Shown in pieces: positions 1 through 64,000 of a DNA stretch of 64,000 nucleotides (its first letter is position 1; each line of letters starts with the position of its first letter). The notes beneath the pieces are model-generated. The model saw nothing but the letters and a program-made list of their open reading frames with translations. It searched no databases and had not been told where the DNA came from. This stretch comes from Tautonia plasticadhaerens. GTDB lineage: Bacteria; Planctomycetota; Planctomycetia; Isosphaerales; Isosphaeraceae. Where the stretch lies: NCBI RefSeq assembly GCF_007752535.1, contig NZ_CP036426.1, forward strand, positions 1,302,001 to 1,366,000. Reading direction: 5' to 3'. Both the position numbers and the translations under genes were made by a program.

Positions 1-1142
1 CGATCTCCGCTCTTGAACAACGCCCGCAAGTGGCTCAGGGCGTCGGCCCCGTCGGCGCCCCACCTCATCCCCGAGCCCTTCATCCGCTGCCCGATGACCG
101 TCTTGCACGCCGCCTCCACCGGCCCCGAGCCGATCGCCCAACCCTTGGCCACGTAGCCCGGGTAGTCCATGCGGTGCGCCTGGTTGGTGAAGTACCGCAC
201 CACCTCCGCTCGTGCTTCCTTCGCCGCGTGGCCGCGCACCTCCAGGCCTCGCAACGCCTCGAGTACGGTCGGGCCGCCCTCGTATTTCAGCCGGTGGCAC
301 CAGTCGCCCAGCCAGCCCTCCCGCGCTTCGTCGTCGCCCGGGAACAGGGCGCGGGCCAGGCCCCCCAGGTATTCGGCGGCGTGGTAGAAGTCGAGGATCA
401 CCGCCTCGACCCTCCCGAAGTTGGCACGCGCCCAGCCCTCCAGCCCGCTGCCCCCGTCGGTCAGCGCGATCCACCGCTCGGCCCGGTCCATCCCCACCTG
501 CGCCGCCTGCCGCCGGAGCGGCTCGCCCAGGGGGGCCACGCCGCACAGCCCCGCCACGTAGCGGGCCCGGAACCGGGGCGGCGGGCCGTCGGGCCGCGCC
601 CGGCGGGCGGACACCTCGGGGACCGGGTTGTAGACCATCGCCACGGTGGCCATCCGCCCCTCGGCCGACGACCCGCCCTCGCCCTGCTGCCCGACCCCGG
701 TCGCGTCCGCCGCCACGTACGCGCAGGTCTTGCCCTCGGCGTCCTTGTGCCAGTGCCAGGCGCGGGCCCCGCCGAAGACCTCCCCGGCGGCCAGCCGCCG
801 GCCGACCTCGGCCCCGGCCGCCTCGGCGGCCCGCTCGACCGTCGACTCGGCCAGGCGCAGCCCGGCCATCTTCGGCAAGGTCACCTCGGCCGCCTCGGCG
901 AACGCCGAGAGCGCCCCGGCCAGGCAGGCGACCTCGTAGGCCGCCGGGGTCAGCGCCGCCTCGGGCACCCGCATCACGGCGTCGCCGGGGGCGAAGCCGC
1001 CGTGGCAGTGGGGGCAGTGGTAGTACGCCCGGGTGACCCGTACCGCCCCGAGCAGGCTGACCACCCGGCGGGGACGGTGGCCCATGAACTTGGCCGGCTC
1101 GAGGCAGGTCGGGCAGCTCACGCTCGACCCCCGGTACCCCCC
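1..1142 (-). CDS. ISKra4 transposase, catalytic frame (ORF B), 3' end beyond the window
   Basis: Read in the -1 frame relative to the N-terminal part, this frame is open to the window edge. It starts with a zinc-binding segment (SCPTC, then YYHCPHCHGG), followed by the DDE catalytic core typical of ISKra4 transposases: an aspartate in the VAADATGVGQQ segment, a second in WIALTDGG, and the glutamate in IGSGPVEAACK near the C-terminal end. The last visible residues, LRALFKSGDR, match the usual C-terminus, so only a short tail is missing. No internal stop was seen, so the copy may be active if frameshifting occurs. Confidence 0.8.
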
Positions 1143-1366
1143 TTTTTCCGCCCGTCGAGGGCGGCCTGAATCGCCTTGGCCCCGGTCTTGTGGACGAGGT
1201 CGCGGACCTCGTGCTCGGTCTGCCCGAAGAGTCGGTCGTCGCCCCGCGAGGCGAGGAGCTGGGCGATCCGCCAATGGTCCTCCTCGGAGGCGGCGTGGAG
1301 GGCCTGGTAGATCCGCTCGGCGTCGGCGGCCTGCTCCGGGGTCAGGCCCGAATCGGGGGTGCGCAT
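1118..1366 (-). CDS. ISKra4 transposase, N-terminal frame (ORF A)
   Basis: This 82-residue frame begins with an ATG at 1366 and encodes the N-terminal helical part of an ISKra4-type transposase; it ends in RKKGGTGGRA. The homologous downstream part lies in the -1 frame. At 1137-1147 the coding strand carries five A followed by six G, a slippery-looking run. A shift of -1 there converts the tail to KKGGYRGSSVSCP, which flows straight into the transposase zinc-finger region. Some ISKra4-family groups are known to use two frames, so programmed frameshifting is more likely than decay, but a mutation cannot be excluded from sequence alone. Confidence 0.75.
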   Translation of the reverse strand: MRTPDSGLTPEQAADAERIYQALHAASEEDHWRIAQLLASRGDDRLFGQTEHEVRDLVHKTGAKAIQAALDGRKKGGTGGRA

Positions 1367-1491
1367 GGCGGGATGTCCGTGCGAGGTTGTGGGTGAAATC
1401 CGTCGATCCCATCAGCCACCCCTGTTGTACGGGATTTCCCACCTACTTTCGAGACGCCCACCCTGCTCGGGGGATGAACCGGGCAGGGGAC

Positions 1492-1520
1492 TTGCGAGGA
1501 ACGACGGTGCTCGTCATAAT
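1492..1520 (+). promoter_or_regulatory. Putative sigma70-type promoter upstream of rplY
   Basis: A -35 TTGCGA (1492-1497) and a -10 CATAAT (1515-1520) are separated by 17 bases. Transcription would begin near 1527, about 190 bases before rplY. It lies just outside the IS, so it could serve rplY or be an outward-reading IS-end promoter. Confidence 0.45.
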
Positions 1521-1529
1521 CGCGGGATG

Positions 1530-1556
1530 CGCGGCCCTCGCGGGCGGCGTTTTTTT
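1530..1556 (+). terminator. Hairpin plus seven-T tract: intrinsic terminator or attenuator
   Basis: CGCGGCCC (1530-1537) pairs with GGGCGGCG (1542-1549) around a TCGC loop with one G-G mismatch, and seven T follow (1550-1556). It has the full form of an intrinsic terminator. It lies only a few bases after the predicted start of transcription, which suggests either attenuation of rplY or protection of rplY from IS-derived transcripts. Confidence 0.55.
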
Positions 1557-1715
1557 CGTTTGATGCGCGATTCGTCGCGATTGAACGAATCGAACTTGCA
1601 CAGACGACGACCCCCCAAGAACCTCGCGAAGCTCCCGATCCGGTTCGCCCCGGCCCGCACCGCGCGTCGCGGGATGTCCGGGCGGGCCCGGCGACGGAGG
1701 GACGGACACCTACTC

Positions 1716-2360
1716 ATGGCCGAAGCGGTTACCATCCAGGTCGAGCCGCGCGACCCGGCGAAGAACAAGGGCACCGGCAGCCGAGCCTCGAAGCGGCTGA
1801 GGGCAGACGGTCGCGTCCCGGCGATCATCTACGGGCACAAGCAGGATCCCGTGCCCATCTCGCTGTCGAACGACGACGTGGCGATGATGCTGAAGAAGTC
1901 GGTCCACCTCGCCCAGCTCTCCTGGGAAGGCAAGTCCGAGATGGCCGTCGTCCGGGACGTGCAGTGGGACCACCTGGGCAAGGACATCATCCACCTGGAC
2001 TTCCTCCGGGTCAGCGCCGGCGAGACGGTCGAGGCCGAGGTCGCGCTGGAGATGCACGGCGAGCCGGTCGGCCTGGCCCTCGGCGGCCGCCTGGAGCAGC
2101 TCGTCCGCAGCCTGAAGATCAAGGCCAAGCCCGACGCCATCCCCAAGTCGCTCACCCTGGAGGTGGGGGGCCTGAACGTCGGGGACGCGATCCTCGTCCG
2201 GGACCTCAAGGGGCTGATGCCCGATGGGGTGACGACCGAGGCCGAGGAGAGCGTCATGCTCGTCCACGTCGTCGAGAAGAAGGCCGGATCGGCCGCCGAC
2301 ACCGGCGACGAAGGGGCCGAGGGCGGCGGCGAGGCCGAAGGGGCGAAGTCGGAGGCGTGA
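1716..2360 (+). CDS. rplY: 50S ribosomal protein L25 (Ctc type)
   Basis: The 214-residue product is the long, CTC-type L25 that binds 5S rRNA in the large ribosomal subunit. The N-terminal half (about residues 1-95) carries the L25 beta-barrel signature, including GSRASKRLRADGRVPAIIYG and WDHLGKDIIHLDFLRV. The C-terminal TL5-type domain (about 97-190) contains EVGGLNVGDAILVRDL. An acidic, Gly/Glu-rich tail of about 25 residues follows. The ATG at 1716 was chosen because the family N-terminus starts there and a GGAGGG lies 15 bases upstream; the open frame further upstream is not conserved-looking. pth follows after 43 bases, as in many bacteria. Confidence 0.93.
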   Translation: MAEAVTIQVEPRDPAKNKGTGSRASKRLRADGRVPAIIYGHKQDPVPISLSNDDVAMMLKKSVHLAQLSWEGKSEMAVVRDVQWDHLGKDIIHLDFLRVSAGETVEAEVALEMHGEPVGLALGGRLEQLVRSLKIKAKPDAIPKSLTLEVGGLNVGDAILVRDLKGLMPDGVTTEAEESVMLVHVVEKKAGSAADTGDEGAEGGGEAEGAKSEA

Positions 2361-2403
2361 CGGTCCAGGCACGCCGGGAGTCCGGATCCGGGGCAGCGGT
2401 TCG

Positions 2404-2985
2404 ATGAGCGGTCGGAAGTTGATCGTCGGCCTGGGGAATCCGGGCCCCAAGTACGACGGGACCCGGCATAACGTCGGTTTCGAGGTGGTCGACCGGCTGG
2501 CCTCCGGGCCCGGCGGCTCCGCCGCCTCGAAGAAGTTCGACGGGCTGCTCGCCGAGGCCGAGCTCGACTTCCGACGCGTCCTGCTGCTGAAGCCCCAGAC
2601 GTACATGAACCTCAGCGGCCGGAGCGTCCGGCAGGCCGTCCAGTTCTACAAGATCGAGCCCGCCGAGGACCTCCTGGTCGTCTGCGACGACATCAGCCTG
2701 CCGCTGGGCAAGCTCCGCATCCGCCCGAAAGGCTCCGACGGGGGCCAGAAGGGGTTGCGGGACATCATCGCCCAGCTCGGCACCCAGGACTTCCCTCGCC
2801 TGCGGATCGGCGTCGGCGATCCCGGCCCGATCGACGCCGCGGACTACGTCCTCGGCCGGTGGCGGAACACCGAGCGTCCCGTCATCGACGATGCCTTGAT
2901 CTCGGCCACCCAGGCCGTCGCCGTCTGGGTCTCGCAGGGGTTGGAGTCGGCCATGAATCGGTTCAACGCGGCCGCGGGGGGATAG
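2404..2985 (+). CDS. pth: Peptidyl-tRNA hydrolase
   Basis: This enzyme cleaves peptidyl-tRNA released from stalled ribosomes and recycles the tRNA. The 193-residue length is typical. The N-terminal motif GLGNPGPKYDGTRHNVGF gives Asn12 and the catalytic His22; TYMNLSG (about 66-72) and VCDDISLPLGKLRIR (about 97-111) follow with the conserved aspartate. The usual HN pair in the GGHNGLRD loop is replaced by QK (GGQKGLRDI), a substitution at a residue that contacts substrate in E. coli Pth; it may be normal for this lineage. The gene lies between rplY and rpsF on the same strand. Confidence 0.95.
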   Translation: MSGRKLIVGLGNPGPKYDGTRHNVGFEVVDRLASGPGGSAASKKFDGLLAEAELDFRRVLLLKPQTYMNLSGRSVRQAVQFYKIEPAEDLLVVCDDISLPLGKLRIRPKGSDGGQKGLRDIIAQLGTQDFPRLRIGVGDPGPIDAADYVLGRWRNTERPVIDDALISATQAVAVWVSQGLESAMNRFNAAAGG

Positions 2986-3217
2986 GACCCGCATCCGGCC
3001 GCCCGCAGTCGGGTTCGAACGGGTCGCCGGCGATCGGCCGGCTCCCCGACGTCTCTCAGGTTCGATCGAGATCACCCAGGAGGGCCCGAGCACCGTTTCC
3101 CCGAAGGGAGGGGAGACGGGCCGAGGCGTCCCCGGCGGTCGGAGGCCAGCCCGGCCCCGATCGCCCGGAACGACGGACGCCGAGGCTCCACGGGCCCCAT
3201 GTCACGAGGAGGCCACC

Positions 3218-3667
3218 GTGCCGGTCAACACGTACGAGGGGATGTTCCTGCTGGACAGCACCAAGGTCACCGGCTCGTGGGAGGAGGCCGAGACCCACGT
3301 CCACGACCTGCTCCGCAAGCACGAGTCGGAGATCGTCGCCAGCCGGCAGTGGGACGACCGCAGGCTCGCCTACCCGGTCGGGCCCCACAAGAAGGGGGCG
3401 TACCTGCTCACGTACTTCCGGGTCGACGGCAGCAAGCTCCAGGAACTGGTCGGCGACCTGCACCTGGACGAGATGGTGGTCCGGGAGCTGATCCTCAAGG
3501 TCCACCCGAAGCTGGCCGATCACCTCGTCACGCAGGCGATGTCCTTCACGCCGACCGACGAGGGCGGCCCCTCCGACGACGACGACCGCCGCGACCGCCG
3601 CGACCGGGACCGGGACCGGGACCGGGGCGATCGCCGGGGCCGGGACCGCGATCGCGACCGGGACTGA
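3218..3667 (+). CDS. rpsF: 30S ribosomal protein S6 with a charged repeat tail
   Basis: S6 binds the central domain of 16S rRNA, normally as a dimer with S18. The first 95 or so residues are a normal S6 fold, with NTYEGMFLLD at the start and DDRRLAYPVGPHKKGAYLLTYF in the middle. The last 30 to 35 residues are an Asp/Arg repeat encoded by tandem GACCGG hexamers around 3600-3630. The GTG at 3218 is the start: AGGAGG at 3207-3212 lies 5 bases upstream. ssb follows after an intergenic promoter. Confidence 0.93.
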   Translation: MPVNTYEGMFLLDSTKVTGSWEEAETHVHDLLRKHESEIVASRQWDDRRLAYPVGPHKKGAYLLTYFRVDGSKLQELVGDLHLDEMVVRELILKVHPKLADHLVTQAMSFTPTDEGGPSDDDDRRDRRDRDRDRDRGDRRGRDRDRDRD

Positions 3668-3704
3668 CCGGGCCCCGAGGCCCATCTCGATTCGTTTTCT
3701 CGGC

Positions 3705-3733
3705 TTGAGTCCGGACCCGGCGTGTGGTACGGT
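3705..3733 (+). promoter_or_regulatory. Promoter for ssb
   Basis: TTGAGT (3705-3710) and TACGGT (3728-3733) are separated by exactly 17 bases, in a slightly AT-richer patch after rpsF. ssb begins 93 bases downstream of the -10, so ssb can be transcribed independently of rpsF. Confidence 0.5.
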
Positions 3734-3826
3734 TCCATCAAGGTGACAGCCGTTTAGTGTCGCGACCCTTCATCCGACCACCATCCGCCGAGACCGGCCG
3801 AGCCGGGGCCGGGGAGGTCCGTTCCG

Positions 3827-4363
3827 ATGGCCGACTTGAACAAGGTGTTCCTGATCGGGCGCCTGACCCACGATCCGGAGCTGCGCTACACCCCCAGCGG
3901 CGCCCCGGTCAGCGACCTCCGACTCGCCACCAGCCGCGTCTTCACGACCAAGGAGGGGGATCGTCGCGAGGACACGCTCTACATCGACGTCTCCGTCTGG
4001 AACCGGCAGGCCGAGAATTGCTGCCAGTACCTGAAGAAGGGCAGCCAGATCCACGTGGAGGGCCACCTCCGCATGGATTCCTGGGAGGACCGGAACTCCG
4101 GAGAGAAGCGGACCAAGATCCGGGTCGAAGGGGAGCGCATCCAGTTCCTCGACACGCGTCGGGGCGGCGACGACCAGGGCGGCGGCCCCCCCCGAAGCGA
4201 CGTCGAGTATGACGAGCCCCCGGCCCGCCGCGCCCCCTCCGGCGGCGGCGGCGGGGAGCCCCGTGGCGGCGCCAACGGCTCCGGGCCTCGTCCCTATGCC
4301 CCGCCTCCCCGGCGTCCGGCCGCCGGGAGTGAGGAGCCGGCCGACGAGGATATCCCGTTCTAA
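3827..4363 (+). CDS. ssb: Single-stranded DNA-binding protein
   Basis: SSB coats single-stranded DNA during replication and repair and recruits partner enzymes through its C-terminal tip. Residues 1-110 form the OB fold (NKVFLIGRLTHDPELRYTPSG, then DVSVWNRQAENCCQYLKKGS). Residues 115-170 are a disordered Gly/Pro/Arg-rich linker. The last six residues DEDIPF are the classical acidic interaction tip. The ATG at 3827 has GGGGAGG (3811-3817) upstream. The length of 178 residues is ordinary. It stands between rpsF and rplI where rpsF-ssb-rpsR-rplI is the common order, but rpsR is absent here. Confidence 0.95.
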   Translation: MADLNKVFLIGRLTHDPELRYTPSGAPVSDLRLATSRVFTTKEGDRREDTLYIDVSVWNRQAENCCQYLKKGSQIHVEGHLRMDSWEDRNSGEKRTKIRVEGERIQFLDTRRGGDDQGGGPPRSDVEYDEPPARRAPSGGGGGEPRGGANGSGPRPYAPPPRRPAAGSEEPADEDIPF

Positions 4364-4456
4364 TCCCTTTCCACAAGGCACGTTCAGGCGAACGTAAGGC
4401 TCGACCCGCCGACGGCGCGGGCCCCGCGCCGACCGTCGAGACGAGGACGCGACACC

Positions 4457-5098
4457 ATGGCCAAGACCCCGACCAAGAGCAAGAGCAAGCAGGCCAAGTC
4501 GGCCGCCAAGGCCGCCCGGGCCCTGGCGCACGCCCAGACCCAGAGCCAGGCCGCCCAGGAAATCCTCGGCGCCACCCGGCGGCCCGGGTGGGAGCGTCGG
4601 CACAACCACCCGACCCGGCCGAAGAACGGCTTCATGCATATCCTGCTGACCAGCAAGGTCGCCAAGCTCGGCGACCCCGGCGACCTGGTCAAGGTCAAGC
4701 CCGGCTACGCCCGGAACTTCCTGCTGCCCCAGGGGCTGGCCACCTTCGCCACCCCGCACAACCTGCGGATCGTCGAGAAGCACCGGGCCCGCCTCAAGGC
4801 GCTGGAAGAGGCCAAGCGGTCCGACCTCCAGAGCCTCGCCGCCCAGCTCTCCCAGCGGTCCATCACCATCGAGGCCAATGCCAACGAGGAGGGGCACCTC
4901 TACGGCTCGGTCAACTCCCAGCAGATCGCCTCGGCCCTGGCGACCGACGGCTTCCAGGTCGACCCCGAGAACGTCCGGATCGAGGGCCCGCTGCGGGAGC
5001 TCGGCTTCTACAGCATCCCGATCCACCTGGGCATGGAGATCACCGGAGAGGTCAAGCTCTGGGTGGTGCCGACGCACATCGAGGAGGACCAGGGCTGA
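4457..5098 (+). CDS. rplI: 50S ribosomal protein L9 with an N-terminal extension
   Basis: L9 binds 23S rRNA near the L1 stalk. The L9 homology starts at residue 60 (MHILLTSKVAKLGDPGDLVKVK), with the conserved KPGYARNFLLPQGLA just after and the C-terminal domain over about 130-210. The first 59 residues are a Lys/Ala/Gln-rich basic extension not found in standard L9. I kept the upstream ATG at 4457 because a GAGGA sits 9 bases before it, whereas the internal ATG at 4634 has no ribosome binding site. If the internal ATG were used the protein would be 154 residues, the usual length. dnaB follows, as in many genomes. Confidence 0.9.
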   Translation: MAKTPTKSKSKQAKSAAKAARALAHAQTQSQAAQEILGATRRPGWERRHNHPTRPKNGFMHILLTSKVAKLGDPGDLVKVKPGYARNFLLPQGLATFATPHNLRIVEKHRARLKALEEAKRSDLQSLAAQLSQRSITIEANANEEGHLYGSVNSQQIASALATDGFQVDPENVRIEGPLRELGFYSIPIHLGMEITGEVKLWVVPTHIEEDQG

Positions 5099-5349
5099 TC
5101 GTCCTGCCGTGCCGATCGTGGCGGACTTGAGGGCCGGGGGGGTCGGATTCACCCCCCGGCCCCGGATCGATTCGCCCCCGATCCCCGCGCCGGCCGATCG
5201 ATTCCGGTAGAGTCGGCCGGCCGCATCGCAGCCATCCGGACGTCCGAACGGCCAGGGACTCGGCCCCGCGGCGATCGCCCGCTCCGGCCCGGTCCGCGTC
5301 GTGACGGCCTGGCCATTCGCCGCCAGCGATCGGTCGGAGCTGCTCGACG

Positions 5350-6819
5350 ATGTCCCCCTATGCAAACGGCAATAGCAACGGGAACGGGAACGGCCACGGC
5401 AAGGGCCACGGGCAGCATCGCCATTCGGCGACCGCCTCGGGCCCCCCGGATGATCGCCTCCCCCCCCAGAACCTCGAGGCCGAGCGCGGCGTGCTCGGCT
5501 CGATTTTGCTGGACAACGAGGTCCTGCACGAGGTCGTCCCGCTGCTGCAACCCCCGGACTTCTACCGGGACGCCCACCAGGTCGTCTACACGGTCGTCCG
5601 GGAACTGTACGACAAGGGCCAGCCGGTCGACACCCTGCTGCTCGCCGAGGAGCTCCAGCGCCGGGAGCAATACGACCGACTCGGCGGCGACGAGCTGATC
5701 GGTTCCATCATCAACAGCGTCCCGCATGCCGCCAACGCGCTGCACTACGCGGTGATCGTCCGGGAGAAGTCCGTGCTCCGCCGCCTGATCGGCGGCGCCC
5801 ACGAGATCCTCAAGGACAGCTACGACAGCCTCAAGTCCGCCGACGAGGTGCTCCAGACCGCCGAGCGCCAGATCTTCCGGATCGCCGAGGAGCAGGCCAG
5901 CGGCGAGACGGTCGACCTGCAGGACATCGTCACCGAGGCGATGGACCGCATCGCCCTGCGGTCCGAGTCCCGACACCCGATCACCGGTATCTCCAGCGGC
6001 CTGCTCGACCTGGACGACGTGACCACGGGCTTCCAGGGCTCGCAACTGGTCATCCTGGCGGCCCGCCCGAGCATGGGCAAGACGGCGCTAGCGCTGAACA
6101 TCTGCGAGCACGTCGCGATGTCCCAGCACAAGGCCGTCCTGTTCGTCTCCCTGGAAATGGGCAAGCTGGAGATCGCCGACCGGATGCTGGGCGCCCGGGC
6201 GAAGGTCGACGGCCACAAGCTCCGGACCGGTCAGGGGCTCGGCCAGCGCGACATGACCATGTTGGGCCGGGCCTACGACGAGCTCCGGGGCGGCGCCCCC
6301 GTGCTGATCGACGACACGCCGACCCGCAACATGCTCCAGATCACGGCGAACGCCCGCCGGATCAAGCTCCGACAGGCCAAGACCACCCAGGACCTCGGCC
6401 TGATCATCGTCGACTACATCCAGCTCATCGAGCCCGATTCGGGCGAGAACCGCGACAGCCGACAGGAGCAGATCGCCAAGATCAGCCGGCGGCTGAAGAC
6501 CCTCGCCCGGGAGCTGAACGTCCCCGTCATCGCCCTCTCCCAGCTCAATCGAGGCGTCGAGAACCGCGAGGACCGTCGCCCCCGGATGGCCGACCTCCGC
6601 GAGTCGGGCGCCATCGAGCAGGACGCCGACATGGTCCTGCTCCTGCACCGCCCCGAGTATTACGACCCCAATGACCAGCCCGGCGTCGCCGAGCTGATCG
6701 TCGCCAAGAACCGGAACGGCCGCACCGACACGATCAAGATGACCTTCCTCCGCAACTTCATGAAGTTCGAGAACCTCGCCGCCATCGCCGACGGCCCGAT
6801 CGACGCCGGGACGTTCTGA
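5350..6819 (+). CDS. dnaB: Replicative DNA helicase
   Basis: DnaB is the hexameric 5'-3' helicase that unwinds the replication fork. The N-terminal collar domain spans about residues 38-140 (PPQNLEAERGVLGSILLD). The RecA-like ATPase domain follows, with the Walker A motif ARPSMGKTALALN at about 238-250, a Walker B segment LGLIIVDYIQLI, and the DLRESGAIEQDADMV arginine-finger region near the end. No intein is present. The first 30 residues are a low-complexity Asn/Gly/His-rich stretch (ANGNSNGNGNGHGKGHG) that is not part of the normal fold. A weak TAGAGT -10-like element lies at 5208-5213. Confidence 0.96.
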   Translation: MSPYANGNSNGNGNGHGKGHGQHRHSATASGPPDDRLPPQNLEAERGVLGSILLDNEVLHEVVPLLQPPDFYRDAHQVVYTVVRELYDKGQPVDTLLLAEELQRREQYDRLGGDELIGSIINSVPHAANALHYAVIVREKSVLRRLIGGAHEILKDSYDSLKSADEVLQTAERQIFRIAEEQASGETVDLQDIVTEAMDRIALRSESRHPITGISSGLLDLDDVTTGFQGSQLVILAARPSMGKTALALNICEHVAMSQHKAVLFVSLEMGKLEIADRMLGARAKVDGHKLRTGQGLGQRDMTMLGRAYDELRGGAPVLIDDTPTRNMLQITANARRIKLRQAKTTQDLGLIIVDYIQLIEPDSGENRDSRQEQIAKISRRLKTLARELNVPVIALSQLNRGVENREDRRPRMADLRESGAIEQDADMVLLLHRPEYYDPNDQPGVAELIVAKNRNGRTDTIKMTFLRNFMKFENLAAIADGPIDAGTF

Positions 6820-6844
6820 ACCCCGGGTTCCCCGGCCGACTCGG

Positions 6845-8257
6845 TCAGCCGCCGCCGTAGGCGCTATGCTTGCGGCGGCGGCTGGAGGTGAATTCCTCGA
6901 CGGTCCCCCTCGTGATCACCTCGTAGAGGGTCGCCTCCTTGTCGCCCCGCTTGCGGAGGATCCGGCCGAGCCGCTGGACGTGCTCCCGGACCGAGCCGGT
7001 GCCCGAGAGGATGATCGCCACGTTCGCCTCGGGCACGTTCACCCCCTCGTTCAGCACCCGGCTGGTGGCGACGATCGGGAACCGGCCGTCGTTGAACCGC
7101 AGGAGCACCTCGCGGCGCTCCTTGGTCTTCGTCTGGTGGGTGATGACCGGCACGAGGAATCGCCGGGCGATCTGGTAGACCGTCGCGTTGTCGTGCGTGA
7201 AGATGATGATCCGGTCGCCGTGGTGGTGGTCGAGCAGCCTCCCCAGCAGCTGGAGCTTCGCCGGGGCGGCCAGGGCGAGCTCACGCTGCTCCCGGTACGC
7301 CTGGTAGGCGGTGCGGCCCTCGGTGGAGCGGAAGGCGAGCCGGAGGAACTGGCCCCAGGCGTCGGGGCGTCGGAAGTCGATGCCGTGGTCCCGGGTGAAG
7401 TTGCGATAGACCTCGCGGCACGATTCGTAGCGGAACTGCTCCTCCTCGCTCAGGGTGACGTATTGCGTCTCGACCCGGTAATCGGCCAGGAACTGGCCGC
7501 GGAGCTGGGTGATCTCCTTGCGGTAGACGATCGGGCCGATCAGCCGGTCGAGCTGCTCGTGGGCGTTGTCGGCCCGCTCGGGGGTGGCGGTCAGCCCGAG
7601 GCGGAACGGGGCGATGGAGCAGGTCGAGGCCAGCCCGTAGGTCGGGCCGGGCAGGTGGTGGCACTCGTCGAAGACGAGCAGGCCGAACTTGTCGCCCAGC
7701 CGGGCCATGTTCATGTAGGCGGAATCGTAGGTCGTCACCGTCAGCGGCTTGACCTCGTAGTAGCCGCCGCCGAGCAGGCCGACCTCCACGTCGAAGCAGA
7801 GCGTCAGCTCGTCGAACCACTGGTTCATCAGGTCGATCGTCGGCGTGACCACCAGCGTGGGGCGCTGGGCCGCGTTGATGGCGAGGTTCGCCATGTGGGT
7901 CTTGCCCGTGCCGGTCGGCAGCACGACCACCCCCCGCATCCCGCCCGCTGACCACGCCTCCAGGGCCTCGGTCTGGTGCGGGAACGCCGGCTTGTCGACC
8001 CGGATGTCCCACGGGGTCTTGCCCTGGTAGTCCCGGGCCCGGTCGTCGTAGGGGATGCCGTGGTCGCGCAGGTGCTGGACGATCTCCCGGTACCAGATCG
8101 CCGGTGCCCGGTAGATCCCCCGCCGTCTCGAGTCGAACTGGAGGCCGGGGATCCCCCGGGAGTCGTGCTCGGGCAGGCCCTCGACGACGATCGTCCCCTC
8201 CTCGAAGGTGAGGGCGAGCCGGTTCGGATCGGTCGTCGCCGCCGGTTCGGCACTCAT
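6845..8257 (-). CDS. XPB-like superfamily 2 DNA helicase
   Basis: The 470-residue product is a stand-alone SF2 helicase core resembling bacterial and archaeal XPB. Residues 1-85 form a small N-terminal domain. Walker A is LPTGTGKT (113-120), the DEAH-like box is DECHH (197-201), motif III is LTATPERAD, and motif VI is QRLGRILRKRG near the end. The RED motif of XPB enzymes appears here as RAD (228-230). The ATG at 8257 was chosen over one at 8302 because GGGAGG lies about 7 bases upstream. It overlaps the stop of the upstream mini-ORF in an ATGA junction, so it is probably translated with the Uma2 operon. XPB relatives elsewhere work with a nuclease partner; Uma2 could be that partner here, which is inference. 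Confidence 0.85.
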   Translation of the reverse strand: MSAEPAATTDPNRLALTFEEGTIVVEGLPEHDSRGIPGLQFDSRRRGIYRAPAIWYREIVQHLRDHGIPYDDRARDYQGKTPWDIRVDKPAFPHQTEALEAWSAGGMRGVVVLPTGTGKTHMANLAINAAQRPTLVVTPTIDLMNQWFDELTLCFDVEVGLLGGGYYEVKPLTVTTYDSAYMNMARLGDKFGLLVFDECHHLPGPTYGLASTCSIAPFRLGLTATPERADNAHEQLDRLIGPIVYRKEITQLRGQFLADYRVETQYVTLSEEEQFRYESCREVYRNFTRDHGIDFRRPDAWGQFLRLAFRSTEGRTAYQAYREQRELALAAPAKLQLLGRLLDHHHGDRIIIFTHDNATVYQIARRFLVPVITHQTKTKERREVLLRFNDGRFPIVATSRVLNEGVNVPEANVAIILSGTGSVREHVQRLGRILRKRGDKEATLYEVITRGTVEEFTSSRRRKHSAYGGG

Positions 8258-8397
8258 GCCGGGCCTCCCGGATCGCCGCCACTCGGCCCGTGTCTGAGCC
8301 ATCGCGAGGCCTTGCCGACCGGCAGCAGGAATCCGCGGACGACGGGGGCTCCGTCGCGGATGCTGTCGTCGACCACCTTCGGGGTCCTGGTCATCAT
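8254..8397 (-). pseudogene. Uma2-derived 47-codon mini-ORF (duplicated 3' fragment)
   Basis: A 47-residue frame starts at an ATG (8397) behind GGGGAG and ends at 8254, its TGA overlapping the helicase ATG. Its core, DGAPVVRGFLLPVGKASRWLR, resembles the last 25 residues of the neighbouring Uma2 protein, DGAPVLPDLRLPVAEVFGWLR. The two DNA segments are about three-quarters identical over some 70 bases without gaps by my count. It is therefore a duplicated C-terminal scrap of Uma2 lacking the nuclease core. It may persist as a leader that couples helicase translation to the operon. Confidence 0.65.
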
Positions 8398-8419
8398 TTC
8401 GCTCCCCGTTTCGCGAGGG

Positions 8420-9001
8420 TCATGCGTCGCCGGGCCATCCCCTGAGCCAGCCGAAGACCTCGGCGACCGGCAGCCGGAGGTCGGGGAGGACGGGGGCCCC
8501 GTCGAGGACGTCTCCGGTCGAGAGCCGGACGGCCTCGAGGCCGGGTCGATAGACGTCGATCGAGCGACGTCCCGGATGGACGAGCCAGCCGAGCGGGCAG
8601 CCGTGGGCCGTCGAGTGGACCAGCTTGTCGTGGGCGTCGCTCGTCGACTGCCGGGGCGAGATGATCTCGATGTGGAGATCAGGCGGCCGGTCGACCTGCC
8701 CGGCCGGCTCGCCGTCGGAGTCGAAGGTGACGTGCTCACGCAACATGAACGCGACGTCGGGGATGATCGACCGCCCGTCGAAGGTGCATCGGAGTTCAGG
8801 GATCGCCTCGCCCCGGTGGCCGGCGGCCCCGTCGAGCCGGTAGAGGAACTGCTTGGTCAGCCGACCGTGCTTATACTGGGGCGACACCTTGGGCACGATC
8901 CTCCCATCGATGTATTCCAGGTACGGACGCCGGTCGATCTCGGGGAGTTCGAGGAACTCGTCGAGAGCGAGGCCGTCGCTCGCCTTCGGGATGCTCGACA
9001 T
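8420..9001 (-). CDS. Uma2-family (PD-(D/E)XK-like) putative endonuclease
   Basis: Uma2 proteins (DUF820) have a restriction-endonuclease-like fold and are abundant in planctomycetes and cyanobacteria; their biological role is not settled. The 193-residue product has the expected layout: ALDEFLELPE at the start, a YIDGRIV strand with glutamate/aspartate, IIPDVAFML (the catalytic PD), then PPDLHIEIISP with the acidic ExI element and a downstream DAHDKL lysine. The ATG at 9001 has a GGAGG upstream. It starts 4 bases after the 2H phosphoesterase stop and is followed 22 bases later by the mini-ORF, so these genes form an operon. Confidence 0.85.
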   Translation of the reverse strand: MSSIPKASDGLALDEFLELPEIDRRPYLEYIDGRIVPKVSPQYKHGRLTKQFLYRLDGAAGHRGEAIPELRCTFDGRSIIPDVAFMLREHVTFDSDGEPAGQVDRPPDLHIEIISPRQSTSDAHDKLVHSTAHGCPLGWLVHPGRRSIDVYRPGLEAVRLSTGDVLDGAPVLPDLRLPVAEVFGWLRGWPGDA

Positions 9002-9005
9002 GGCG

Positions 9006-9620
9006 TCACGCCTCCAGGTCGGGGCTCGGGTCCCCATGGAAAGGATACCGCGCCAACGGGCGCCACGGCCCCCCGAGGTAGGCCCAGAGCCGCAGCGAAT
9101 CCCCCATCCCTGTCCAGGGCTCGAACTCGTCCCGGTAGGCGGCGAGGCCGACTCGGGCGGCGGTGCGGTCGGCCTTGTTCATCAGGGTGACGTGGGGGCG
9201 GAAGGTCTGCCGGTCTTGGGGGGAGAGCCAGGGGGAGAAGGCGTCGTCCAGCCGGCGGTGCAGGGGGGCCAGGCCGGGCACGTCGAGCCCGAGGGCGAAG
9301 CCCGAACCGAGGGGAACGACCTTCGAGAACCGCAAGGCGATCGGCGGCCGGGCCCCGGCCGCCTCTCCCAGTTCGGCGGAGACGGCGTCGAGTTCTTCCG
9401 GCGGGAGCGCGTGGAACAGCGACAGGTGCGCGGGGATGAGGTTCCGATCCGTGGGGAAGAAGCGGCGTCGGAGGCCGTCGAGCCGGTCGAAGGTCTCCGC
9501 GTCGAATCCGAGGGTGACGATCAGGGGGGTGGTCGGTCGGGGCTCGAACAGGGGATCGGCCTCCCAGGCGCCGGGGGGAGGGCGGGCCGCCGGGGCTCCC
9601 TCGCCCCGCTGGACATCCAT
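9006..9620 (-). CDS. 2H phosphoesterase (LigT / 2'-5' RNA ligase-like)
   Basis: Members of this superfamily cleave or ligate 2',5' or 2',3'-cyclic phosphate bonds in RNA or cyclic oligonucleotides. The two defining H-x-S/T motifs are present: HLSLFHAL at about residues 74-81 and HVTLMNKA at about 155-162. The first 35 residues are Pro/Ala-rich and may be a linker. At 204 residues the protein is close to the family size. It is the first gene of the Uma2-helicase operon. Its substrate cannot be read from sequence: tRNA repair, cyclic phosphodiester processing and hydrolysis of signalling oligonucleotides are all possible. Confidence 0.8.
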   Translation of the reverse strand: MDVQRGEGAPAARPPPGAWEADPLFEPRPTTPLIVTLGFDAETFDRLDGLRRRFFPTDRNLIPAHLSLFHALPPEELDAVSAELGEAAGARPPIALRFSKVVPLGSGFALGLDVPGLAPLHRRLDDAFSPWLSPQDRQTFRPHVTLMNKADRTAARVGLAAYRDEFEPWTGMGDSLRLWAYLGGPWRPLARYPFHGDPSPDLEA

Positions 9621-9684
9621 ATCCCGAGCCTATCGCATGGTCCGGCCCGGGGCCAGGGGGCCGGCCCGTGCGATCGGTGCGTCC

Positions 9685-11172
9685 TCAGCCGTGGCCGTAG
9701 CCGCGGTCGAAGGCGTCGATGCTGCGGATGTGGTCGGTGTAGACGGTCCGGAAGGTGTCCTGGTCGACCGACCAGCGGGGGTCGTCGACGGTGTGGCGGT
9801 GGCAGTGCTCCTCGATCAGGCGGTGGAGGAACTTGAAGAGCTGCCGGGGGGTGCGGAGGTGGCCCAATGCGTCCTTCAGGGCGTCGTCGGCAACGGCCTC
9901 GTCGACAAACTGGCGGAGGCGGGGGCCGCCATCGGTGCGCTCGCCGTCACCGTCGCCGTCGGGGGTGCAGGCGCGGAGGCGGTCGGTCGCCAGGTCGTAG
10001 AGCGACGGTCCGGTCCAGCGCAACGGCTTGATCATGTTCAGCTTGTCGGGCCGGGCGCGGTCGTAGAAGTCCTTGTCCATCTTGTCCAGGTAGTAGGCCA
10101 GCTCGATCGGCAGCAGGAGCTTCAGGCCGATCCCCTGGTGTCGGAGGAACTTGTGGTCGAGCAGCGGCCAGACCAGGGCCTTCATCTTCCTCGGATCGCC
10201 CTCGATCGCCTGGGGCTCGTCGACGCGGTCGACCAGCACGATGATCCCGCCGTAGCCGAGGTCTTTGAGCACCCCCTGGAACTTCCGGAGCAGTTCGAAC
10301 CGCTCTTCACCTTCCCCACCCTTCGAGGCGGTCGGCATCGGCTGGCCGGCCAGCTCGGTCGGCCGGAACCAGAGCAGCTCCCAGCGCAGGGCGCCGGGAT
10401 CCCGGCTCAGGACCCGGAGGGCCTTGCGGATGTCCCGGGCCCGCAGTTCGGCCCGGAGCAGCCGCCAGCCCCAGTAGAGCCAGCCGATCGCCACGATGCC
10501 GACCAGCCAGGGGGTGATCGACCAGTCCCGGAGGGCGCCGAAGGACGCCAGCAGCGCCGCGACGATCACCGTCACCCCGACGCCGATCTGGAGGTCCCGG
10601 CGGCTCCAGAGCGGGCGGAATCCGGATCGGCGTCGCAGGCGGTCCCAGCGGCGGTCGATCGGCTCACCGGTCGAGGCGTCGTAGAGCGCGGCCAGCAGCA
10701 GCAGGTCCCGGCGACGGTCCAGAGAGAGACGGGTCAGATCCGCCTTCTCCTCGGTCAGGCGGTCGACCAGCTGGGTGACCCCGAGCGAGAGAATCGCGTC
10801 CATGTGATCGTGCAGCTTCCACCGGGAGAGGGCCGAGGCGGTGTCCCGGGCCTTCAAGGCGGTGCGGAAGTGGTCGAGGAAGGGGTTGAATTCGTCGTAG
10901 GAGATGACGAGGACGCGGGAGTCGGGGTGGTCGGCGTTGTACCCTTCCAGCTCGGCGATGGCCTGGAGCCTCATGGCGGTCTTGCCGCTGCCCTTCTCGC
11001 CGAAGACCAGGGCGGTGGAGGGCTCGGCCGGGCTGCCGAAGAACTTGTCCCAGGCCGGGTGGTGGATCGTCCAGAGGCAGCCCCGCTTGAAGACCGTGTC
11101 GGTCTGGGCGTCCTCCTCGCTGAAGGGGTTACCGACGATCCCGTAGTGCTTGAGGAACTGGTCCGTCTTCAT
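9685..11172 (-). CDS. Membrane-associated P-loop ATPase, KAP/STAND-like
   Basis: This 495-residue protein starts with a short helical segment and a Walker A motif GEKGSGKT (58-65). A pair of hydrophobic segments (about 197-216 and 221-238, containing VGVTVIVAALLASFGAL) lies inside the ATPase region, the arrangement seen in KAP-type NTPases. A probable Walker B strand is YGGIIVLVDRVDEP (about 300-313). The C-terminal third is helical and contains LRTPRQLFKFLHRLIEEHC. KAP and related P-loop proteins are often membrane-anchored and appear in defence loci. It lies 64 bases upstream of the phosphoesterase on the same strand, so it may belong to the same operon. I do not recognise a specific named family. 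Confidence 0.65.
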   Translation of the reverse strand: MKTDQFLKHYGIVGNPFSEEDAQTDTVFKRGCLWTIHHPAWDKFFGSPAEPSTALVFGEKGSGKTAMRLQAIAELEGYNADHPDSRVLVISYDEFNPFLDHFRTALKARDTASALSRWKLHDHMDAILSLGVTQLVDRLTEEKADLTRLSLDRRRDLLLLAALYDASTGEPIDRRWDRLRRRSGFRPLWSRRDLQIGVGVTVIVAALLASFGALRDWSITPWLVGIVAIGWLYWGWRLLRAELRARDIRKALRVLSRDPGALRWELLWFRPTELAGQPMPTASKGGEGEERFELLRKFQGVLKDLGYGGIIVLVDRVDEPQAIEGDPRKMKALVWPLLDHKFLRHQGIGLKLLLPIELAYYLDKMDKDFYDRARPDKLNMIKPLRWTGPSLYDLATDRLRACTPDGDGDGERTDGGPRLRQFVDEAVADDALKDALGHLRTPRQLFKFLHRLIEEHCHRHTVDDPRWSVDQDTFRTVYTDHIRSIDAFDRGYGHG

Positions 11173-11396
11173 CTGATCGCCACGTCCTTGGGACGGAGGG
11201 TCGGAGATCGGCGGGGTCGCCTTCGAGTCCCGGCTCGGGCCTATGGTGATACCCGAACCCGGGCCGGCGACGCAATCTCAGCAGGGTCGGCCGCCGGGCG
11301 AGGTCGCCGGGCCGGCCCCTCGACGTTATCATGCTCACGAGGCGGATTTCCGGCACCGAGGGGCGTCGGCCCGGCTCGCCCCGAGGCCTGGTGGGG

Positions 11397-12221
11397 ATGG
11401 CTCGCATGGGAATCGGAGGCGTCCGGGGCCGGGTCGTCCCGTTATTGCTGGTCGTGCTCTCGGGGGTCATCCTCCCCGGTTGCCGGGGCCCGTCGGCCGA
11501 CGGGCCGCCCCCCGAGCTGCACGTGGCCGCGGCCAGCGACCTGTTCGGGGCGATGCCCGAGCTGGCCGACGCCTTCGAGCGGAGGACGGGGGTCCGGGTC
11601 GTCCCGGTGCTCGGGTCCTCGGGACAGCTGGCCCGCCAGATCGAGCAGGGGGCGCCTTACGACCTGTTCCTCTCCGCCAACCTCGACTACGCCCGACGCC
11701 TGGCCGACTCCGGGGCGATCGACCCGGCGACGGTCCGGCCCTACGCCGTCGGGCCCCTGGTCCTGGCCTTCCCGGCCACGGCCGGTACGGGGCGCTCGGG
11801 GTTGGGCGCCCTGGCCGACCCCGAGGTCCGCAGCATCGCCCTGGCCAACCCCGACCATGCCCCGTATGGGAAGGCGGGGAAGCAGGTGCTGGAGCGATCG
11901 GGGCTCTGGGACTCCCTGGAGTCGAAGGTGGTGTACGGGCAGTCGATCCGGGTCGCCTGCCGGTTCGTGGAGTCCGGGCAGGCCGACGCCGGGCTGATCG
12001 CCCGCTCCCTGGCCGACACCCCCGGGATCCGCTGGGAACCGATCGACCCCGCCCTGCACGACCCGATCGAGCAGTACCTCGGCGTCGTCGCCGCGAGCGA
12101 CCGCCGGCAGACGGCCCTCGCCTTCTGCGAATTGCTCCTCGGCGAGGAGGGCCGGGCGATCCTCCGGCGGTTCGGTTTCGAGGGGCTCGCGGGCGGGGAC
12201 CGATCGGCGAGCGGGGGGTGA
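11397..12221 (+). CDS. ModA-like substrate-binding lipoprotein
   Basis: The 274-residue product is a periplasmic binding protein of the molybdate/sulfate type. It begins with a lipoprotein signal peptide, a hydrophobic stretch ending in the lipobox LPGC (Cys29). The mature part starts ELHVAAASDLFGAMPELADAF, the ModA N-terminal signature, and includes APYDLFLSANLDYA and LALANPDHAPYGKAGK. No ModB or ModC gene is adjacent, so the permease and ATPase must be elsewhere or the protein has another role. The start at 11397 was preferred over 11331 because the signal peptide then begins normally; 11406 is also possible. Confidence 0.8.
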   Translation: MARMGIGGVRGRVVPLLLVVLSGVILPGCRGPSADGPPPELHVAAASDLFGAMPELADAFERRTGVRVVPVLGSSGQLARQIEQGAPYDLFLSANLDYARRLADSGAIDPATVRPYAVGPLVLAFPATAGTGRSGLGALADPEVRSIALANPDHAPYGKAGKQVLERSGLWDSLESKVVYGQSIRVACRFVESGQADAGLIARSLADTPGIRWEPIDPALHDPIEQYLGVVAASDRRQTALAFCELLLGEEGRAILRRFGFEGLAGGDRSASGG

Positions 12222-12406
12222 TCGTCGATGGTTGGGATCCGATGCCGGACGGCCGGAGACGGGGTGGCGGCTCGCTGCGGATCGAGTCGGGGACGCGGCG
12301 GGAGCCGTTGCGTGGAGGCGACGCCCCGCCGTGATCGGCCGCCGTCGATCCGCCGAGGGCGACCCGGGGACATCAGGCAGGGAGCCCGGGGATCGGGGGC
12401 GGGGCG

Positions 12407-13243
12407 TTGACCGAGGACCTGATCGAGCAATTCGGCTACCTCGGCATCGTCCTGCTGTTGGTGCTCGGCGGCCTGGGACTGCCGGTCCCCGAGGAGGCGC
12501 CGATCATCCTGGCGGCGATCCTCACCAGGAAAGGTGCGATGTGGGGGCCGATGGCCTTCGGGGCCTGCGTCGTGGGGGTGCTGCTGGGCGACTTCGTCGT
12601 CTATGGGCTCGGGTACGTCTACGGGGAACGCGTCCTCGCCTTCCGGCTGACCCGGAAGCTCTTGACCCGGGCGAGGGAGGCGCAGATCAAGGGCTATTTC
12701 CAGAGGCATGGCCTGAAGATCCTGATCGTCGGCCGGTTCGCGGTCGGCTTCCGGACGGCCGCCTACCTGACGGCGGGGATCCTGAGGCATCCCCCGCTGA
12801 AGCTCCTGATGACGGACCTCTTCGCCGTGATGCTCAGCACCCCGCTGATGTTCGGCCTGGGCTATTTCTTCGCCCGGCAGATCGAGGAGGGGATCCGGGA
12901 GGTGCAGCACTCCCTCGCGTTGGTCGCCGCCGGGGCGCTGGTCCTCCTGCTGTTGGTCCGATCGGAGCGGGCCCGCCGCCGCGGGGGGAGGCCCGTCGGC
13001 CCTCCCGTGCTCGAGGGGGACGAGGCCCCGCTGCCCCCCGCGGACGTCGCCCCGGCCCGGCCCTCCTCCCCGGCAGCCCCCCAGGTCCCTCGGCCCGGCC
13101 CCGGATCGGCCGGTGCAGGAGAGTCCCGCCTCCCGGCCGATCCGCCGGCAAACACCCCGGGCCCGACCGCCGGGGCGGGGCCGTCCGGACCCCCGATTTC
13201 CCCCGACTTGCCGCGCGGGTCTCCCGGACCGCCCGGCCGATGA
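12407..13243 (+). CDS. DedA / SNARE-associated family membrane protein with a proline-rich tail
   Basis: DedA proteins are inner-membrane proteins linked to undecaprenyl-phosphate or phospholipid flipping. The first 190 residues carry the family signature: GLPVPEEAPI in the first re-entrant loop, then VGRFAVGFRTAAYLTAGI, with several membrane helices before and after. The last 85 or so residues are Pro/Ala/Gly-rich and unlike DedA proteins. The start is a TTG at 12407, since no ATG or GTG fits; this is uncertain. The gene follows the ModA-like gene on the same strand after 185 bases. Confidence 0.8.
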   Translation: MTEDLIEQFGYLGIVLLLVLGGLGLPVPEEAPIILAAILTRKGAMWGPMAFGACVVGVLLGDFVVYGLGYVYGERVLAFRLTRKLLTRAREAQIKGYFQRHGLKILIVGRFAVGFRTAAYLTAGILRHPPLKLLMTDLFAVMLSTPLMFGLGYFFARQIEEGIREVQHSLALVAAGALVLLLLVRSERARRRGGRPVGPPVLEGDEAPLPPADVAPARPSSPAAPQVPRPGPGSAGAGESRLPADPPANTPGPTAGAGPSGPPISPDLPRGSPGPPGR

Positions 13244-13933
13244 GGCCCGTCCCTGACCAGGAGCGGCGGCCCGAAATCGCCGGGATCGCTCCGGGATCGG
13301 GCGGAACCCGGGCCGGCGGTCCCGATCGCTCCTGTCCCCCCGACGCCGACGGGGCGGACGGCGGGCCGATCCGGGGACCTGATCCCGGCCCGGTTCGAGA
13401 AACCGGCCGGGGGTGGGCAGCGTCGCCTCCAGTTCGTATGATCGGGTTCCCGGGTCGGGCCGAGGCCCCAGGGGCCTCGCGACGCAGGGCCGGTCGGCCC
13501 GCACCGATCCCCGGATGCCATCGCGATCCGGCGGCCCTGTCAGGGCCGGGGCGTCGTCGCGTCGGGTCGAGGGCGACCCGGGTATCCGTCGGGCCGGTGA
13601 TTGGGCGCCCCAGGTTCCCGATCCCTCCCCGACCGCCGGGAGCGTAGGCAATCCCCTCCCGAGGCCCCCGGGGCGCGGGAATGCGGTCCCGATCGGCCGG
13701 ACCGGCCCTCCTCGGCGAGGTCCCGGCCACCGCCATCGGGCACGAGCCCGGCCGTCGGTGAACGGAGCCGCCCGGGGCGGCTCGAGGACCGGGGCCGACG
13801 CGCCCGTCCGGGGCGACGACGGCGTCATTTTACGAAATCGTATTGGAATCCGTTCGAATCCGAGGGCATCCGGCCGGGCCGCCCCATGCGCCCGGCGGGC
13901 CGCCCACCCATCGCGACCGAGGACCATCGATCG
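13244..13933. other. 690-base gene-free region between the DedA and methyltransferase genes
   Basis: Open frames are present on both strands but look like random GC-rich translation. Two points stand out: a TATGAT hexamer at 13437-13442 that could be a -10 element, and an unusually AT-rich patch at 13825-13855 (CATTTTACGAAATCG then TATTGGAATCC) just upstream of the methyltransferase, a likely promoter region. No RNA gene was recognised. Confidence 0.5.
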
Positions 13934-14713
13934 ATGCGAACCCAGCCCCGCTACCGGATCCAGTTCCCCGTCAACGAGGTCGACCACCTGGACCAGGACG
14001 AGACGTACTTCTACCTCGTCGAGTCGGGCGATCGGAAGAAGATCCGCTTCCACGACTACGGGGCGATCTACGAGCGGCCGGGCCTGTACGAGCAGCTCTT
14101 CTACGACCGGCTCAAGTGCCAGTCGCCGGCCAAGGTGGCCAGCGTCCTCCGGGCCTCGACCCAGCAGGCGGGGGTGAACTTCTCGGAACTCCGCGTGCTC
14201 GACTTCGGGGCCGGCAACGGGATGATGGCCGAGGAACTGAGCAACCACGGCGTGGCCCGGCTGGTCGGCGTGGACATCATCGAATCGGCGCGGCTGGCCG
14301 CCGAGCGCGACCGGCCCCAGGTCTACGACGGCTACTACGTCCAGGACTTCACCGAGCTGGACGACGCCCGCCGCAAGGAGATCGGCGAGTGGTCCTTCGA
14401 CTGCCTGGTCACCGTCGCCGCCCTGGGCTTCGGCGACGTGCCCCCCAGGGCATTCGTCGAGGCGTTCAACATGGTCCAGGACGACGGCTGGCTCGCCTTC
14501 AACATCAAGGAGACCTTCCTGGACAAGTCCGACCGTTCCGGCTTCTCCAGCCTGATCCGGGGGATGATCCTCTCCAATTACATCGAGCTGTACTTCCTTG
14601 AGCGATACCGCCACCGCTTCTCGATCGAGGGCAAGCCGCTGCCCTACCTCGCCATCGGTGCCCGCAAGCGCCGGGACCTGCCCATGGACCTCGTCGGCGA
14701 GGTCAGGGCCTGA
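13934..14713 (+). CDS. Class I SAM-dependent methyltransferase
   Basis: The 259-residue product has a Rossmann-type methyltransferase core: motif I LRVLDFGAGNGMMAEEL at about residues 92-108, the acidic end of strand 2 LVGVDIIES at about 118-126, and a strand-4 segment FDCLVTVAALGFG at about 155-167. The N-terminal 60 residues contain DETYFYLVESGD and RPGLYEQLFYDRL. The target is not predictable. The ATG at 13934 starts the conserved-looking part; the open frame further upstream looks like random coding. It is followed after 111 bases by the secreted thioredoxin/PDZ gene. Confidence 0.75.
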   Translation: MRTQPRYRIQFPVNEVDHLDQDETYFYLVESGDRKKIRFHDYGAIYERPGLYEQLFYDRLKCQSPAKVASVLRASTQQAGVNFSELRVLDFGAGNGMMAEELSNHGVARLVGVDIIESARLAAERDRPQVYDGYYVQDFTELDDARRKEIGEWSFDCLVTVAALGFGDVPPRAFVEAFNMVQDDGWLAFNIKETFLDKSDRSGFSSLIRGMILSNYIELYFLERYRHRFSIEGKPLPYLAIGARKRRDLPMDLVGEVRA

Positions 14714-14824
14714 TCCGGGACGGGGTCGGGGCGGGGGCCGCACCCCGTTCCGGCCCCGCCGGGCATGCGATATCCTGGTCGCCTCGGGCCTCGTCACCGA
14801 TCCCCCCCGACCAGGAGTCCGACG

Positions 14825-16147
14825 ATGCGACTTCGCACCCTCGCCCTCGCCGCGGTCGTGCTCTCGGCCGTCCCCGCCGTCGCCCAGGACCGGGCCACCC
14901 GGGTCCGGGGCGACCGGGACACGTTCGCCGAGTCCCTCACCTGGATCTACAACGACCTCGGAGAGGGGATGGCCGCCGCCCGGGAGCAGGACAAGCCGCT
15001 GATGGCGGTGGTGCGCTGCATCCCCTGCGAGGCCTGCCAGGAGTTCGACGACGACGTCGCCCGCCGGGACCCCGTCATCCGGGACCTGATGGACCGCTTC
15101 GTCTGCGTCCGGCTGGTGCAGGCGAACACGCTCGACCTCTCCACGTTCCAGTACGACTACGACCAGTCGATGGCGATCGTCTTCCTCCACCCCGACGGCA
15201 CCATCCTCGGCCGCTTCGGGACCCGGTCCGAGCGGCACGAGACGGAGGACATCTCCCTGCTCGGCCTCCGGGCCGCGATGGAGGAGACGCTCCGCCTGTT
15301 CGCTTCCTACGACGACGTCCGCCCCTCGCTCCGGGGCAAGCAGCCCGGGCCGGCCGAGTACGCCACCCCGCTGGAATACCCGTCCATCGCCGGCCGCTAC
15401 GGCGAGACGCTCGACTACGAGGGGGAGGTGGTCGAGTCCTGCCTCCACTGTCACCAGGTCCGGGAAGCCGAGCGCCTCGTCTATCGGGACGCCGGTGAGC
15501 CGATCCCCGACGAGGTCCTCTTCCCGTACCCCGACCCCACGGCACTCGGCCTCAAGCTCGATCCCGAGTCGCTCGTCGTCGTCGAGGAAGTCGCCCCCGG
15601 CTCCCCGGCCGACGAGGCGGGCATCGCCGTCGGCGACCGGCTCGCCTCGGTCGAGGGCCAGCCCCTCGTCTCGACGGCCGACCTCCAGTGGATCCTGCAC
15701 CAGACCCCATCCGGCCCCGCTGAGCTGGAGGCCGAGGTCGGGCGCGGCGACGGACGGGTCGCCACCACCCTGGGACTCCCCGACGATTGGAGGCGATCGG
15801 GCAACATCTCCTGGCGCGTCTCCACCTGGGATCTCCGCCGCCAGGCCTTCGGCGGAATGAAGCTCAGCGACCTGGACGACGAACGTCGAGACGAGCTGGG
15901 CCTCGGCGAGGATTCGATGGCCCTGCACGCCGACCACGTCGGCCAGTACGGCGAGCACGCCGTCGCCAAGCGGGCCGGCCTGGAGATCGGCGACGTCCTC
16001 CTCGCCTTCGACGGGCAGGAAGGCCGGATGACGGAGTCCGAGTTGCTCGCCCACGTCCTCCGGAATCGAAGCCCGGGCGATCATATCGACCTCCGCGTCC
16101 GGAAGGCCGACGGGTCGGTCGAGGACGCCCGGATCCGGCTCCCCTGA
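14825..16147 (+). CDS. Secreted thioredoxin-fold protein with a CxxCH motif and two PDZ domains
   Basis: The 440-residue product begins with a Sec signal peptide (cleavage after AVAQ, about residue 21). Residues 35-165 form a thioredoxin-like domain with three close cysteines, C65, C68 and C71 (CIPCEAC). A CLHCH motif at 206-210 matches the c-type haem attachment signature CxxCH. A PDZ domain covers about 240-330 (VAPGSPADEAGIAVGDRL) and a second about 370-440 (AKRAGLEIGDVLLAFDGQ). A plausible role is an extracytoplasmic redox or haem protein that binds partner peptides. Haem attachment is suggested by one motif only and is not proven. A TATCCT element at 14771-14776 precedes it. Confidence 0.7.
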   Translation: MRLRTLALAAVVLSAVPAVAQDRATRVRGDRDTFAESLTWIYNDLGEGMAAAREQDKPLMAVVRCIPCEACQEFDDDVARRDPVIRDLMDRFVCVRLVQANTLDLSTFQYDYDQSMAIVFLHPDGTILGRFGTRSERHETEDISLLGLRAAMEETLRLFASYDDVRPSLRGKQPGPAEYATPLEYPSIAGRYGETLDYEGEVVESCLHCHQVREAERLVYRDAGEPIPDEVLFPYPDPTALGLKLDPESLVVVEEVAPGSPADEAGIAVGDRLASVEGQPLVSTADLQWILHQTPSGPAELEAEVGRGDGRVATTLGLPDDWRRSGNISWRVSTWDLRRQAFGGMKLSDLDDERRDELGLGEDSMALHADHVGQYGEHAVAKRAGLEIGDVLLAFDGQEGRMTESELLAHVLRNRSPGDHIDLRVRKADGSVEDARIRLP

Positions 16148-16187
16148 GCCACCCGCAACTGGCCTGTTCAGCCCGGGACGGAATGGC

Positions 16188-16238
16188 TAAAGTCCCGAGG
16201 CAAGGCCGCCGAGGGCCGATTCGCCAACCGGCCTTGCC
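16188..16238 (+). promoter_or_regulatory. Possible -10 element and a 10-bp hairpin before the nitrilase gene
   Basis: TAAAGT (16188-16193) could be a -10 element. Just after it GGCAAGGCCG (16199-16208) pairs perfectly with CGGCCTTGCC (16229-16238). No T-run follows. The hairpin may end the upstream PDZ gene transcript or form the 5' end of the nitrilase mRNA. Confidence 0.35.
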
Positions 16239-16387
16239 GATTGTCCGGGTCGGATCGACGCGTCCTGTCGACGTCCGCCGATCCGGCGTCGAGTCCGGTC
16301 ACGGATTGACCGAAAGAACCGAGTGAGAGCTTCGATCCGGCCCGACTGGGATCGATCCGCTCGGTCAGGGCCTGGGAGGGCCGACTC

Positions 16388-17269
16388 GTGCAATTGCGTG
16401 CCGCGGCGATCCAGATGCGCTCCACCCCGGGGGACGTGCCCGGCAATCTCGACCGGGCCGACGCCTCCCTCGCCCGATGCCGGGACGAGGGGGTGGATCT
16501 GGCCGTGCTCCCGGAGATGTTCAACACCGGCTACTGCTCCCGGGGGAACTACCACCCCATCGCCGAGGACGGCCGGGGCCGCACCCTCTCCCACCTCGTC
16601 GACCGTAGCCGGCGCTGGGGCATCCACGTCGCGGCCGGCTACGTCGAGCACCACGCGGGGCACCTCTACGACTCCCTCGCCTTCTGCTCCCCCGACGGGG
16701 GGCTGGAGGTGTACCGCAAGCGACACCTCGTGTTCTGGGAGTGCGCCCGGTTCCGTCGAGGCCGGGATCCGCTGGTGGTGTCGACCCCCTGGGGCCGGGT
16801 CGGGTTCGCCATCTGCGCGGACATGATCTATCGCCGGGTCTGGCTCGACTACAAGGGCCGGATCGACCTGGCCGTGGTCGCCGCCGCCTGGCCCGACTTC
16901 GCCGACCGCCGCTCCGGCCGGCCTCACTGGCTCTACGGGGGACTCGGCCCGCTCTCGGGGGAGATCCCCCGGCTGGTCGCCCAGGATCTCGGCATCGCGG
17001 TCGTCTTCGCCAACCAGTGCGGCGAGACCGAGAGCAAGTTGCCGATGATGCCCCGGATCGTCGACCGCTTCGCCGGCCGCAGCTCGCTCTGCGACGGCCG
17101 GCGCAGCCTCCCCGTCCGGGCCGGGACGGAAGAGGAGGTGGTCCTCGCCTCGCTGACCATCCCGTCCCGGCCCTCCACCGCAGCATCGAAACCCGATCGA
17201 GGAGCGTCGCCGTGCCGTTCTACGTCCCTCTCGGAATCCGCGGGCTGGTCCTCCACCTCGGCGGCCTGA
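16388..17269 (+). CDS. Carbon-nitrogen hydrolase (nitrilase superfamily)
   Basis: Nitrilase-superfamily enzymes hydrolyse amides or nitriles using a Glu-Lys-Cys triad. All three residues are visible: Glu in LAVLPEMFNTGY (about residue 43), Lys in VYRKRHLVFWE (about 111) and Cys in VGFAICADMIY (about 144). The conserved-looking domain ends at about residue 257 (VVLASLTI). The last 36 residues are Ser-rich and unlike the family, and they overlap another frame with its own start (17212). The GTG at 16388 has GGGAGGG 7 bases upstream. The substrate cannot be told. It precedes asnB, another amide-chemistry enzyme. Confidence 0.8.
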   Translation: MQLRAAAIQMRSTPGDVPGNLDRADASLARCRDEGVDLAVLPEMFNTGYCSRGNYHPIAEDGRGRTLSHLVDRSRRWGIHVAAGYVEHHAGHLYDSLAFCSPDGGLEVYRKRHLVFWECARFRRGRDPLVVSTPWGRVGFAICADMIYRRVWLDYKGRIDLAVVAAAWPDFADRRSGRPHWLYGGLGPLSGEIPRLVAQDLGIAVVFANQCGETESKLPMMPRIVDRFAGRSSLCDGRRSLPVRAGTEEEVVLASLTIPSRPSTAASKPDRGASPCRSTSLSESAGWSSTSAA

Positions 17270-17358
17270 CGACTCGCCGGTTCGGCGCGTTGGTATACTG
17301 GGTTCGGACCCGCCGGCGGCCCGAATTGGCCCCGGTGCTCGTGTCTCGCGATTCGTGA
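17212..17358 (+). CDS. Small 48-residue protein overlapping the nitrilase 3' end
   Basis: A GTG at 17212 has GAGGAG (17199-17204) exactly 7 bases upstream, one of the best ribosome binding sites in this region. The 48-residue product starts MPFYVPLGIRGLVLHLGG and has a basic segment WVRTRRRPE; it has one mildly hydrophobic stretch. It overlaps the nitrilase frame by 58 bases in a different frame. It may be a small separate gene or the true C-terminus of the nitrilase reached by a frameshift. I do not recognise it. Confidence 0.4.
   Translation: MPFYVPLGIRGLVLHLGGLTTRRFGALVYWVRTRRRPELAPVLVSRDS
17291..17299 (+). promoter_or_regulatory. Extended -10 element upstream of asnB
   Basis: TGGTATACT (17291-17299) matches an extended -10 (TGN-TATACT) with no recognisable -35. 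asnB begins about 147 bases downstream. Confidence 0.4.
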
Positions 17359-17445
17359 CCGGTCGACGCCCCCGTACCGACCCGCTCCCCCCCGTCCCGA
17401 ATCGGCCCCCGGACCCTGCATCCCCCCGACGGGAGGACGTCCCCC

Positions 17446-19461
17446 ATGTGCGGTATCGCCGGAGCGCTCGACCTTCGCGCCCAACGCCCCTTCCCCGAGG
17501 CCCGGCTCCGGGCGATGACCGACGCGATCGCCCACCGGGGCCCCGACGACGAGCACGTCCACCTCGAACCGGGGCTCGCCCTCGGCGCCCGTCGACTCTC
17601 GATCGTCGACCTCTCCGGCGGCCGACAGCCCCTCTGCAACGAGGACCGCACCGTCTGGGTCGCCTTCAACGGCGAGCTGTTCGAATATCCCGCGCTGTAT
17701 CGCGAGATCCTCGACCGCGGCCATCGCCCCGCCACCCGGTGCGACACCGAACTCTGGGTCCACCTCTATGAGGACTTCGGCGAGGGCATGTTCGCCAAGG
17801 CCAAGGGCCAGTTCGCCGTCTCCCTCTGGGACCGCAAGACCCGCACCCTGATCCTCGGCCGGGACCGCCCGGGGATCGCCCCGCTCTATTACGCCGAGCG
17901 CGACGGCTGGCTGCTCTGGGGCTCCGAGGTCAAGGCGCTGCTGCGATCCGGCCTGGTGGACGCCGTCCCCGACCCCAAGGGCGTCGATCACCTCTTCACC
18001 TTCTTCTGCGCCGGCACGACCCGCACCTTCTTCGACGGCGTCAAGTCGATCCCCCCCGGCCATTACCTCCTCGCCCGGGACGGCCGGGTCGAGCTGAAGA
18101 AGTACTGGGACCTCGACTTCCCCGACGCCGGCGACGAGATCCGGCGCGACGACCCGACCCCCCTGGTCGACGAGCTGGAGGGACTGCTCCGCCAGTCCGT
18201 CGAGCGTCGCCTGCGGGGCGACGTGCCGGTGGTCAGCTACATCAGCGGCGGCCTGGATTCGACGGTGGTGCTCGGCCTCAGCTCCCGGCACCGGGGCGAG
18301 GCGGTGCCCTCGTTCACGATCGGCCTCGACCGCGCCGGGCCCGACGAGCGCACGCAGTCGACCGAGGCGGCCCATGCCCTCGGCTCCCAACTGACGACCG
18401 TGATCATGGACCGGGCGATGATCGCCGAGGCCTACCCCGAACTCGTCGTCGCGGCCGAGGGCCCCGTCTTCGACACCTCCTGCGCCTGCCTGATGCGGCT
18501 CGCCTCCGCGGTCCACCGCGAGGGCTACAAGGTCGCGCTCACGGGGGAGGGGGCCGACGAGGCCTTCGCCGGCTACGCCTGGTTCAAGTTCCAGCAGATG
18601 CGGGACCGGAACTTCCGGCGCTTCGGCCGGGGACCCATGAATTTCGGCCGGGAGTTGATGTTCCGCGTCCTCGGCGGCAAGGACGCTCGACGCCCCCCCG
18701 CCGTCGAAGGCATGAACGGCACCCGCCCGATCCAGCAGGACATGTTCGAGGCCATCTCCCAGGCCTCCCGCCTCGTCTTCTCCCGCGAGATGTGGGACCG
18801 ACTCGGCGACCACCACCCCTTCGACGACCTCGACCTGACCAACCCGGACATGAAGCGCTGGGCCCCGCTCAACCAGTCGCTCTACGTCGGCTACAAGGTC
18901 ATGCTCGCCGGGCTCCTGATGATCCCCAAGGGTGATCGCATCACGATGCATTCCTCGGTCGAGGGCCGCTATCCGTTCCTCGACGAGGACGTGATCGAGT
19001 TCGCCTCCCGGGTCGCCCCCGAGTACAAGCTGCGGGGCCGGACCGAGAAATGGCTGCTCCGCAAGGTGGCCGAGCGGACCCTGCCCCCCAAAATCGCCAA
19101 TCGGCCGAAGACGATGTTCCGGGCCTCCTTCGCCCCCACCTTCCTCGGGCCCCACCGGCCTGCCTGGGTCGACCAGCTCCTCAGCCCCGAGTCGCTCCGG
19201 GCGACCGGCTACTTCGACCCGGTCGCCGTGGCCCGGGAGCGTTCGCTCCAGGTCCGGCTGCCCCGGATCACCCCCCGCCGCCTGATCATGCAGATCGGCC
19301 TGACCTCGGTCGTCTCCACCCAGCTTTGGCACCACCTCTACTGCGGCGGCGGCCTCTGCGAGCTGCCCACCTGGGATTCCCCCGGCTTCGCCGGCAATCG
19401 CACCCCGGGGCATTACAAGATCCGGACGCAAGGCGATGCCCCGCTTCCCATCGCGGTCTGA
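17446..19461 (+). CDS. asnB: Asparagine synthase (glutamine-hydrolysing)
   Basis: The enzyme makes asparagine from aspartate, glutamine and ATP. The N-terminal glutaminase domain starts MCGIAGALD, with the catalytic Cys2 exposed, and contains HRGPDD and FNGELFEY. The synthetase domain carries the ATP-binding SGGLDST loop (about residues 266-272) and TGEGADEAFAGY (about 366-377). The product is 671 residues, slightly longer than AsnB of E. coli and typical of actinobacterial or planctomycete paralogues, which can act on peptides or cell-surface substrates instead of free aspartate. A GGAGG is 11 bases before the ATG. dtd follows after 54 bases. Confidence 0.9.
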   Translation: MCGIAGALDLRAQRPFPEARLRAMTDAIAHRGPDDEHVHLEPGLALGARRLSIVDLSGGRQPLCNEDRTVWVAFNGELFEYPALYREILDRGHRPATRCDTELWVHLYEDFGEGMFAKAKGQFAVSLWDRKTRTLILGRDRPGIAPLYYAERDGWLLWGSEVKALLRSGLVDAVPDPKGVDHLFTFFCAGTTRTFFDGVKSIPPGHYLLARDGRVELKKYWDLDFPDAGDEIRRDDPTPLVDELEGLLRQSVERRLRGDVPVVSYISGGLDSTVVLGLSSRHRGEAVPSFTIGLDRAGPDERTQSTEAAHALGSQLTTVIMDRAMIAEAYPELVVAAEGPVFDTSCACLMRLASAVHREGYKVALTGEGADEAFAGYAWFKFQQMRDRNFRRFGRGPMNFGRELMFRVLGGKDARRPPAVEGMNGTRPIQQDMFEAISQASRLVFSREMWDRLGDHHPFDDLDLTNPDMKRWAPLNQSLYVGYKVMLAGLLMIPKGDRITMHSSVEGRYPFLDEDVIEFASRVAPEYKLRGRTEKWLLRKVAERTLPPKIANRPKTMFRASFAPTFLGPHRPAWVDQLLSPESLRATGYFDPVAVARERSLQVRLPRITPRRLIMQIGLTSVVSTQLWHHLYCGGGLCELPTWDSPGFAGNRTPGHYKIRTQGDAPLPIAV

Positions 19462-19515
19462 TCGACGGCCGGTCCCCGGCCGCCGGGACTTGCACCACAA
19501 TCGCGGGATCGATCC

Positions 19516-19965
19516 ATGCGGGCCGTCCTCCAGCGCGTCTCTCGGGCTTCCGTCGAGGTCGACGGCCGGGTCGTCGGCCGGATTGATCGCGGCTGGCTGG
19601 TCTTGCTCGGGGTCGGCAAGGGGGATTCCGAATCCGACTCCGAATGGCTGGCCGGGAAGGTCGCCGGGCTCCGGGCCTTCGAGGACGACCAGGGCAAGAT
19701 GAACCTGGCCGTCGGTGAGGTCGGCGGCGGGGTCCTCGTCGTCAGCCAGTTCACCCTGCTCGGCGACTGCCGCAAGGGACGCCGCCCCGGCTTCGACGCC
19801 GCCGCCGACCTCGCCGACGCCGAACGCCTGTATGATCACTTCTGCGGCCGGATCGCCTCACTCGGCGTCCCGACGAGGACCGGGACCTTCCGCGCCTCGA
19901 TGCAGGTCGAACTGGTCAACGACGGCCCCGTCACGCTCCTCCTCGACAGCTCGAAGGCGTTCTGA
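19516..19965 (+). CDS. dtd: D-aminoacyl-tRNA deacylase
   Basis: DTD removes D-amino acids or glycine mischarged on tRNA. The 149-residue product is of standard length and starts [17 protein letters not shown]. The two active-site motifs are present: SQFTLLGD (about 76-83) and the cis-proline motif NDGPVT (about 135-140). A TAGAAT element lies further downstream, before the next gene. The gene follows asnB on the same strand and may share its transcript. Confidence 0.94.
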
Positions 19966-20026
19966 TCGGCCTGACGGGCGATAGAATGGACGGAAGCCGG
20001 AGACACCGATCCTCGGGAGGTCCGAC

Positions 20027-20653
20027 ATGGCCACCGCGACCGAGATCCGCCCCGACCTGCTGACCGCCGATCCCGACGGCCCGATCCCCGCCGATACCTC
20101 GGGCCCGATGACGACCGAGGAGATGCTCGAGCTGCCCGAGGGCGAGGTCCACCGCGAGCTCTACCTCGGAGCGTTGAGGGAACGGCCGATGACGACGAGG
20201 AACGTCCCGCACAGCTTCCTGAATGCCCGAATCGGGCAGCTCATCTTGAATTGGGTCGAGGCCCAGCCCGAGCCTCGAGGCCTCGTGCTCGGCGGCGAGG
20301 CCCGTGTCCGCATCCGGAAGGATCCGGACACGACCGTCGGGATCGACCTCGCGTACCTCTCCCCGGAGCTGGCCGCCCAGACCCCCGAAGGGGCGAAGTA
20401 TGTCGACGGCCCGCCGACGCTGGCCGTCGAGATCCTTTCCCCCTCGGACACCTACGGCGAGCTGTCCGAGAAGGTCCGGGCCTACCTCGACGCCGGGGTC
20501 CCGCTCGTCTGGGTCGTCGATCCGAGCTTCCGGACGATCGTCGTCTACCGCCCCGACGCGCACCCGAGGATGCTCAACGTCGATGACGCGATCGACGACG
20601 AGCCGCTCCTGCCGGGGTTCCGGGCCGAGGTGGCCCGGATCTTCCGGAGGTAG
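20027..20653 (+). CDS. Uma2-family putative endonuclease (second copy)
   Basis: This 208-residue protein has the Uma2/DUF820 architecture: TTEEMLELPE near the start, a central GIDLAYLSPE strand with the catalytic aspartate, PPTLAVEILSPSD with the ExI element, and LSEKVRAYLDAGVPLVWVVDP. The classical PD is GID here. It is only distantly similar to the Uma2 protein at 8420-9001, so the two are not a recent duplication. A TAGAAT -10-like element is at 19982-19987. It is convergent with argG, 21 bases away. Confidence 0.85.
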   Translation: MATATEIRPDLLTADPDGPIPADTSGPMTTEEMLELPEGEVHRELYLGALRERPMTTRNVPHSFLNARIGQLILNWVEAQPEPRGLVLGGEARVRIRKDPDTTVGIDLAYLSPELAAQTPEGAKYVDGPPTLAVEILSPSDTYGELSEKVRAYLDAGVPLVWVVDPSFRTIVVYRPDAHPRMLNVDDAIDDEPLLPGFRAEVARIFRR

Positions 20654-20674
20654 CGGTCCGCGGCGACACCGCCA

Positions 20675-21937
20675 TCAGGACCTCGGATCCCGGGGCGGGA
20701 TGATGCTGGGCAACTCCATCCGGCGGCCGCCGCCGGGGCCCTTGAGCATCTGGTGCTGGGCCTGCGTCTTCTGGCCGAGCCCGTGGATGGTGATGAAGCC
20801 CAGCGCGGCGGTGGCGTCGTACTGGTCACCTTCCTCGTAGGTCGCCAGTTCGTGCCGGTAGAGACTGTGCTCGCTCTTGCGGCCGACGATCGACGCCATC
20901 CCCTTGAATAGCTTGATCCGGGCCACGCCCGAGACGTACTGCTGGTTCGAGGCGACGAACGCCATCAGGTCCTGGTGCAGGGCGCTGAACCAAAGTCCGT
21001 TGTAGATCAGGTCGGCATACGTCTGGCTGACCTGGGTCTTGAACCGGAGCGCCTCCTTGGAGAGCGTCAGGAACTCGATCTCCCGGTGCGCCTCGTGCAG
21101 CACCTGGGCCGCCGGGGCCTCGTAGATCTCCCGGGACTTGATCCCCACCAGCCGGTTTTCGATGTGGTCGATCCGCCCCACGCCGTGCTTGCCGGCGATC
21201 TGATTCAATTTCTCGATCAGCGGGGCGCCATCGGTCTCGACCCCGTTGAGCGCCACGGGCCGGCCCTGCTCGAAGGTGAGCTCCACCACTTCCGGCTCGT
21301 CCGGCGCGTCCTTCGGATCGACGCTCCACTGGAACGTCTCCGGGGGCGGCTCGACCCAGGGGTCTTCGAGGATCCCGGCCTCGATGGAGCGGCCCCAGAG
21401 GTTCTGGTCGGTGCTGAAGATCTTCTCCTTCGTGGCCTCGACCTCGATGCCGTGGTCGGCGGCATACTTCAGCTCCTCGGTCCTCGTCCACTTCCACTCG
21501 CGCACCGGGGCGATGATCTTCAGGTCCGGGGCGAGCGTCTGGAAGGTCACGTCGAAGCGGACCTGGTCGTTCCCCTTCCCCGTGCAGCCGTGGGCGACGG
21601 CCACCGCGCCGTGGTCCCGGGCCACCTGGATCATCCGCTGGGCGATCAGCGGGCGGCCCAGCGCCGTGGCCAGCGGGTACTTCCCCTCATACAGGGCCCC
21701 GGCCATGAGCGAGGGGAAGGCGAAGTAGTCGACGAACAGGTTCCGCACGTCCTCGGCGATCGCCTCGACGGCCCCGGTTCGGAGCGCCTTCTCCCGGATC
21801 GCCTCGATGTCCTGCCCCTGGCCGAGGTCGCAGGTGTAGGCGATCACATCCAGGCCATACGTCTCGTCGATCCACTTGACGGCCACCGAGGTGTCGAGGC
21901 CGCCGCTGTAGGCGAGCACAACCTTGTCGCGTGCCAC
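20675..21937 (-). CDS. argG: Argininosuccinate synthase
   Basis: ArgG joins citrulline and aspartate with ATP hydrolysis in arginine synthesis. The N-terminus carries the ATP-binding loop VVLAYSGGLDTS (about 6-17). Further signatures are HGCTGKGNDQVRFD (about 115-128) and STDQNLWGRSIEAG. The C-terminal part ends with a 25-residue Gly/Pro-rich tail after LGQKTQAQHQ. The start is a GTG at 21937, where the family N-terminus begins (VARDKVV); no ATG fits and the ribosome binding site is weak. Length 420 residues. It lies 94 bases downstream of lysC on the same strand. Confidence 0.94.
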   Translation of the reverse strand: MARDKVVLAYSGGLDTSVAVKWIDETYGLDVIAYTCDLGQGQDIEAIREKALRTGAVEAIAEDVRNLFVDYFAFPSLMAGALYEGKYPLATALGRPLIAQRMIQVARDHGAVAVAHGCTGKGNDQVRFDVTFQTLAPDLKIIAPVREWKWTRTEELKYAADHGIEVEATKEKIFSTDQNLWGRSIEAGILEDPWVEPPPETFQWSVDPKDAPDEPEVVELTFEQGRPVALNGVETDGAPLIEKLNQIAGKHGVGRIDHIENRLVGIKSREIYEAPAAQVLHEAHREIEFLTLSKEALRFKTQVSQTYADLIYNGLWFSALHQDLMAFVASNQQYVSGVARIKLFKGMASIVGRKSEHSLYRHELATYEEGDQYDATAALGFITIHGLGQKTQAQHQMLKGPGGGRRMELPSIIPPRDPRS

Positions 21938-22031
21938 GTGCGAGGTTCCCGGAGCTTGAGGGGCGATTGGAGCGTCCGTACGGGTCGATGAGGGTCGGGG
22001 GGCCGGCGGCCTGCGGCCCCGGGGGGCCGGC

Positions 22032-23858
22032 TCAGGTCCTCGGGGCGCCCGCCGCGGGGCGGGCCCGGTCGAGGTCGAAGGCCCGGCCGAGTGCGTCGAG
22101 GCCCTCCCGGCCGCGGTCGAGGTCGGTGAGGACGTTGACCCGGACCTCGCTCGTGTTGATGAGGGCGATGTTGATGCCCGCATCGGCCAGGGCGCCGAAC
22201 ATCCGGGTGGCCACGCCGGTGTGCGTCCTCATGCCGATGCCGACGACGGAGAGCTTGGCCATGCCCGGCTCGACCAGCACGTCGCCCGGGTCCCCCACCG
22301 CCGCCGAGGCCGCCGAGGCGGCGCGGTCGGCGTCCTCCCGGGGGACGGTGATCGAGAGCCGGGTGTCGCCCTCGGTGGTCCGGACGTTCTGGACGATCAT
22401 GTCCACGTTCACGCCCGCCTCGGCGATCGACCGGAAGGCCTTGCTCGCGTAGCCGGGCCGGTCGGGGACGTTGAGCAGGGTGACCCGGGCCTGGTGTTCG
22501 TCCAGCTCGACGCCCGAGACGACGAGGTCTTCCATGCCGCCGAGCCCGCCCACCAGCGACCCCGCCTCGGGCCCGGCGAGCGGGTTGCGGTCGGCCGGCC
22601 TTCGCCGAGGTGGGGCGAATTCCCGGCGGTCGTCCAGCCGGGGCCGCTCAAGCTCGAAGGCGCGGTGGACGGCCCGGAGCGCGTCGGCCGCCGAGGAACG
22701 ATCCACGAGCACGCTGATCTTGATCTCGCTGGTCGTGATCATCTGGATGTTCACGCCGGCCCCGCCCAGGGCCTCGAACATCGCCTGGGCCACGCCGGTG
22801 TGCACACGCATCCCCAGGCCGACGACCGAGACCTTGGCGACCTCCGGGTCGTGGGTCACCCCCCCGGCGCCGATCTCCCGGGCGGCGTGCTCGGCCACCA
22901 TCAGCGTCTCGGCCAGGTCCCCGCCGCTCACGGTGAAGCTGACCTCGGTCCGGCCCCGGGTGGCCACGTTCTGGACGATCATGTCCACGACGATGTTCTT
23001 CTCGGCGATCCTCCGGAACAGGGCATGGACCACGCCGGGCCGGTCGGGCACGCCGAGCACCGTCACCCTCGCCTCGTCCTTCGCCAGCGCGGCCCCGGTG
23101 ACGCTGGCGCCGAGCAGCCGGGCGTCCTCCTCGGCGACGATCCAGGTGCCCTCGGCGTCGGCGAAGGAGCTGCGGACGTGGATCGGGACGCCGAACTTCT
23201 TGGCGAATTCGACGGACCGTGAGTGCATCACCCCGGCACCGAGGCTGGCCAGCTCCAGCATCTCGTCGTAGCTGATCCGGTCGATCTTCCTCGCCTCGGC
23301 GACGATCCGGGGGTCGGTCGTGTAGACGCCGTCCACGTCGGTGTAGATCTCGCAGGCGTCGGCCCCGAGCACGGCGGCCAGGGCCACGGCGGTCGTGTCC
23401 GACCCCCCCCGGCCGAGCGTCGTGATGTTGTAGTGCTCGTCCACCCCCTGGAAGCCGGCGACGATGACCACCTGGCCGTCGTCGAGCGCCTGCTGGATCC
23501 GCTCGGTCGAGATGTTGCGGATGCGGGCCTTGGTGTGGAAGCTGTCGGTGACGATGCCGATCTGGGCCCCGGTGAAGCTGATCGCCGGCACGCCGAGCCC
23601 CTGGATCGCCATCGCCATCAGGGCCACGCTCACCTGCTCCCCCGTGGCGAGGAGCATGTCCATCTCCCTCGCCGGGGGCCGCTCGGTGATCTCCCGGGCC
23701 AGGCCGATCAGCTCGTCGGTGGTGTGGCCCCGCGCCGAGACGACCACGATCACCTGCTTCCCCTCGCGATGGGCCCGGATCGCCCGTCGGGCGGCGGAGA
23801 GGATCTTGTCGGCGTCGGCGACGCTCGTGCCGCCGAACTTCTGGACCACGAGGGGCAA
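22032..23858 (-). CDS. lysC: Aspartate kinase with four ACT domains
   Basis: Aspartate kinase phosphorylates aspartate, the first step to lysine, threonine and methionine. The kinase domain covers about residues 1-245 (LVVQKFGGTSVAD, then TTLGRGGSDTTAVALAA). Two ACT pairs follow: about 262-410 (VTVLGVPDRPGVVHALF, KVSVVGLGMRVHTGVA) and about 450-600 (VTLLNVPDRPGYASKAF, KLSVVGIGMRTHTGVA), separated by a Pro/Arg-rich linker. Most bacterial enzymes have one pair; the duplicated form is known in cyanobacteria and some other lineages. The TTG at 23858 has AAGGAG 8 bases upstream. At 608 residues it is consistent with the duplicated form. Confidence 0.93.
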   Translation of the reverse strand: MPLVVQKFGGTSVADADKILSAARRAIRAHREGKQVIVVVSARGHTTDELIGLAREITERPPAREMDMLLATGEQVSVALMAMAIQGLGVPAISFTGAQIGIVTDSFHTKARIRNISTERIQQALDDGQVVIVAGFQGVDEHYNITTLGRGGSDTTAVALAAVLGADACEIYTDVDGVYTTDPRIVAEARKIDRISYDEMLELASLGAGVMHSRSVEFAKKFGVPIHVRSSFADAEGTWIVAEEDARLLGASVTGAALAKDEARVTVLGVPDRPGVVHALFRRIAEKNIVVDMIVQNVATRGRTEVSFTVSGGDLAETLMVAEHAAREIGAGGVTHDPEVAKVSVVGLGMRVHTGVAQAMFEALGGAGVNIQMITTSEIKISVLVDRSSAADALRAVHRAFELERPRLDDRREFAPPRRRPADRNPLAGPEAGSLVGGLGGMEDLVVSGVELDEHQARVTLLNVPDRPGYASKAFRSIAEAGVNVDMIVQNVRTTEGDTRLSITVPREDADRAASAASAAVGDPGDVLVEPGMAKLSVVGIGMRTHTGVATRMFGALADAGINIALINTSEVRVNVLTDLDRGREGLDALGRAFDLDRARPAAGAPRT

Positions 23859-24215
23859 CGCAGGATCTCCTTGACTCGGCTCGGCTCGGTCGGGTCGCGG
23901 GTGAAGGGTCGAGGGGCGCGGGGCGGGGTCGGTCCGCCTGGCCGGGGGGCGAACGTCCCAGGATGCCAGATCGAGGCCGGAGAATCCAGATCGGTCGATC
24001 CCCGATCGTCCGGGGGGATCCCGGTCGCCTCGCCGCCTCCGGCCGATCGACGACCGCCGCTTGCCCCGGCGGGGGACGCCGGGGCTCCTCGGATCCCCGG
24101 TCCCCGCCCCGATCCCGCTTCGCCGCCGGGACGGGGCGGGTGCTTGGCCCCCCCATCTCGAGGATCCCGGAGGCCCGCCCCGTCTCCGAGTCGACCCGGT
24201 CGCCCTCCGGGCGCC
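23859..24215. other. Intergenic region upstream of lysC
   Basis: About 357 bases with no supported gene. On the minus strand a CATCCTGG segment near 23955-23965 resembles the TATCCTGG -10-like elements seen elsewhere in the window, a weak candidate for the lysC promoter. No riboswitch was recognised. Confidence 0.35.
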
Positions 24216-24650
24216 TCAGCCGGCGACCGGATACCGTCGGAGGATGGCGTCGAGCCCGTCGATCATCCCCGGCAGGTACGACTGGTCCAGCAGCAGGACG
24301 AACCTCAGGCGGTTGTCGATGGCCGGGTCGTCCGTCGCCTCGCACCGGGCGACCAGCCCGCCCCGGCCGTCTCCCGAGACGGCCACGCGGAGCCAGCCAT
24401 CGGTGCAGTCGAGCACGGCCTCGCCCCGGAGTTCGTCGTGCAGCGTCGCCAGCCGGGACCGGAACCCGGCCAGCTCTTCGGCGCGGAGGAACGCGCGGAA
24501 GCGGCCCGAGAAGCCCCCGGCGGCGATCACGACCTCGGTGACGAGCCAGTCGTCCCCGGACTCGCCGGGGCGGTCCAGCTCGGCCGGCCTCAGCAGGAGG
24601 TGGGCACCCCGGCGGTCTCCCATCAGGAATTCGATCGGTTGGTGATCCAT
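24216..24650 (-). CDS. WapI-immunity-family-like small protein
   Basis: The 144-residue product resembles the WapI immunity-protein family, which has a compact beta-rich fold: DWLVTEVVIAAGGFSGRFRAFLRAEELAGFRSRL in the first half and VDNRLRFVLLLDQSYLPGMIDGLDAIL near the end are the family-like segments. I base this on recall of the family pattern, not on a search. No toxin gene is adjacent, so an immunity role is unproven; such proteins also occur as solitary genes. The ATG at 24650 was chosen because the family-like part starts there; an upstream start at 24758 is possible. Confidence 0.5.
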   Translation of the reverse strand: MDHQPIEFLMGDRRGAHLLLRPAELDRPGESGDDWLVTEVVIAAGGFSGRFRAFLRAEELAGFRSRLATLHDELRGEAVLDCTDGWLRVAVSGDGRGGLVARCEATDDPAIDNRLRFVLLLDQSYLPGMIDGLDAILRRYPVAG

Positions 24651-24878
24651 CTCGTCCCGGCTCCCGGTCGGCTCGAACGCGGCCCCGGCCGCCACGGCGA
24701 CGGCAGGGGGACCCTCCCGGACACGGCCCGAAGTCCGGAGGTTCGCCGGCCCGAACACGGCCGGCAGCCGGCCCGGGTTTCATTCGACGGATCGCCCTCG
24801 GCACCGGCTCGGAGGCGAACTCCCGCATGACCCGACTGATCCGCCGGCGGGACCTGCCGGAAACCGCCTCGCTTTGGC

Positions 24879-26093
24879 TCATCGCTTGAGGACGTGATCG
24901 CCCATCAACTGCCATCCCCGCTCCAGGAACGGCCCCCCGGCCTCCATGGCGCTGATCTCGTCGTACGGCTTGCCCGAGCCGGACAGGCCGGTGCCGCAGA
25001 GGGCCCAGGGGACCGGCGCCCGGTCGTGGGCCCGGGTCCGGATCAGCGTGGAGTGGTCGGGGGAGACGAGCAAGCGGTACTCGCCGTACGATTCGAGCGC
25101 CTCGCGGATCGGCCCGACGATCTCGCGGTCGATCCGCTCCAGCGCCTCCACCTTGGCGTCGGCCCGGCCCTCGTGGCTGGCCTCGTCGGGGGCCTCCACG
25201 TGGACGCAGACGAGGTCGTGGTCGCGCAACGCCTCCACGCCGTACCGGCCCTTGGCGGCGTAGTCGGTGTCCAGGTAGCCGGTGGCGCCGGGCACGTCGA
25301 CCCGGGCCCACCCGGCCAGCATCCCCGTCCCCCTCACGAGGTCGACGGCCGAGAGGATCGCCCCGCGCTTGCCGTGCAACTCGGCGAAGGTGGGCACCCG
25401 GGGCGCCTTGCCCTGGCCCCAGAGCCAGATCGCGTTGGCCGGCAGCTTGCCCGCGGCCACCCGGGCCCGATTCACGGCGTGGTCCTGGATCACGGAGGCG
25501 CCCGCCTCCATCAGGCGACGGAGCAGCTCCGAGCCGGTCCCCCGGGGCAGGTGGTCGGCGGCGAGCTGGTCGGGCACGTCGTGCGGGGGCGTGGTCGTCG
25601 TGTCGTCGCCGAAGGGGGGGGGCGACCCGGGCCTCCCCCGGTAGATCATCGCGTTGCGGTAGCTGACGCCGGGGAAGAACTCGACCTCGTGCCCGTCGGC
25701 GTGCACGTTCGCCCTCAGCGCGGCGACCAGCTCGGCCCCCTCCTCGCTGGAGACGTGCCCGGCGGTGAAGTCGGTCATCCGGCCGTCGAGGATCGTCATC
25801 AGGTTGCAGCGCACGGCCCAGTCGTCGGGGCCCAGCGCGATCCCCATCGCCACCACCTCCAGCGGGGCCCGGCCGGTGTAGTACCGCTCCGGGTCGTAGC
25901 CGAAGAGGCTCAGCGTCGCGACGTCGCTGGCCGGCAGGAAGCGGTCGGGCACGTTCCGGGACCTCCCGAGCACCCCGTCCCGGGCCACCCGGTCCATCTC
26001 CGGGGTCCGGGCGGCCTGCAAGGGCGTCAGGTCGCCGAGCGAGCCCTGCGGCTCGTCGGCCGCGCCGTCGGGGATGACGATGGCGATCTTCAT
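24879..26093 (-). CDS. apgM: Cofactor-independent phosphoglycerate mutase, ApgM type
   Basis: ApgM interconverts 3- and 2-phosphoglycerate in glycolysis and belongs to the alkaline phosphatase superfamily. The 404-residue product starts MKIAIVIPDGAADEP, includes the metal-binding RFLPASDVATLSLFGYDP with the nucleophilic serine, HVEAPDEASHEG (about 300-311) and LVSPDHSTLIRTRAHDRAPVP (about 345-365). A GGGAGGAG lies about 6 bases before the ATG. It stands alone, upstream of the WapI-like gene on the same strand with a gap of 228 bases, and diverges from the FGGY kinase. Confidence 0.93.
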   Translation of the reverse strand: MKIAIVIPDGAADEPQGSLGDLTPLQAARTPEMDRVARDGVLGRSRNVPDRFLPASDVATLSLFGYDPERYYTGRAPLEVVAMGIALGPDDWAVRCNLMTILDGRMTDFTAGHVSSEEGAELVAALRANVHADGHEVEFFPGVSYRNAMIYRGRPGSPPPFGDDTTTTPPHDVPDQLAADHLPRGTGSELLRRLMEAGASVIQDHAVNRARVAAGKLPANAIWLWGQGKAPRVPTFAELHGKRGAILSAVDLVRGTGMLAGWARVDVPGATGYLDTDYAAKGRYGVEALRDHDLVCVHVEAPDEASHEGRADAKVEALERIDREIVGPIREALESYGEYRLLVSPDHSTLIRTRAHDRAPVPWALCGTGLSGSGKPYDEISAMEAGGPFLERGWQLMGDHVLKR

Positions 26094-26541
26094 AATCGTC
26101 TCCTCCCGTCCCCCGATGCGGGGGGCGGGTCGCTTCGATTGGCCCCCGGACCCGGCGCGACCGGCCCGGAAGGGACACCGAACACCCTACCAGCGCTCAC
26201 CCCCCGCACCAAGCGGACGGTCGCCGGGCCGGGCCCGGCCGATCGCCTCCTGACGGTCGGCGAAGCGGTGAGGGGGGGGGAACGGTCATTCGGCGCCTCG
26301 ACGGCGAGGGGCGGGCGAGGGGAATCGGACTCGGTCTCCCGAATCCGGGCGCACCTCCTCCCGTCTCGGAGACGCCGAGCGCGATCCCCTCCCCAGCCGA
26401 TACCGGGCCGCCCCGGCGACCGCTACAATCCGATCCGGTCAATCATGGGCAAGGGGGCCGACATCCCCGGGGCTCGCCGATCGCCGAGTGGGGCGGGGAG
26501 GCGGGATGCCCGATCGGCCCGGCGTCGAGGACGGCACCGCG
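26094..26541. other. Divergent intergenic region apgM / FGGY kinase
   Basis: A 448-base region. TACAAT (26424-26429) on the + strand is a good -10 candidate for the kinase, with no recognisable -35. The first ATG in the kinase frame, at 26506, lies in this region behind GGGGAGG. No other gene was supported. Confidence 0.45.
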
Positions 26542-28080
26542 ATGGGCAATGACCCGCTCTTACTCGGCCTGGACGTCGGCACGCAGAGCATCCGGGCGGC
26601 GCTGGTCGACCCGGCCGGCCGGACCCTTTCCTACGGCGTCGCCCCCCTGGAGACGACCTACCCCCGCCCCTCCTGGGCCGAGCAGGACCCGGCCCAGTGG
26701 TGGGCCTCCGCCCGGGTGGCGGTCGGCAAGGCGATGGAGTCGGCCGGCGTCGGGCCGGACCGGGTCGTCGGCATCGGCCTCGACTGCACCGCCTGCACCG
26801 TGGTCGCCTGCCGCATCGACGGCACCCCGATCCGGCCGGCCCTGCTCTGGATGGACCAGCGTTCCCACCGGGAGGCCGAGGCGATCGGCGTCACCGGGGA
26901 TCCCGCCCTGAAGTACGTCTCCGGCCGGGTCTCCCCCGAGTGGATGCTCCCCAAGGCCCTCTGGCTGAAGCGGCACGAGCCGGGGGCCTACGACGAGGCC
27001 GACCGCATCGTCGAGTGCACCAACTGGTTCATGTTCACCCTGACGGGGGAGTGGACCCTCTCCCTGAACCACTGCGCCGTCAAGTGGAACTACGCCAGAC
27101 CCGAGGGCGGCTGGCCGACCGCCCTGATCCACGCGGTCGGCCTCGACGACCTGCTCGGCAAGTGGCCCGACCGCATCGAGCCGCTGGGGCAGGGGGGGGC
27201 GACGCTCTGCAAGGCGGCCGCGGAGCAACTCGGGCTGAAGTCGGGGACGCCCGTCGCCCAGGGGGGGATCGACGCCTACCTCGGCATGATCGGCATGGGG
27301 GCCACGTCCGCAGGGGACGTGGCCGTGATCGTCGGGTCCAGCACCTGCCACCTCGCGCAGTCCCGGGGCGGGGTGTTCGGCTCCGGCGCCGCGGGCTGCT
27401 ACCCGGACGCCACGGTCGAGGGGCTCTACACCCTGGAGGCCGGCCAGACCGCCACCGGGTCGATCCTCGACTGGTACCGCCGCCACTTCTCCGGCGACCA
27501 GCGACGTGAGGCCGAGGCCCGGGGCGTGAACGCCTACGAGATCCTCGACGAGCAGGCCGAGGCCGTCCCCCCGGGCTCCGAGGGCCTGGTCGTCCGCGAC
27601 GACTGGCAGGGGAACCGCTCCCCCTACAAGGACCCGAAGGCCCGGGGGGCGATCGTCGGCCTCTCGCTCGCCCACGGCCCCGGCCACCTCTTCCGGGCCC
27701 TCTACGAGGCCACCGCCTGCGGCACCCGGCACATCCTGGAGGACGCCTCGCAGCACGGGCTCGACGTCTCCCGGATCATCGTCGGCGGCGGGGGGGCGAA
27801 GTCCCGCCTCTGGATGCAGATCCACGCCGACGTGCTCCAGCGGCCGATCCACCTGCCCCGGGAGACCGAGTCCTGCGCCCTCGGCTCGGCCATGACCGCC
27901 GCCGTCGCCGCCGGCCTCTTCGCCGACCTCGACGCCGCCGCCCGGGAGATGGTCGCGCTGGAACGCATCGTCGAGCCCGACCGGCGGAACCAGGGCGTCT
28001 ACGACGACCTGTTCGCCCGCTACGCCCGCCTTTACGTCGCCCTCCGCGACGGCCGCGTCGTCGACCCGCTGGCCGACTGA
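26542..28080 (+). CDS. FGGY-family carbohydrate kinase (ribulokinase/xylulokinase-like)
   Basis: FGGY kinases phosphorylate pentoses and related sugars. The N-terminal phosphate-binding loop is LGLDVGTQSIRA (about residues 7-18). VGIGLDCTACTVV, GGIDAYLGMIGMG (about 250-262) and the C-terminal adenosine-motif RIIVGGGGAKSRLWMQIHADVL are all present. The length of 512 residues fits the family. The pattern DCTAC/GGIDAYLGMIG resembles ribulokinase-type (AraB/D-ribulose kinase) members more than XylB, but the substrate cannot be fixed. The start at 26542 leaves a typical short N-terminus; 26506, with a stronger but very close GGGGAGG, is the alternative. Confidence 0.88.
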   Translation: MGNDPLLLGLDVGTQSIRAALVDPAGRTLSYGVAPLETTYPRPSWAEQDPAQWWASARVAVGKAMESAGVGPDRVVGIGLDCTACTVVACRIDGTPIRPALLWMDQRSHREAEAIGVTGDPALKYVSGRVSPEWMLPKALWLKRHEPGAYDEADRIVECTNWFMFTLTGEWTLSLNHCAVKWNYARPEGGWPTALIHAVGLDDLLGKWPDRIEPLGQGGATLCKAAAEQLGLKSGTPVAQGGIDAYLGMIGMGATSAGDVAVIVGSSTCHLAQSRGGVFGSGAAGCYPDATVEGLYTLEAGQTATGSILDWYRRHFSGDQRREAEARGVNAYEILDEQAEAVPPGSEGLVVRDDWQGNRSPYKDPKARGAIVGLSLAHGPGHLFRALYEATACGTRHILEDASQHGLDVSRIIVGGGGAKSRLWMQIHADVLQRPIHLPRETESCALGSAMTAAVAAGLFADLDAAAREMVALERIVEPDRRNQGVYDDLFARYARLYVALRDGRVVDPLAD

Positions 28081-28096
28081 TCGGTCGCTACCTCCA

Positions 28097-28117
28097 GGGG
28101 CCCGCCCGTCGGGCCCC
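28097..28117 (+). terminator. GC hairpin after the FGGY kinase gene
   Basis: GGGGCCCG (28097-28104) pairs perfectly with CGGGCCCC (28110-28117) around a 5-base loop. No T-run follows. It is placed correctly for kinase transcript termination and precedes the blaI promoter. Confidence 0.4.
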
Positions 28118-28128
28118 GGAGAATTGAC

Positions 28129-28156
28129 TTGATCTCGCCACGCGTCCCACTACGAT
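28129..28156 (+). promoter_or_regulatory. Promoter of the blaI-M56 operon
   Basis: TTGATC (28129-28134) and TACGAT (28151-28156) are separated by 16 bases; an alternative -35, TTGACT at 28124-28129, has a 21-base spacing. The region is AT-richer than its surroundings. BlaI-type repressors usually bind their own promoter, so an operator is expected here, but I see no clear dyad. Confidence 0.5.
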
Positions 28157-28207
28157 AAAACCAGAACGAAAGAACCCAAACTCAGCGAACCCGGGGGCGA
28201 TGATCCG

Positions 28208-28594
28208 ATGGCCAGGCCGTCGAAGGAGCTGACTGAGCGGGAACTGGAGGTGTTGCACGCCTTCTGGCACCTCGGCGAGGCCGGGGTGGCCGAGGCCCGG
28301 GAGGAGTTGATCCGGAGGGAACAAGGGACCCCGGCCTATACGACGGTCGCCACCCTGGTCCGGATCCTGGCCGAGAAGGGGTTCCTGCGCCAGGTGAACG
28401 AGGATCGGCCCTTCCGGTATCAGCCCGCCCGGACCTACGAGGAGGTTTCCCGACGCCTGCTCGATCAGGTGGTCGAGCACGTCTTCCGGGGATCCCGGGA
28501 GCATTTGCTGATGCGTCTCGTCGAACGGCGAGCCCTCTCGGCCCGGGAGCGGGCCATCCTGGAACGGACCCTGGACGAGGAGGCCGAGGGATGA
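28208..28594 (+). CDS. BlaI/MecI/CopY-family transcriptional repressor
   Basis: BlaI-type repressors bind promoter DNA as dimers through a winged helix and are released when a partner membrane protease cleaves them. The 128-residue product has the winged-helix segment ELTERELEVLHAFWHLGEAG and the recognition part TTVATLVRILAEKGFLRQV (about 44-63), followed by a helical dimerisation region. The gene ends in an ATGA overlap with the M56 protein, which is the classical sensor pairing. A direct target outside this operon cannot be read from the window. Confidence 0.9.
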   Translation: MARPSKELTERELEVLHAFWHLGEAGVAEAREELIRREQGTPAYTTVATLVRILAEKGFLRQVNEDRPFRYQPARTYEEVSRRLLDQVVEHVFRGSREHLLMRLVERRALSARERAILERTLDEEAEG

Positions 28595-31353
28595 GCGACC
28601 CCTGGACCTGGCCGCTCTCCTGGATCCTCCGGGGGCTGGCGCTGGCCCTCGTCACCGCGGCCTGCTACCCGATCGCCCGTCGCGCCGGCCCGACTTCGGG
28701 GGTGACCGCGTCGGCCAGCGGCCTGGTCCTCCTCGCGGTGCTCCCCTTCCTGCTGCTGCTTCCCGGGCCCCGATGGGAGGTGCCGATCGGATCGGCCCTG
28801 GCCGACCTCGGGATCGATCGCATCGCCGAACCCGCCGCCGGAGATCGCAAGGCGGCCATCGCCGGGCGCGCCGAGGGACTTGCGTTCGACCCCGCTCCGC
28901 CCCCCGACGAGTCGACCTCGCCCCCCCCTGGCCGACGGCCGACGCTTTCGGAGGCTCGACGACCGGGGCCCGGGGCCGATCCGGCCCCCTCCCCGCCGGC
29001 ACCGATCGCGGCCCGAACGAACCGGCAAGGGGCCTGGACATCGGGGATCGCCGTGGCGCTGGCGACCCTGGTGGTGATCGGCGTGTCGAGGCTCGCCCTC
29101 GGGCTCGGGGCGGTCGCCCGACTCCGATCGGCGGGCCAAACCGTCCGTGACCCGTCGATCGACACGCTCCTGGACCTGCTCCGGGCCGAGCTGTCGATCA
29201 CCCGGCCGGTCGAGGTCCGGGAGGCCCCGGGACTGGGCCCACCCGCGACGATCGGCTGGCGAAGGCCGGTCTTGCTGCTGCCCGACGACTGGCGATCGTG
29301 GGAGCAGGGGGAGTTGCGGGTGGTCCTCGCCCACGAGCTGGCGCACATCCATCGGGCCGATTTCCCGGTCGCCCTGCTCGCCCAGCTCGGCGTGGCGCTC
29401 CACCCCTGGAACCCGATGGCCTACTGGCTGGCGAGTCGGCTCCGGCTCGACCAGGAACTCGCCGCCGACGCGACCGCCGCCCGGCTCTCGGGGGGCCGTC
29501 GCCCGTACCTGGCCTGCCTCGCCCGGCTCGCCCTCCGCCGAGACGACCTCGCCTCGGGTTGGGCCGCCCGGGCCTTCCTCCCGGTCCGAGGGACCCTCGT
29601 CAGGAGAATCGAAATGCTCCGATGTGAACGTTCGCCCGATCGAGACGGCCCCTCTCGGGCGTTCCGGGGCGTCACGATCGCCTCGATCACCGGCCTGGCC
29701 CTCCTCTGCGCCGGCCTCCGGGCCCCCGAAACGGCCGAGGCCCGCCCGCAAGGCGACCCCGCCCCCGAGGCCGCTCCGCTCGGCGACGACGGCTTCGACC
29801 TCTCCCCCGTGCCGGCCGACGCGACCTTGGTCGCGGCGATCCGCCCGGCGCGGCTTGCGACCCATCCCGAGATTCGGGACCTGATCGACGAGTTCGACCC
29901 GCTCGGCGACCTCCTCGGCGGGATCGACCTGCGCGTCCCTGGCCTCCAACAGGTGACGGTCGTCGAGCTGCGAAGCCTGGAGGCTCGAGTCAGGGGTGGT
30001 CCGACCCTGGTCGTCCCCGATCTGATCATCCTCCGCACCGTCGACCCCGTCGGGGATGAGCTGATCGGCTCCATCCTCGAGGACGCCGAGGCCGTCTCCT
30101 ACCTCGGGACCAGGTACCACCGGGCCCGAGGCGCGTCACGCTCGGCCCTCCGGTTCGATGACCGGACGTTGATCCTCGCCCAGAAGGAGCAGGCGATCCG
30201 CAATGTGATCGCCGGGAGGGACCGGCCCGGGGGCACGCCCCTCTGGCGAGACGCGGCCGATCGGGTCGACGACGGCCAGATCCTCCTCGCCTTCGAGACC
30301 ACCTGGTTGTCCCAACTCCTGGGACCCGACGGCACCCGAGGGGACCTCATGCCGTTCGGGCTGGCGGCCATGTCCGGGCCGATGTTCGACCGTGCCTCGG
30401 CCTACGCGATCAGCCTCGACCTGCTGGATGGGATGTCGATCGGCGGCGTCGCCCTCTGCGTCGACGAGGAGGGCGCGGCGCGGGTCTCGGAGACCGCCAC
30501 CGCCCTGAAGACGCTCGCCCGCAACGCCCTCGGGAACATCCGTGGCGCCGCGAACGACGACCCCGAGCTCGAATCGGTCCTCGCGGTCAAGAGCGAGGTC
30601 GAGACCCTTCTCGGCGCCGCTATTATCGAGGCCGAGGGCTCGACCGTCCGCCTCCAGGCCGAGTCCGACCAGGACCTCGGCGCGTTCCTCGCACTGGCGA
30701 CGGGACCGATTAACGCCGCCCGCATCGCCGATCGTCGCTCGCAGGCGACGAATAACCTGAAGCGGATCGGCCTGGCCCTGCACAACTACCACGACATCAA
30801 CGATTCGTTCCCCCCGCCGATACTCTTCTCCGAAGACGGCTTCCCGTATAGCTGGCGCGTGGCGATCCTCCCCTTCCTGGAGCAGACCGAGGGGCCGGCG
30901 CTCTTCGAGTCGTACCACTTCGACGAGCCCTGGGACGGCCCGAACAACCGAGCATTGCTGGAACGGATGCCTGACGTCTTCCGAGTGCCCGGTGCCGACA
31001 GCGAACCGACCCACGCCGACTACTTCGCCCTGGTCGGCGAGCGGACTCTCATGGGAGAACCCGGCAAGGGGACAAAATTCGCCGAGATCCGCGACGGCAG
31101 CTCGTATACGTTCATGATCGTCGAGTCGAAGCGGGCTGTCCCCTGGACCAGGCCGGAGGACATCCCGTTCGAGATTGACCTGTCCGACCCGAATGCCCCC
31201 GCCCCGGAACTCGGCGGCTTCTGGCCGAACGGCTTCCAGGTCGTCTTCGGCGACGGTTCGGTCCGGTTCATCAGCCGGACGATCGACCCGACGGTGTTGA
31301 AGGCCCTCTGCACCCGAGACGGCGGCGAGTTGTTCTCCTCGGACCGGTACTGA
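28591..31353 (+). CDS. BlaR1-type M56 membrane metalloprotease fused to a DUF1559-like C-terminus
   Basis: The 920-residue product starts with hydrophobic membrane segments (about 10-60) and an M56 protease domain with the zinc motif HELAH (248-252) and the downstream LDQELAADA glutamate. A further hydrophobic segment (about 355-375) anchors a large exterior part. Around residue 715 the segment NNLKRIGLALHNYHDIN begins a DUF1559-type domain, found abundantly in planctomycete secreted proteins, ending with FGDGSVRFIS near residue 890. The usual beta-lactam-binding sensor domain is absent. The partner BlaI overlaps it by 4 bases. The DUF1559 part probably replaces the ligand-sensing domain; the signal is unknown. 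Confidence 0.85.
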   Translation: MSDPWTWPLSWILRGLALALVTAACYPIARRAGPTSGVTASASGLVLLAVLPFLLLLPGPRWEVPIGSALADLGIDRIAEPAAGDRKAAIAGRAEGLAFDPAPPPDESTSPPPGRRPTLSEARRPGPGADPAPSPPAPIAARTNRQGAWTSGIAVALATLVVIGVSRLALGLGAVARLRSAGQTVRDPSIDTLLDLLRAELSITRPVEVREAPGLGPPATIGWRRPVLLLPDDWRSWEQGELRVVLAHELAHIHRADFPVALLAQLGVALHPWNPMAYWLASRLRLDQELAADATAARLSGGRRPYLACLARLALRRDDLASGWAARAFLPVRGTLVRRIEMLRCERSPDRDGPSRAFRGVTIASITGLALLCAGLRAPETAEARPQGDPAPEAAPLGDDGFDLSPVPADATLVAAIRPARLATHPEIRDLIDEFDPLGDLLGGIDLRVPGLQQVTVVELRSLEARVRGGPTLVVPDLIILRTVDPVGDELIGSILEDAEAVSYLGTRYHRARGASRSALRFDDRTLILAQKEQAIRNVIAGRDRPGGTPLWRDAADRVDDGQILLAFETTWLSQLLGPDGTRGDLMPFGLAAMSGPMFDRASAYAISLDLLDGMSIGGVALCVDEEGAARVSETATALKTLARNALGNIRGAANDDPELESVLAVKSEVETLLGAAIIEAEGSTVRLQAESDQDLGAFLALATGPINAARIADRRSQATNNLKRIGLALHNYHDINDSFPPPILFSEDGFPYSWRVAILPFLEQTEGPALFESYHFDEPWDGPNNRALLERMPDVFRVPGADSEPTHADYFALVGERTLMGEPGKGTKFAEIRDGSSYTFMIVESKRAVPWTRPEDIPFEIDLSDPNAPAPELGGFWPNGFQVVFGDGSVRFISRTIDPTVLKALCTRDGGELFSSDRY

Positions 31354-31360
31354 CGCCTCC

Positions 31361-31380
31361 GGGCGGCCGAGGGGCCGTCC
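31361..31380. terminator. Hairpin between convergent genes (no T-run)
   Basis: GGGCGGCC (31361-31368) pairs with GGCCGTCC (31373-31380) with one G-T pair. It lies in the 33-base gap between the M56 gene and the convergent hydrolase gene and could serve both. Confidence 0.35.
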
Positions 31381-31386
31381 CATGTG

Positions 31387-31869
31387 TCAGTCCGAAGTTC
31401 GTCGAATCCGCTCGACGGCCCATCGCAGGGCGTCGAGCGCCTCCGGGTCGGTCATGTTATGGTCGACCCCGACGACGACCAGCGACTCGGCCGGCAACCC
31501 GCTCCGGCGGACGAGTTCCCGGGAGTCCTCGATCGCGATGACCTCGTCCCTCTCGGAATGGAGGAGGACGGTCCGATCGGTCGCCCGGACGTCGTCCTGA
31601 TCGCCCCAACGCCTCCAGGCCGGGGCGATCAGGACGACGGGGACCTCGCCGGTCGGCACCGCCAGCGCGACCGCACCCCCTCGGCTGGAGCCGACGACCA
31701 CGTCCGGCGATTCGGCCTCGAACGCCTCCCGGGCGCGTCGGACCGACTCGGGGAAGTCCTCGTCCGGCAGGTGCGGGTTGATGACCTCGACGCCGATCGA
31801 GCGGAGGAAGGTCGGCTTCACCCCGCCGGGCCTGGAGTGCAGGCCATGCAGGTAGAGGACCCGGGTCAT
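31387..31869 (-). CDS. Small alpha/beta hydrolase
   Basis: The 160-residue product has a compact alpha/beta hydrolase layout: VLYLHGLHSRPGG at the start, the nucleophile elbow VVVGSSRGGAVAL (about 57-69), a strand TVLLHSERDEVI with the acidic residue (about 105) and a histidine in VVGVDHNMTDP. It resembles YqiA-type small esterases. The ATG overlaps the sulfurtransferase stop in an ATGA junction, so the pair is translated together. Confidence 0.75.
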   Translation of the reverse strand: MTRVLYLHGLHSRPGGVKPTFLRSIGVEVINPHLPDEDFPESVRRAREAFEAESPDVVVGSSRGGAVALAVPTGEVPVVLIAPAWRRWGDQDDVRATDRTVLLHSERDEVIAIEDSRELVRRSGLPAESLVVVGVDHNMTDPEALDALRWAVERIRRTSD

Positions 31870-32738
31870 CGCTCCCCGGCCTCGACGGGCAGGTCAAGCC
31901 GGGGGCCCCACTCGTTCCAGGAGCCGTCATAGACGGCGACGTCCGGGAAGCCGAGCCGGTGGAGCTGGAAGGCGATCACGGTGGCCGCCACGCCGCCGTT
32001 GCAGTAGGAGACGACGGGGCGATCGGGGTCCAGCCCGGCGGCGGACAGCCGTCCCCGGACCTCGTCCGGATCGAGGAAGCCGCCCCCCTCGGCGAAGAAC
32101 AGCTCCCGGGGGAGGTTGACCGCCCCGGGGACGTGCCCCCCCCGGGGGCCCCGACGCCTCGCGCCGGTGAACTGGCCGGCGTCCCGCGCGTCGAGGATCT
32201 GGGCCGGGCCCCCGAGCATCGCCAGCAGCTCGGCCGCCGAGACCCACATCCGCTCCCTCGGCCTCGCGGTGAAGCTCCTGGGCTCGACCGTCGAGGGGCC
32301 TTCCTCGACCGGCCTCCCCTCCTCGACCCATCGATTGAAGCCGCCGTCGAGCACGCTCACCGCGTTGTGCCCCATCGACCGCAGGGCCCACCAGAGCCGG
32401 GTGGCGAACTGGCCCCCCATGTGGTCGACGGCGATGACGTGGGTGTCGTCACCCACCCCCCTCGCCCCCATGGCCGCGGCGAACAATTCGGGGGGGGCGA
32501 CCTGGGCCGGGACCGGGTCGCCCGGGTCGATGATGTCCTTCGTCCAGTCGACGAAGGCGGCCCCCGGGATGTGGCCGGCCTCGAATTCCTCGGGCGCCCC
32601 CCGATAGGTCGCCTCCTCCTCGCCCGGCCCGACGGGCCGGGTGCTGACGTACCCCCGGATGTCCAGGACCCGGATCGCCGGGTCGTCCAGGTGCTCGGCG
32701 AGCCAATCGGTCGAGACGAGGGGCTGGTCGGTGGTCAT
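31866..32738 (-). CDS. Thiosulfate/3-mercaptopyruvate sulfurtransferase (tandem rhodanese)
   Basis: This family transfers sulfane sulfur to thiophilic acceptors. The 290-residue product has two rhodanese domains: an inactive first (about 8-125, with IRVLDIRGYV) and an active second (about 165-280) with the catalytic cysteine in VVSYCNGGVAAT (about 238-249). The ATG at 32738 follows GAGAGGAA by about 9 bases. The hydrolase gene follows with an ATGA overlap. The divergent MDR oxidoreductase gene starts 135 bases away. Confidence 0.9.
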   Translation of the reverse strand: MTTDQPLVSTDWLAEHLDDPAIRVLDIRGYVSTRPVGPGEEEATYRGAPEEFEAGHIPGAAFVDWTKDIIDPGDPVPAQVAPPELFAAAMGARGVGDDTHVIAVDHMGGQFATRLWWALRSMGHNAVSVLDGGFNRWVEEGRPVEEGPSTVEPRSFTARPRERMWVSAAELLAMLGGPAQILDARDAGQFTGARRRGPRGGHVPGAVNLPRELFFAEGGGFLDPDEVRGRLSAAGLDPDRPVVSYCNGGVAATVIAFQLHRLGFPDVAVYDGSWNEWGPRLDLPVEAGER

Positions 32739-32873
32739 CGGGCGGTTCCTCTCGGCGGGGGCTCCTCCGGATACGGGCCGGGCTCGATCGCCCGGCGGGG
32801 AGGGACTAGGATAATCCCCGATCGCTCGAATTCCAGGGTATCGCGCCCCGCCCCCGGGGACGAGGAGCCGACA

Positions 32874-33866
32874 TTGAGAGCCGCCGTCTTCGACCGCTTC
32901 GGCGAGCCCGCCGAGGTCCTGCGCGTCGCCGAGGTCCCGACGCCCGAGCCCGGCCCGAACCAGGTCCGGGTCCGGATGATCGCCAGCCCGATCAACCCGT
33001 CGGACCTGCTCTACGCCAGGGGACGCTACTCGATCATCCCCGAGACGCCCGCCTCCCCCGGGTTCGAGGGGGTCGGCCGGGTCGACGCCGCCGGGCCCGG
33101 CCTCTACGGCAAGGCCCTCGTCGGCCGCCGGGTGGCGGTCATCAACGGGGACGGCGGCAACTGGGCCGAGTCGGTCGTGATCCCCGCCATGCAGGCCATC
33201 CCGGTCCCCTCCTCGATCCCCGACGAGCAGGTCGCCTCCTTCTTCGTGAACCCGGCGACCGTGCTGGCGATGGCCCGGCACGAGCTGGCGGTGCCGAAGG
33301 GGGCCTGGCTGCTCCAGTCGGCGGCGAACTCCGAGCTGGGGAAGATGATGATCCGGCTCGGCAGGCATGACGGGTTCAAGACCCTCAACGTCGTCCGACG
33401 CCCCGAGGCCGTCGAGGAGCTGAAGGCCCTGGGCGCCGACGCCGTCATCGTCACCGAAGACGGGCCGATCCCCGAGCAGGTCCGGCGCGTGACCGGCCCC
33501 GAGGGCGTCCGCCACGCGATCGACCCGGTCGGCGGCGAGATCGGCACCGGGGTCTTCGAGGCGCTGGGACCCTCGGGGACGCTCCTGGCCTACGGCTCGC
33601 TCACCGGGGAGCCGATCCGGGTGGACACCCGGCTGATGATCTCCGGCCGCCGGTCCCTGCGGGGGTTCTGGCTCGGCCATTTCATGAGGTCCCGGAGCAA
33701 GGCGGCGGCGCTGCCGCTGTTCGTGCAGGTCGGCCGGTTGATCCGGGGCGGCGTCCTGAGCACCACCGTCGGCCCCAGCTACACGCTCGACCGGCTGGCC
33801 GAGGCCGTCCGGGTCGCCGAGCAGCCCGGCAGGCCGGGCAAGGTCCTCCTGAACCTCCGCGGTTGA
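32874..33866 (+). CDS. Zinc-independent MDR-family oxidoreductase (enoyl reductase/quinone-oxidoreductase-like)
   Basis: The 330-residue product is a medium-chain dehydrogenase/reductase. The GroES-like part carries IASPINPSDLLYARGRY, the motif of zinc-free quinone and trans-2-enoyl reductases, and PGFEGVGRV. The nucleotide-binding part includes WLLQSAANSELGKMMIRLG, where mitochondrial enoyl-reductase-like members have a similar element, and DPVGGEIGT. No zinc-binding cysteines are seen. The start is TTG at 32874 with GAGGAG about 7 bases upstream. A GATAAT hexamer at 32810-32815 is a -10 candidate. The substrate is uncertain. Confidence 0.8.
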   Translation: MRAAVFDRFGEPAEVLRVAEVPTPEPGPNQVRVRMIASPINPSDLLYARGRYSIIPETPASPGFEGVGRVDAAGPGLYGKALVGRRVAVINGDGGNWAESVVIPAMQAIPVPSSIPDEQVASFFVNPATVLAMARHELAVPKGAWLLQSAANSELGKMMIRLGRHDGFKTLNVVRRPEAVEELKALGADAVIVTEDGPIPEQVRRVTGPEGVRHAIDPVGGEIGTGVFEALGPSGTLLAYGSLTGEPIRVDTRLMISGRRSLRGFWLGHFMRSRSKAAALPLFVQVGRLIRGGVLSTTVGPSYTLDRLAEAVRVAEQPGRPGKVLLNLRG

Positions 33867-34353
33867 TCCCCGGGGGGGGAATGACCGGCCGGGGTCGCCC
33901 AGAACGAACTCGCTGGTGGTGTTTTCGGGTTTTTTTGTCGCCGGTCGAACCCCCGACCGGTAAAATGCATAACCAACGTACCAGTCCGCCGCTTCGAATG
34001 CCCTCCACCATCGACCGCCGCTCCGGCCCCCGGAGTGGGCCGAGCCGTTACACCCCGGCCGAATCGTGCCTCGATTTCGGACCGTCGTGCCCCGATCGGG
34101 TCGAATCCCGATCGGCCTGCTGCTTGGCTTGCCCTGACCCGCCGGACGGCCTAGATTGCATTCGAAACGCGACCGAGTGGCCGGGGCCCGTTCCTCGCGA
34201 GCGTCCCTCCCGGTCTCCGGACCGATCCGCAGACTCGAGCATCGAGAGCAAGCCCCGGCGGGACCCGCCGGCGACGGTCTCGTCACCCCGGCATCATCGC
34301 CGGGGGGGCGGTGCCCCGCCCCGAGGTCCGGCCGGGCGGGGAATTGAAGTACG
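33867..34353. other. 487-base intergenic region with an AT-rich patch and an inverted repeat
   Basis: No gene is supported. An AT-rich patch (33920-33975) includes a run of seven T, an inverted repeat CCGGTCG (33941-33947) / CGACCGG (33954-33960) and then TAAAATGCATAA. It could be an operator or promoter region for the gene at 34354. The GTCGAAC within it resembles a tRNA T-loop, but no tRNA fold was found. Confidence 0.45.
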
Positions 34354-34743
34354 ATGACAGCCTCGCAAACATCGGGGACCCAGGACTGGCGAGCGATCGC
34401 CCAACTCAGTTCGGGGGGGGAACGCCTGCTCTGCGTCGGGGAGAGCTCCTCGCAGGTCCGCGCCGCCTACGTCGGCGCCTGGGGTGAGGTGATCCGGGAC
34501 GAGGATCGGCCCACCGTCCAGACGATCTCCCTGCAGAAATGGATCGGCCAGGTCTGGGCCGGCACCTGGGAGCACCAGCAGACCCTGGACGTCCCCGCCA
34601 CCCCCCGCAAGGAGAAGGCCGAGGCCAACGGCGACGGCGACGGCGACGGCGGCTCCCTTGGCGACGCCAACGGCGACGGCGACGGCAACACCAACGGGAA
34701 CGGCCACGCCAACGGCACCGCCGCGGAGATCGCCGAGGCCTGA
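34354..34743 (+). CDS. Hypothetical protein with an acidic Gly/Asn/Asp tail
   Basis: I do not recognise this 129-residue protein. The first 85 residues look like a compact domain: DWRAIAQLSSGGERLLCVGES, SLQKWIGQVWAG and WEHQQTLDV. The last 40 residues are a low-complexity Gly/Asp/Asn repeat (DGDGDGG, then NGDGDGNTNGNGHANG), similar in composition to the N-terminus of DnaB in this window. No signal peptide or membrane segment is seen. It is followed by a strong intrinsic terminator and convergent with the Nif3-like gene. Confidence 0.65.
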   Translation: MTASQTSGTQDWRAIAQLSSGGERLLCVGESSSQVRAAYVGAWGEVIRDEDRPTVQTISLQKWIGQVWAGTWEHQQTLDVPATPRKEKAEANGDGDGDGGSLGDANGDGDGNTNGNGHANGTAAEIAEA

Positions 34744-34806
34744 GCCGACGCCCTCCCCCCGACCCCGACCCCGACCCCGGCGGCCTCCCGGCCGCCGTCC
34801 CCGAGG

Positions 34807-34835
34807 AATCCCCGGACCCCGTTCCGGGGATTTTT
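34807..34835 (+). terminator. Intrinsic terminator after the hypothetical gene
   Basis: AATCCCCGGA (34807-34816) pairs perfectly with TCCGGGGATT (34823-34832) around a 6-base loop, then a short T-run follows (34831-34835). It terminates transcription from the 34354 gene. Confidence 0.85.
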
Positions 34836-34848
34836 CGTTGGGACGGTC

Positions 34849-35949
34849 TCACGGGCACCGCATCGGGTCCGACTCCCTCCGGCTGGCCCAGGCCTCCAGG
34901 CCCGGGAAGGCCGCGCCGATCCGATCGGCCAGCATCTCGACCGCCGGCCGTTCCGTGGCGTGGTGGCCGGCGACGATCATCCCCATGCCCGCCGCCTCCG
35001 CCTCCAGGGCCCGGTGGAACCTGGCCTCCCCGGTCAGGAAGGCGTCCGCCCCGGCCTCCGAGGCGTCCCGGACGAAGTCGTCCGCCCCCCCGCAGGCCAC
35101 CGCCACTCGCTCGACCCGCCGATCCGGCTCCCCCACGAACTGGAGCCCCGGCGCCGGGAGGCGGTCTCGCACGATCCCGGCCAGCCGCCGCAGGGTGGTC
35201 GGCTCCGGGAGCCGGCCGATCCGGCCCACGCCGGCCGATTCGTCGCGGAGGATCGTCGGGTACGCGTCGATCGCCGGCTCCTCGTACGAGTGCGCCCTCC
35301 TGACCGCGTCGAGCACCATCGGTAGCCGGGCCGTCGGGCAGACGAACTCGATCCGCTGCTCCGGGGCCACCTCGCGCCTCCCGGCCCGGCCGACCGTCGG
35401 GTTCGTCCCCTCCAGCCCGAGGAACGTGCCGGATCCCTCCAGGGTGTACGAGCACTCGGCGTAATCGCCGATCCTCCCCGCCCCCGCCTCGAAGGCGGCC
35501 GACAGCACCGCCTCCCGGTCGGCCTCCGGGGCGAAGACGACCACCTTGCACCCCTGCCGGTCCGGGGCCGGCTTCAGGGGCCCGACCCCGACGAGTCCCA
35601 GGGCCTCGCAGAGGAAATCATTGATCCCCCCCCTCGTGTTGTCGAACGCCGTGTGGGGGCTGTAGAGCGCCACCCCCGCCCTCGCCAGCGGCCAGAGGAA
35701 CCCGTCCGCCCGGTCCGCCCGGAGCGACTGCACCGGCTTGAACCAGATCGGGTGGTGGCTGACGATCAGCTGCGCCCCCCCGTCCACCGCCTCCGAGGCG
35801 CTCCTCGGGGTGACGGTCAGGCACGTCATCACCTTCTCGACGGTCGCCGCCGGATCCCCCAGCAGGAGGCCGACGTTGTCCCAGTCCTCCGCCAGCCGGG
35901 TCGGGGCGAATCCCTCCATCCAGGAGGCGAGGTCGGCCACGGTCGTCAT
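34849..35949 (-). CDS. Nif3-like dinuclear metal-centre protein with a YqfO-type insertion
   Basis: Nif3-family proteins form hexamers with a two-metal centre; the reaction is not settled. The product is 366 residues. The N-terminal half has VGLLLGDP and the metal-binding IVSHHPIWF (about 62-70) with AFDNTRGG. The middle (about 135-235) is the PII/CutA-like insertion of the YqfO subgroup (CKVVVFAPEADREAVLSAAF, RRAHSYEEPAIDAYP). The C-terminal half ends with TGEARFHRALEAEAAGMGMIVAGHHATERPAVE, which supplies the remaining ligands. The ATG at 35949 overlaps the pabC stop by 4 bases. The folate-linked context may be coincidental. Confidence 0.88.
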   Translation of the reverse strand: MTTVADLASWMEGFAPTRLAEDWDNVGLLLGDPAATVEKVMTCLTVTPRSASEAVDGGAQLIVSHHPIWFKPVQSLRADRADGFLWPLARAGVALYSPHTAFDNTRGGINDFLCEALGLVGVGPLKPAPDRQGCKVVVFAPEADREAVLSAAFEAGAGRIGDYAECSYTLEGSGTFLGLEGTNPTVGRAGRREVAPEQRIEFVCPTARLPMVLDAVRRAHSYEEPAIDAYPTILRDESAGVGRIGRLPEPTTLRRLAGIVRDRLPAPGLQFVGEPDRRVERVAVACGGADDFVRDASEAGADAFLTGEARFHRALEAEAAGMGMIVAGHHATERPAVEMLADRIGAAFPGLEAWASRRESDPMRCP

Positions 35950-36812
35950 CGGGCGTCCTCCGATCGGAGCCAGGCGTGCAGGTCGTCCATCAGCCGTCGG
36001 GTGACGGGCCCGGGGTGGATGTAACAGATCGGTTCCGCCAGTCCCGTCCCGAGCGGCCCGAGCTGGACGACCGGGATGATCCCGCGTACGGCATTGGTCA
36101 GGAAGCACTCGTCGGCCCGCCGGAAGTCGTCGAGCGTCACGAGCGTGCCCGGATCGACGGATAACCCCATCGCCGCCGCCCGTTCGAGGACGACGGACCT
36201 CATGATCCCGGGCAGCATCGGCCGCGGTCGACCGTCCTCGCCGTGATCGTCGGGCGAGACGAGCCGGCCCCCCTCGACCAAAAACACATTGGTCCGGCTC
36301 CCCTCCAGGATCGCCCCGGACCCGAGTCGGGAGAGGTTCTCATCATAGCCGAGCCCCCGGGCCTCCTCGAACGCGAGCCGGCGAGACCAGTAGTTCAGCG
36401 CCTTCGACCGCAAGAGCCGGTCGTCCTCGGCGGGGAACCAGGTCGCGCAGGCCCTCGCGCCGGGCCGGCCCGGTGGGGGCGGCAGTGGACGACTCCTCAT
36501 CCAGATCCTCCCCGGCCTCCCGTCGTCGAAGCCTCCTGAGAGCGTGATCCGGAGCGTGCGATCGTCGAGGCTCCCTCCCTCCCCGAGGAGGGACCGCACC
36601 GCGGCCTCGTCCGGCAGGTCGCCCTCGTCGAACGGGATCCCCAGCTCCCGGGCCGATCGGCGCAACCGGCCCAGGTGCCGTTGCAGCAGGGTCGGCCGGC
36701 CGTCCCAGGTCCGGAGCGTCTCGAAGAGGCCGAGCCCGTGCTCGAACGCCCGGTCCAGCACGCTGATCGCCGGCGCCTCGTCGGGGACGACCTCCCCCCG
36801 GACCCAGATCAT
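35946..36812 (-). CDS. pabC: Class IV aminotransferase, 4-amino-4-deoxychorismate lyase type
   Basis: PabC converts 4-amino-4-deoxychorismate to p-aminobenzoate for folate synthesis. The 288-residue product has the class IV fold: VLDRAFEHGLGLFETLRTWDGRP at the start, the PLP lysine in LLRSKALNYWSRRLA (about residue 137), GAILEGSRTNVFLVEGGRL and DECFLTNAVRGIIPV. BCAT and D-alanine transaminases share this fold, so function rests mainly on the tight ATGA overlap with pabB just upstream. The downstream Nif3 gene overlaps too. Confidence 0.85.
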   Translation of the reverse strand: MIWVRGEVVPDEAPAISVLDRAFEHGLGLFETLRTWDGRPTLLQRHLGRLRRSARELGIPFDEGDLPDEAAVRSLLGEGGSLDDRTLRITLSGGFDDGRPGRIWMRSRPLPPPPGRPGARACATWFPAEDDRLLRSKALNYWSRRLAFEEARGLGYDENLSRLGSGAILEGSRTNVFLVEGGRLVSPDDHGEDGRPRPMLPGIMRSVVLERAAAMGLSVDPGTLVTLDDFRRADECFLTNAVRGIIPVVQLGPLGTGLAEPICYIHPGPVTRRLMDDLHAWLRSEDAR

Positions 36813-38371
36813 GCCCGGCCCTCCAGCACGTCCCGCATCGCCCGGCCCTTGTGCATCGTCTCCTCGAATTCGAGCTGCGGGTCGCTGTCGGCCACGATCC
36901 CGCCGCCGACCTGGTAGCGGACCCGGGGGCCCTCGACCACCATCGTCCGGATCGCGATGTTGAACGCGGCGTTTCCCCCCGCGCCGAAGTAGCCGATCGC
37001 CCCGGTATAGACCCCCCGACGGCTCGGCTCCAGCTCGTCGATGATTTCCATCGCCCGGATCTTCGGCGCCCCGGTGATCGACCCCCCCGGGAAGACGGCC
37101 CGGACCACCTCGATCGGCCCGACCCCCGGCCTCAGCCTCCCCTCGATCGTGGCGACCTGGTGGTGCACCGTCTCGAAGCTCTCGATCACCGACGGCTCCG
37201 TCACCCGGACCGACCCGAAGGCGCAGACCCTCCCCAGGTCGTTCCGCTCCAGGTCGACGATCATCGCCAGCTCGGCCCGGTCCTTAGGGCTGTCGACCAG
37301 CTCGGCCCGCATCGCCCGGTCCTCCTCCGGGGTCGCCCCCCGGGGCCTCGTCCCCTTGATCGGCCGGGTGATGATGTGATCTCCCCGGGTCCGGTAGAAC
37401 AGCTCCGGGCTGGAGCTGACCACCGCCCGGCCCTCCCCGAACCGCAGGTAGGCCGAGTACGGCGAGGGGCTCCGATGCCGGAGCCTCCGGTACAGGTCCA
37501 GGGGCTCGGGCCGGCCGATCGCCGTGAAGCGCTGGGAGATGTTCGCCTGGAAGATGTCGCCCGCGTGGATGTAGTCGACCGCCCGGCGGACCGCCCCACG
37601 GTACCCCTCCGGCGAAAAATTGCTGGTCGGCGGGGCCTCGAATCCCGACCTCGGCAGGCTCCTGGGCGGCCGTCGCAGCGCCTCCAGCCAGGACCTCACG
37701 CGATAATCGACCCGGTCGGCCGACTCCCCGAGGACGTTCGTCACCCAGAGCTTCGCCTCGCCCGACCGGTGGTCGACGGCCACGAACGTGTCGTAGAGCC
37801 CGAACGCCAGGTCGGGGACCGCGTCCTCCTTCGGGGCCTTCCGGGGGACCCGCTCGATCCATCGGGCCAGGTCGTAGCCGAGGTACCCGATCAGGCCCCC
37901 CAGGAACGGCGGGCGATCGCCCCCACCCGGGCCCTCCTCGACCGGCCGACCCAACCCGAGCCGGTCGACCAGTCGGTCCAGCCCGACCAGCGGGTCTCCC
38001 CGGCCGAACTCCCAACGCTCCGGGAAGATTGCCTGCCGCTCCTCGTCCATCCCCCGGTACGCGAACCGCCATCGGTCCATCGTCAGAAACGGCACGTCGA
38101 ACATCCCGGCCGGACGGGCGGCGAGGATGCTCCAACGCCCGGCGTCGCCGAAGCCGGGGCCCCCTTCGAGCAAGGCCGCGCCGGGCATCTCGCCGACCCG
38201 CATCGCGAGCCGATCGGCGGGCAGGTCGATCGGGATCACGATCGGCGGTTCGAACGCGGGGCGATCGGGCTCGGGCACGTCGGGGGCTCGATGCGGGGCG
38301 GGGGCGGGGCCGAGGGGGATCTCCCCGCGGCGGGGCGGCTCGAAATCGGGGGCCACCGCGGTACAATCCAT
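36809..38371 (-). CDS. pabB: Aminodeoxychorismate synthase component I
   Basis: PabB makes 4-amino-4-deoxychorismate from chorismate and ammonia. The chorismate-utilising domain is complete: DIFQANISQRF, SPELFYRTRGDHIITRPIKGTRPRG, LAMIVDLERNDLGRV and VFPGGSITGAPKIRAMEII. The PIKGT lysine is the PabB type; anthranilate synthase usually has PIAGT. The product has 520 residues, of which the first 45 are Pro-rich and may be flexible. It heads the pabB-pabC-Nif3 overlap operon and lies 53 bases from the divergent TIM-barrel gene. pabA is not in the window. Confidence 0.92.
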   Translation of the reverse strand: MDCTAVAPDFEPPRRGEIPLGPAPAPHRAPDVPEPDRPAFEPPIVIPIDLPADRLAMRVGEMPGAALLEGGPGFGDAGRWSILAARPAGMFDVPFLTMDRWRFAYRGMDEERQAIFPERWEFGRGDPLVGLDRLVDRLGLGRPVEEGPGGGDRPPFLGGLIGYLGYDLARWIERVPRKAPKEDAVPDLAFGLYDTFVAVDHRSGEAKLWVTNVLGESADRVDYRVRSWLEALRRPPRSLPRSGFEAPPTSNFSPEGYRGAVRRAVDYIHAGDIFQANISQRFTAIGRPEPLDLYRRLRHRSPSPYSAYLRFGEGRAVVSSSPELFYRTRGDHIITRPIKGTRPRGATPEEDRAMRAELVDSPKDRAELAMIVDLERNDLGRVCAFGSVRVTEPSVIESFETVHHQVATIEGRLRPGVGPIEVVRAVFPGGSITGAPKIRAMEIIDELEPSRRGVYTGAIGYFGAGGNAAFNIAIRTMVVEGPRVRYQVGGGIVADSDPQLEFEETMHKGRAMRDVLEGRA

Positions 38372-38424
38372 CAGACCAGAGCCGACCCCCCCGCGCCAAT
38401 TCCGACCGACCCGAGCCCCCCGCC

Positions 38425-39225
38425 ATGATCCGTTCCCCCCTGGGCCTCCGACTGCTGCCCGACCCCGACCGCCCCGTCAAGGACCAGCTCCGGGAGGCCG
38501 CCCGGCTGGGGGCCCGGGGCGTCGTCCTCGACGCCAGCGGGGACCTGAACCCGTCCCGGCTCTCCGACACCGGCCGCCGGGACCTCCGCCACACCCTCCG
38601 CTCCGTCGAGCTGTCGCTGATCGCCCTGTCGCTCCCCACCCGACGCCCCTTCGACACCGAAGACCAGCTCGACGACCGCCTCGCCAGGGCCTCCGCCGCC
38701 TTCACCCTCGCCTTCGAGCTGGGCGCGAAGCTCGTCCTGGCCCGGGTCGGGGCCGTCCCCCCCGAGGCCGACGCCCCCCGCCGGGCCGTCTTCTCCCACG
38801 CCCTGTCCGAACTGTCCGTCCGGGCCGACCACCGGGGCGTCAGGCTCGCCGTCGAGACCGGATCCGAGTCCGGCGCCGACCTCCAATCCTTCCTCGACGC
38901 CATCGACCATCCCGGCCTCGCCGCCAGCGTCGACCCCGGCGCCCTGCTCCGGCTCGGTCACGACCCGATCGAGGCCACCCGGGCCCTCGGCCCCCACGTC
39001 GCCCACGCCTATGCCCGAGACGCCACCGCCTCGGCCATCGACGAGGGGCCCGTCTCCGCCCATCCCCGCGGGTTCGGCTTCGCCCCCGGCGTCCTCGACT
39101 GGGAGGAGTACCTCGGCGCCCTCGAGGAGATCAACTACGCCGGATTCCTCACCATCTGGCCCGACCCCCGGCGGCCGATCGGCCCCCAGTTCTCGGCCCT
39201 CGCCGACCGCTTCGCCCGGTTCTGA
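38425..39225 (+). CDS. TIM-barrel protein, xylose-isomerase-like (sugar phosphate isomerase/epimerase type)
   Basis: The 266-residue product has the AP endonuclease 2/xylose isomerase-like barrel pattern: LGARGVVLDASGDLN, LSLIALSLPTRR, LVLARVGAVP, VRLAVETGSESGAD, AASVDPGALLRLGHDP and VAHAYARDA. The metal-binding Glu/Asp/His residues expected in the active site are in part recognisable (VETG, VDPG, HAYARD). It is likely a sugar isomerase or epimerase, or a related enzyme, of unknown substrate. TACAAT (38362-38367), partly inside the pabB 5' end, is a -10 candidate. The ATG at 38425 begins the conserved part. Confidence 0.75.
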   Translation: MIRSPLGLRLLPDPDRPVKDQLREAARLGARGVVLDASGDLNPSRLSDTGRRDLRHTLRSVELSLIALSLPTRRPFDTEDQLDDRLARASAAFTLAFELGAKLVLARVGAVPPEADAPRRAVFSHALSELSVRADHRGVRLAVETGSESGADLQSFLDAIDHPGLAASVDPGALLRLGHDPIEATRALGPHVAHAYARDATASAIDEGPVSAHPRGFGFAPGVLDWEEYLGALEEINYAGFLTIWPDPRRPIGPQFSALADRFARF

Positions 39226-39586
39226 TCCGGAGCCCGGGACGGTTTCCCCGGCCCCGGGCACCCGATTCGCACCACCCCCCGTGGTCGGGCGCACCCCCCG
39301 ACGGTGCGCGATCTCGGCCCCGGGAGGGGTCGACGTGATGCGATCCCGCATCGACCGGACGGCCCCGGCCGGGCCCGCCCCGGCGAGGTCGGCCGTCGTC
39401 GCGCACGCCGGACGACCCGGCCTCCGCGGCCGGCCGGTCGCGGGGGGCTCCGACCTCGCGCCTCCGGTCCGGCTCGCCGAGTCGTCCCGCCCGTCCCGGG
39501 CCGGGGGTGCATCGGCTCCCCGGGCGACCGCCCGGCCGCCCCCGCACCCCCGGCCCGCCCCCGGATCGAGCCAAGGAGACCCCGGA
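39226..39586. other. Intergenic region before corA
   Basis: A 361-base GC-rich stretch in which I saw no gene and no convincing promoter, only the corA ribosome binding site AAGGAG at 39573-39578. Confidence 0.4.
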
Positions 39587-40672
39587 GTGAATGCGGCAAC
39601 CCGGACTGCCTCCCGCTTCTTCAAGCGACACCCCAGGGTCGGGGCCCGGCCCGGCACGCTGGTCATCCCGGACGACGCCCCGCCGACGACCATCCGGATG
39701 GTCGAAGACTCCGGCGCCGAGATCCGGGAGCATGAAGTCCGGGACCTCGAGACGCTCCGGCGGGCGTTCGACGGCGGCACCACCACCTGGATCGACGTGC
39801 AGGGCTTCGGCGACCGCGACCGGATCGACGCGATCGGCTCGACCTTCGGGCTGCACCCGCTGCTGCTCGAAGACGTGGTGAACGTGCCCCAGCGGCCCAA
39901 GGTCGAGTCCTACGGGGATCAGGTCCTGATCATCGTCCGGATGATCCCGGTCGACATCGCGGAGCGTGCCGAGCCGGAGCAACTGAGCCTGGTCCTCGGG
40001 CCGCACTACGTGCTCACCTTCCAGGAGCGGCACGGCCACCTGCTGGCCCCGATCCGACGGCGGATCCGATCCCGCAAGGGGGCCCCGTCCGGCATGGGGG
40101 CCGATTACCTCGCCTACGCCCTCGTGGACACGGTCGTCGACGCCTACTACCCCGCCCTGGAGCGGATCGGCGAGCGCCTGGAGGACCTCGAGACCGAGGT
40201 CATCGAGCGCCCGACCCCCGAGGTGCTCGGCCGGCTCCACCACCTGAAGAATCGGCTGGTCGACCTCAGGCGCGGCATCTGGCCCCAGCGGGAGGCCCTC
40301 AACGCCCTGGTCCGGGGCGACTTCCCGGCGATCACCGACCCCGTCCGCATCTACCTCCGGGACACCCACGACCACTGCGTGCAGACCTCCGAGGTCGCCG
40401 AGATGTACCGGGAGATGGTCTCCGGCCTGATGAACACGTACCTCTCCTCCGTCGCCAACCGGACCAACGACGTGATGAAGGTGCTGACCATCGTCGCCAC
40501 GATCTTCATCCCGCTGAGCTTCCTCGCCGGCGTCTACGGCATGAACTTCGAGCACATGCCCGAATTGCACTCCCGGTGGGCCTACCCCACCCTCTGGGCC
40601 CTCATGGTCGGCGTGGCCGGCGGCATGCTCGCCTTCTTCTGGCGCAAGGGGTGGATCGGCCCCGGCGGGTGA
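39587..40672 (+). CDS. corA: CorA-family Mg2+/Co2+ transporter
   Basis: CorA forms a pentameric magnesium channel. The 361-residue product has the cytoplasmic N-terminal domain (TWIDVQGFGDRDRIDAIGSTFGLHPLLLEDVVN), a long stalk helix (about 165-300) and two C-terminal membrane helices. The signature YGMNFEHMPEL lies at about 321-331, directly after the first membrane helix (IFIPLSFLAGV). The GTG at 39587 has AAGGAG 8 bases upstream. The gene stands alone on the + strand. Confidence 0.94.
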   Translation: MNAATRTASRFFKRHPRVGARPGTLVIPDDAPPTTIRMVEDSGAEIREHEVRDLETLRRAFDGGTTTWIDVQGFGDRDRIDAIGSTFGLHPLLLEDVVNVPQRPKVESYGDQVLIIVRMIPVDIAERAEPEQLSLVLGPHYVLTFQERHGHLLAPIRRRIRSRKGAPSGMGADYLAYALVDTVVDAYYPALERIGERLEDLETEVIERPTPEVLGRLHHLKNRLVDLRRGIWPQREALNALVRGDFPAITDPVRIYLRDTHDHCVQTSEVAEMYREMVSGLMNTYLSSVANRTNDVMKVLTIVATIFIPLSFLAGVYGMNFEHMPELHSRWAYPTLWALMVGVAGGMLAFFWRKGWIGPGG

Positions 40673-40822
40673 CCGCCCCACCCGCGTTCGGCGCCCCCGT
40701 TCGTCCTCGCCGACTCCCTCCCCGGACGATGCATCCGGCGAGATCCTGCCCAGATCGGGCGTTCCCGGCCCGATCCCCCGCATTCGGGAAAGCCGGGGGC
40801 CGGGTGGGGTGGGATCGGTGGA

Positions 40823-40840
40823 CGCGCAACGCGTTGCGCG
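40823..40840. repeat. 18-bp perfect palindrome
   Basis: CGCGCAACGCGTTGCGCG is its own reverse complement. It lies 150 bases after corA. It could be a protein-binding site or part of a repeated palindromic element. Confidence 0.6.
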
Positions 40841-40863
40841 CCATCGCCGACCCCGCACCCCGG

Positions 40864-40944
40864 CCCTCTCCCCGCTCGCGGGGAGAGGGGGCTCCGGACC
40901 CTCGCCCCCGTTGGCGGGGGAGAGGGTGGGCGCAGCCCGAGTGA
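40864..40944. repeat. Paired hairpin element of the GGGAGAGGG type
   Basis: CCCTCTCCCC (40864-40873) pairs with GGGGAGAGGG (40880-40889), and CCCTCGCCCCCG (40899-40910) pairs with CGGGGGAGAGGG (40915-40926) with one mismatch. They are followed by GTGGGCGCAGCCCGAGTGAGGGGGG. This layout resembles dispersed extragenic palindromic elements in many GC-rich genomes. Confidence 0.6.
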
Positions 40945-41381
40945 GGGGGGATCGGACGATCCGCCGGGCTTGGGTCCGAACTCCGGGACCCTCGCCCCGG
41001 CATGCGCCCCGGGATCGGGGGACGAGGGACGGGACCGATCGGGTAAGAGGAAGGCGGATGGACAACCGAAAGATCCTGTGATTGCCGATCGCCCCGACCT
41101 CGATAGTAATGTCGGGGGACGACGACATCCTCGCCGTCCCCCGTCCGTCGATCGACCGCCCGGCCTCGACTCGTCCCCCTCTTTGGCAATCCGAGCAGCA
41201 CCGTCCCATCGAGGCCCCTCGACGGCCGGGGCCGCCGATCCCGACCCGCCCGCCGGGATCGGCAGGCCCGAAGCGTGCGGGAGTCGACCCGACCTCCGGG
41301 TCGAGGGAGGACCCCCGGCCCTGTCGAACCGGCTCCTCCCCGGAGGGGCCGGGACCCCCGATCTGGCCGAGACCGCCCGGC

Positions 41382-41822
41382 GCGAAACGAACCCATCCTC
41401 GCCGGGGAGTTTGCGGAGCGAACCCATTCTCGATCGCCGAGACGGTTTCCCGTTCAGGGTTTAGGTCGTTGGCCCGGGGCGCACCGGGGCGCACCAGCCC
41501 ACGCCCGGACCACTCCGAAGGGCGTACGACGCCCTCCGACCGCCCCGCGACCGCCCCCCGGCTCGACGACCCCGCCCCGGCGGTCGAGTCGCGCGAAACG
41601 AAGCCGATCGGGCGCGACGTTCGCGCGGAGCGAACCCAATTGACATCGCGGTAAACCCGTTGAGGAAAGACGTTGCATCAGGTCGTACCGGGTAAGCGAG
41701 GCGCACCGGCCCGCTCGGCCTCGACTGGGATTCGGGAGGGAGATCGACCGGGGCCGGCAACACGTGAACTCGGGCGCAACGAACCCATTCCCCCGGAGCC
41801 GTTGCGCGGAGCGAACCCAATT
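41382..41822. repeat. Three copies of a bipartite GCGAACCCA repeat
   Basis: Units lie at 41382-41428, 41592-41641 and 41774-41822. Each has a first motif of the form ACGAA(C/G)CC(A/G)AT or similar (41387, 41598, 41779) and a second motif GCGAACCCA(A/T)T (41418, 41630, 41811), 31 to 32 bases apart, with GCGGAG or CGCGGAG before the second. The sequence between the motifs is not conserved. Spacing between units is about 210 and 182 bases. Confidence 0.7.
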
Positions 41823-41926
41823 CGATCCTCCGAACGTTGAGTTCCAGTTTTGACTTATGGCCGATTGAGGCGGCGCATTGATGGCGCACCGGCCGGTGCG
41901 GCGCGGCGCATCGGCCCCTCCCGTTC

Positions 41927-41935
41927 TGGTATGAT
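41927..41935 (+). promoter_or_regulatory. Extended -10 element before the GH38-like gene
   Basis: TGGTATGAT (41927-41935; TATGAT at 41930-41935) matches an extended -10. No convincing -35 is present. The gene begins 63 bases downstream. Confidence 0.4.
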
Positions 41936-41997
41936 CCGACGACCCGGCACCCCCGGCACGTTTCCCCCAGGCCCCGACCGAGCAAGGCGACTGCGAG

Positions 41998-44900
41998 ATG
42001 GTCAACGACGACGAACCCCGCCCCGACCGGCCGATCCCCGAGCCGACCGCCCCCGACGGCCCGCCCGGAGGGCCGGGGCCGGAGGCCGCCGTCGAGCCGT
42101 CCCCGGACCCCGAGCCCGCAGAGGCGACGAGCGAGCAGGAGGCCCCCGCCCCCGAGGGGCCGGTCGGCCCGAGGCGTCGGGTCGTGGTGATGATCGCCGA
42201 CAGCGGCCGGAGGCCGGAGGAGCCGATCGACGAGGCCGAGGCCGCCATCGTCTGGGCGGCCGTCTCGGCGGCCTGGCACCCGGCGGTCCTCTCCCGATGC
42301 GACGCGACCCCGGAGGTCGAGGACGTCGACGCCCCGGGCGTCCCCCGGGAGGGCGAGGTCCGGCTGATCGCAGGCCGGGGGGTCGGCCACCTGAACTACG
42401 AGTACCGGGACCAGGGTTCCGAGGTCGGCGTCCCCGTCCTGATGATCGAGGCCGGCGAGTCCGACCGGGAGGGACTGGCCCGCCTGATCCTGGAGGCGAT
42501 CGAACCCGGCGCCGACCCGGGCCCCGCCGACGACCCGACCGTCGGCGACTTCTACGCCCTGGGGGCCTCCCGGTGGTGGGTCCGGGACCTGACGATCGGC
42601 ATGGAGCACGTCGACGTGCTCGACGCCGAGGCCCTCGGCCGGGAGGCGATCGGCGGCGCGAAGGCCTGGGCCTCGGGGGACGCCAAGGGGGCCGTCAACC
42701 GGCTCCGGGCCTCCTTCGAGCTGCTGACCGAGGCGAGGGAGCGGATCTACCCGGTCGACTCCTTCCTCGTCGACCTGCACCTGCTCGACGGCTCCTCCCC
42801 CGCCGAGGCCCTCGACGACGCCCTGGAGGCCAGGGCCCCCTTCACCCTGATCGCCCCGGCCCAGGCGATCGAGGCGATGGCCGGGAAGAACCCCGAGGCG
42901 ATGGCCCGCCTCCGGTCGGCGATCGACGAGGGCTGGGCCGACGTGGCCGGCGGCCCGTTCGCCGAGACGGGGGAGTCGCTCCGCCCGGTCGAGACGATCC
43001 TCTGGCAATTCCGGCAGGGCTCGGCCACCTACCGGAAACACCTGGACGACCGGACGGTCGAGACCCTGGCCGGGCGCCGGTTCGCCCTCTACCCGATGCG
43101 GCCCCAGGTCGCCAAGCGGTTCGGCTTCCGCTACGGCCTGCACCTGGCCTTCGACGACGGCACCTTCCCGATCATCCGGGAGTCGAAGCGGCTCTGGGAG
43201 TCTCCCGAGGGGGCGAACCTGGAGTCGCTGACCCGTCCCCCGCTGGCGGCGGACAAGGATGCCACGGCGTTGACCCTCGCCTGGGAACTGGCGAAGTCGA
43301 TGCGGGACGACCACACGGCCACGCTCGGCCTGGTCCACTGGCCGGATCGGGTCGCCGACTGGTTCCGGGACATCCGGAGGGTGGCGGGGTACTCCCCCGT
43401 CCTCGCCCGGTGGGCCACCCTGGGGGACTACTTCCACCTGACCGACCGCCCCTATGAGGTCCTCCGGCCGAAGCTGGACCAGTACGTCACCCCGTACCTG
43501 GAGCAGGCCGTCTCCCGGGGGGACCCGAGCCCGATCGGCCGTCGGGCCCGCCACGCCCGGCTCCGTGCCCGTCTCGACCTGGCCGACGGGCTCCGGTCCC
43601 TCGCCGCCGCCCTGGACTTCGTCGGGGAGCCGATCCCCGACGAGGAAGGCCCCCGCCCCGCCGGCTCGTCCGCCTTCGACGAGGCCGGTCGCCTGCTGGA
43701 GACGGGCATGCTCGACGAGGCGGAGGCGGCCATCGCCGCCCTCGAATCCCGATGGGCGGGCGAGGCGGGCCGCCGGGTCGTCCCGGCGACCGAAGAGGGG
43801 AACGGGGCCTCGGCGGGGCAGGGGGCGGGGGACCTGGTCCTCAACCCGATGTCGATCCCGAGGAGGGTCTCCGTGGTCCTGCCCGAGGCGTCGGGCCCGG
43901 TCCCCTCCGAGGGGCCGGTCCGGGTCTCCCAGTTCACGGCCGAGGGGACCGAGGCGGTCGTCACCCTCGCCGGGTTCGGCTTCGCCTGGATCCCCCGCGA
44001 CCGACCCGGGATCCGGGAGGCCCCGGCGGGCCCCTCGGAGACCGTCCAGGCCCGGGGCCGGGTCCTCCGCAACGAGATGCTCCGGGCCGAGGTCGACGAG
44101 TCGACCGGAGGCCTCCGCGCCGTGATGGCCGCCGGCGAGGACGAGCCCCGGTTGGCCCAGCAACTGGTCATCGCCGGGGTCAGCGTGACGGACAAGAAGG
44201 GCCAGGTCCGCCACAGCCGGATGAAGGCGACCGGGTACGAGGTCGAGTACGGCGGCCCGGCCCTGGTGCAGGCGGTGTCGACCGGCCAGATCCTCCACCC
44301 GACCGAGGACCGCCCCCTGGCCGGGTTCCGCCAGCGGTTCCGCCTCTGGAGCGGCCGTCCGGTGCTGGAGCTGGAGGTCGAACTGACCGAGCTGGATGAG
44401 GCCTGGCTCGGGTCGATCGCCGACGGCCCGGCCTGGTCGCGGTACCTGGCCTGCCGCTGGGCCTGGCCCGACGGCAACGCGACCCTCCGCCGCTCCTCGC
44501 TCCTGGGCCTGGAGGCGACGACGGCCGACCGCCCCGAGACGGCCGAGGTGCTGGACGTCACCGCCCGCCGCCAGCGGACGGCCCTGCTGTTCGGCGGCCT
44601 GGCGCACCACCAGCGGCACGGGACGAGGATGCTGGACACCCTGCTGGTGGCCGGCAAGGAATCGGAGCGGTCCTTCCGGCTGGGCGTCGCCCTGGACCTG
44701 GAGCACCCGTTCCAGGCCGCGCTGGACCTGCTCGCCCCGCCGGCCGTCGTGCCGACCGCCGGGGGCCCTCCCCGGTCCGGGCCGACCGGCTGGTTCTTCC
44801 ACCTCGACGCGAAGTCGGTGGCCGTCACCCGGGTCGAGCCGGTGGTGATCGACGGCGAGGGCCGGGGGCTGGCCTTCCACCTTCTGGAGACGGGAGGCAG

Positions 44901-45060
44901 GTCGGTCCGCTGCAAGCTCCGCCTGTTCCGGGAGCCGGTCTCGGCCCGCCAGACCGACTTCAACGACGAGCGGATCGTGGAGCTGTCGGTGACCGGGGAC
45001 GCGGTCCAGCTCGACCTGACCCCCCACGAGCTGGCGAGGGTGGTCGTCACCCTGGCTTGA
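41998..45060 (+). CDS. GH38-like protein (alpha-mannosidase-type beta-sandwich), catalysis uncertain
   Basis: The 1020-residue product begins with a disordered Pro/Glu-rich segment (1-60). Residues 60-640 look like an alpha/beta region with RRVVVMIADSG, RYGLHLAFDDGTFPI and YSPVLARWATLGDYFHL. The second half resembles the GH38 middle and C-terminal beta domains; LRNEMLRAEVDESTGGLRAVM (about 690-710) is the typical start of that sandwich, and RFRLWSGRPVLELEVELTELDE and RMLDTLLVAGKESERSF follow. I could not place the GH38 nucleophile aspartate with confidence, so it may be a catalytically altered relative. Signal peptide is absent. The extended -10 element lies just upstream. Confidence 0.5.
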   Translation: MVNDDEPRPDRPIPEPTAPDGPPGGPGPEAAVEPSPDPEPAEATSEQEAPAPEGPVGPRRRVVVMIADSGRRPEEPIDEAEAAIVWAAVSAAWHPAVLSRCDATPEVEDVDAPGVPREGEVRLIAGRGVGHLNYEYRDQGSEVGVPVLMIEAGESDREGLARLILEAIEPGADPGPADDPTVGDFYALGASRWWVRDLTIGMEHVDVLDAEALGREAIGGAKAWASGDAKGAVNRLRASFELLTEARERIYPVDSFLVDLHLLDGSSPAEALDDALEARAPFTLIAPAQAIEAMAGKNPEAMARLRSAIDEGWADVAGGPFAETGESLRPVETILWQFRQGSATYRKHLDDRTVETLAGRRFALYPMRPQVAKRFGFRYGLHLAFDDGTFPIIRESKRLWESPEGANLESLTRPPLAADKDATALTLAWELAKSMRDDHTATLGLVHWPDRVADWFRDIRRVAGYSPVLARWATLGDYFHLTDRPYEVLRPKLDQYVTPYLEQAVSRGDPSPIGRRARHARLRARLDLADGLRSLAAALDFVGEPIPDEEGPRPAGSSAFDEAGRLLETGMLDEAEAAIAALESRWAGEAGRRVVPATEEGNGASAGQGAGDLVLNPMSIPRRVSVVLPEASGPVPSEGPVRVSQFTAEGTEAVVTLAGFGFAWIPRDRPGIREAPAGPSETVQARGRVLRNEMLRAEVDESTGGLRAVMAAGEDEPRLAQQLVIAGVSVTDKKGQVRHSRMKATGYEVEYGGPALVQAVSTGQILHPTEDRPLAGFRQRFRLWSGRPVLELEVELTELDEAWLGSIADGPAWSRYLACRWAWPDGNATLRRSSLLGLEATTADRPETAEVLDVTARRQRTALLFGGLAHHQRHGTRMLDTLLVAGKESERSFRLGVALDLEHPFQAALDLLAPPAVVPTAGGPPRSGPTGWFFHLDAKSVAVTRVEPVVIDGEGRGLAFHLLETGGRSVRCKLRLFREPVSARQTDFNDERIVELSVTGDAVQLDLTPHELARVVVTLA

Positions 45061-45248
45061 CGGGATCCGGAGGAAATTGATGATGCTCGGGCCCTCGCAT
45101 CCGGGCTCGGACCGGCGGGACCTCGCCGGCCGACGTTTCGGACCGGGTCGGGCCCGGGACTCCGGCGCCGATCGGCCGGGGGATCCGACTGGCCGGGCCG
45201 CCCCCCCGGCCGCATCTCGTCTTTCACCGAGGCAAGGAGGCCCGGCTT

Positions 45249-47447
45249 ATGGCCCGCGTCCTGATCCTGGCGACGCTCTCCGCCCTGCTGGCGACCGTCC
45301 CCGTCGGGCCCCTCGGGGCCGAGCAGGGCCCCGCACCGACCCCCGACCAGACCGGCGGGGAGTCACCGCCCCCGACTCCGCCCTCCCCGCCGCCGGCTCC
45401 CCCCGCGGCGGCCTCGACCAGGGACGCCGAGCAGATCGCCAAGCTCTCCTCCTCGATCGCCGAGGACACCAGGAGGCTCGACGCCCTGAAGGCCGAACTC
45501 GACGGGGTCAAGGCGGAGGTCGACCGGGCCAACGCCGACTTCACCGAGGTCGAACAGACGCGGCGGGCACTGGCCGAGGAGCTGGAACGACTCCGGGAGG
45601 AGCAGCAGCCCTCGGCGGACCGCCAGTCGGAACTCGACGGCCTGGACAAGACCCTGGCCCTCGCCGCCGAGCGCCGGGAGCTGGCCGCCACCGACCTGAA
45701 GAACGTCACCGAGCAGATCGTCACGCTGGAGACCAAGCTCCGCCAGAGCGACCAGGCCCTGAAGAAGCTCCTGGGGTCGGGCGAGGCGCCCCCCGTCGCC
45801 GTCGAGCCCCCGGCCGCGCCTCCCGCTCCCGCCCCGACCACCCCGGCGGCACCCGAGCCTGCCGGCACGGCCGCCCCCCCCGCCCCCGCCCCCGCCCCGG
45901 CCGTCGTCGCCGCCCCCTCGGCCCCCGCCCCGGAGGCCCCCGCGCCGGAGGCCGAGCCCGCCGAGGAGTCGGGCCCCTCCCCGATGGGCATCCCCGGGCT
46001 CGGCTCGATCCCGAAGCCCGCGGCGGGGACCCCGGCCTCGGCCGGCTTCGGCCCGGACCCCGACGACCCGAAGCTCAAGAAGGCCCGGGAGGACGCCCAG
46101 GGGCTCGCCGCCGTCCTGGAGCGATCCGAGCGCGACGTGGTCGAGCTGACCGAACGACTCCGCACCATCGACGAGCAGCTCCGCAACGAGGAACAGGCCC
46201 GCGACACCGCCCAGCGGATCATCGACAACGCCGAGGCCAGCGGCGCCGAGCTGGCACGGGGATTCCAGGAGAAGCTCTTCGGCCGGGCCCCCCCCGAGGA
46301 ACTCCGGGAGATCCAGGCCAAGATCCGGGACAACGAGAAGCGGCTGATCCAGGCCCGGCTGGAGTCCCGGGAGCACGGCGACGAGATCATCCGGCTCCAG
46401 GCCGAGCGCGGCGAGCTGGCCGGCCAGTTGCAGCTCGCCCGGTGGCAGGCCGAGTCGGCCCGGTCGCAGCTCAATGAGGCGCAATCGGCCCTCGAGCGCA
46501 TGGAGAACCCCTTCTCGCCGGAGAACATCCTCGGCTGGCTGCTCAATCACGGCGTGAAGGTCGTGGTGATCATCCTGGGGATGGTGCTGCTCCGCTGGGG
46601 TTCGGGGCTGCTCAGCCGTCGGATCGTCACCCTGCTCAGCTCCCGGAGCCAGCGGGGCACGACGGCCGAGAAGGAGCATCGGATCTCCACCCTGGTCGGC
46701 GTCTTCGACAACGCCGCCTCGGTGGCGATCGTCATCGGCGGCTTCCTGATGGTCTTCCAGGAGGTCGGCGTGCCGGTCGGCCCGCTGCTGGGCGGTGCGG
46801 CGGTCTTCGGCCTGGCGGTGGCCTTCGGCGCCCAGAACCTGATCCGGGACTACTTCTACGGGTTCGTCATCCTGCTGGAGAACCAGTACAAGCTCAATGA
46901 CGTGATCAAGATCCGCGACATCGCCGGCCAGGTCGAGGCGATCACCCTCCGCGTCACCGTCCTCCGGGACCTGGAGGGCTGCGTCCACTTCGTCCCCAAC
47001 GGCGAGATCACCCAGGTCACGAACATGACGCACGGCTGGTCCCGCGCCCTGTTCGACATCGGGGTCGCCTACAAGGAGAACGTCGACCGGGTGATGGAAG
47101 TGATCATGGAGGTCGGCAAGGAGCTGCGCAAGGACCCGATGTTCCGGATGCTGATCCTGGAAGATCCGACCATGCTTGGCGTCGACTCGTTCGCCGACTC
47201 GGCCGTGCAGATCAAGTTCTTCATCAAGACCCGGCCCTTGCAGCAATGGGCCGTCAAGCGGGAGCTGCTCCGGAGGCTGAAGAACCGGTTCGACGAGCTG
47301 GGGATCGAGATCCCCTTCCCGCACCGGACGGTCTATCACCGGGGAGACGAGGGGCGGGCCTCCCAGCTCCTGACCGAGCCCCACGTGTCCGACGACGAGG
47401 TCATCGTCGCCGGCCGTGCGGGACCCGGGGCCTCGATGGGCCGATGA
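45249..47447 (+). CDS. MscS-family mechanosensitive channel with a long periplasmic coiled coil
   Basis: The 732-residue protein starts with a signal peptide (MARVLILATLSALLATVPVG, cleaved about residue 24). Residues 55-175 and 275-420 are coiled coil, separated by a Pro/Ala-rich linker (178-260). The MscS module begins around 430 with membrane helices (VVVIILGMVLL, VAIVIGGFLM) and includes LGGAAVFGLAVAFGAQNLIRDYFYGFVILLENQY, the pore helix and beta-domain signature, ending about 705. The architecture resembles the larger MscK/MscM-type channels. AAGGAGG lies 8 bases before the ATG. Channels release solutes under osmotic down-shock. Confidence 0.9.
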   Translation: MARVLILATLSALLATVPVGPLGAEQGPAPTPDQTGGESPPPTPPSPPPAPPAAASTRDAEQIAKLSSSIAEDTRRLDALKAELDGVKAEVDRANADFTEVEQTRRALAEELERLREEQQPSADRQSELDGLDKTLALAAERRELAATDLKNVTEQIVTLETKLRQSDQALKKLLGSGEAPPVAVEPPAAPPAPAPTTPAAPEPAGTAAPPAPAPAPAVVAAPSAPAPEAPAPEAEPAEESGPSPMGIPGLGSIPKPAAGTPASAGFGPDPDDPKLKKAREDAQGLAAVLERSERDVVELTERLRTIDEQLRNEEQARDTAQRIIDNAEASGAELARGFQEKLFGRAPPEELREIQAKIRDNEKRLIQARLESREHGDEIIRLQAERGELAGQLQLARWQAESARSQLNEAQSALERMENPFSPENILGWLLNHGVKVVVIILGMVLLRWGSGLLSRRIVTLLSSRSQRGTTAEKEHRISTLVGVFDNAASVAIVIGGFLMVFQEVGVPVGPLLGGAAVFGLAVAFGAQNLIRDYFYGFVILLENQYKLNDVIKIRDIAGQVEAITLRVTVLRDLEGCVHFVPNGEITQVTNMTHGWSRALFDIGVAYKENVDRVMEVIMEVGKELRKDPMFRMLILEDPTMLGVDSFADSAVQIKFFIKTRPLQQWAVKRELLRRLKNRFDELGIEIPFPHRTVYHRGDEGRASQLLTEPHVSDDEVIVAGRAGPGASMGR

Positions 47448-47629
47448 CGGCACCGGTCGGCCCCGCCCCGGGGCGTGTGCGCCGGGGCGGGGGTCGCGTA
47501 CAATGCCGATCGGTCGGGCTCGGCCGTCGAGGACGGGCCGCCCCCGACCCGACTCGATTCGACTCGACCCGGGCCGACGGCATCGAGCCGAACCGTACCG
47601 ACTCCGACGTCCACCAGGGAGACCGCACC

Positions 47630-48190
47630 GTGAACCGCCCGATCCGACGGACGATCGCCGCCCTCGGCCTGATCCTGGCCGTCACCCCGGCCCTCGACGC
47701 GCAGGAGCCGAAGCGTCAGGAGACCCAGGCCGTCAAGGCCGGTGACCTGACGTTCGAGGTCCCGGCCTCGTGGAAGGTCAACCGGCCTTCCAGCCAGATG
47801 CGGCTGACCGAGATCGAGGTCCCGCCGGCCGAGGGGGACGAGAAGCCCGCCGAACTCGTCCTGTTCGCCTTCCCCGGCGGGGCCGGCACCGTGGCGATGA
47901 ACGTCGACCGCTGGAAGCGGCAGTTCGTCGACGAGTCCGGCGGCAACCCCGAGGTCGAGACCGAGATCCTCGAGTCGGGGGACGCCGAGATCACCGTGGT
48001 CCGGACCTCCGGCCGCTACGTCACCCAGATCCCCGAGCCGATGGACGAGCCGGGGTATCGGCTGCTCGGGGGCATCTACCCGACCGCCCGGATCGGCTAT
48101 TTCTTCAAGCTCGTCGGCCCGGACGCGACCGTCCGGGAGGCCGAGCCGGCCTTCCGGGCCATGCTCGAATCGATGAAGCCGGCGGGATGA
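47630..48190 (+). CDS. Secreted protein of unknown function
   Basis: The 186-residue product has a signal peptide (residues 1-24, ending ALDAQ) followed by a compact domain: LTFEVPASWKVNRPSSQMRLTEIEVP, ELVLFAFPGGAGTVAMNVDRW and YRLLGGIYPTARIGYFFKLVGPD. It ends with AFRAMLESMKPAG. This pattern is common among planctomycete and other bacterial secreted proteins, and I do not know its function. The GTG at 47630 has GGGAGA 7 or so bases upstream. TACAAT (47499-47504) is a -10 candidate. Confidence 0.7.
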   Translation: MNRPIRRTIAALGLILAVTPALDAQEPKRQETQAVKAGDLTFEVPASWKVNRPSSQMRLTEIEVPPAEGDEKPAELVLFAFPGGAGTVAMNVDRWKRQFVDESGGNPEVETEILESGDAEITVVRTSGRYVTQIPEPMDEPGYRLLGGIYPTARIGYFFKLVGPDATVREAEPAFRAMLESMKPAG

Positions 48191-48199
48191 CCGGGACGA

Positions 48200-48225
48200 G
48201 GCCGGCCCCCGGGCGGGGGCCGGCC
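48200..48225. terminator. 11-bp GC hairpin between convergent genes
   Basis: GGCCGGCCCCC (48200-48210) pairs perfectly with GGGGGCCGGCC (48215-48225) around GGGC. No T-run is present on either side. It sits in the 48-base gap between the secreted protein gene and the convergent channel gene, suiting a bidirectional terminator. Confidence 0.5.
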
Positions 48226-48238
48226 GTCGCCGCCCGGA

Positions 48239-49399
48239 TCAGGCGGGGAACAGGTCTTCGAGCTTCGGGTGCTTGCGGCTGAGGACCACGAGCAGGTCGT
48301 CGGCCCGGGTCGGCCCCGCCTCCTCGCCGATGGGGTTGATCATCATCTCCTCCTCGCGCTGGACGCCGATCAGGACGCAACCCCTCGGGTCCCCCCTGGC
48401 GGTCCGGGCGAACAGGACGGAGAGCTCCTCGAACCCCTTGCCGACGAGGGCCTCGGGGACGGGCACGACGTAGAGCTCGTTGTTGTCCTTGCGGACCGTC
48501 AGCAGCTCCTGATAGACCCGGATCATGCCGTGGAAGAGCGAGGCCCGGGCCAGCAGCCTCAGCCCGATGTCGTGGGCCGAGACGACCTCGTCGGCCCCGG
48601 CCTTGCGCAGGTGGATCCGGTTCCCCGGGTTGAGGCACTCGGCCACGACGTTCGGCTGGTCGTCCCCCTTGCAGATGTTGCGGATCGAGACGCAGGTGAG
48701 GATCGTCTTGCCGTCGGCGTGCTTGCCCTCCCTCGAGTCGACGAGGACGACGACCGAATAGGCCCGGGCCACGCCGGCGCGGCGGAGGGCCACCTCGCTG
48801 GTCGGGTCTCCCTTGACGATGTAGACGTCGGTGAAGGCCGTCTCGTCGGCCTTGTCGGGCAGCTCGATCTCGTCGGGCTGGTCGTGGATGATGACGATCG
48901 GTCGCCAGTCGGTGACGATCCGGCTGTGGACCTGCCGGATCAGCTCGGACCCGCGGGTCGCCCAATTGCACAGGACGATGTGATTATCCATTGCCGTTGA
49001 GTCCACTTCCCTCCTCCGCAAGTAACGCTCGATGAGGATCGAGGCGACGCTGGCGGTGAACAGCCCGACCAGGCCGACCCCGACCCCTTGCAGGAGCATG
49101 ACGATCAGGCGGCCGGCCCAGGTCCCCGGGGGCTCGTCCGGGCCGCTGAACAGGAGGATCCAGACGCTCCAGAGCGCCTCGGGGAAACTGGCGAAGTCCG
49201 GGTTGGTCTTCCCCTCGACCGCGAGCAGGCCGACGGCGCCCAGCACCCAGATCAGCAGCGTCATGCCGACGATCCGGGAGACCTGGTGACGATTCCAGCT
49301 CGTCAGCGCCTTGAGCAGGCGGGCCTTCAGCGAGCGTTTCTTCCGCGATCGCCGGCCGATCGGCCGGCCGAACGCGATCGCCTGTCGGATTCGGGTCAT
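48239..49399 (-). CDS. RCK-domain ion channel lacking the canonical TVGYG filter
   Basis: The 386-residue product has two membrane helices (about 41-62 and 96-122) with a short pore loop between, then an RCK/TrkA-N region (about 135-290) starting HIVLCNWATRGSELI and a C-terminal TrkA-C-like part (about 305-385). Normally TVGYGD forms the selectivity filter; here the loop reads WILLFSGPDEPPGTWAGR. It could still be a channel with altered selectivity or be gated for another ion, as seen in CASTOR/Pollux-like proteins. It lies 138 bases downstream of the kinase gene on the same strand, so they could be co-transcribed. Confidence 0.75.
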   Translation of the reverse strand: MTRIRQAIAFGRPIGRRSRKKRSLKARLLKALTSWNRHQVSRIVGMTLLIWVLGAVGLLAVEGKTNPDFASFPEALWSVWILLFSGPDEPPGTWAGRLIVMLLQGVGVGLVGLFTASVASILIERYLRRREVDSTAMDNHIVLCNWATRGSELIRQVHSRIVTDWRPIVIIHDQPDEIELPDKADETAFTDVYIVKGDPTSEVALRRAGVARAYSVVVLVDSREGKHADGKTILTCVSIRNICKGDDQPNVVAECLNPGNRIHLRKAGADEVVSAHDIGLRLLARASLFHGMIRVYQELLTVRKDNNELYVVPVPEALVGKGFEELSVLFARTARGDPRGCVLIGVQREEEMMINPIGEEAGPTRADDLLVVLSRKHPKLEDLFPA

Positions 49400-49537
49400 G
49401 GTCCGGCCTCACTGACGGGCCGGGGCCGCATCCCGGCGGTGGGTCCATCCCGGGGGACCTCGGTCGAGGGGGCCGGGGGCGGGGGGGCCTCGGGGCGCTC
49501 GGGCCGTCCCGGCGGTCGGGCGACCCGGCCGGGGCCA

Positions 49538-52318
49538 TCAACGCGGCACCAGCCGGGTCCGGGCAAGGCGGTCGTGCAGCATCCGGCCGGGGAAGGCGAG
49601 CTCATGGGCCATGTCGATCAGCACCCAGGTACCCGGGAGGGCCCAGACCGCCCAGAGGAGCCAGGCCGGGGTCCCCCAGGCCGCCCCGGTGCGCACGAAG
49701 ATGGCGACGAGCCCGAGCCCCATGAGGGGCGCCCAGATGACCAGTTCCCGCACGGCGCAGTGCGGGCGGGACGGGGGCATGCCGTCGTCCCGGACGAGCA
49801 CGGCCCCCAGGAAGCTGGAGGTCCACCGGCATCGGGAGACGGCCGCCATCGCCGGCCAGAGGATCAGGGAGAGGCACGCGAACTGGATCGCCTCGACTCG
49901 GGCCTGGGAGATCCCCGAGGCGTCGTGCATCCGCTCGCCGAACCCGGCGGCGTGGATCATCCCCAGCAGCAGCGTCGTGCCCGCCAGCCTGAGGGGGATC
50001 GAGGCCACGAAGGTGGAGAGGCGGTTGACCCGGGCCATGAAGGTCAGCTCGTCGGGCTCGGAGGCCAGCCCCCGGAGCCGGTCCCGGGCCTCGACGAGGC
50101 GGTCGTACCGGGGACCCGGGCCGGCGAGCCGGTCCAGCAACTCCCGGGCCTGGGCGGGGACCGGGGCCCGGATGGCGGAGGTGGCGTCGGACGACCGGCG
50201 GCGTCCCCCTTCGAGGGCCAGGGCGGCCACCCTCGCCAGCAGCGTCAGGGACCGTCGGTCGCCGTCGACCCTGGGTTGATCGGGGGGGTGCCCGGCCCGG
50301 GGGGCCGGCCCGCCGAGCGGGTCGACGAGTTGGACGGATCCGTCCGGCTCGACCCAGACCTGCTCCGGGTCCAGGGAGGCCGGCAGGGTGCCGTCGGCCA
50401 TCGAGGAGGAAAGCTCCTCGGCCAGTTCGGAGAGGATCGGGCGGGCCTCCGACCAGGGCAGGCCCTCCGGCCCGGCCACGTCGGCGATCGGGGCCCCGGC
50501 GGGGGCGGTGTAGGCGTCCCATCGCCCCTCGGGGGTCTCCCCGCCGGAAATCCAGCGCGAGCGGGTCGGCCGGTTCAGCTCCCGACGGGCGGTGTCGGGT
50601 TGTTCGGAGCGGTCGGCGGACATCACGACCCAGACCTCCCGGCCGAGCCCGGAGTCCTCCGCGGCCAGGACCCGACGGCCGGACTCCCAGCGCACGGCGC
50701 CCCGGATCCGGTAGGGGCCGACGTGGTCGAGCACCCCGGGGGGGCGCCGGATGATGCTGCTGTCCCGGGCCGACCGGCGTCGGGCCGAGGGTTCCCGACG
50801 TCGGGCGGCCCGGGGGAGCCGGACGGTCCGGGTCCGGCTGAGGAATTCGTGCATGCCCCGATAGCCGTTCCGCCTCCGCATCGGCCCGAGGACGATCGCC
50901 AGGCCGAGGGCCGGGAGCAGGACGTTGGCCAGGGCGAAGCCGAGCGACTCGCGCCCCCAATCCAGGATCCGGTCTCCCCAGATCTGCTCCATGATCGTCG
51001 TCACCAGACTCCAGGGCAGCAGGGCGATGCCGTAGAACGCCAGGGCCCGGACCGAGGCCAGGGGGATCCCGGGCTCGGCCCTCCGGTCGTCCCGGAAGAC
51101 GCGGAGCCGGAGCAGTCGCTTGCCGACCGCGGCGCCGAGCAGCCCTTCCAGCGGGCCGAAGTAGGCGACCCAGGAGACGAGGTCGGACAGCATCATCCCC
51201 CAGAGCTCCCCCAGCAGCGGGCGGAAGGCCAGCAGGTGGAGGGCGGCCCAGAGCAGGCCGATGCAGGCGGCGTCGACGGCGAAGGCGGCGACCCGGGGGG
51301 CGAGGCCGGCGTCGGGGATCGGGTGCGGGGCGAAGGGGAGCAGGGCGTCCCGGAACTCGGAGAGGCTCCTCCAGCGGCGGTCTCGGTCACGCTCCAGGCC
51401 GCGGAGGACGGCCGATTCGAGCCCGGCGGGGGCGTCGGGCCGTCGTTCCCGGAGCGGCCGAGGGGCCTCGGAGACGATCCGGGCCAGGGCCGCGGTGGCG
51501 TCCTTGGCCTCGAAGGGGGGATGCCCGGTCAGCAGGAAGTGCAGGGTGGCGGCGACCGAGTAGATGTCGGTCCGCTCGTCGACCGGCTCTCCCTTGACCT
51601 GCTCGGCCGAGGCGTAGAGCGGCGTGCCGATGAACGAGCCGGTCCGGGTCAGGCTGGTGTCGGCGGCCAGCGATTTCGAGAGGCCGAAGTCGCCGACCTT
51701 GACCCGCCCGTCGGCCTCCAGGAAGCAATTCGAGGGCTTCACGTCCCGATGGATCACCCCGAGGCGGTGGGCGGCGATCAGGCCGTCGATCACGTCGAGG
51801 ATGCGGAGGACGGCCTCCTCGACCGGCAGCGGCCCGACCGAGTCGACCAGCCCCTGGAGGGTCTGGCCGGTCATCAGCTCCATGACGATATAGGGCCGGC
51901 CGTCGACCTCGTCGGCCGCCAGCACGAAGACGCATCGAGGGTGGCTGATGGTGGCGGCCAGTCGCCCTTCCTGGCGGAAGCGGTCGATCGACTCCCGGCC
52001 GGCGCCGATCCGGTCGGAGAGGACCTTGACGGCGACCTTCCGGCCGTGGACCTCGTCCTCGGCCTCGAAGACGGCCCCCATGCCCCCGTCGCCGATCCGA
52101 CGGACGAGGCGGTAGCCGGCCAGCCGGTCGGGGATGGACGCCCCGGGGCCGATCGACGGGCCGACGACGGTCAGCCCGGCCTCGGGGGCGGGGGAGTACT
52201 CGATCGTCGCCTCCAGGGCGCTGCCGTCGAGCGGCTGGCCGCAATAGGCGCAGAACCTCGGACGATCCCCGGAAAAGTCCAGGTTGCGACCGCATTTGCG
52301 ACAGGACGCCGACGCCAT
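49538..52318 (-). CDS. Zinc-ribbon Ser/Thr protein kinase with two RDD membrane modules and a second degenerate kinase-like domain
   Basis: The 926-residue product begins with a zinc ribbon (C6, C9, C23, C26), then a Hanks-type kinase (about 68-330): GDGGMG loop at 76-81, Lys98, HRDVKPSN with the catalytic Asp192, and DFG at 210-212. A first RDD membrane domain (about 340-500, with RVAAFAVDAACIGLLW and VGKRLLRLRV) follows. A second kinase-like region (about 560-760, GPYRIRGAVRWESGRRVLAAEDS) lacks the catalytic motifs. A second membrane region with RDD-like character (about 790-920) closes the protein. The GGAGGTGA at 52325-52332 lies 6 or 7 bases before the ATG, making 52318 the clear start. 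Confidence 0.85.
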   Translation of the reverse strand: MASASCRKCGRNLDFSGDRPRFCAYCGQPLDGSALEATIEYSPAPEAGLTVVGPSIGPGASIPDRLAGYRLVRRIGDGGMGAVFEAEDEVHGRKVAVKVLSDRIGAGRESIDRFRQEGRLAATISHPRCVFVLAADEVDGRPYIVMELMTGQTLQGLVDSVGPLPVEEAVLRILDVIDGLIAAHRLGVIHRDVKPSNCFLEADGRVKVGDFGLSKSLAADTSLTRTGSFIGTPLYASAEQVKGEPVDERTDIYSVAATLHFLLTGHPPFEAKDATAALARIVSEAPRPLRERRPDAPAGLESAVLRGLERDRDRRWRSLSEFRDALLPFAPHPIPDAGLAPRVAAFAVDAACIGLLWAALHLLAFRPLLGELWGMMLSDLVSWVAYFGPLEGLLGAAVGKRLLRLRVFRDDRRAEPGIPLASVRALAFYGIALLPWSLVTTIMEQIWGDRILDWGRESLGFALANVLLPALGLAIVLGPMRRRNGYRGMHEFLSRTRTVRLPRAARRREPSARRRSARDSSIIRRPPGVLDHVGPYRIRGAVRWESGRRVLAAEDSGLGREVWVVMSADRSEQPDTARRELNRPTRSRWISGGETPEGRWDAYTAPAGAPIADVAGPEGLPWSEARPILSELAEELSSSMADGTLPASLDPEQVWVEPDGSVQLVDPLGGPAPRAGHPPDQPRVDGDRRSLTLLARVAALALEGGRRRSSDATSAIRAPVPAQARELLDRLAGPGPRYDRLVEARDRLRGLASEPDELTFMARVNRLSTFVASIPLRLAGTTLLLGMIHAAGFGERMHDASGISQARVEAIQFACLSLILWPAMAAVSRCRWTSSFLGAVLVRDDGMPPSRPHCAVRELVIWAPLMGLGLVAIFVRTGAAWGTPAWLLWAVWALPGTWVLIDMAHELAFPGRMLHDRLARTRLVPR

Positions 52319-52326
52319 CTCCTCGC

Positions 52327-54831
52327 TCACCTCCGCTGGACCGGATCCGGATCCCGGGGACGAGCGGTCGGCCGCCGCCGATCCGTTCCGGGTGGAAGGG
52401 GATCCATGCCGCATGCAAAGCCCGCGCCGATCCGGTGTCGGGCGGCGGGCGCCCCGGGGTGTTCAGCCCCCCGGGGCGGGGCTATCCTGGTGGTCGGCGA
52501 CTCCCCATCGATCCGGAGGAGGCGCCGACCCTCGGAGGCCGTCCCGCCATGCCATTCTCCTCGATCACCTGCGCCCGATGCACGGGGGAGAACCACTCCT
52601 CGGCCCGATTTTGCGACAGTTGCGGGCTCCCGCTCGGGGCCGTCGAGCCCGACGCCGAGGCCGCCCAGGAGGCGCTGGGGCCGTACGAGATCCCCGACCC
52701 GGCCGACCCCGATACGTCCCGGGTGATCCGGGAGTTCGTCTCCCAGGCCGAATATGAGGCCCATCCGGCCGGGCACGGCTACCGGCTGGTGGTGCCGATG
52801 CCGCCGGATCGCCGCCAGGCGGTCTACGTCGGCTACGTCGGCACCGACCGGGACGACCGGCCGATCATCTCGCTCGTCTCGGTCTGCGGCACGGCCAACC
52901 AGCGGGACGGGAGGGACCTGCTGAAGCTCAACGCCGTGACCGTCGAGGGGCACTTCGCCATCAAGGTCCTCCGGGGGGAGGAGTACTACGTCGTCATCCG
53001 CAACCTGACCCCGGAGGCCGCCTTCGAGGCCGATGCCCCCGCGATCGTCCGCCGGATCGCCGAGCTGGCCGACGGGCTCGAGGATCGCCTCTCCCGGGGT
53101 CGAGACCTGTTCTGACCCCCCGGTCCCCGGCCCGAAGACCCGGTCGGCGCGATAGATGGCGATCGTGCCGTCGTCGGTCAGCCGGACGGGGGCGACCCCG
53201 ACCAGGGCATCGAAGTAGCCCTCCGGGCCCCAGGGGCCGTGTTGCAGCGAGGCCGAGACGGCGACGAACCGCGTCCGGGCCGAGAAGCGGCCGGGCAGCC
53301 CGGGATGGTCGGCCCCGGCGTCGACCACCAGTCGGGTGCCCGACACGCCGTAGTGGCCCGGGTCGGTGTCGCCGAAGTAGTAGAGGGTCAGATCCCGATA
53401 GCCCGGCTCGGCTCGCTGGAGCCGGGCCAGCTCCCGTGCCCCCTGGCCCCAATCGAGGTTCGAGTCGGCCAGCACCCGGCGGCCGCCCCGGGGCCCGCCC
53501 GCCAGGGCGTTGAAGTACGACAGCTCATGGGGGTGGACGCCCGCCACGGCCGACGCCATCCCGATCAGGCCGATCGCCGAGAGCACCCGGGCCGCCCTCG
53601 GCCCCTCGGCGAGCCGGGAGACCCAGACGATCGCCATCGGGGCGACCGGCAGCAGATAGCGCAGGCCGAAGTTCCGACGGGAGCCGAGGGCGGTCAGGGC
53701 CAGCATCGCGACGATCGTCGTCGCCATCAGCACCTCATCGCTCGAAGGCCGCCGCCATCCCCGGTCCCGGAGCGACCGGAGGCCGATCGCCGCCCGCCCC
53801 CCGGCCAGCAGCCAGAAGGCGACCGGGACCTTCACCGCCATCGCGACGAGGTAGTAGTACCACCAGCCCTCCGTCCGACGCTCGCCGAGCAGGTAGCTCG
53901 GGCCTCCGGAGCGCTGGTGGATCGCCTGGATCGCGAAGGCCACCCAGTCCTGCGGCCAGTCCGACTCGGCGGCCGAGGCGAGCAGGCCGTCGATCGTCGG
54001 GCCGAAGCGGCCGACCAGGGCCGGATGGGACTCGCCGACCCGGGCCGAGGGGGTCATCGTCTCCATCCCGGTGACGAGGAGGTTCGTCGCCACCATCACG
54101 AGGCCGAAGGCGGCCATCCCCGAGGAGACCCGGACGACCAGCCCCAGGGGGCGGCGATCCCCCCGGAGCAGGCGGTCGGTCAGCCAGGCGAGCGCGAGGA
54201 TCGGCGGCAGCACGACGGCGGTGAACTTGCAGGAGAAGGCCAGGCCCGCCGCCGCCGAGGCGCCGAGGAACGCCCCCCGACGGCCCGTCTCCAGGAACCG
54301 GGCGAACAGCAGGCTCGACGCCGTCCAGCAGGCGAGCAGCGGCAATTCCATGGTGATCAACCCGCCGTGCGCCAGCAGGTTCGGGCTGACCGCGAAGAGC
54401 AGGGCGGCCATCGCCGAGGCGCGGGGGCCGTACGCCCTCCGGGCCCAGATCGAGGTGATCGCCAGGGCGGTCGCCCAGAGCCAGAGGGCGCCGACCCGGA
54501 CGATGGGCAGCAGGGTCGCCTGGTGGGCGATCGGGTCGTCGAGGAGGTGGCCCCGCCCGAGGCGGTCGAGGATCCAGAACGTGGTCGCCTGCTGGAGCTT
54601 CAGGAAGGTCATCGGCGACCCCATCCGGCCGATCGTCTCTTGCTGGCCGGTCCGCCACCACTCGGCGGCCAGCCGGAGGTAGGCCACCTCGTCGTAGGTC
54701 GCCGAGCTGCGAGCGGCCGAGTCGACCATCAGGGCGAGGCCGAGCGCCCATGACACCAGCACGGCGATCGGCCAGAGCCGTCGCCACCGATCCGGGGGGG
54801 GGGCGGGGTTCGAGATCGGGTCGGCGTCCAT
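52327..54831 (-). CDS. Membrane glycosyltransferase (GT39/ArnT-like); conserved part ends near 53120
   Basis: Polytopic glycosyltransferases of this type move sugars from polyprenyl carriers to acceptors. The first 565 or so residues (54831 to about 53120) are a typical multi-helix enzyme: SSATYDEVAYLRLAAEWW with the catalytic acidic residue in the first loop, HGGLITMELPLLACWTASSLLFARF and LALTALGSRRNFGLRYLLPVAPMAIVWVSR. The frame then stays open for about 265 codons to 52327, antisense to the zinc-ribbon gene at 52549-53115. That extension is Gly/Asp/Arg-rich and looks like antisense translation. The native stop may have been lost, or the frame is artefactually open. Its stop is just before the kinase start. 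Confidence 0.75.
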   Translation of the reverse strand: MDADPISNPAPPPDRWRRLWPIAVLVSWALGLALMVDSAARSSATYDEVAYLRLAAEWWRTGQQETIGRMGSPMTFLKLQQATTFWILDRLGRGHLLDDPIAHQATLLPIVRVGALWLWATALAITSIWARRAYGPRASAMAALLFAVSPNLLAHGGLITMELPLLACWTASSLLFARFLETGRRGAFLGASAAAGLAFSCKFTAVVLPPILALAWLTDRLLRGDRRPLGLVVRVSSGMAAFGLVMVATNLLVTGMETMTPSARVGESHPALVGRFGPTIDGLLASAAESDWPQDWVAFAIQAIHQRSGGPSYLLGERRTEGWWYYYLVAMAVKVPVAFWLLAGGRAAIGLRSLRDRGWRRPSSDEVLMATTIVAMLALTALGSRRNFGLRYLLPVAPMAIVWVSRLAEGPRAARVLSAIGLIGMASAVAGVHPHELSYFNALAGGPRGGRRVLADSNLDWGQGARELARLQRAEPGYRDLTLYYFGDTDPGHYGVSGTRLVVDAGADHPGLPGRFSARTRFVAVSASLQHGPWGPEGYFDALVGVAPVRLTDDGTIAIYRADRVFGPGTGGSEQVSTPGEAILEPVGQLGDPADDRGGIGLEGGLRGQVADDDVVLLPPEDLDGEVPLDGHGVELQQVPPVPLVGRAADRDERDDRPVVPVGADVADVDRLAAIRRHRHHQPVAVPGRMGLIFGLGDELPDHPGRIGVGRVGDLVRPQRLLGGLGVGLDGPEREPATVAKSGRGVVLPRASGAGDRGEWHGGTASEGRRLLRIDGESPTTRIAPPRGAEHPGAPAARHRIGAGFACGMDPLPPGTDRRRPTARPRDPDPVQRR
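52549..53115 (+). CDS. Zinc-ribbon protein with a YbjN-like domain
   Basis: The 188-residue product starts with a zinc ribbon (CARC at about 8-11, CDSC at about 24-27), followed by an acidic Pro-rich linker and an alpha/beta domain: VIREFVSQAEYEAHPAGHGYRLVVP, VYVGYVGTDRDDRPIISLVSVCG and FAIKVLRGEEYYVVIRNL. The latter resembles YbjN-type or type III chaperone-like folds, which is inference. The zinc ribbon echoes that of the divergent kinase. CGGAGG lies 10 bases upstream of the ATG. TATCCT (52483-52488) is a -10 candidate. The whole gene is antisense to the open 3' part of the glycosyltransferase. Confidence 0.75.
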   Translation: MPFSSITCARCTGENHSSARFCDSCGLPLGAVEPDAEAAQEALGPYEIPDPADPDTSRVIREFVSQAEYEAHPAGHGYRLVVPMPPDRRQAVYVGYVGTDRDDRPIISLVSVCGTANQRDGRDLLKLNAVTVEGHFAIKVLRGEEYYVVIRNLTPEAAFEADAPAIVRRIAELADGLEDRLSRGRDLF

Positions 54832-54889
54832 ACCGGGTCCATCCTCGGGGGAGCATCCGTGCCCGGAGGGGGCCCACCCCTCCTCGGGG

Positions 54890-55834
54890 TCACAGCTCGA
54901 AGGTGAGGCCGCCCGCGTCCAGCCTGGCGAGTTCCTCCGGCCCCGGGGCCAGCGACTGCTCGCCTCGGACCAGGCGGAGGAAGTGGTCGATCATCAACTC
55001 GGTCGGCGGGCCGTCGGGGAGGGACTCCTCGACCTCCCTCGAGCCGTCGGACCAGCGGAGCCGCCCCCGCGAGTCGATCCGGGCCCACCCCCGATCGGCC
55101 TCGACGGCCAGGCTCGCCGAGGGCCGATCCCCGCCCCCGGCGACGAGCGTCAGGCGACTGCTGGCCCCTCCGGGGGATTGGAGCTCGACGACGCGGAGGG
55201 CCTGGCCGTCCCGGTCGACTTTCCGGGAGAGTCGCGCGGGGCCCGGCCCGTCCTGGAACAGGGAGCCGCACCAGTCGACCATCCCGATCGCCAGGTCGGA
55301 GACCTCCGGGTCGGCCGAAGGTCCCCGGGCCCGGGCCCGGGCCCGGGCCCGGCGGGCCGGGCCGAGTTCGGTGGCCAGCAGCTCCCGGAGCCTCAGCGTC
55401 TCGGCCGAGAAGCGGCGAGGCAGCTCGATCATGACCGGCGTCCCCGCCCGGGACGACGGCCTCCGGGCCAGTTCATCCAGCGCCGCCCTCGGGCCGAAGG
55501 CGCAGAAGACCGGCTTGTCCCGGTCCAACGCCGCCCCGAGGGGCCAGGCGCCGAACCAGGGGTCGTCGAGCACCAGGACCGCATCCACGTCCGGCCGGTC
55601 GATCAACGCGGTGACCCCCTCGACCGCGTCGCATCGGAGCCGATCCGCCTCCGCCTCGGAGCGGTGGACGACCGGGTCGCAGACCGCGACCACCCGGGCC
55701 CCGACGCCGGGGCGAGTCATCGGCGACCGATAGCGGTCGGCCCAGGCCCGGCCCAGGCCGACCACCCCGACCCGAACGATCTTCGCCGTCTCCGAGCGAC
55801 TCAACCCGGCCCCCTCCTCGACGCCCGACGCCAT
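54890..55834 (-). CDS. Gfo/Idh/MocA-family oxidoreductase-like protein
   Basis: The 314-residue product has an N-terminal Rossmann domain: VRVGVVGLGRAWADRYRSP (about 20-38), VVAVCDP and VDAVLVLDDPWFGAWPLGAALDRDKPVFC. The C-terminal half is short of a standard Gfo/Idh/MocA beta domain and lacks the EKP motif (DRDKP here). Catalytic lysine use is therefore uncertain. A (CCCGGG)n tract at 55324-55352 encodes an RARARARAR stretch in the middle. It lies 58 bases upstream of the glycosyltransferase on the same strand, suggesting a shared transcript. Confidence 0.7.
   Translation of the reverse strand: MASGVEEGAGLSRSETAKIVRVGVVGLGRAWADRYRSPMTRPGVGARVVAVCDPVVHRSEAEADRLRCDAVEGVTALIDRPDVDAVLVLDDPWFGAWPLGAALDRDKPVFCAFGPRAALDELARRPSSRAGTPVMIELPRRFSAETLRLRELLATELGPARRARARARARGPSADPEVSDLAIGMVDWCGSLFQDGPGPARLSRKVDRDGQALRVVELQSPGGASSRLTLVAGGGDRPSASLAVEADRGWARIDSRGRLRWSDGSREVEESLPDGPPTELMIDHFLRLVRGEQSLAPGPEELARLDAGGLTFEL
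55324..55352. repeat. (CCCGGG)n microsatellite within a coding region
   Basis: Four and a bit perfect CCCGGG hexamers encode alternating Arg-Ala on the coding (minus) strand. The unit length is a multiple of three, so copy-number changes would not shift the frame. It is a strong secondary-structure risk. Confidence 0.75.
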
Positions 55835-56195
55835 CGGATCGCCGATTATGGCCTCAGTGGCCGAGTTCGCCTAGGCGGACCCGACGCCAAACGGTCGAAC
55901 ACTTGTTGGAAAACCGGCGGTCGCGGCCGGGAAAGCTGATTGCTGGCCGGGGGGAGATCCGATAGGATCGGGTTACGCTCCGATCGCCGGTTCGCGCGAA
56001 CGACGACGGGCTCGCCGTCGTAGAGAATGGGGACATCGGGCCCGGGCCGGTCCGCCCCGCCCGAGGACCCGGCGAGCGCCGGAGCGACGACGACCCGCCC
56101 GATCGATCCCGCCTCGACCGCCCCCCCTCGTTTCGCCCGCCGAACGTCGTGCGCCCACCCGCCGAGCCAGGCACCGAGAGCCAGGTGACGAGATC
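55835..56195. other. Divergent intergenic region upstream of resB
   Basis: A 361-base region. Besides the promoter at 55940-55968, no gene was supported; the resB leader would be about 220 bases long. Confidence 0.45.
55940..55968 (+). promoter_or_regulatory. Promoter of the resB-ccsA operon
   Basis: TTGCTG (55940-55945) and TAGGAT (55963-55968) are separated by 17 bases, one of the best -35/-10 pairs in the window. resB starts 228 bases downstream. Confidence 0.5.
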
Positions 56196-58655
56196 ATGGC
56201 AACCGTCTCCAAGAAGCCGTCGTCCCCGAACCCGAAGCCCTCGGGAAGCCGTCGGGACGGAGAGGATCGCGCCGACGAGGGGCCGATCCTGCGGGCCTTC
56301 AACGCGGCCTACCGGTTCCTCGCGTCGCTGAAACTGGCGGTCCTCAGCCTCTCGACGCTGGTGATCGTTCTGTTCATCGGCATGATCTACGAGCGGAACT
56401 ACGGCAACGCCGCCTTGCAGCAGTATTTCTACCGGACCTGGTGGTTCGGCCTCCTGCTGGCGGTGCTGGGGATCAACATCCTCTGCGCCGCGACGATCCG
56501 GTTCCCCTGGAAGAGGCGCCAGACGGGGTTCGTCGTCACTCACGCCGGCCTGATCGTGGTGCTCGTCGGCTCCTGGTTCAGCTTCCAGGCCGGCGACGAG
56601 GGGCAGGTGGCGATGGCCGAGGGGGACACATCCGCCTCGCTCGTCCGCATGAACGACTACGCCCTGCGGGTCCGGGCGGTCGATTCGGCCGCCGTCGGTG
56701 AGGCCGATGCGACCCTCCGCGAACTCTTCGCCGAGGTCGCCGGCGGGCATGAGCACGGCGAGGATCACCAGGCAGGCGATCCCCAGGATGCCGCGATCCA
56801 CGACCTGCAGGATCGCATCGTGTCGGCGGTCGAGGGCGGGGCTCCTTCGCCGTCCGCCCTCCGGGGCCTCGCGTCGCACCCGGCCGTGCCGGCGGAATTC
56901 CGGGACCGGCTGGGCCGGCTTTCCGCCGAGATGTCGGGGGAATCCTACTCCTTCCCGTTCTTCCCCGGCCCGAGGGAGTGGCCCCGGGAACGGACCGAGA
57001 CCTTGACCCGGCCGGGGGACGAGTTCCAGCTCGAGGTCACCGCCTTCCTGCCCTCGTCCCGGGGGAAGCGGATCGTCGAGGAGGTGCCCTTCGGCGGCAA
57101 CCCGATGATCAAGATCGCGATGGAACTGACCCCGCCGAACGCGCTCAGCCCGATGGACCCGCTGGAGGATCCGTTCATCGAGGACGATCGCCGGTGGATT
57201 GCCGCGGACGAGCTGTTCAAGCGGTCGGTCACGTCGATCGGCCCCGCGCGGTTGGTCTTCCAGCACGTCCCCGGCGGGATCCGGGGCAAGGAGGCGGCCA
57301 ACGACTTCCTCGGCCTCCCCGAGAAGGGGACGGTCGAGTCGGCCCGACTCCATTATGAAGACAGCAAGGGCCGGACCCGGACCGCCGTCTTTTTCCCCGC
57401 CAACGAGACCTGGTCCATGCCCGACGGCTCGACCGTCCAGGGGCGTACCGCCACGCTGACCGACAGCGACCTGACGGCGACCTACAACCTCTCGGGCGCG
57501 CTCAACGACGAGGGGATCTTCGACCGCCTCCGCTCGACCCGGTTCGACGTCAAGCCGAGGGGAGGCGAGGCCCCCCCCAGGCCGATCACGCTGGGCAGCT
57601 TCCTGCTGGCGATCGTCGAGAACACGAAGGACGAGCAGATGCCCCTGGCCGAGTTCTCGGTCAGGAGGTCCGACGGCCCGGAGGTCATCCACTGGGCCGT
57701 GCCGATCCCCAACGCCGCCCTGCCGCCGATGAGTTTCACGGCGACCGACCGCCCCGGCCTCTACGAGCCGGCCGGGACCCTGGTGCGGATTTCCTACTAT
57801 CGGCCCCTGGAGTTCGACGCCGGGATGCAGGGACTCAAGGGCTCGGTCGAGGTGCTCGGCGTCGGGGACGACCAGCTGTTCTTCCGCACGGTCAACGCCG
57901 AGGGGATCCAGAACCAGGGGGAGCTGGAGCTCCGAGAGAAGGTCGACGCCTTCGGCGGCGAGAACCGGGCGATGCAGGCGGCCTTCTCGGTCGACGAATT
58001 CCACGACTCGGCGGTCCCCAAATTCACCTATGTGTATCAGGAACTGCCCGTCAATCAGGCCGGGCAGGGCATCCCGGCGGCCCGGGTGAAGCTGACCCGT
58101 CGGGGGAAGAGCGAGGAGCGCTGGGTCCGGCTCTCGACCACGACCACCCTCGCCCCCAACGCGAGGGCCATCGAGACGTTCCCGCTCGGCGATGAGATCT
58201 ACACCATCTCCTACGACGTGGATCGGGGCGACTTGCCGTTCTCGCTTCGGCTCATCGACTTCCGCCGTCGGTTCGATCCCGGAACCCGACAGCCGAGCCA
58301 CTACGAGAGCGACGTGCTCCTCTACGATGAGGAGCAGGGGATCGAGGGGGAGAAGGTCACCATCTCGATGAACGAGCCGCTCTCGCACCGGGGATACACC
58401 TTCTACCAGTCGAGCTTCAACCCGCCGACCGATGCGAGCGGCGAATTCGTGTCGGTGTTCCAGGTGCGCTACGACCCCACCTGGCAGATCATCTACGGCG
58501 GGTGCCTGCTGGTGGTCATCGGCACCTTCCTCCAGTTCTACATGAGGGCCGGGCTGTTCACCGACGGCGGCCGGCTCGAACGCGAGCGAGAGGCCCGCAA
58601 GCGGGGAGAGTCCCCGGACCTGGGAGCCCCTCCCGCGGGCCAGGACGAACCGTGA
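56196..58655 (+). CDS. resB: Cytochrome c biogenesis protein ResB (system II)
   Basis: ResB (Ccs1) works with CcsA to deliver haem to apocytochrome c outside the membrane. The 819-residue product has N-terminal membrane helices (about 46-66, 80-98 and 110-128): LKLAVLSLSTLVIVLFIGMIY and FGLLLAVLGINILCAATIRFPW. A large extracytoplasmic region (about 135-760) follows and includes the ResB-typical HRGYTFYQSSFNPP near residue 733. A final membrane helix (about 765-785, YGGCLLVVIGTFLQFY) closes the protein. ccsA follows after 136 bases. Confidence 0.9.
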   Translation: MATVSKKPSSPNPKPSGSRRDGEDRADEGPILRAFNAAYRFLASLKLAVLSLSTLVIVLFIGMIYERNYGNAALQQYFYRTWWFGLLLAVLGINILCAATIRFPWKRRQTGFVVTHAGLIVVLVGSWFSFQAGDEGQVAMAEGDTSASLVRMNDYALRVRAVDSAAVGEADATLRELFAEVAGGHEHGEDHQAGDPQDAAIHDLQDRIVSAVEGGAPSPSALRGLASHPAVPAEFRDRLGRLSAEMSGESYSFPFFPGPREWPRERTETLTRPGDEFQLEVTAFLPSSRGKRIVEEVPFGGNPMIKIAMELTPPNALSPMDPLEDPFIEDDRRWIAADELFKRSVTSIGPARLVFQHVPGGIRGKEAANDFLGLPEKGTVESARLHYEDSKGRTRTAVFFPANETWSMPDGSTVQGRTATLTDSDLTATYNLSGALNDEGIFDRLRSTRFDVKPRGGEAPPRPITLGSFLLAIVENTKDEQMPLAEFSVRRSDGPEVIHWAVPIPNAALPPMSFTATDRPGLYEPAGTLVRISYYRPLEFDAGMQGLKGSVEVLGVGDDQLFFRTVNAEGIQNQGELELREKVDAFGGENRAMQAAFSVDEFHDSAVPKFTYVYQELPVNQAGQGIPAARVKLTRRGKSEERWVRLSTTTTLAPNARAIETFPLGDEIYTISYDVDRGDLPFSLRLIDFRRRFDPGTRQPSHYESDVLLYDEEQGIEGEKVTISMNEPLSHRGYTFYQSSFNPPTDASGEFVSVFQVRYDPTWQIIYGGCLLVVIGTFLQFYMRAGLFTDGGRLEREREARKRGESPDLGAPPAGQDEP

Positions 58656-58791
58656 TGTGATCACCCCCCCGGGATCGTCTCGAGCGGCCCCGGCCGACCC
58701 TCCCCCCCCTCGGCAGCCGCGCCGCCCTCGGCGGCCCCCTCGCCCCGGGGCGACGGACCCGCGCTCCTCACCGAAGAAAGGCGACCGGACC

Positions 58792-61668
58792 ATGAGCACC
58801 CTCCGCGTATCCGCGAGGTTCGGCATCGGCCTGGCGATGGCCCTGGCGGCCCTGGCGGCCCCGGGCCGGTCCCGGGCCGACTCCGAGGCGAAGACCACCC
58901 CGCCCGGCCCCGAGGAGTCGGCCTACCGGGCCCTCTCCCGGGCCGTCCTCATGCACGAGGGACGACCCAAGCCGTACGACACCGTCGCCCGGCAGGAGGT
59001 GAAGGCCATCACCGGCCGACAGGCCTTCTCCCCGATCGGCCCCGACGGCGAGGAAGGGCCCGCGTGGGGCCCCGTCGCCGCCCTGTTCAGCTGGAAGAAC
59101 GCCCCGGACTACTGGGACGACCAGCGGTTCATCCTCGCCGAATACCTCCCGCTCCGCCGGATGCTGCTCTCCGGCCCGATCGAGTCGCTCCTGGGGGCGA
59201 TCGCCGCCGACCCCGAGGTGTCCGAGGATCTCAGGTCGACGTCCCGGTCCATCCTCGACCGTCATGAGCAGGCCGACGGCCCCGACGCCCTCGTCTCCGC
59301 CGACGAGTTGAAGGGGATCGCCCGGGACCCCGGCCTCCCCGACCGGCTCCAGGATCAGGTCGAGGCGATGGCCCATCGCATCGACGGCCACGAGAAATTC
59401 CTCACGCCGAGGGAGTTGGAGGAGTCCAACGTACGTGTCGGCGGCCGCCAGGTGACGCTCCGGCAATGGTACATGGACGTCGCCATGAGGTCCCGGCGAG
59501 ACCCGGCCACGGGCGTCCCCCCGGCCCAGACCCCGCTGGAGAAGAAGTTCGGCGAGGTCTTCAACCGCCTGACCCGGTATCAGGCCATCCGGGGCGACCA
59601 CGGCTCGGGGATGCTCGGCGCCGAGGTTGAGGTCGACCGCATGATCCCCCGGCCCGCCAATGAGCGGTACGTCGAATACCTGGGGGCGACCCGGGAGAAG
59701 TACGACGCGTTCGTCGAGGAGAACAAGGAGACGCTCAACCTCCCGCGGATCGACCGCGTCAAGCGAGACATGCGGGACGTGAAGCTGATCCAGCTGGAGA
59801 CGCCCGGGGGTCAGGAATACCCGCTCGACCAGTTCGTCGCCATCCTCGCCGACGTGCCCGGGGCCGACTTCAACCCGGTCGAGCGCGACGCCCTGGCCAC
59901 GCTGGCCGAGTTCTACAGCGAACTCCAGGCCGACGACCGCAAGATGCCCGGCGCCGACGCGGATGCCGACGAGCAGCTGATCACCTGGCTCGCCTCCGAC
60001 GCCGACTGGGCGCCGATGGGACTGATCCTCGACGCCGACGCCGACGAGCTGGCCGAGGCCGGCTACGACCGCGACCGGGTGGTCGCCTTCCGGGACGCCC
60101 TCGCAGAGGCCCAAGCGGCCGAGGTCGAAGAACCCGGCTCGCTGATCGAGGCCCAGGCCGAGGCGGTCGTCTCCTCGGCCCGAGCGCTAGCCGACGGGGT
60201 CAACCGATACCCGAGCGTGACCGAGGTCGATCGCGAGGTCCACTACAACACCTTCGCCCCCTTCTACAAGGCCCCCACCTACTACGGCCTCGGCTTCGCC
60301 CTGCTCGGGCTCTGCCTGATGATCGGCACGATCGGCGGCGGGGCCTCGGGGATGATCCGAAAGGTGCTCTACGGCCTCGGGCTGCTCGGGCTCGTCGGCG
60401 GTATCGGGCTGGAGGTCTATGGGTTCGCGCTGCGGATCCTGATCTCGGGCTGGGCCCCGGTGACCAACCTCTACGAGACGGTGATCTGGGTCGCCCTGAT
60501 CGCCGCGGTGATCGGCTTGACGCTGGAGGCGGTCTACCGTCGCGTCTACCCGGCGGCGGCGGCGGCGGGCGTGGCGATGTTCTGCACGATCATCGCCGCC
60601 AACGCCCAGAGCGTGCTCAACCCGAATATCGAGGCGCTCAACCCGATCCTCCGCAGCAACTACTGGCTGACGATCCACGTCATCACGATCGTCTCCAGCT
60701 ATGCGGCCTTCGCCCTGGCCCTGGGCCTGGGCCTGATCGGGACCTGGTTCTACCTGACGGCCCCGTATCGACGGGACGTGGGCGTGAACGAACTGGCCCG
60801 GCCGCTGGCGGCGGTGCCGGTGCTCGCCGGCCTGGGGGCGGTGGGCATCTACGGCTCCTACAACGCCGGGGTCTCGGGCACGACCGAGCTGATCCGGCTC
60901 TGGGGACTGGGGATGACCGCCAGCGACCTCTTGTTCTTCGGGGGCTGGGCGCTCGCCTCGGCGGGGATCGCCGTGTTCGTGATGGTCGTCAGCGGCCTGC
61001 TCGGCGAGTTCCTCGCCCGGCTGACGTTGAGGAACCAGCTCGGCCCGGTTGAGCAGTCGGCCGAGGTGACGCCCGACGGCGCGGCCTCCGCGACGGCCGA
61101 CTCGGCCTCCTCCGCCGGGGGAGGCACGGCGACGATCGCCCGGCCGAGCATCGCCGAGATCAAGGCCCGGATCGCCGAGGGCCGAGGCGGCACGGGCGAT
61201 TCCCCCCGAGTGCGGGCCATGCGGGAGAGGGCCGAGCAGGTCAAGCCGGTCGCCAGCTTCGTGTACCGGGCGTTGCAGGTCGGCGTGCTGCTGGTCGCCG
61301 CCGGCACGATCCTCGGCGGGGTCTGGGCCGACTACTCCTGGGGCCGCTTCTGGGGCTGGGATCCCAAGGAGGTCTCGGCGCTGATCACCCTGCTCGTGTA
61401 CCTGATCCCGCTACACGGCCGGTTCGCCGGCTGGATCAACAGCTTCGGGATGACGATGGCAGCGGTCCTCTGCTTCAATTCCGTGTTGATGGCCTGGTAC
61501 GGCGTCAATTTCCTGCTCGGCGTCGGGCTGCACAGCTACGGCTTCGCCGAGGGCGGCAACCAGGGGGCGGTCCTGCTCTCCGCCCTGGTCGTCAGCTCGT
61601 TGAGCTTCGGCGCCATCTGGCGGCGATCGCTCGCCAAGAAGGACCTCCCCCAGACCGCAACGGCCTGA
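58792..61668 (+). CDS. ccsA: CcsA/ResC cytochrome c biogenesis protein with a long N-terminal extension
   Basis: CcsA exports haem and attaches it to CxxCH cytochromes. The C-terminal half (about 495-950) is a multi-helix CcsA domain with the tryptophan-rich haem-handling motif WGRFWGWDPKEVSALI (about 850-865), preceded by VTNLYETVIWVA and WLTIHVITIVSSYAAFALALG. The first 490 residues are a signal-bearing extension (MSTLRVSARFGIGLAMALAALAAPG) with a soluble region that is not part of the usual CcsA. The total of 958 residues is about three times the normal CcsA length. The ATG at 58792 follows GAAAGG. Its partner resB lies upstream. Confidence 0.9.
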   Translation: MSTLRVSARFGIGLAMALAALAAPGRSRADSEAKTTPPGPEESAYRALSRAVLMHEGRPKPYDTVARQEVKAITGRQAFSPIGPDGEEGPAWGPVAALFSWKNAPDYWDDQRFILAEYLPLRRMLLSGPIESLLGAIAADPEVSEDLRSTSRSILDRHEQADGPDALVSADELKGIARDPGLPDRLQDQVEAMAHRIDGHEKFLTPRELEESNVRVGGRQVTLRQWYMDVAMRSRRDPATGVPPAQTPLEKKFGEVFNRLTRYQAIRGDHGSGMLGAEVEVDRMIPRPANERYVEYLGATREKYDAFVEENKETLNLPRIDRVKRDMRDVKLIQLETPGGQEYPLDQFVAILADVPGADFNPVERDALATLAEFYSELQADDRKMPGADADADEQLITWLASDADWAPMGLILDADADELAEAGYDRDRVVAFRDALAEAQAAEVEEPGSLIEAQAEAVVSSARALADGVNRYPSVTEVDREVHYNTFAPFYKAPTYYGLGFALLGLCLMIGTIGGGASGMIRKVLYGLGLLGLVGGIGLEVYGFALRILISGWAPVTNLYETVIWVALIAAVIGLTLEAVYRRVYPAAAAAGVAMFCTIIAANAQSVLNPNIEALNPILRSNYWLTIHVITIVSSYAAFALALGLGLIGTWFYLTAPYRRDVGVNELARPLAAVPVLAGLGAVGIYGSYNAGVSGTTELIRLWGLGMTASDLLFFGGWALASAGIAVFVMVVSGLLGEFLARLTLRNQLGPVEQSAEVTPDGAASATADSASSAGGGTATIARPSIAEIKARIAEGRGGTGDSPRVRAMRERAEQVKPVASFVYRALQVGVLLVAAGTILGGVWADYSWGRFWGWDPKEVSALITLLVYLIPLHGRFAGWINSFGMTMAAVLCFNSVLMAWYGVNFLLGVGLHSYGFAEGGNQGAVLLSALVVSSLSFGAIWRRSLAKKDLPQTATA

Positions 61669-61699
61669 CGCCGTCGCGATCGGGATGGATCGACGACCT

Positions 61700-61750
61700 G
61701 GCCCGCCTGCCCGCCCGAGACTCCGGGACGGGCAGGCGGGCCGTTTCGTT
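61700..61750 (+). terminator. Strong intrinsic terminator after ccsA
   Basis: GGCCCGCCTGCCCG (61700-61713) pairs perfectly with CGGGCAGGCGGGCC (61729-61742), a 14-bp stem with a 15-base loop, followed by GTTTCGTTT. It ends the resB-ccsA transcript. The first 40 codons of the following open frame fall inside it, supporting the later start chosen for that gene. Confidence 0.8.
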
Positions 61751-61822
61751 TCCCGGGGCGTCGTGCCTCGGTATCATGTCGGCCTGACCGTGTTCGACCG
61801 AGCCGCCAGGAGTCCGCCGATC

Positions 61823-63178
61823 GTGCCCGAGTCCTCGACCGCCCCGATCGTCCTGGTCAGCGCGGTGGGCCTGACCCGCACGCTCTTGCCGATGGCCCCG
61901 CGTCTCTCGGCGCTGGCCGGGCGGGGGTGGAGCCGTCCCGTGCTCGACTGCGAGCCCGCCGTCACCTGCTCGGCCCAGGCGACGCTGCTGACCGGCCGCC
62001 CTCCCCGCGATCACGGCATCGTCGGCAACGGTTGGCTGTTCCGGGACACGAGGGAGATCCGCTTCTGGCAGCAGTCGAACGCCCTGATCCAGTCCGAGCC
62101 GCTGTACGAGACGGCCCGACGTCGGGCGGCCGATCGGGGCCGATCGCTCCGGGTGGCCAAGCTGTTCTGGTGGTACAACCAGGGGGCCGAGGTCGACCTG
62201 AGCGTGACGCCGAAGCCCCTCTATGGCGCCGACGGCGGCAAGGTGTTCGGCATCTGGGGATCGCCCCCCGAGTTGCCCGCCCGGCTGGAGCGATTGATCG
62301 GCCCGTTCCCCTTCCCCTCGTTCTGGGGCCCGATGGCGGGGCTGCCCGCGACCCGATGGATTGCCCGATGTGCCGCCGAGGTGCTCTCGGCCGATCGGCC
62401 GGATCTGACGCTGGTCTACCTGCCCCACCTCGACTACGAGCCGCAGCGGCTCGGCCCCTCCGGCTGCGACATGGCCCGGCTCGTCGGCGAGCTGGACGAG
62501 GCGGCGGCCCCGCTGCTCGACGCCGCGAAGGCCGTCGGCGCCCGGGTCTGGGTCTTCGGCGAGTACGGCCACAGTGACGTGGTTCGGCCGGTGCTGCCGA
62601 ACCGGGCCCTCCGCGACGCCGGGATGCTGGCCGTCCGCCCCGGGCCGTACGGGGACCAACTGGAGACCTTCCAGGGCCGGGCGTTCGCCGTCTGCGACCA
62701 CCAACATGCACACGTCTACGTCCAACGGGCCGAGGATCTCCGCGAGGTCCGGGACCTGCTCGTCGCGTTGCCCGGGGTCGATCGGGCGTTCATCGGCGAG
62801 GAGCGGGCGGAGATCGGGCTCGACCACTCCCGTTCCGGGGAGATCGTCCTCCGGGCCGCTTCCGATGCCTGGTTCGCCTATCCGTTCTGGCTCGACGACG
62901 CCCAGGCGCCCGACTACGCCCGGACCGTGGACATCCACCGCAAGCCCGGCTACGACCCCTGCGAGCTGTTCTTCGACCCCAGTCTCACCGCCCCCAAGAT
63001 CAGGGCCATGCGACGGCTCATCCAGAAGAAGCTCGGCTTCCGGACGTTGATGGATCTGATCCCGCTCGATCCGTCGATCGTGCGGGGAAGCCACGGGTGC
63101 CCGAGCGAGTCGGACGACGACCGTCCCGTCCTCATCGGCGACGGCCCCGCCCCCCCCCCGAACGGGCCGTGGCGATGA
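61823..63178 (+). CDS. Alkaline-phosphatase-superfamily enzyme (nucleotide pyrophosphatase/phosphodiesterase-like)
   Basis: The 451-residue product has the type I phosphodiesterase/nucleotide pyrophosphatase signature. AVTCSAQATLLTGRPPRDHGIVGNGW (about 47-72) carries the threonine or serine nucleophile region, and LVYLPHLDYEPQRLG and WVFGEYGHSDVVRPVLPNR (about 245-263) supply metal ligands. C-terminally it contains VCDHQHAHVYV. The substrate (phosphodiester, phosphonoacetate or similar) is unknown. The GTG at 61823 was chosen because an AGGAG lies about 10 bases upstream and the earlier part lies within the terminator; a GTG at 61790 is the alternative. TATCAT (61772-61777) is a -10 candidate. 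Confidence 0.8.
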   Translation: MPESSTAPIVLVSAVGLTRTLLPMAPRLSALAGRGWSRPVLDCEPAVTCSAQATLLTGRPPRDHGIVGNGWLFRDTREIRFWQQSNALIQSEPLYETARRRAADRGRSLRVAKLFWWYNQGAEVDLSVTPKPLYGADGGKVFGIWGSPPELPARLERLIGPFPFPSFWGPMAGLPATRWIARCAAEVLSADRPDLTLVYLPHLDYEPQRLGPSGCDMARLVGELDEAAAPLLDAAKAVGARVWVFGEYGHSDVVRPVLPNRALRDAGMLAVRPGPYGDQLETFQGRAFAVCDHQHAHVYVQRAEDLREVRDLLVALPGVDRAFIGEERAEIGLDHSRSGEIVLRAASDAWFAYPFWLDDAQAPDYARTVDIHRKPGYDPCELFFDPSLTAPKIRAMRRLIQKKLGFRTLMDLIPLDPSIVRGSHGCPSESDDDRPVLIGDGPAPPPNGPWR

Positions 63179-63239
63179 CCGGCATCCGTGACCTGATCCT
63201 CTCGGCGATCGGCCTGGATGATTGACCAATCCGGCAGGG

Positions 63240-64000
63240 TCAGCGTGCCGGGCGGACCCGAATGGAGAAAGCCTCGGCCGGATTGGAGACCGTCAGACGT
63301 GTTCGCTCGCCCTCCGAGAAGCCGGCGTCTTGCAAGGCGGGCAGGAACTGTTCGAAGAGGGTGTCGTAGGGCCGGAACGGTCCTCCTCCCGGCTCGCCGA
63401 CCTGATACCAGCCCGCGTCGTGGGACAGCAGGACTCGACCCAGTTGTCCGCGATCCTTCATCCGTCGGACGAACGAGACGTGTTCCTCGATGCTCGACGG
63501 CCCGATGGCGTCGAACTCGATCCAGGCACCGAGGCCGGCCGCCTCGGCGTGGAGGTCGGCGTCCTTTTCGTTCTGGGCGTGGACCCAGATGAACGCCGAG
63601 GGGTCGACCCCTTCGGCCCGAAGGATTTCGATGCCCTCCCTCGCGGCTCGACCGTCACCGCAGTGGCACGCGATCACCAGGCCGGTCCGGAGGTGCGTCC
63701 TCGCGGTGGCCCGCACGAGCTTCCGGCTGAGTCCCGGGAGGGGGCCGGCATCCACACCAATCTTGATGAATCCCGGCTTGATCCCCGATCCGGCGATCCC
63801 GCGTTCCCATTCCTCGGCCCATCGTTCGGCCAGTCGTTCGGCCGACTCGTCGCGGGCGTGGTCGGGAAGATGCTTGCCGCCTGCGGCGTTGTAATACCCG
63901 GTGTTCGTGAGGATGTGGAGGCCGGTCGCCTGGGACAGCCTGGCCAGCAGGGATGGGTCGCGGCCGAGGTATGCCGGCGTGCAGTCGCAGAGTGCGTCAC
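63240..64000 (-). CDS. Phosphotriesterase-family (PTE/lactonase-like) protein, 5' end outside the window
   Basis: The frame is open through the window edge at 64000; about 253 residues are visible. It shows the PTE-family barrel: LHILTNTGYY near the start, then GFIKIGVDAG with the lysine that is carboxylated in this family, ACHCGDG (metal-binding His), SHDAGWYQVG (Asp-His pair) and SNPAEAF near the end. Enzymes of this family hydrolyse phosphotriesters or lactones; bacterial members of this subgroup are often lactonases or uncharacterised. It is convergent with the phosphodiesterase gene. Confidence 0.8.
   Translation of the reverse strand, partial: DALCDCTPAYLGRDPSLLARLSQATGLHILTNTGYYNAAGGKHLPDHARDESAERLAERWAEEWERGIAGSGIKPGFIKIGVDAGPLPGLSRKLVRATARTHLRTGLVIACHCGDGRAAREGIEILRAEGVDPSAFIWVHAQNEKDADLHAEAAGLGAWIEFDAIGPSSIEEHVSFVRRMKDRGQLGRVLLSHDAGWYQVGEPGGGPFRPYDTLFEQFLPALQDAGFSEGERTRLTVSNPAEAFSIRVRPAR

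What the first reader, a model, noticed from the sequence alone, without database searches (positions are those of the whole stretch)
40673..41997. A 1.3-kb non-coding block with three copies of a bipartite GCGAACCCA repeat
Three units with paired motifs 31 to 32 bases apart occur at about 200-base intervals, with only the motifs conserved. The constant spacing of close to three helical turns suggests dimeric protein binding or a structured RNA. Nearby are a paired hairpin element and an 18-bp palindrome.
Basis: seen in the sequence. Interest (0 to 1): 0.6.

Follow-up and report, generated by a model that had tools for sequence, protein, structure and literature searches.

The report
Helically phased DNA repeat arrays, Tautonia
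The repeats are one of about sixty arrays of a DNA element scattered through this planctomycete genome, whose pieces are spaced by whole turns of the double helix and which also sits at the 3' end of an unnamed, much-duplicated gene family, suggesting an undescribed DNA-protein system.

Summary
CGGA(A/G)CGAACCCA(A/T) occurs 108 times in this genome (size matches Tautonia plasticadhaerens ElP) and 0 times reversed. I found 61 arrays of 1-4 units, none of mixed orientation; 53 lie outside called ORFs.

A unit is CGGAGCGAACCCATTT, then CGCAA..TTGCG, then GGCGCACCG. The distance from first to last block falls into five classes (64-66, 75-77, 86-88, 98, 109-111) in 105 of 106 measurable units and, taking one unit per array, in 60 of 60 arrays (22% expected); period 11.27 bp. 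Three other Tautonia genomes show the same phase. GCGCACC itself recurs at 10-12, 22-24 and 33-36 bp. This looks like DNA under helical-phase selection, not RNA.

The 8 coding arrays all lie at the 3' end of one unnamed protein family (0-45 copies in 37 Isosphaeraceae genomes). In other genomes the motif sits at that gene's 3' end too, in any reading frame or after the stop (33 of 51 sampled genes).

Best reading: a selected multi-site nucleoprotein assembly element, probably bound by that family or a partner. Rival: a REP/RAYT-like mobile element. Binding and function are inferred.

The parts
40673..41997 (+). intergenic region holding the array
41387..41395 (+). unit 1, upstream motif ACGAACCCA
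41414..41429 (+). unit 1, block 1 CGGAGCGAACCCATTC
41479..41485 (+). unit 1, GCGCACC at +65
41489..41495 (+). unit 1, second GCGCACC at +75
41598..41606 (+). unit 2, degenerate upstream motif ACGAAGCCG
41626..41641 (+). unit 2, block 1 CGGAGCGAACCCAATT
41701..41707 (+). unit 2, GCGCACC at +75
41779..41787 (+). unit 3, upstream motif ACGAACCCA
41807..41822 (+). unit 3, block 1 CGGAGCGAACCCAATT
41873..41879 (+). unit 3, imperfect GCGCATT, 11 bp before the intact GCGCACC
   Evidence: read
41884..41890 (+). unit 3, GCGCACC at +77
41998..45060 (+). gene downstream; one ortholog in each of 3 other Tautonia genomes (79-84% identity), each with a related array upstream

Best explanation
The block is an array of three copies of a dispersed double-stranded DNA element that works as an assembly site for an oligomeric DNA-binding complex. 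SHOWN: three sequence blocks lie a whole number of helical turns apart, at about 11.3 bp per turn; copies differ by adding or losing whole turns; each array has one orientation; most arrays are intergenic; some recur at orthologous places, same side and orientation, in related species although the surrounding sequence has diverged; the same motif sits at the 3' end of many members of an unnamed, expanded protein family. INFERRED: proteins bound at the blocks must face the same side of the DNA to contact one another, the DNA between being bent or looped; the unnamed family (or a partner of it) is the binder; the complexes act where they lie as local chromosome-organising or expression-insulating sites rather than as switches for one pathway.
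For: Phasing: 105 of 106 measurable units (of 108) have their first GCGCAC(C/T) at 64-66/75-77/86-88/98/109-111 (R 0.92; highest of 1000 jittered nulls 0.43). One unit per array: 60 of 60 measurable arrays (of 61) are in phase windows that a uniform spread would hit 22% of the time; fitted step 11.27 bp, 95% interval 11.12-11.38. CGCAA lies mostly at 22-23, 33-34 or 43-45, and TTGCG mostly 18, 29-30 or 41 from GCGCACC. In G001-G003, R is 0.84 at the preset period over 34 distances, null maximum 0.58 of 5000; 26 of 34 fall in the same five classes. Motif pairs: G000 R 0.82, n=34, 0 of 5000 nulls reach it; G001-G003 R 0.59, n=21, 0.0004 of nulls. GCGCACC-GCGCACC spacings fall at 10-12, 22-24, 33-36, 44-48; the reversed word, itself rarer, gives 1 pair in G000 and none in G001-G003. 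In-vivo helical repeats fitted from lac looping are 10.95-11.60 bp (passages of PMC1762422). Maintenance: 10 of 41 motif-bearing loci fetched from three other Tautonia genomes hold an ortholog (at least 70% identity) of a gene flanking a G000 array, about 1 expected by my estimate; in 9 of the 10 the motif lies on the same side of that gene in the same orientation. The window's own locus keeps an array in 3 of 3 species. Gene link: 33 of 51 family genes sampled outside G000 have the motif at the 3' end, 0 of 51 in the first part of the ORF or the 700 nt upstream, 3 of 51 antisense. Protein copies against motif density in 37 Isosphaeraceae genomes: rho 0.58, p 1.7e-4; against control density rho -0.07.
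Against: No binding data exist. The protein family has no usable domain match, so DNA binding by it is unproven. Copy number within the genus runs from 11 to 108, and two pairs of units at different loci (both L095 with L102) are 78-82% alike over just the unit length, which looks like dispersal. G016 has 242 motif matches with 1 protein hit; G006, G041 and G050 have many proteins and few motifs. Sampled genes of G006 (0 of 3), G018 (0 of 3), G042 (0 of 7) and G045 (0 of 1) lack the sense motif. One shared-gene locus (L175) has its array elsewhere. In G001-G003, 8 of 34 distances fall outside the five classes, one (102) plainly out of phase. The GCGCACC ladder could come partly from 11-12 bp tandem slippage. 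Pair spacings in other genera (for example 40-41 in G005, 36 and 42 in G021) do not all fit 11.3.
Confidence: 0.55

Rival explanations
1. A REP/REPIN-like or MITE-like mobile element, copied through the genome by the unnamed protein family, whose own genes carry a copy at the 3' end; the helical spacing is a requirement of the transposition complex.
For: 108, 66, 14 and 11 copies in four species of one genus. Units of loci L095 and L102 are 82% alike over 132 nt, ending near the unit borders. The gene family has 0-45 copies in 37 genomes, and five close copies share body and leader but mostly not flanks. REPINs likewise cluster beside RAYT genes (passages of PMC3116915).
Against: Units are mostly unalike inside (mean identity 40% between arrays of the same length class) yet stay in phase, which dead copies would not. 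Some arrays persist at orthologous sites. No transposase domain was found. Target-site duplications and empty sites were not looked for.
Confidence: 0.25
2. Operator arrays of a conventional regulator that controls a defined set of genes.
For: Many arrays lie upstream of genes, including the window's; phased repeats are typical of operators.
Against: Among 105 of the 106 flanking genes no Pfam family matches more than 3 members. Orientation to the next gene is mixed: 32 same, 21 opposite of 53. Ten arrays end 12-51 nt from the stop codon of a gene that runs towards them. The motif also lies at 3' ends of genes.
Confidence: 0.1
3. Ancestral tandem repeats: a former ladder of about 11-bp repeats arose by slippage, and the surviving words keep its register without present selection.
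For: GCGCACC recurs at 10-12 bp steps; spacing class is shared within arrays in 45 of 58 pairs against 26% of all pairs.
Against: The register also holds between unlike words (block 1 to CGCAA, TTGCG to GCGCACC) across sequence with no evident repeat; neutral indels would have destroyed it in copies that are 40% alike; it recurs in other species.
Confidence: 0.07
4. A structured or regulatory RNA.
For: GGTGCGCC and GGCGCACC are complementary and bracket many units; CGCAA and TTGCG are complementary.
Against: A GTGCGC-type word is present near -11 in only 45 of 108 units, while 106 of 108 have GCGCAC(C/T) downstream. RNAalifold on 31 units gives -0.3 kcal/mol and no covariation. No Rfam hit. 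Steps of 11 nt on one side would not keep an RNA helix in register.
Confidence: 0.03

Closest known systems
REP/REPIN elements with RAYT (TnpA-REP) genes
   Same: many extragenic copies per genome; clusters; a linked gene family; the element lies beside the gene
   Different: not a hairpin, no inverted or alternating arrays, spacing set by helical turns, no transposase domain found, up to tens of gene copies per genome instead of single-copy RAYTs, element lies inside or just after the 3' end of the gene
Phased multi-site operators and looping systems (lac loops)
   Same: sites a whole number of helical turns apart, with an in-vivo-like repeat of about 11.3 bp
   Different: dispersed over about sixty sites with no shared target function seen; three different blocks; no known binder
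TAACTGA intergenic direct repeats of Beggiatoaceae (PMC4679880, abstract and outline seen)
   Same: short direct repeats, intergenic, many sets, no common function of the neighbours
   Different: [quoted passage not shown] the abstract mentions no helical phasing or linked gene family
Integron attC sites
   Same: repeated sites of variable length with inverted ends, located after genes; attC-like arrays even lie next to several of the family genes here
   Different: no RYYYAAC/GTTRRRY ends (definition recalled), helical phasing of double-stranded blocks, arrays hold no evident cassettes

Membership tests
REP/REPIN-RAYT | high-copy, extragenic | tested here: met
   108 core motifs, 0 reversed; 53 of 61 arrays outside called ORFs
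REP/REPIN-RAYT | palindromic, hairpin-forming unit | tested here: not met
   no consensus structure in 31 units
REP/REPIN-RAYT | inverted or alternating orientation in clusters | tested here: not met
   0 of 61 arrays of mixed orientation, 35 of them with two or more units
REP/REPIN-RAYT | linked HuH/Y1 transposase gene | tested here: not met
   a linked family exists, but 27 members scanned give no transposase Pfam or NCBIfam match
MITE | terminal inverted repeats in most copies | tested here: not met
   a GTGCGC-type word opposite GGCGCACC near -11 in 45 of 108 units
MITE | target-site duplications and empty sites | not tested
   no empty-site comparison was made
structured ncRNA | conserved fold or known family | tested here: not met
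pathway regulon operator | neighbouring genes share a function | tested here: not met
   largest shared Pfam family 3 of 105 flanking proteins scanned, of 106
helically phased nucleoprotein site | sites spaced by integral helical turns | tested here: met
helically phased nucleoprotein site | specific protein bound in vivo | not testable with these tools
   no binding data
integron attC | RYYYAAC...GTTRRRY ends (recalled) | tested here: not met
   absent from the unit consensus; the attC-like arrays of this genome are a different sequence

The most novel reading that the evidence does not exclude
The unnamed protein family of the Isosphaeraceae and its helically phased DNA element form a new kind of two-part genome system: a large paralogous family of DNA-organising proteins, many of whose genes carry a binding lattice at the 3' end, with dozens of further lattices kept at intergenic places, unrelated to REP/RAYT, CRISPR or known nucleoid-protein systems.
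Probability: 0.35. Interest if true: 0.85.

Novelty: new variant of a known kind. Interest (0 to 1): 0.72.

Why it matters
A natural DNA element whose copies are unalike inside yet stay in helical register to within a base or so would be an unusual genomic record of DNA phasing in living cells. It gives a helical repeat (11.27 bp) for a planctomycete from sequence alone. It also points at one testable candidate partner, a protein family for which Pfam and NCBIfam gave no family match, and so turns a curiosity of three repeats into a system that a footprint and a pull-down could settle.

Tried and rejected
A first gene caller trained on the longest ORFs mixed sense and antisense frames and was discarded; a position-specific starting model fixed it. 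Local duplication without function: rejected. RNA: rejected. Pathway regulon: not supported. Peptide-level explanation of the motif in the genes: rejected because three reading frames and positions after the stop are used. Plasmid collection: no match for a 5-kb stretch of contig 2 (records near the window's genome may be left out there). Viral contigs: no relative of the protein. The one genome-contig hit outside Tautonia (Aeromonas rivuli) is about what chance allows for that pattern (my estimate, one to two expected). A thin stretch of the chromosome was seen and not pursued. Literature searches for the motif with Planctomycetes, for repeats with Isosphaeraceae/Tautonia, for intergenic or interspersed repeats in Planctomycetes, for Isosphaera/Singulisphaera repeats and paralogs, for the protein's peptide words and for phased dispersed repeats showed no report of this element or family. 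These cover open-access PMC papers only, and searches listed 20 of 18,969 and 15 of 19 papers, so the absence is not proven.

Papers: PMC1762422, PMC3116915, PMC7716859 and PMC5352709 passages seen; PMC8266576 and PMC4679880 abstract and outline; others only as search listings.

Full report
WHAT IS THERE. The block lies between a CorA-type transporter gene and a + strand gene at 41998. It holds three units on the + strand. Each has an upstream ACGAACCCA-like motif, then CGGAGCGAACCCA(A/T)T with the two motifs 31-32 bases apart, then GCGCACC 65-77 bases after the CGG. The window is bases 1302001-1366000 of an 8.67-Mb contig of a 9,395,224-base genome in 6 contigs. That size and replicon number equal those published for Tautonia plasticadhaerens ElP (passages of PMC7716859), so I take it to be that strain.

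GENOME-WIDE. (A/G)CGAACCCA(A/T) occurs 177 times in the genome against 7 for the reversed pattern. CGGA(A/G)CGAACCCA(A/T) occurs 108 times against 0. The bipartite pattern that I tried first matches only in this block (2 matches). I fetched the surroundings of these places and found 108 cores (CGG(A/G)(A/G)CGAACCCA(A/T)) in them. They form 61 arrays: 26 of one unit, 24 of two, 10 of three, 1 of four; 0 of 61 mix orientation; 53 lie outside called ORFs, although about 79% of the sequence is called coding in the part where I measured it (window and the first 46 loci). Gene calls are mine and approximate.

ANATOMY AND PHASE. In 31 units of one length class the conserved parts are CGGAGCGAACCCATTT (0-15), CGCAA (23-27), the TT of TTGCG (47-48) and GGCGCACCG (75-83), with little conservation between. 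The distance from block 1 to GCGCAC(C/T) is quantised: 105 of 106 measurable units fall in five narrow classes about 11.3 bp apart; the exception is 56. Counting one unit per array to avoid tandem copies, 60 of 60 measurable arrays are in phase; the fitted step is 11.27 bp, 95% interval 11.12-11.38. The step also appears, for most copies, from block 1 to CGCAA and from TTGCG to GCGCACC, between paired motifs (mostly 22-24, 31-35, 44), and more weakly between units (R 0.45, 45 spacings; 0.0002 of 10,000 nulls reach it). In loci of three other Tautonia genomes the classes recur: 34 distances, R 0.84, 26 of 34 in the same five classes, four more one base off, one (102) plainly out of phase. GCGCACC words repeat at 10-12, 22-24, 33-36 and 44-48 bp, most clearly in the other Tautonia genomes. 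Relaxed B-DNA would give about 10.5; fits of lac looping in living E. coli gave 10.95-11.60. I read this as selection for sites on one face of the DNA in vivo.

MAINTENANCE. Unit interiors of the same length class are on average 40% identical between arrays and 45% within arrays, against 33% in flanks, so most copies are old. Some arrays nevertheless recur at orthologous places. Of 41 motif-bearing loci fetched from three relatives (20 of G001, 10 of G002, 11 of G003), 10 hold an ortholog of at least 70% identity of a gene that flanks a G000 array. By chance I estimate about one (106 flanking genes of 7556, two flanks per locus). In 9 of these 10 the motif lies on the same side of the gene and in the same orientation as in G000; they correspond to 7 G000 arrays; in L175 it does not. 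In four such pairs aligned, DNA identity is 48-59% while motifs persist. Spacing class is kept in some (L086/L160, L074/L158 in part) and shifted by one or more turns in others (L151/L122, L138/L155); L158 also has a 102 and L173 has 132s. At the window's own locus the ortholog of the downstream gene (79-84% identity, one per genome) has an array upstream in 3 of 3 relatives. In G002 and G003 the CGAACCCA word has drifted to CGAACC followed by other bases, while GCGCACC words remain in 10-12 bp steps.

THE GENE FAMILY. All 8 arrays inside called ORFs are single units of the 109-111 class, in or over the 3' end of paralogs of one protein. In seven the core is read as R-S-E-P; in L142 my ORF uses another frame and stops within the unit. 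For those seven the spacing satisfies both the helix and the reading frame. One member has no Pfam or NCBIfam match; 27 members scanned give only isolated weak matches, each in one member, and no solved relative (best E 0.52). The family has 27 copies in G000 and 0-45 in 37 Isosphaeraceae genomes, 26 of which have it (counts may be limited by the search's scoring cap). In 198 other genomes drawn from the phylum, 5 have one partial match each. Of 51 family genes sampled outside G000, 33 have (A/G)CGAA(C/G)CCA within 420 nt before to 350 nt after the stop. Three of the 51 (L159, L162, L185) had been fetched for the motif; without them it is 30 of 48. None of 51 has it earlier in the ORF or in the 700 nt upstream as far as fetched, and 3 have it antisense. 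In G023 (13 of 13 genes) 15 of 18 copies are in frame 2, read as E-R-(T/S)-(Q/H) or G-R-T-H in those I translated. In G004 (6 of 7) it is read as T-K-P or lies 13-18 nt after the stop; in G010 (4 of 4) it lies 234-294 nt after the stop; in G021 5 of 6 have it. Use of three frames and of untranslated positions means that the DNA, not the peptide, is conserved. In G000 10 of 21 sampled paralogs have this word (8 of them in the arrays above); several others show related C-terminal peptide words, which I did not count. G006, G018, G042 and G045 show none in sense (0 of 14 together).

CO-OCCURRENCE. Over 37 Isosphaeraceae genomes, protein copies and ACGAA(C/G)CCA(A/T)T density correlate (rho 0.58, p 1.7e-4); protein copies and the reversed control do not. 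Phylogeny is not corrected for, and G016, G006, G041 and G050 are exceptions.

WHAT IT DOES. Neighbouring genes show no shared function (105 of 106 scanned), orientation to neighbours is mixed, and there is no RNA signature. A pathway switch and an RNA are therefore unlikely. A mobile element explains dispersal, copy-number differences and the gene link, but not the upkeep of phase in old, otherwise unalike copies. I therefore favour a selected nucleoprotein assembly site, perhaps spread originally by copying, with the unnamed family or its partner as binder. Binding, partner and cellular effect are inferences.

KNOWN KINDS. It works somewhat like REP/RAYT pairs in its gene link and like looping operators in its phasing, but fails the palindrome, orientation and transposase tests of the former and the shared-function test of a regulon. 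I saw no report of it in the open-access papers that my searches listed.

Noticed in passing
L090 (G000 C1:2699981-2711981) and L085, L096, L133, L134, L076, L142, L149, L082/L218: The genome's only integron integrase above the family cut-off (C1:2708613-2709554) has 10 attC-like sites before it and a family gene after it. Eight further family-gene loci have attC-like sites with no such integrase beside them, and 4 of these (L085, L096, L149, L218) carry an 80-89% identical copy of about 180-210 bp of the region that precedes the integrase gene (attI-like): satellite cassette arrays headed by a paralog of an unnamed gene.
   Followed up: partly
L085:4614-4778 and the same region in 9 other close paralogs: A conserved leader of about 165 bp (GAAAAAGTGACTG...TGATCTTAAGGGTGTACGGCCGA) precedes 10 of 11 family paralogs aligned (not L219; L090, beside the integrase, was not in that alignment and its leader looks different).
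   Followed up: partly
window 40864-40889 and 40899-40926: Two G+C-rich hairpins (CCCTCTCCCC...GGGGAGAGGG type) in tandem, resembling hairpin repeats that I recall from many bacterial genomes.
   Followed up: no
window 40823-40840: 18-bp perfect palindrome CGCGCAACGCGTTGCGCG; it contains the CGCAA and TTGCG words of the unit's middle block close together.
   Followed up: no
G000 C1 4.67-6.34 Mb: Only 2 of the 61 arrays lie in this 1.7-Mb stretch, about 12 expected if even; possibly a replication-terminus effect. Noted after the fact.
   Followed up: no
L254, L255 (G018): In 2 of 3 sampled family genes of G018 the motif lies at the 3' end on the opposite strand.
   Followed up: no
G023 C1:3705557-3706070 and C1:6685858-6686035; G010 C256:4675-4947: In other genera the motif forms tight tandem arrays of 24-27 bp period.
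   Followed up: no
G016, G045: 242 and 174 ACGAA(C/G)CCA(A/T)T matches, among the three highest densities with G010, yet 1 and 12 family proteins found: either more distant binders or another partner.
   Followed up: no
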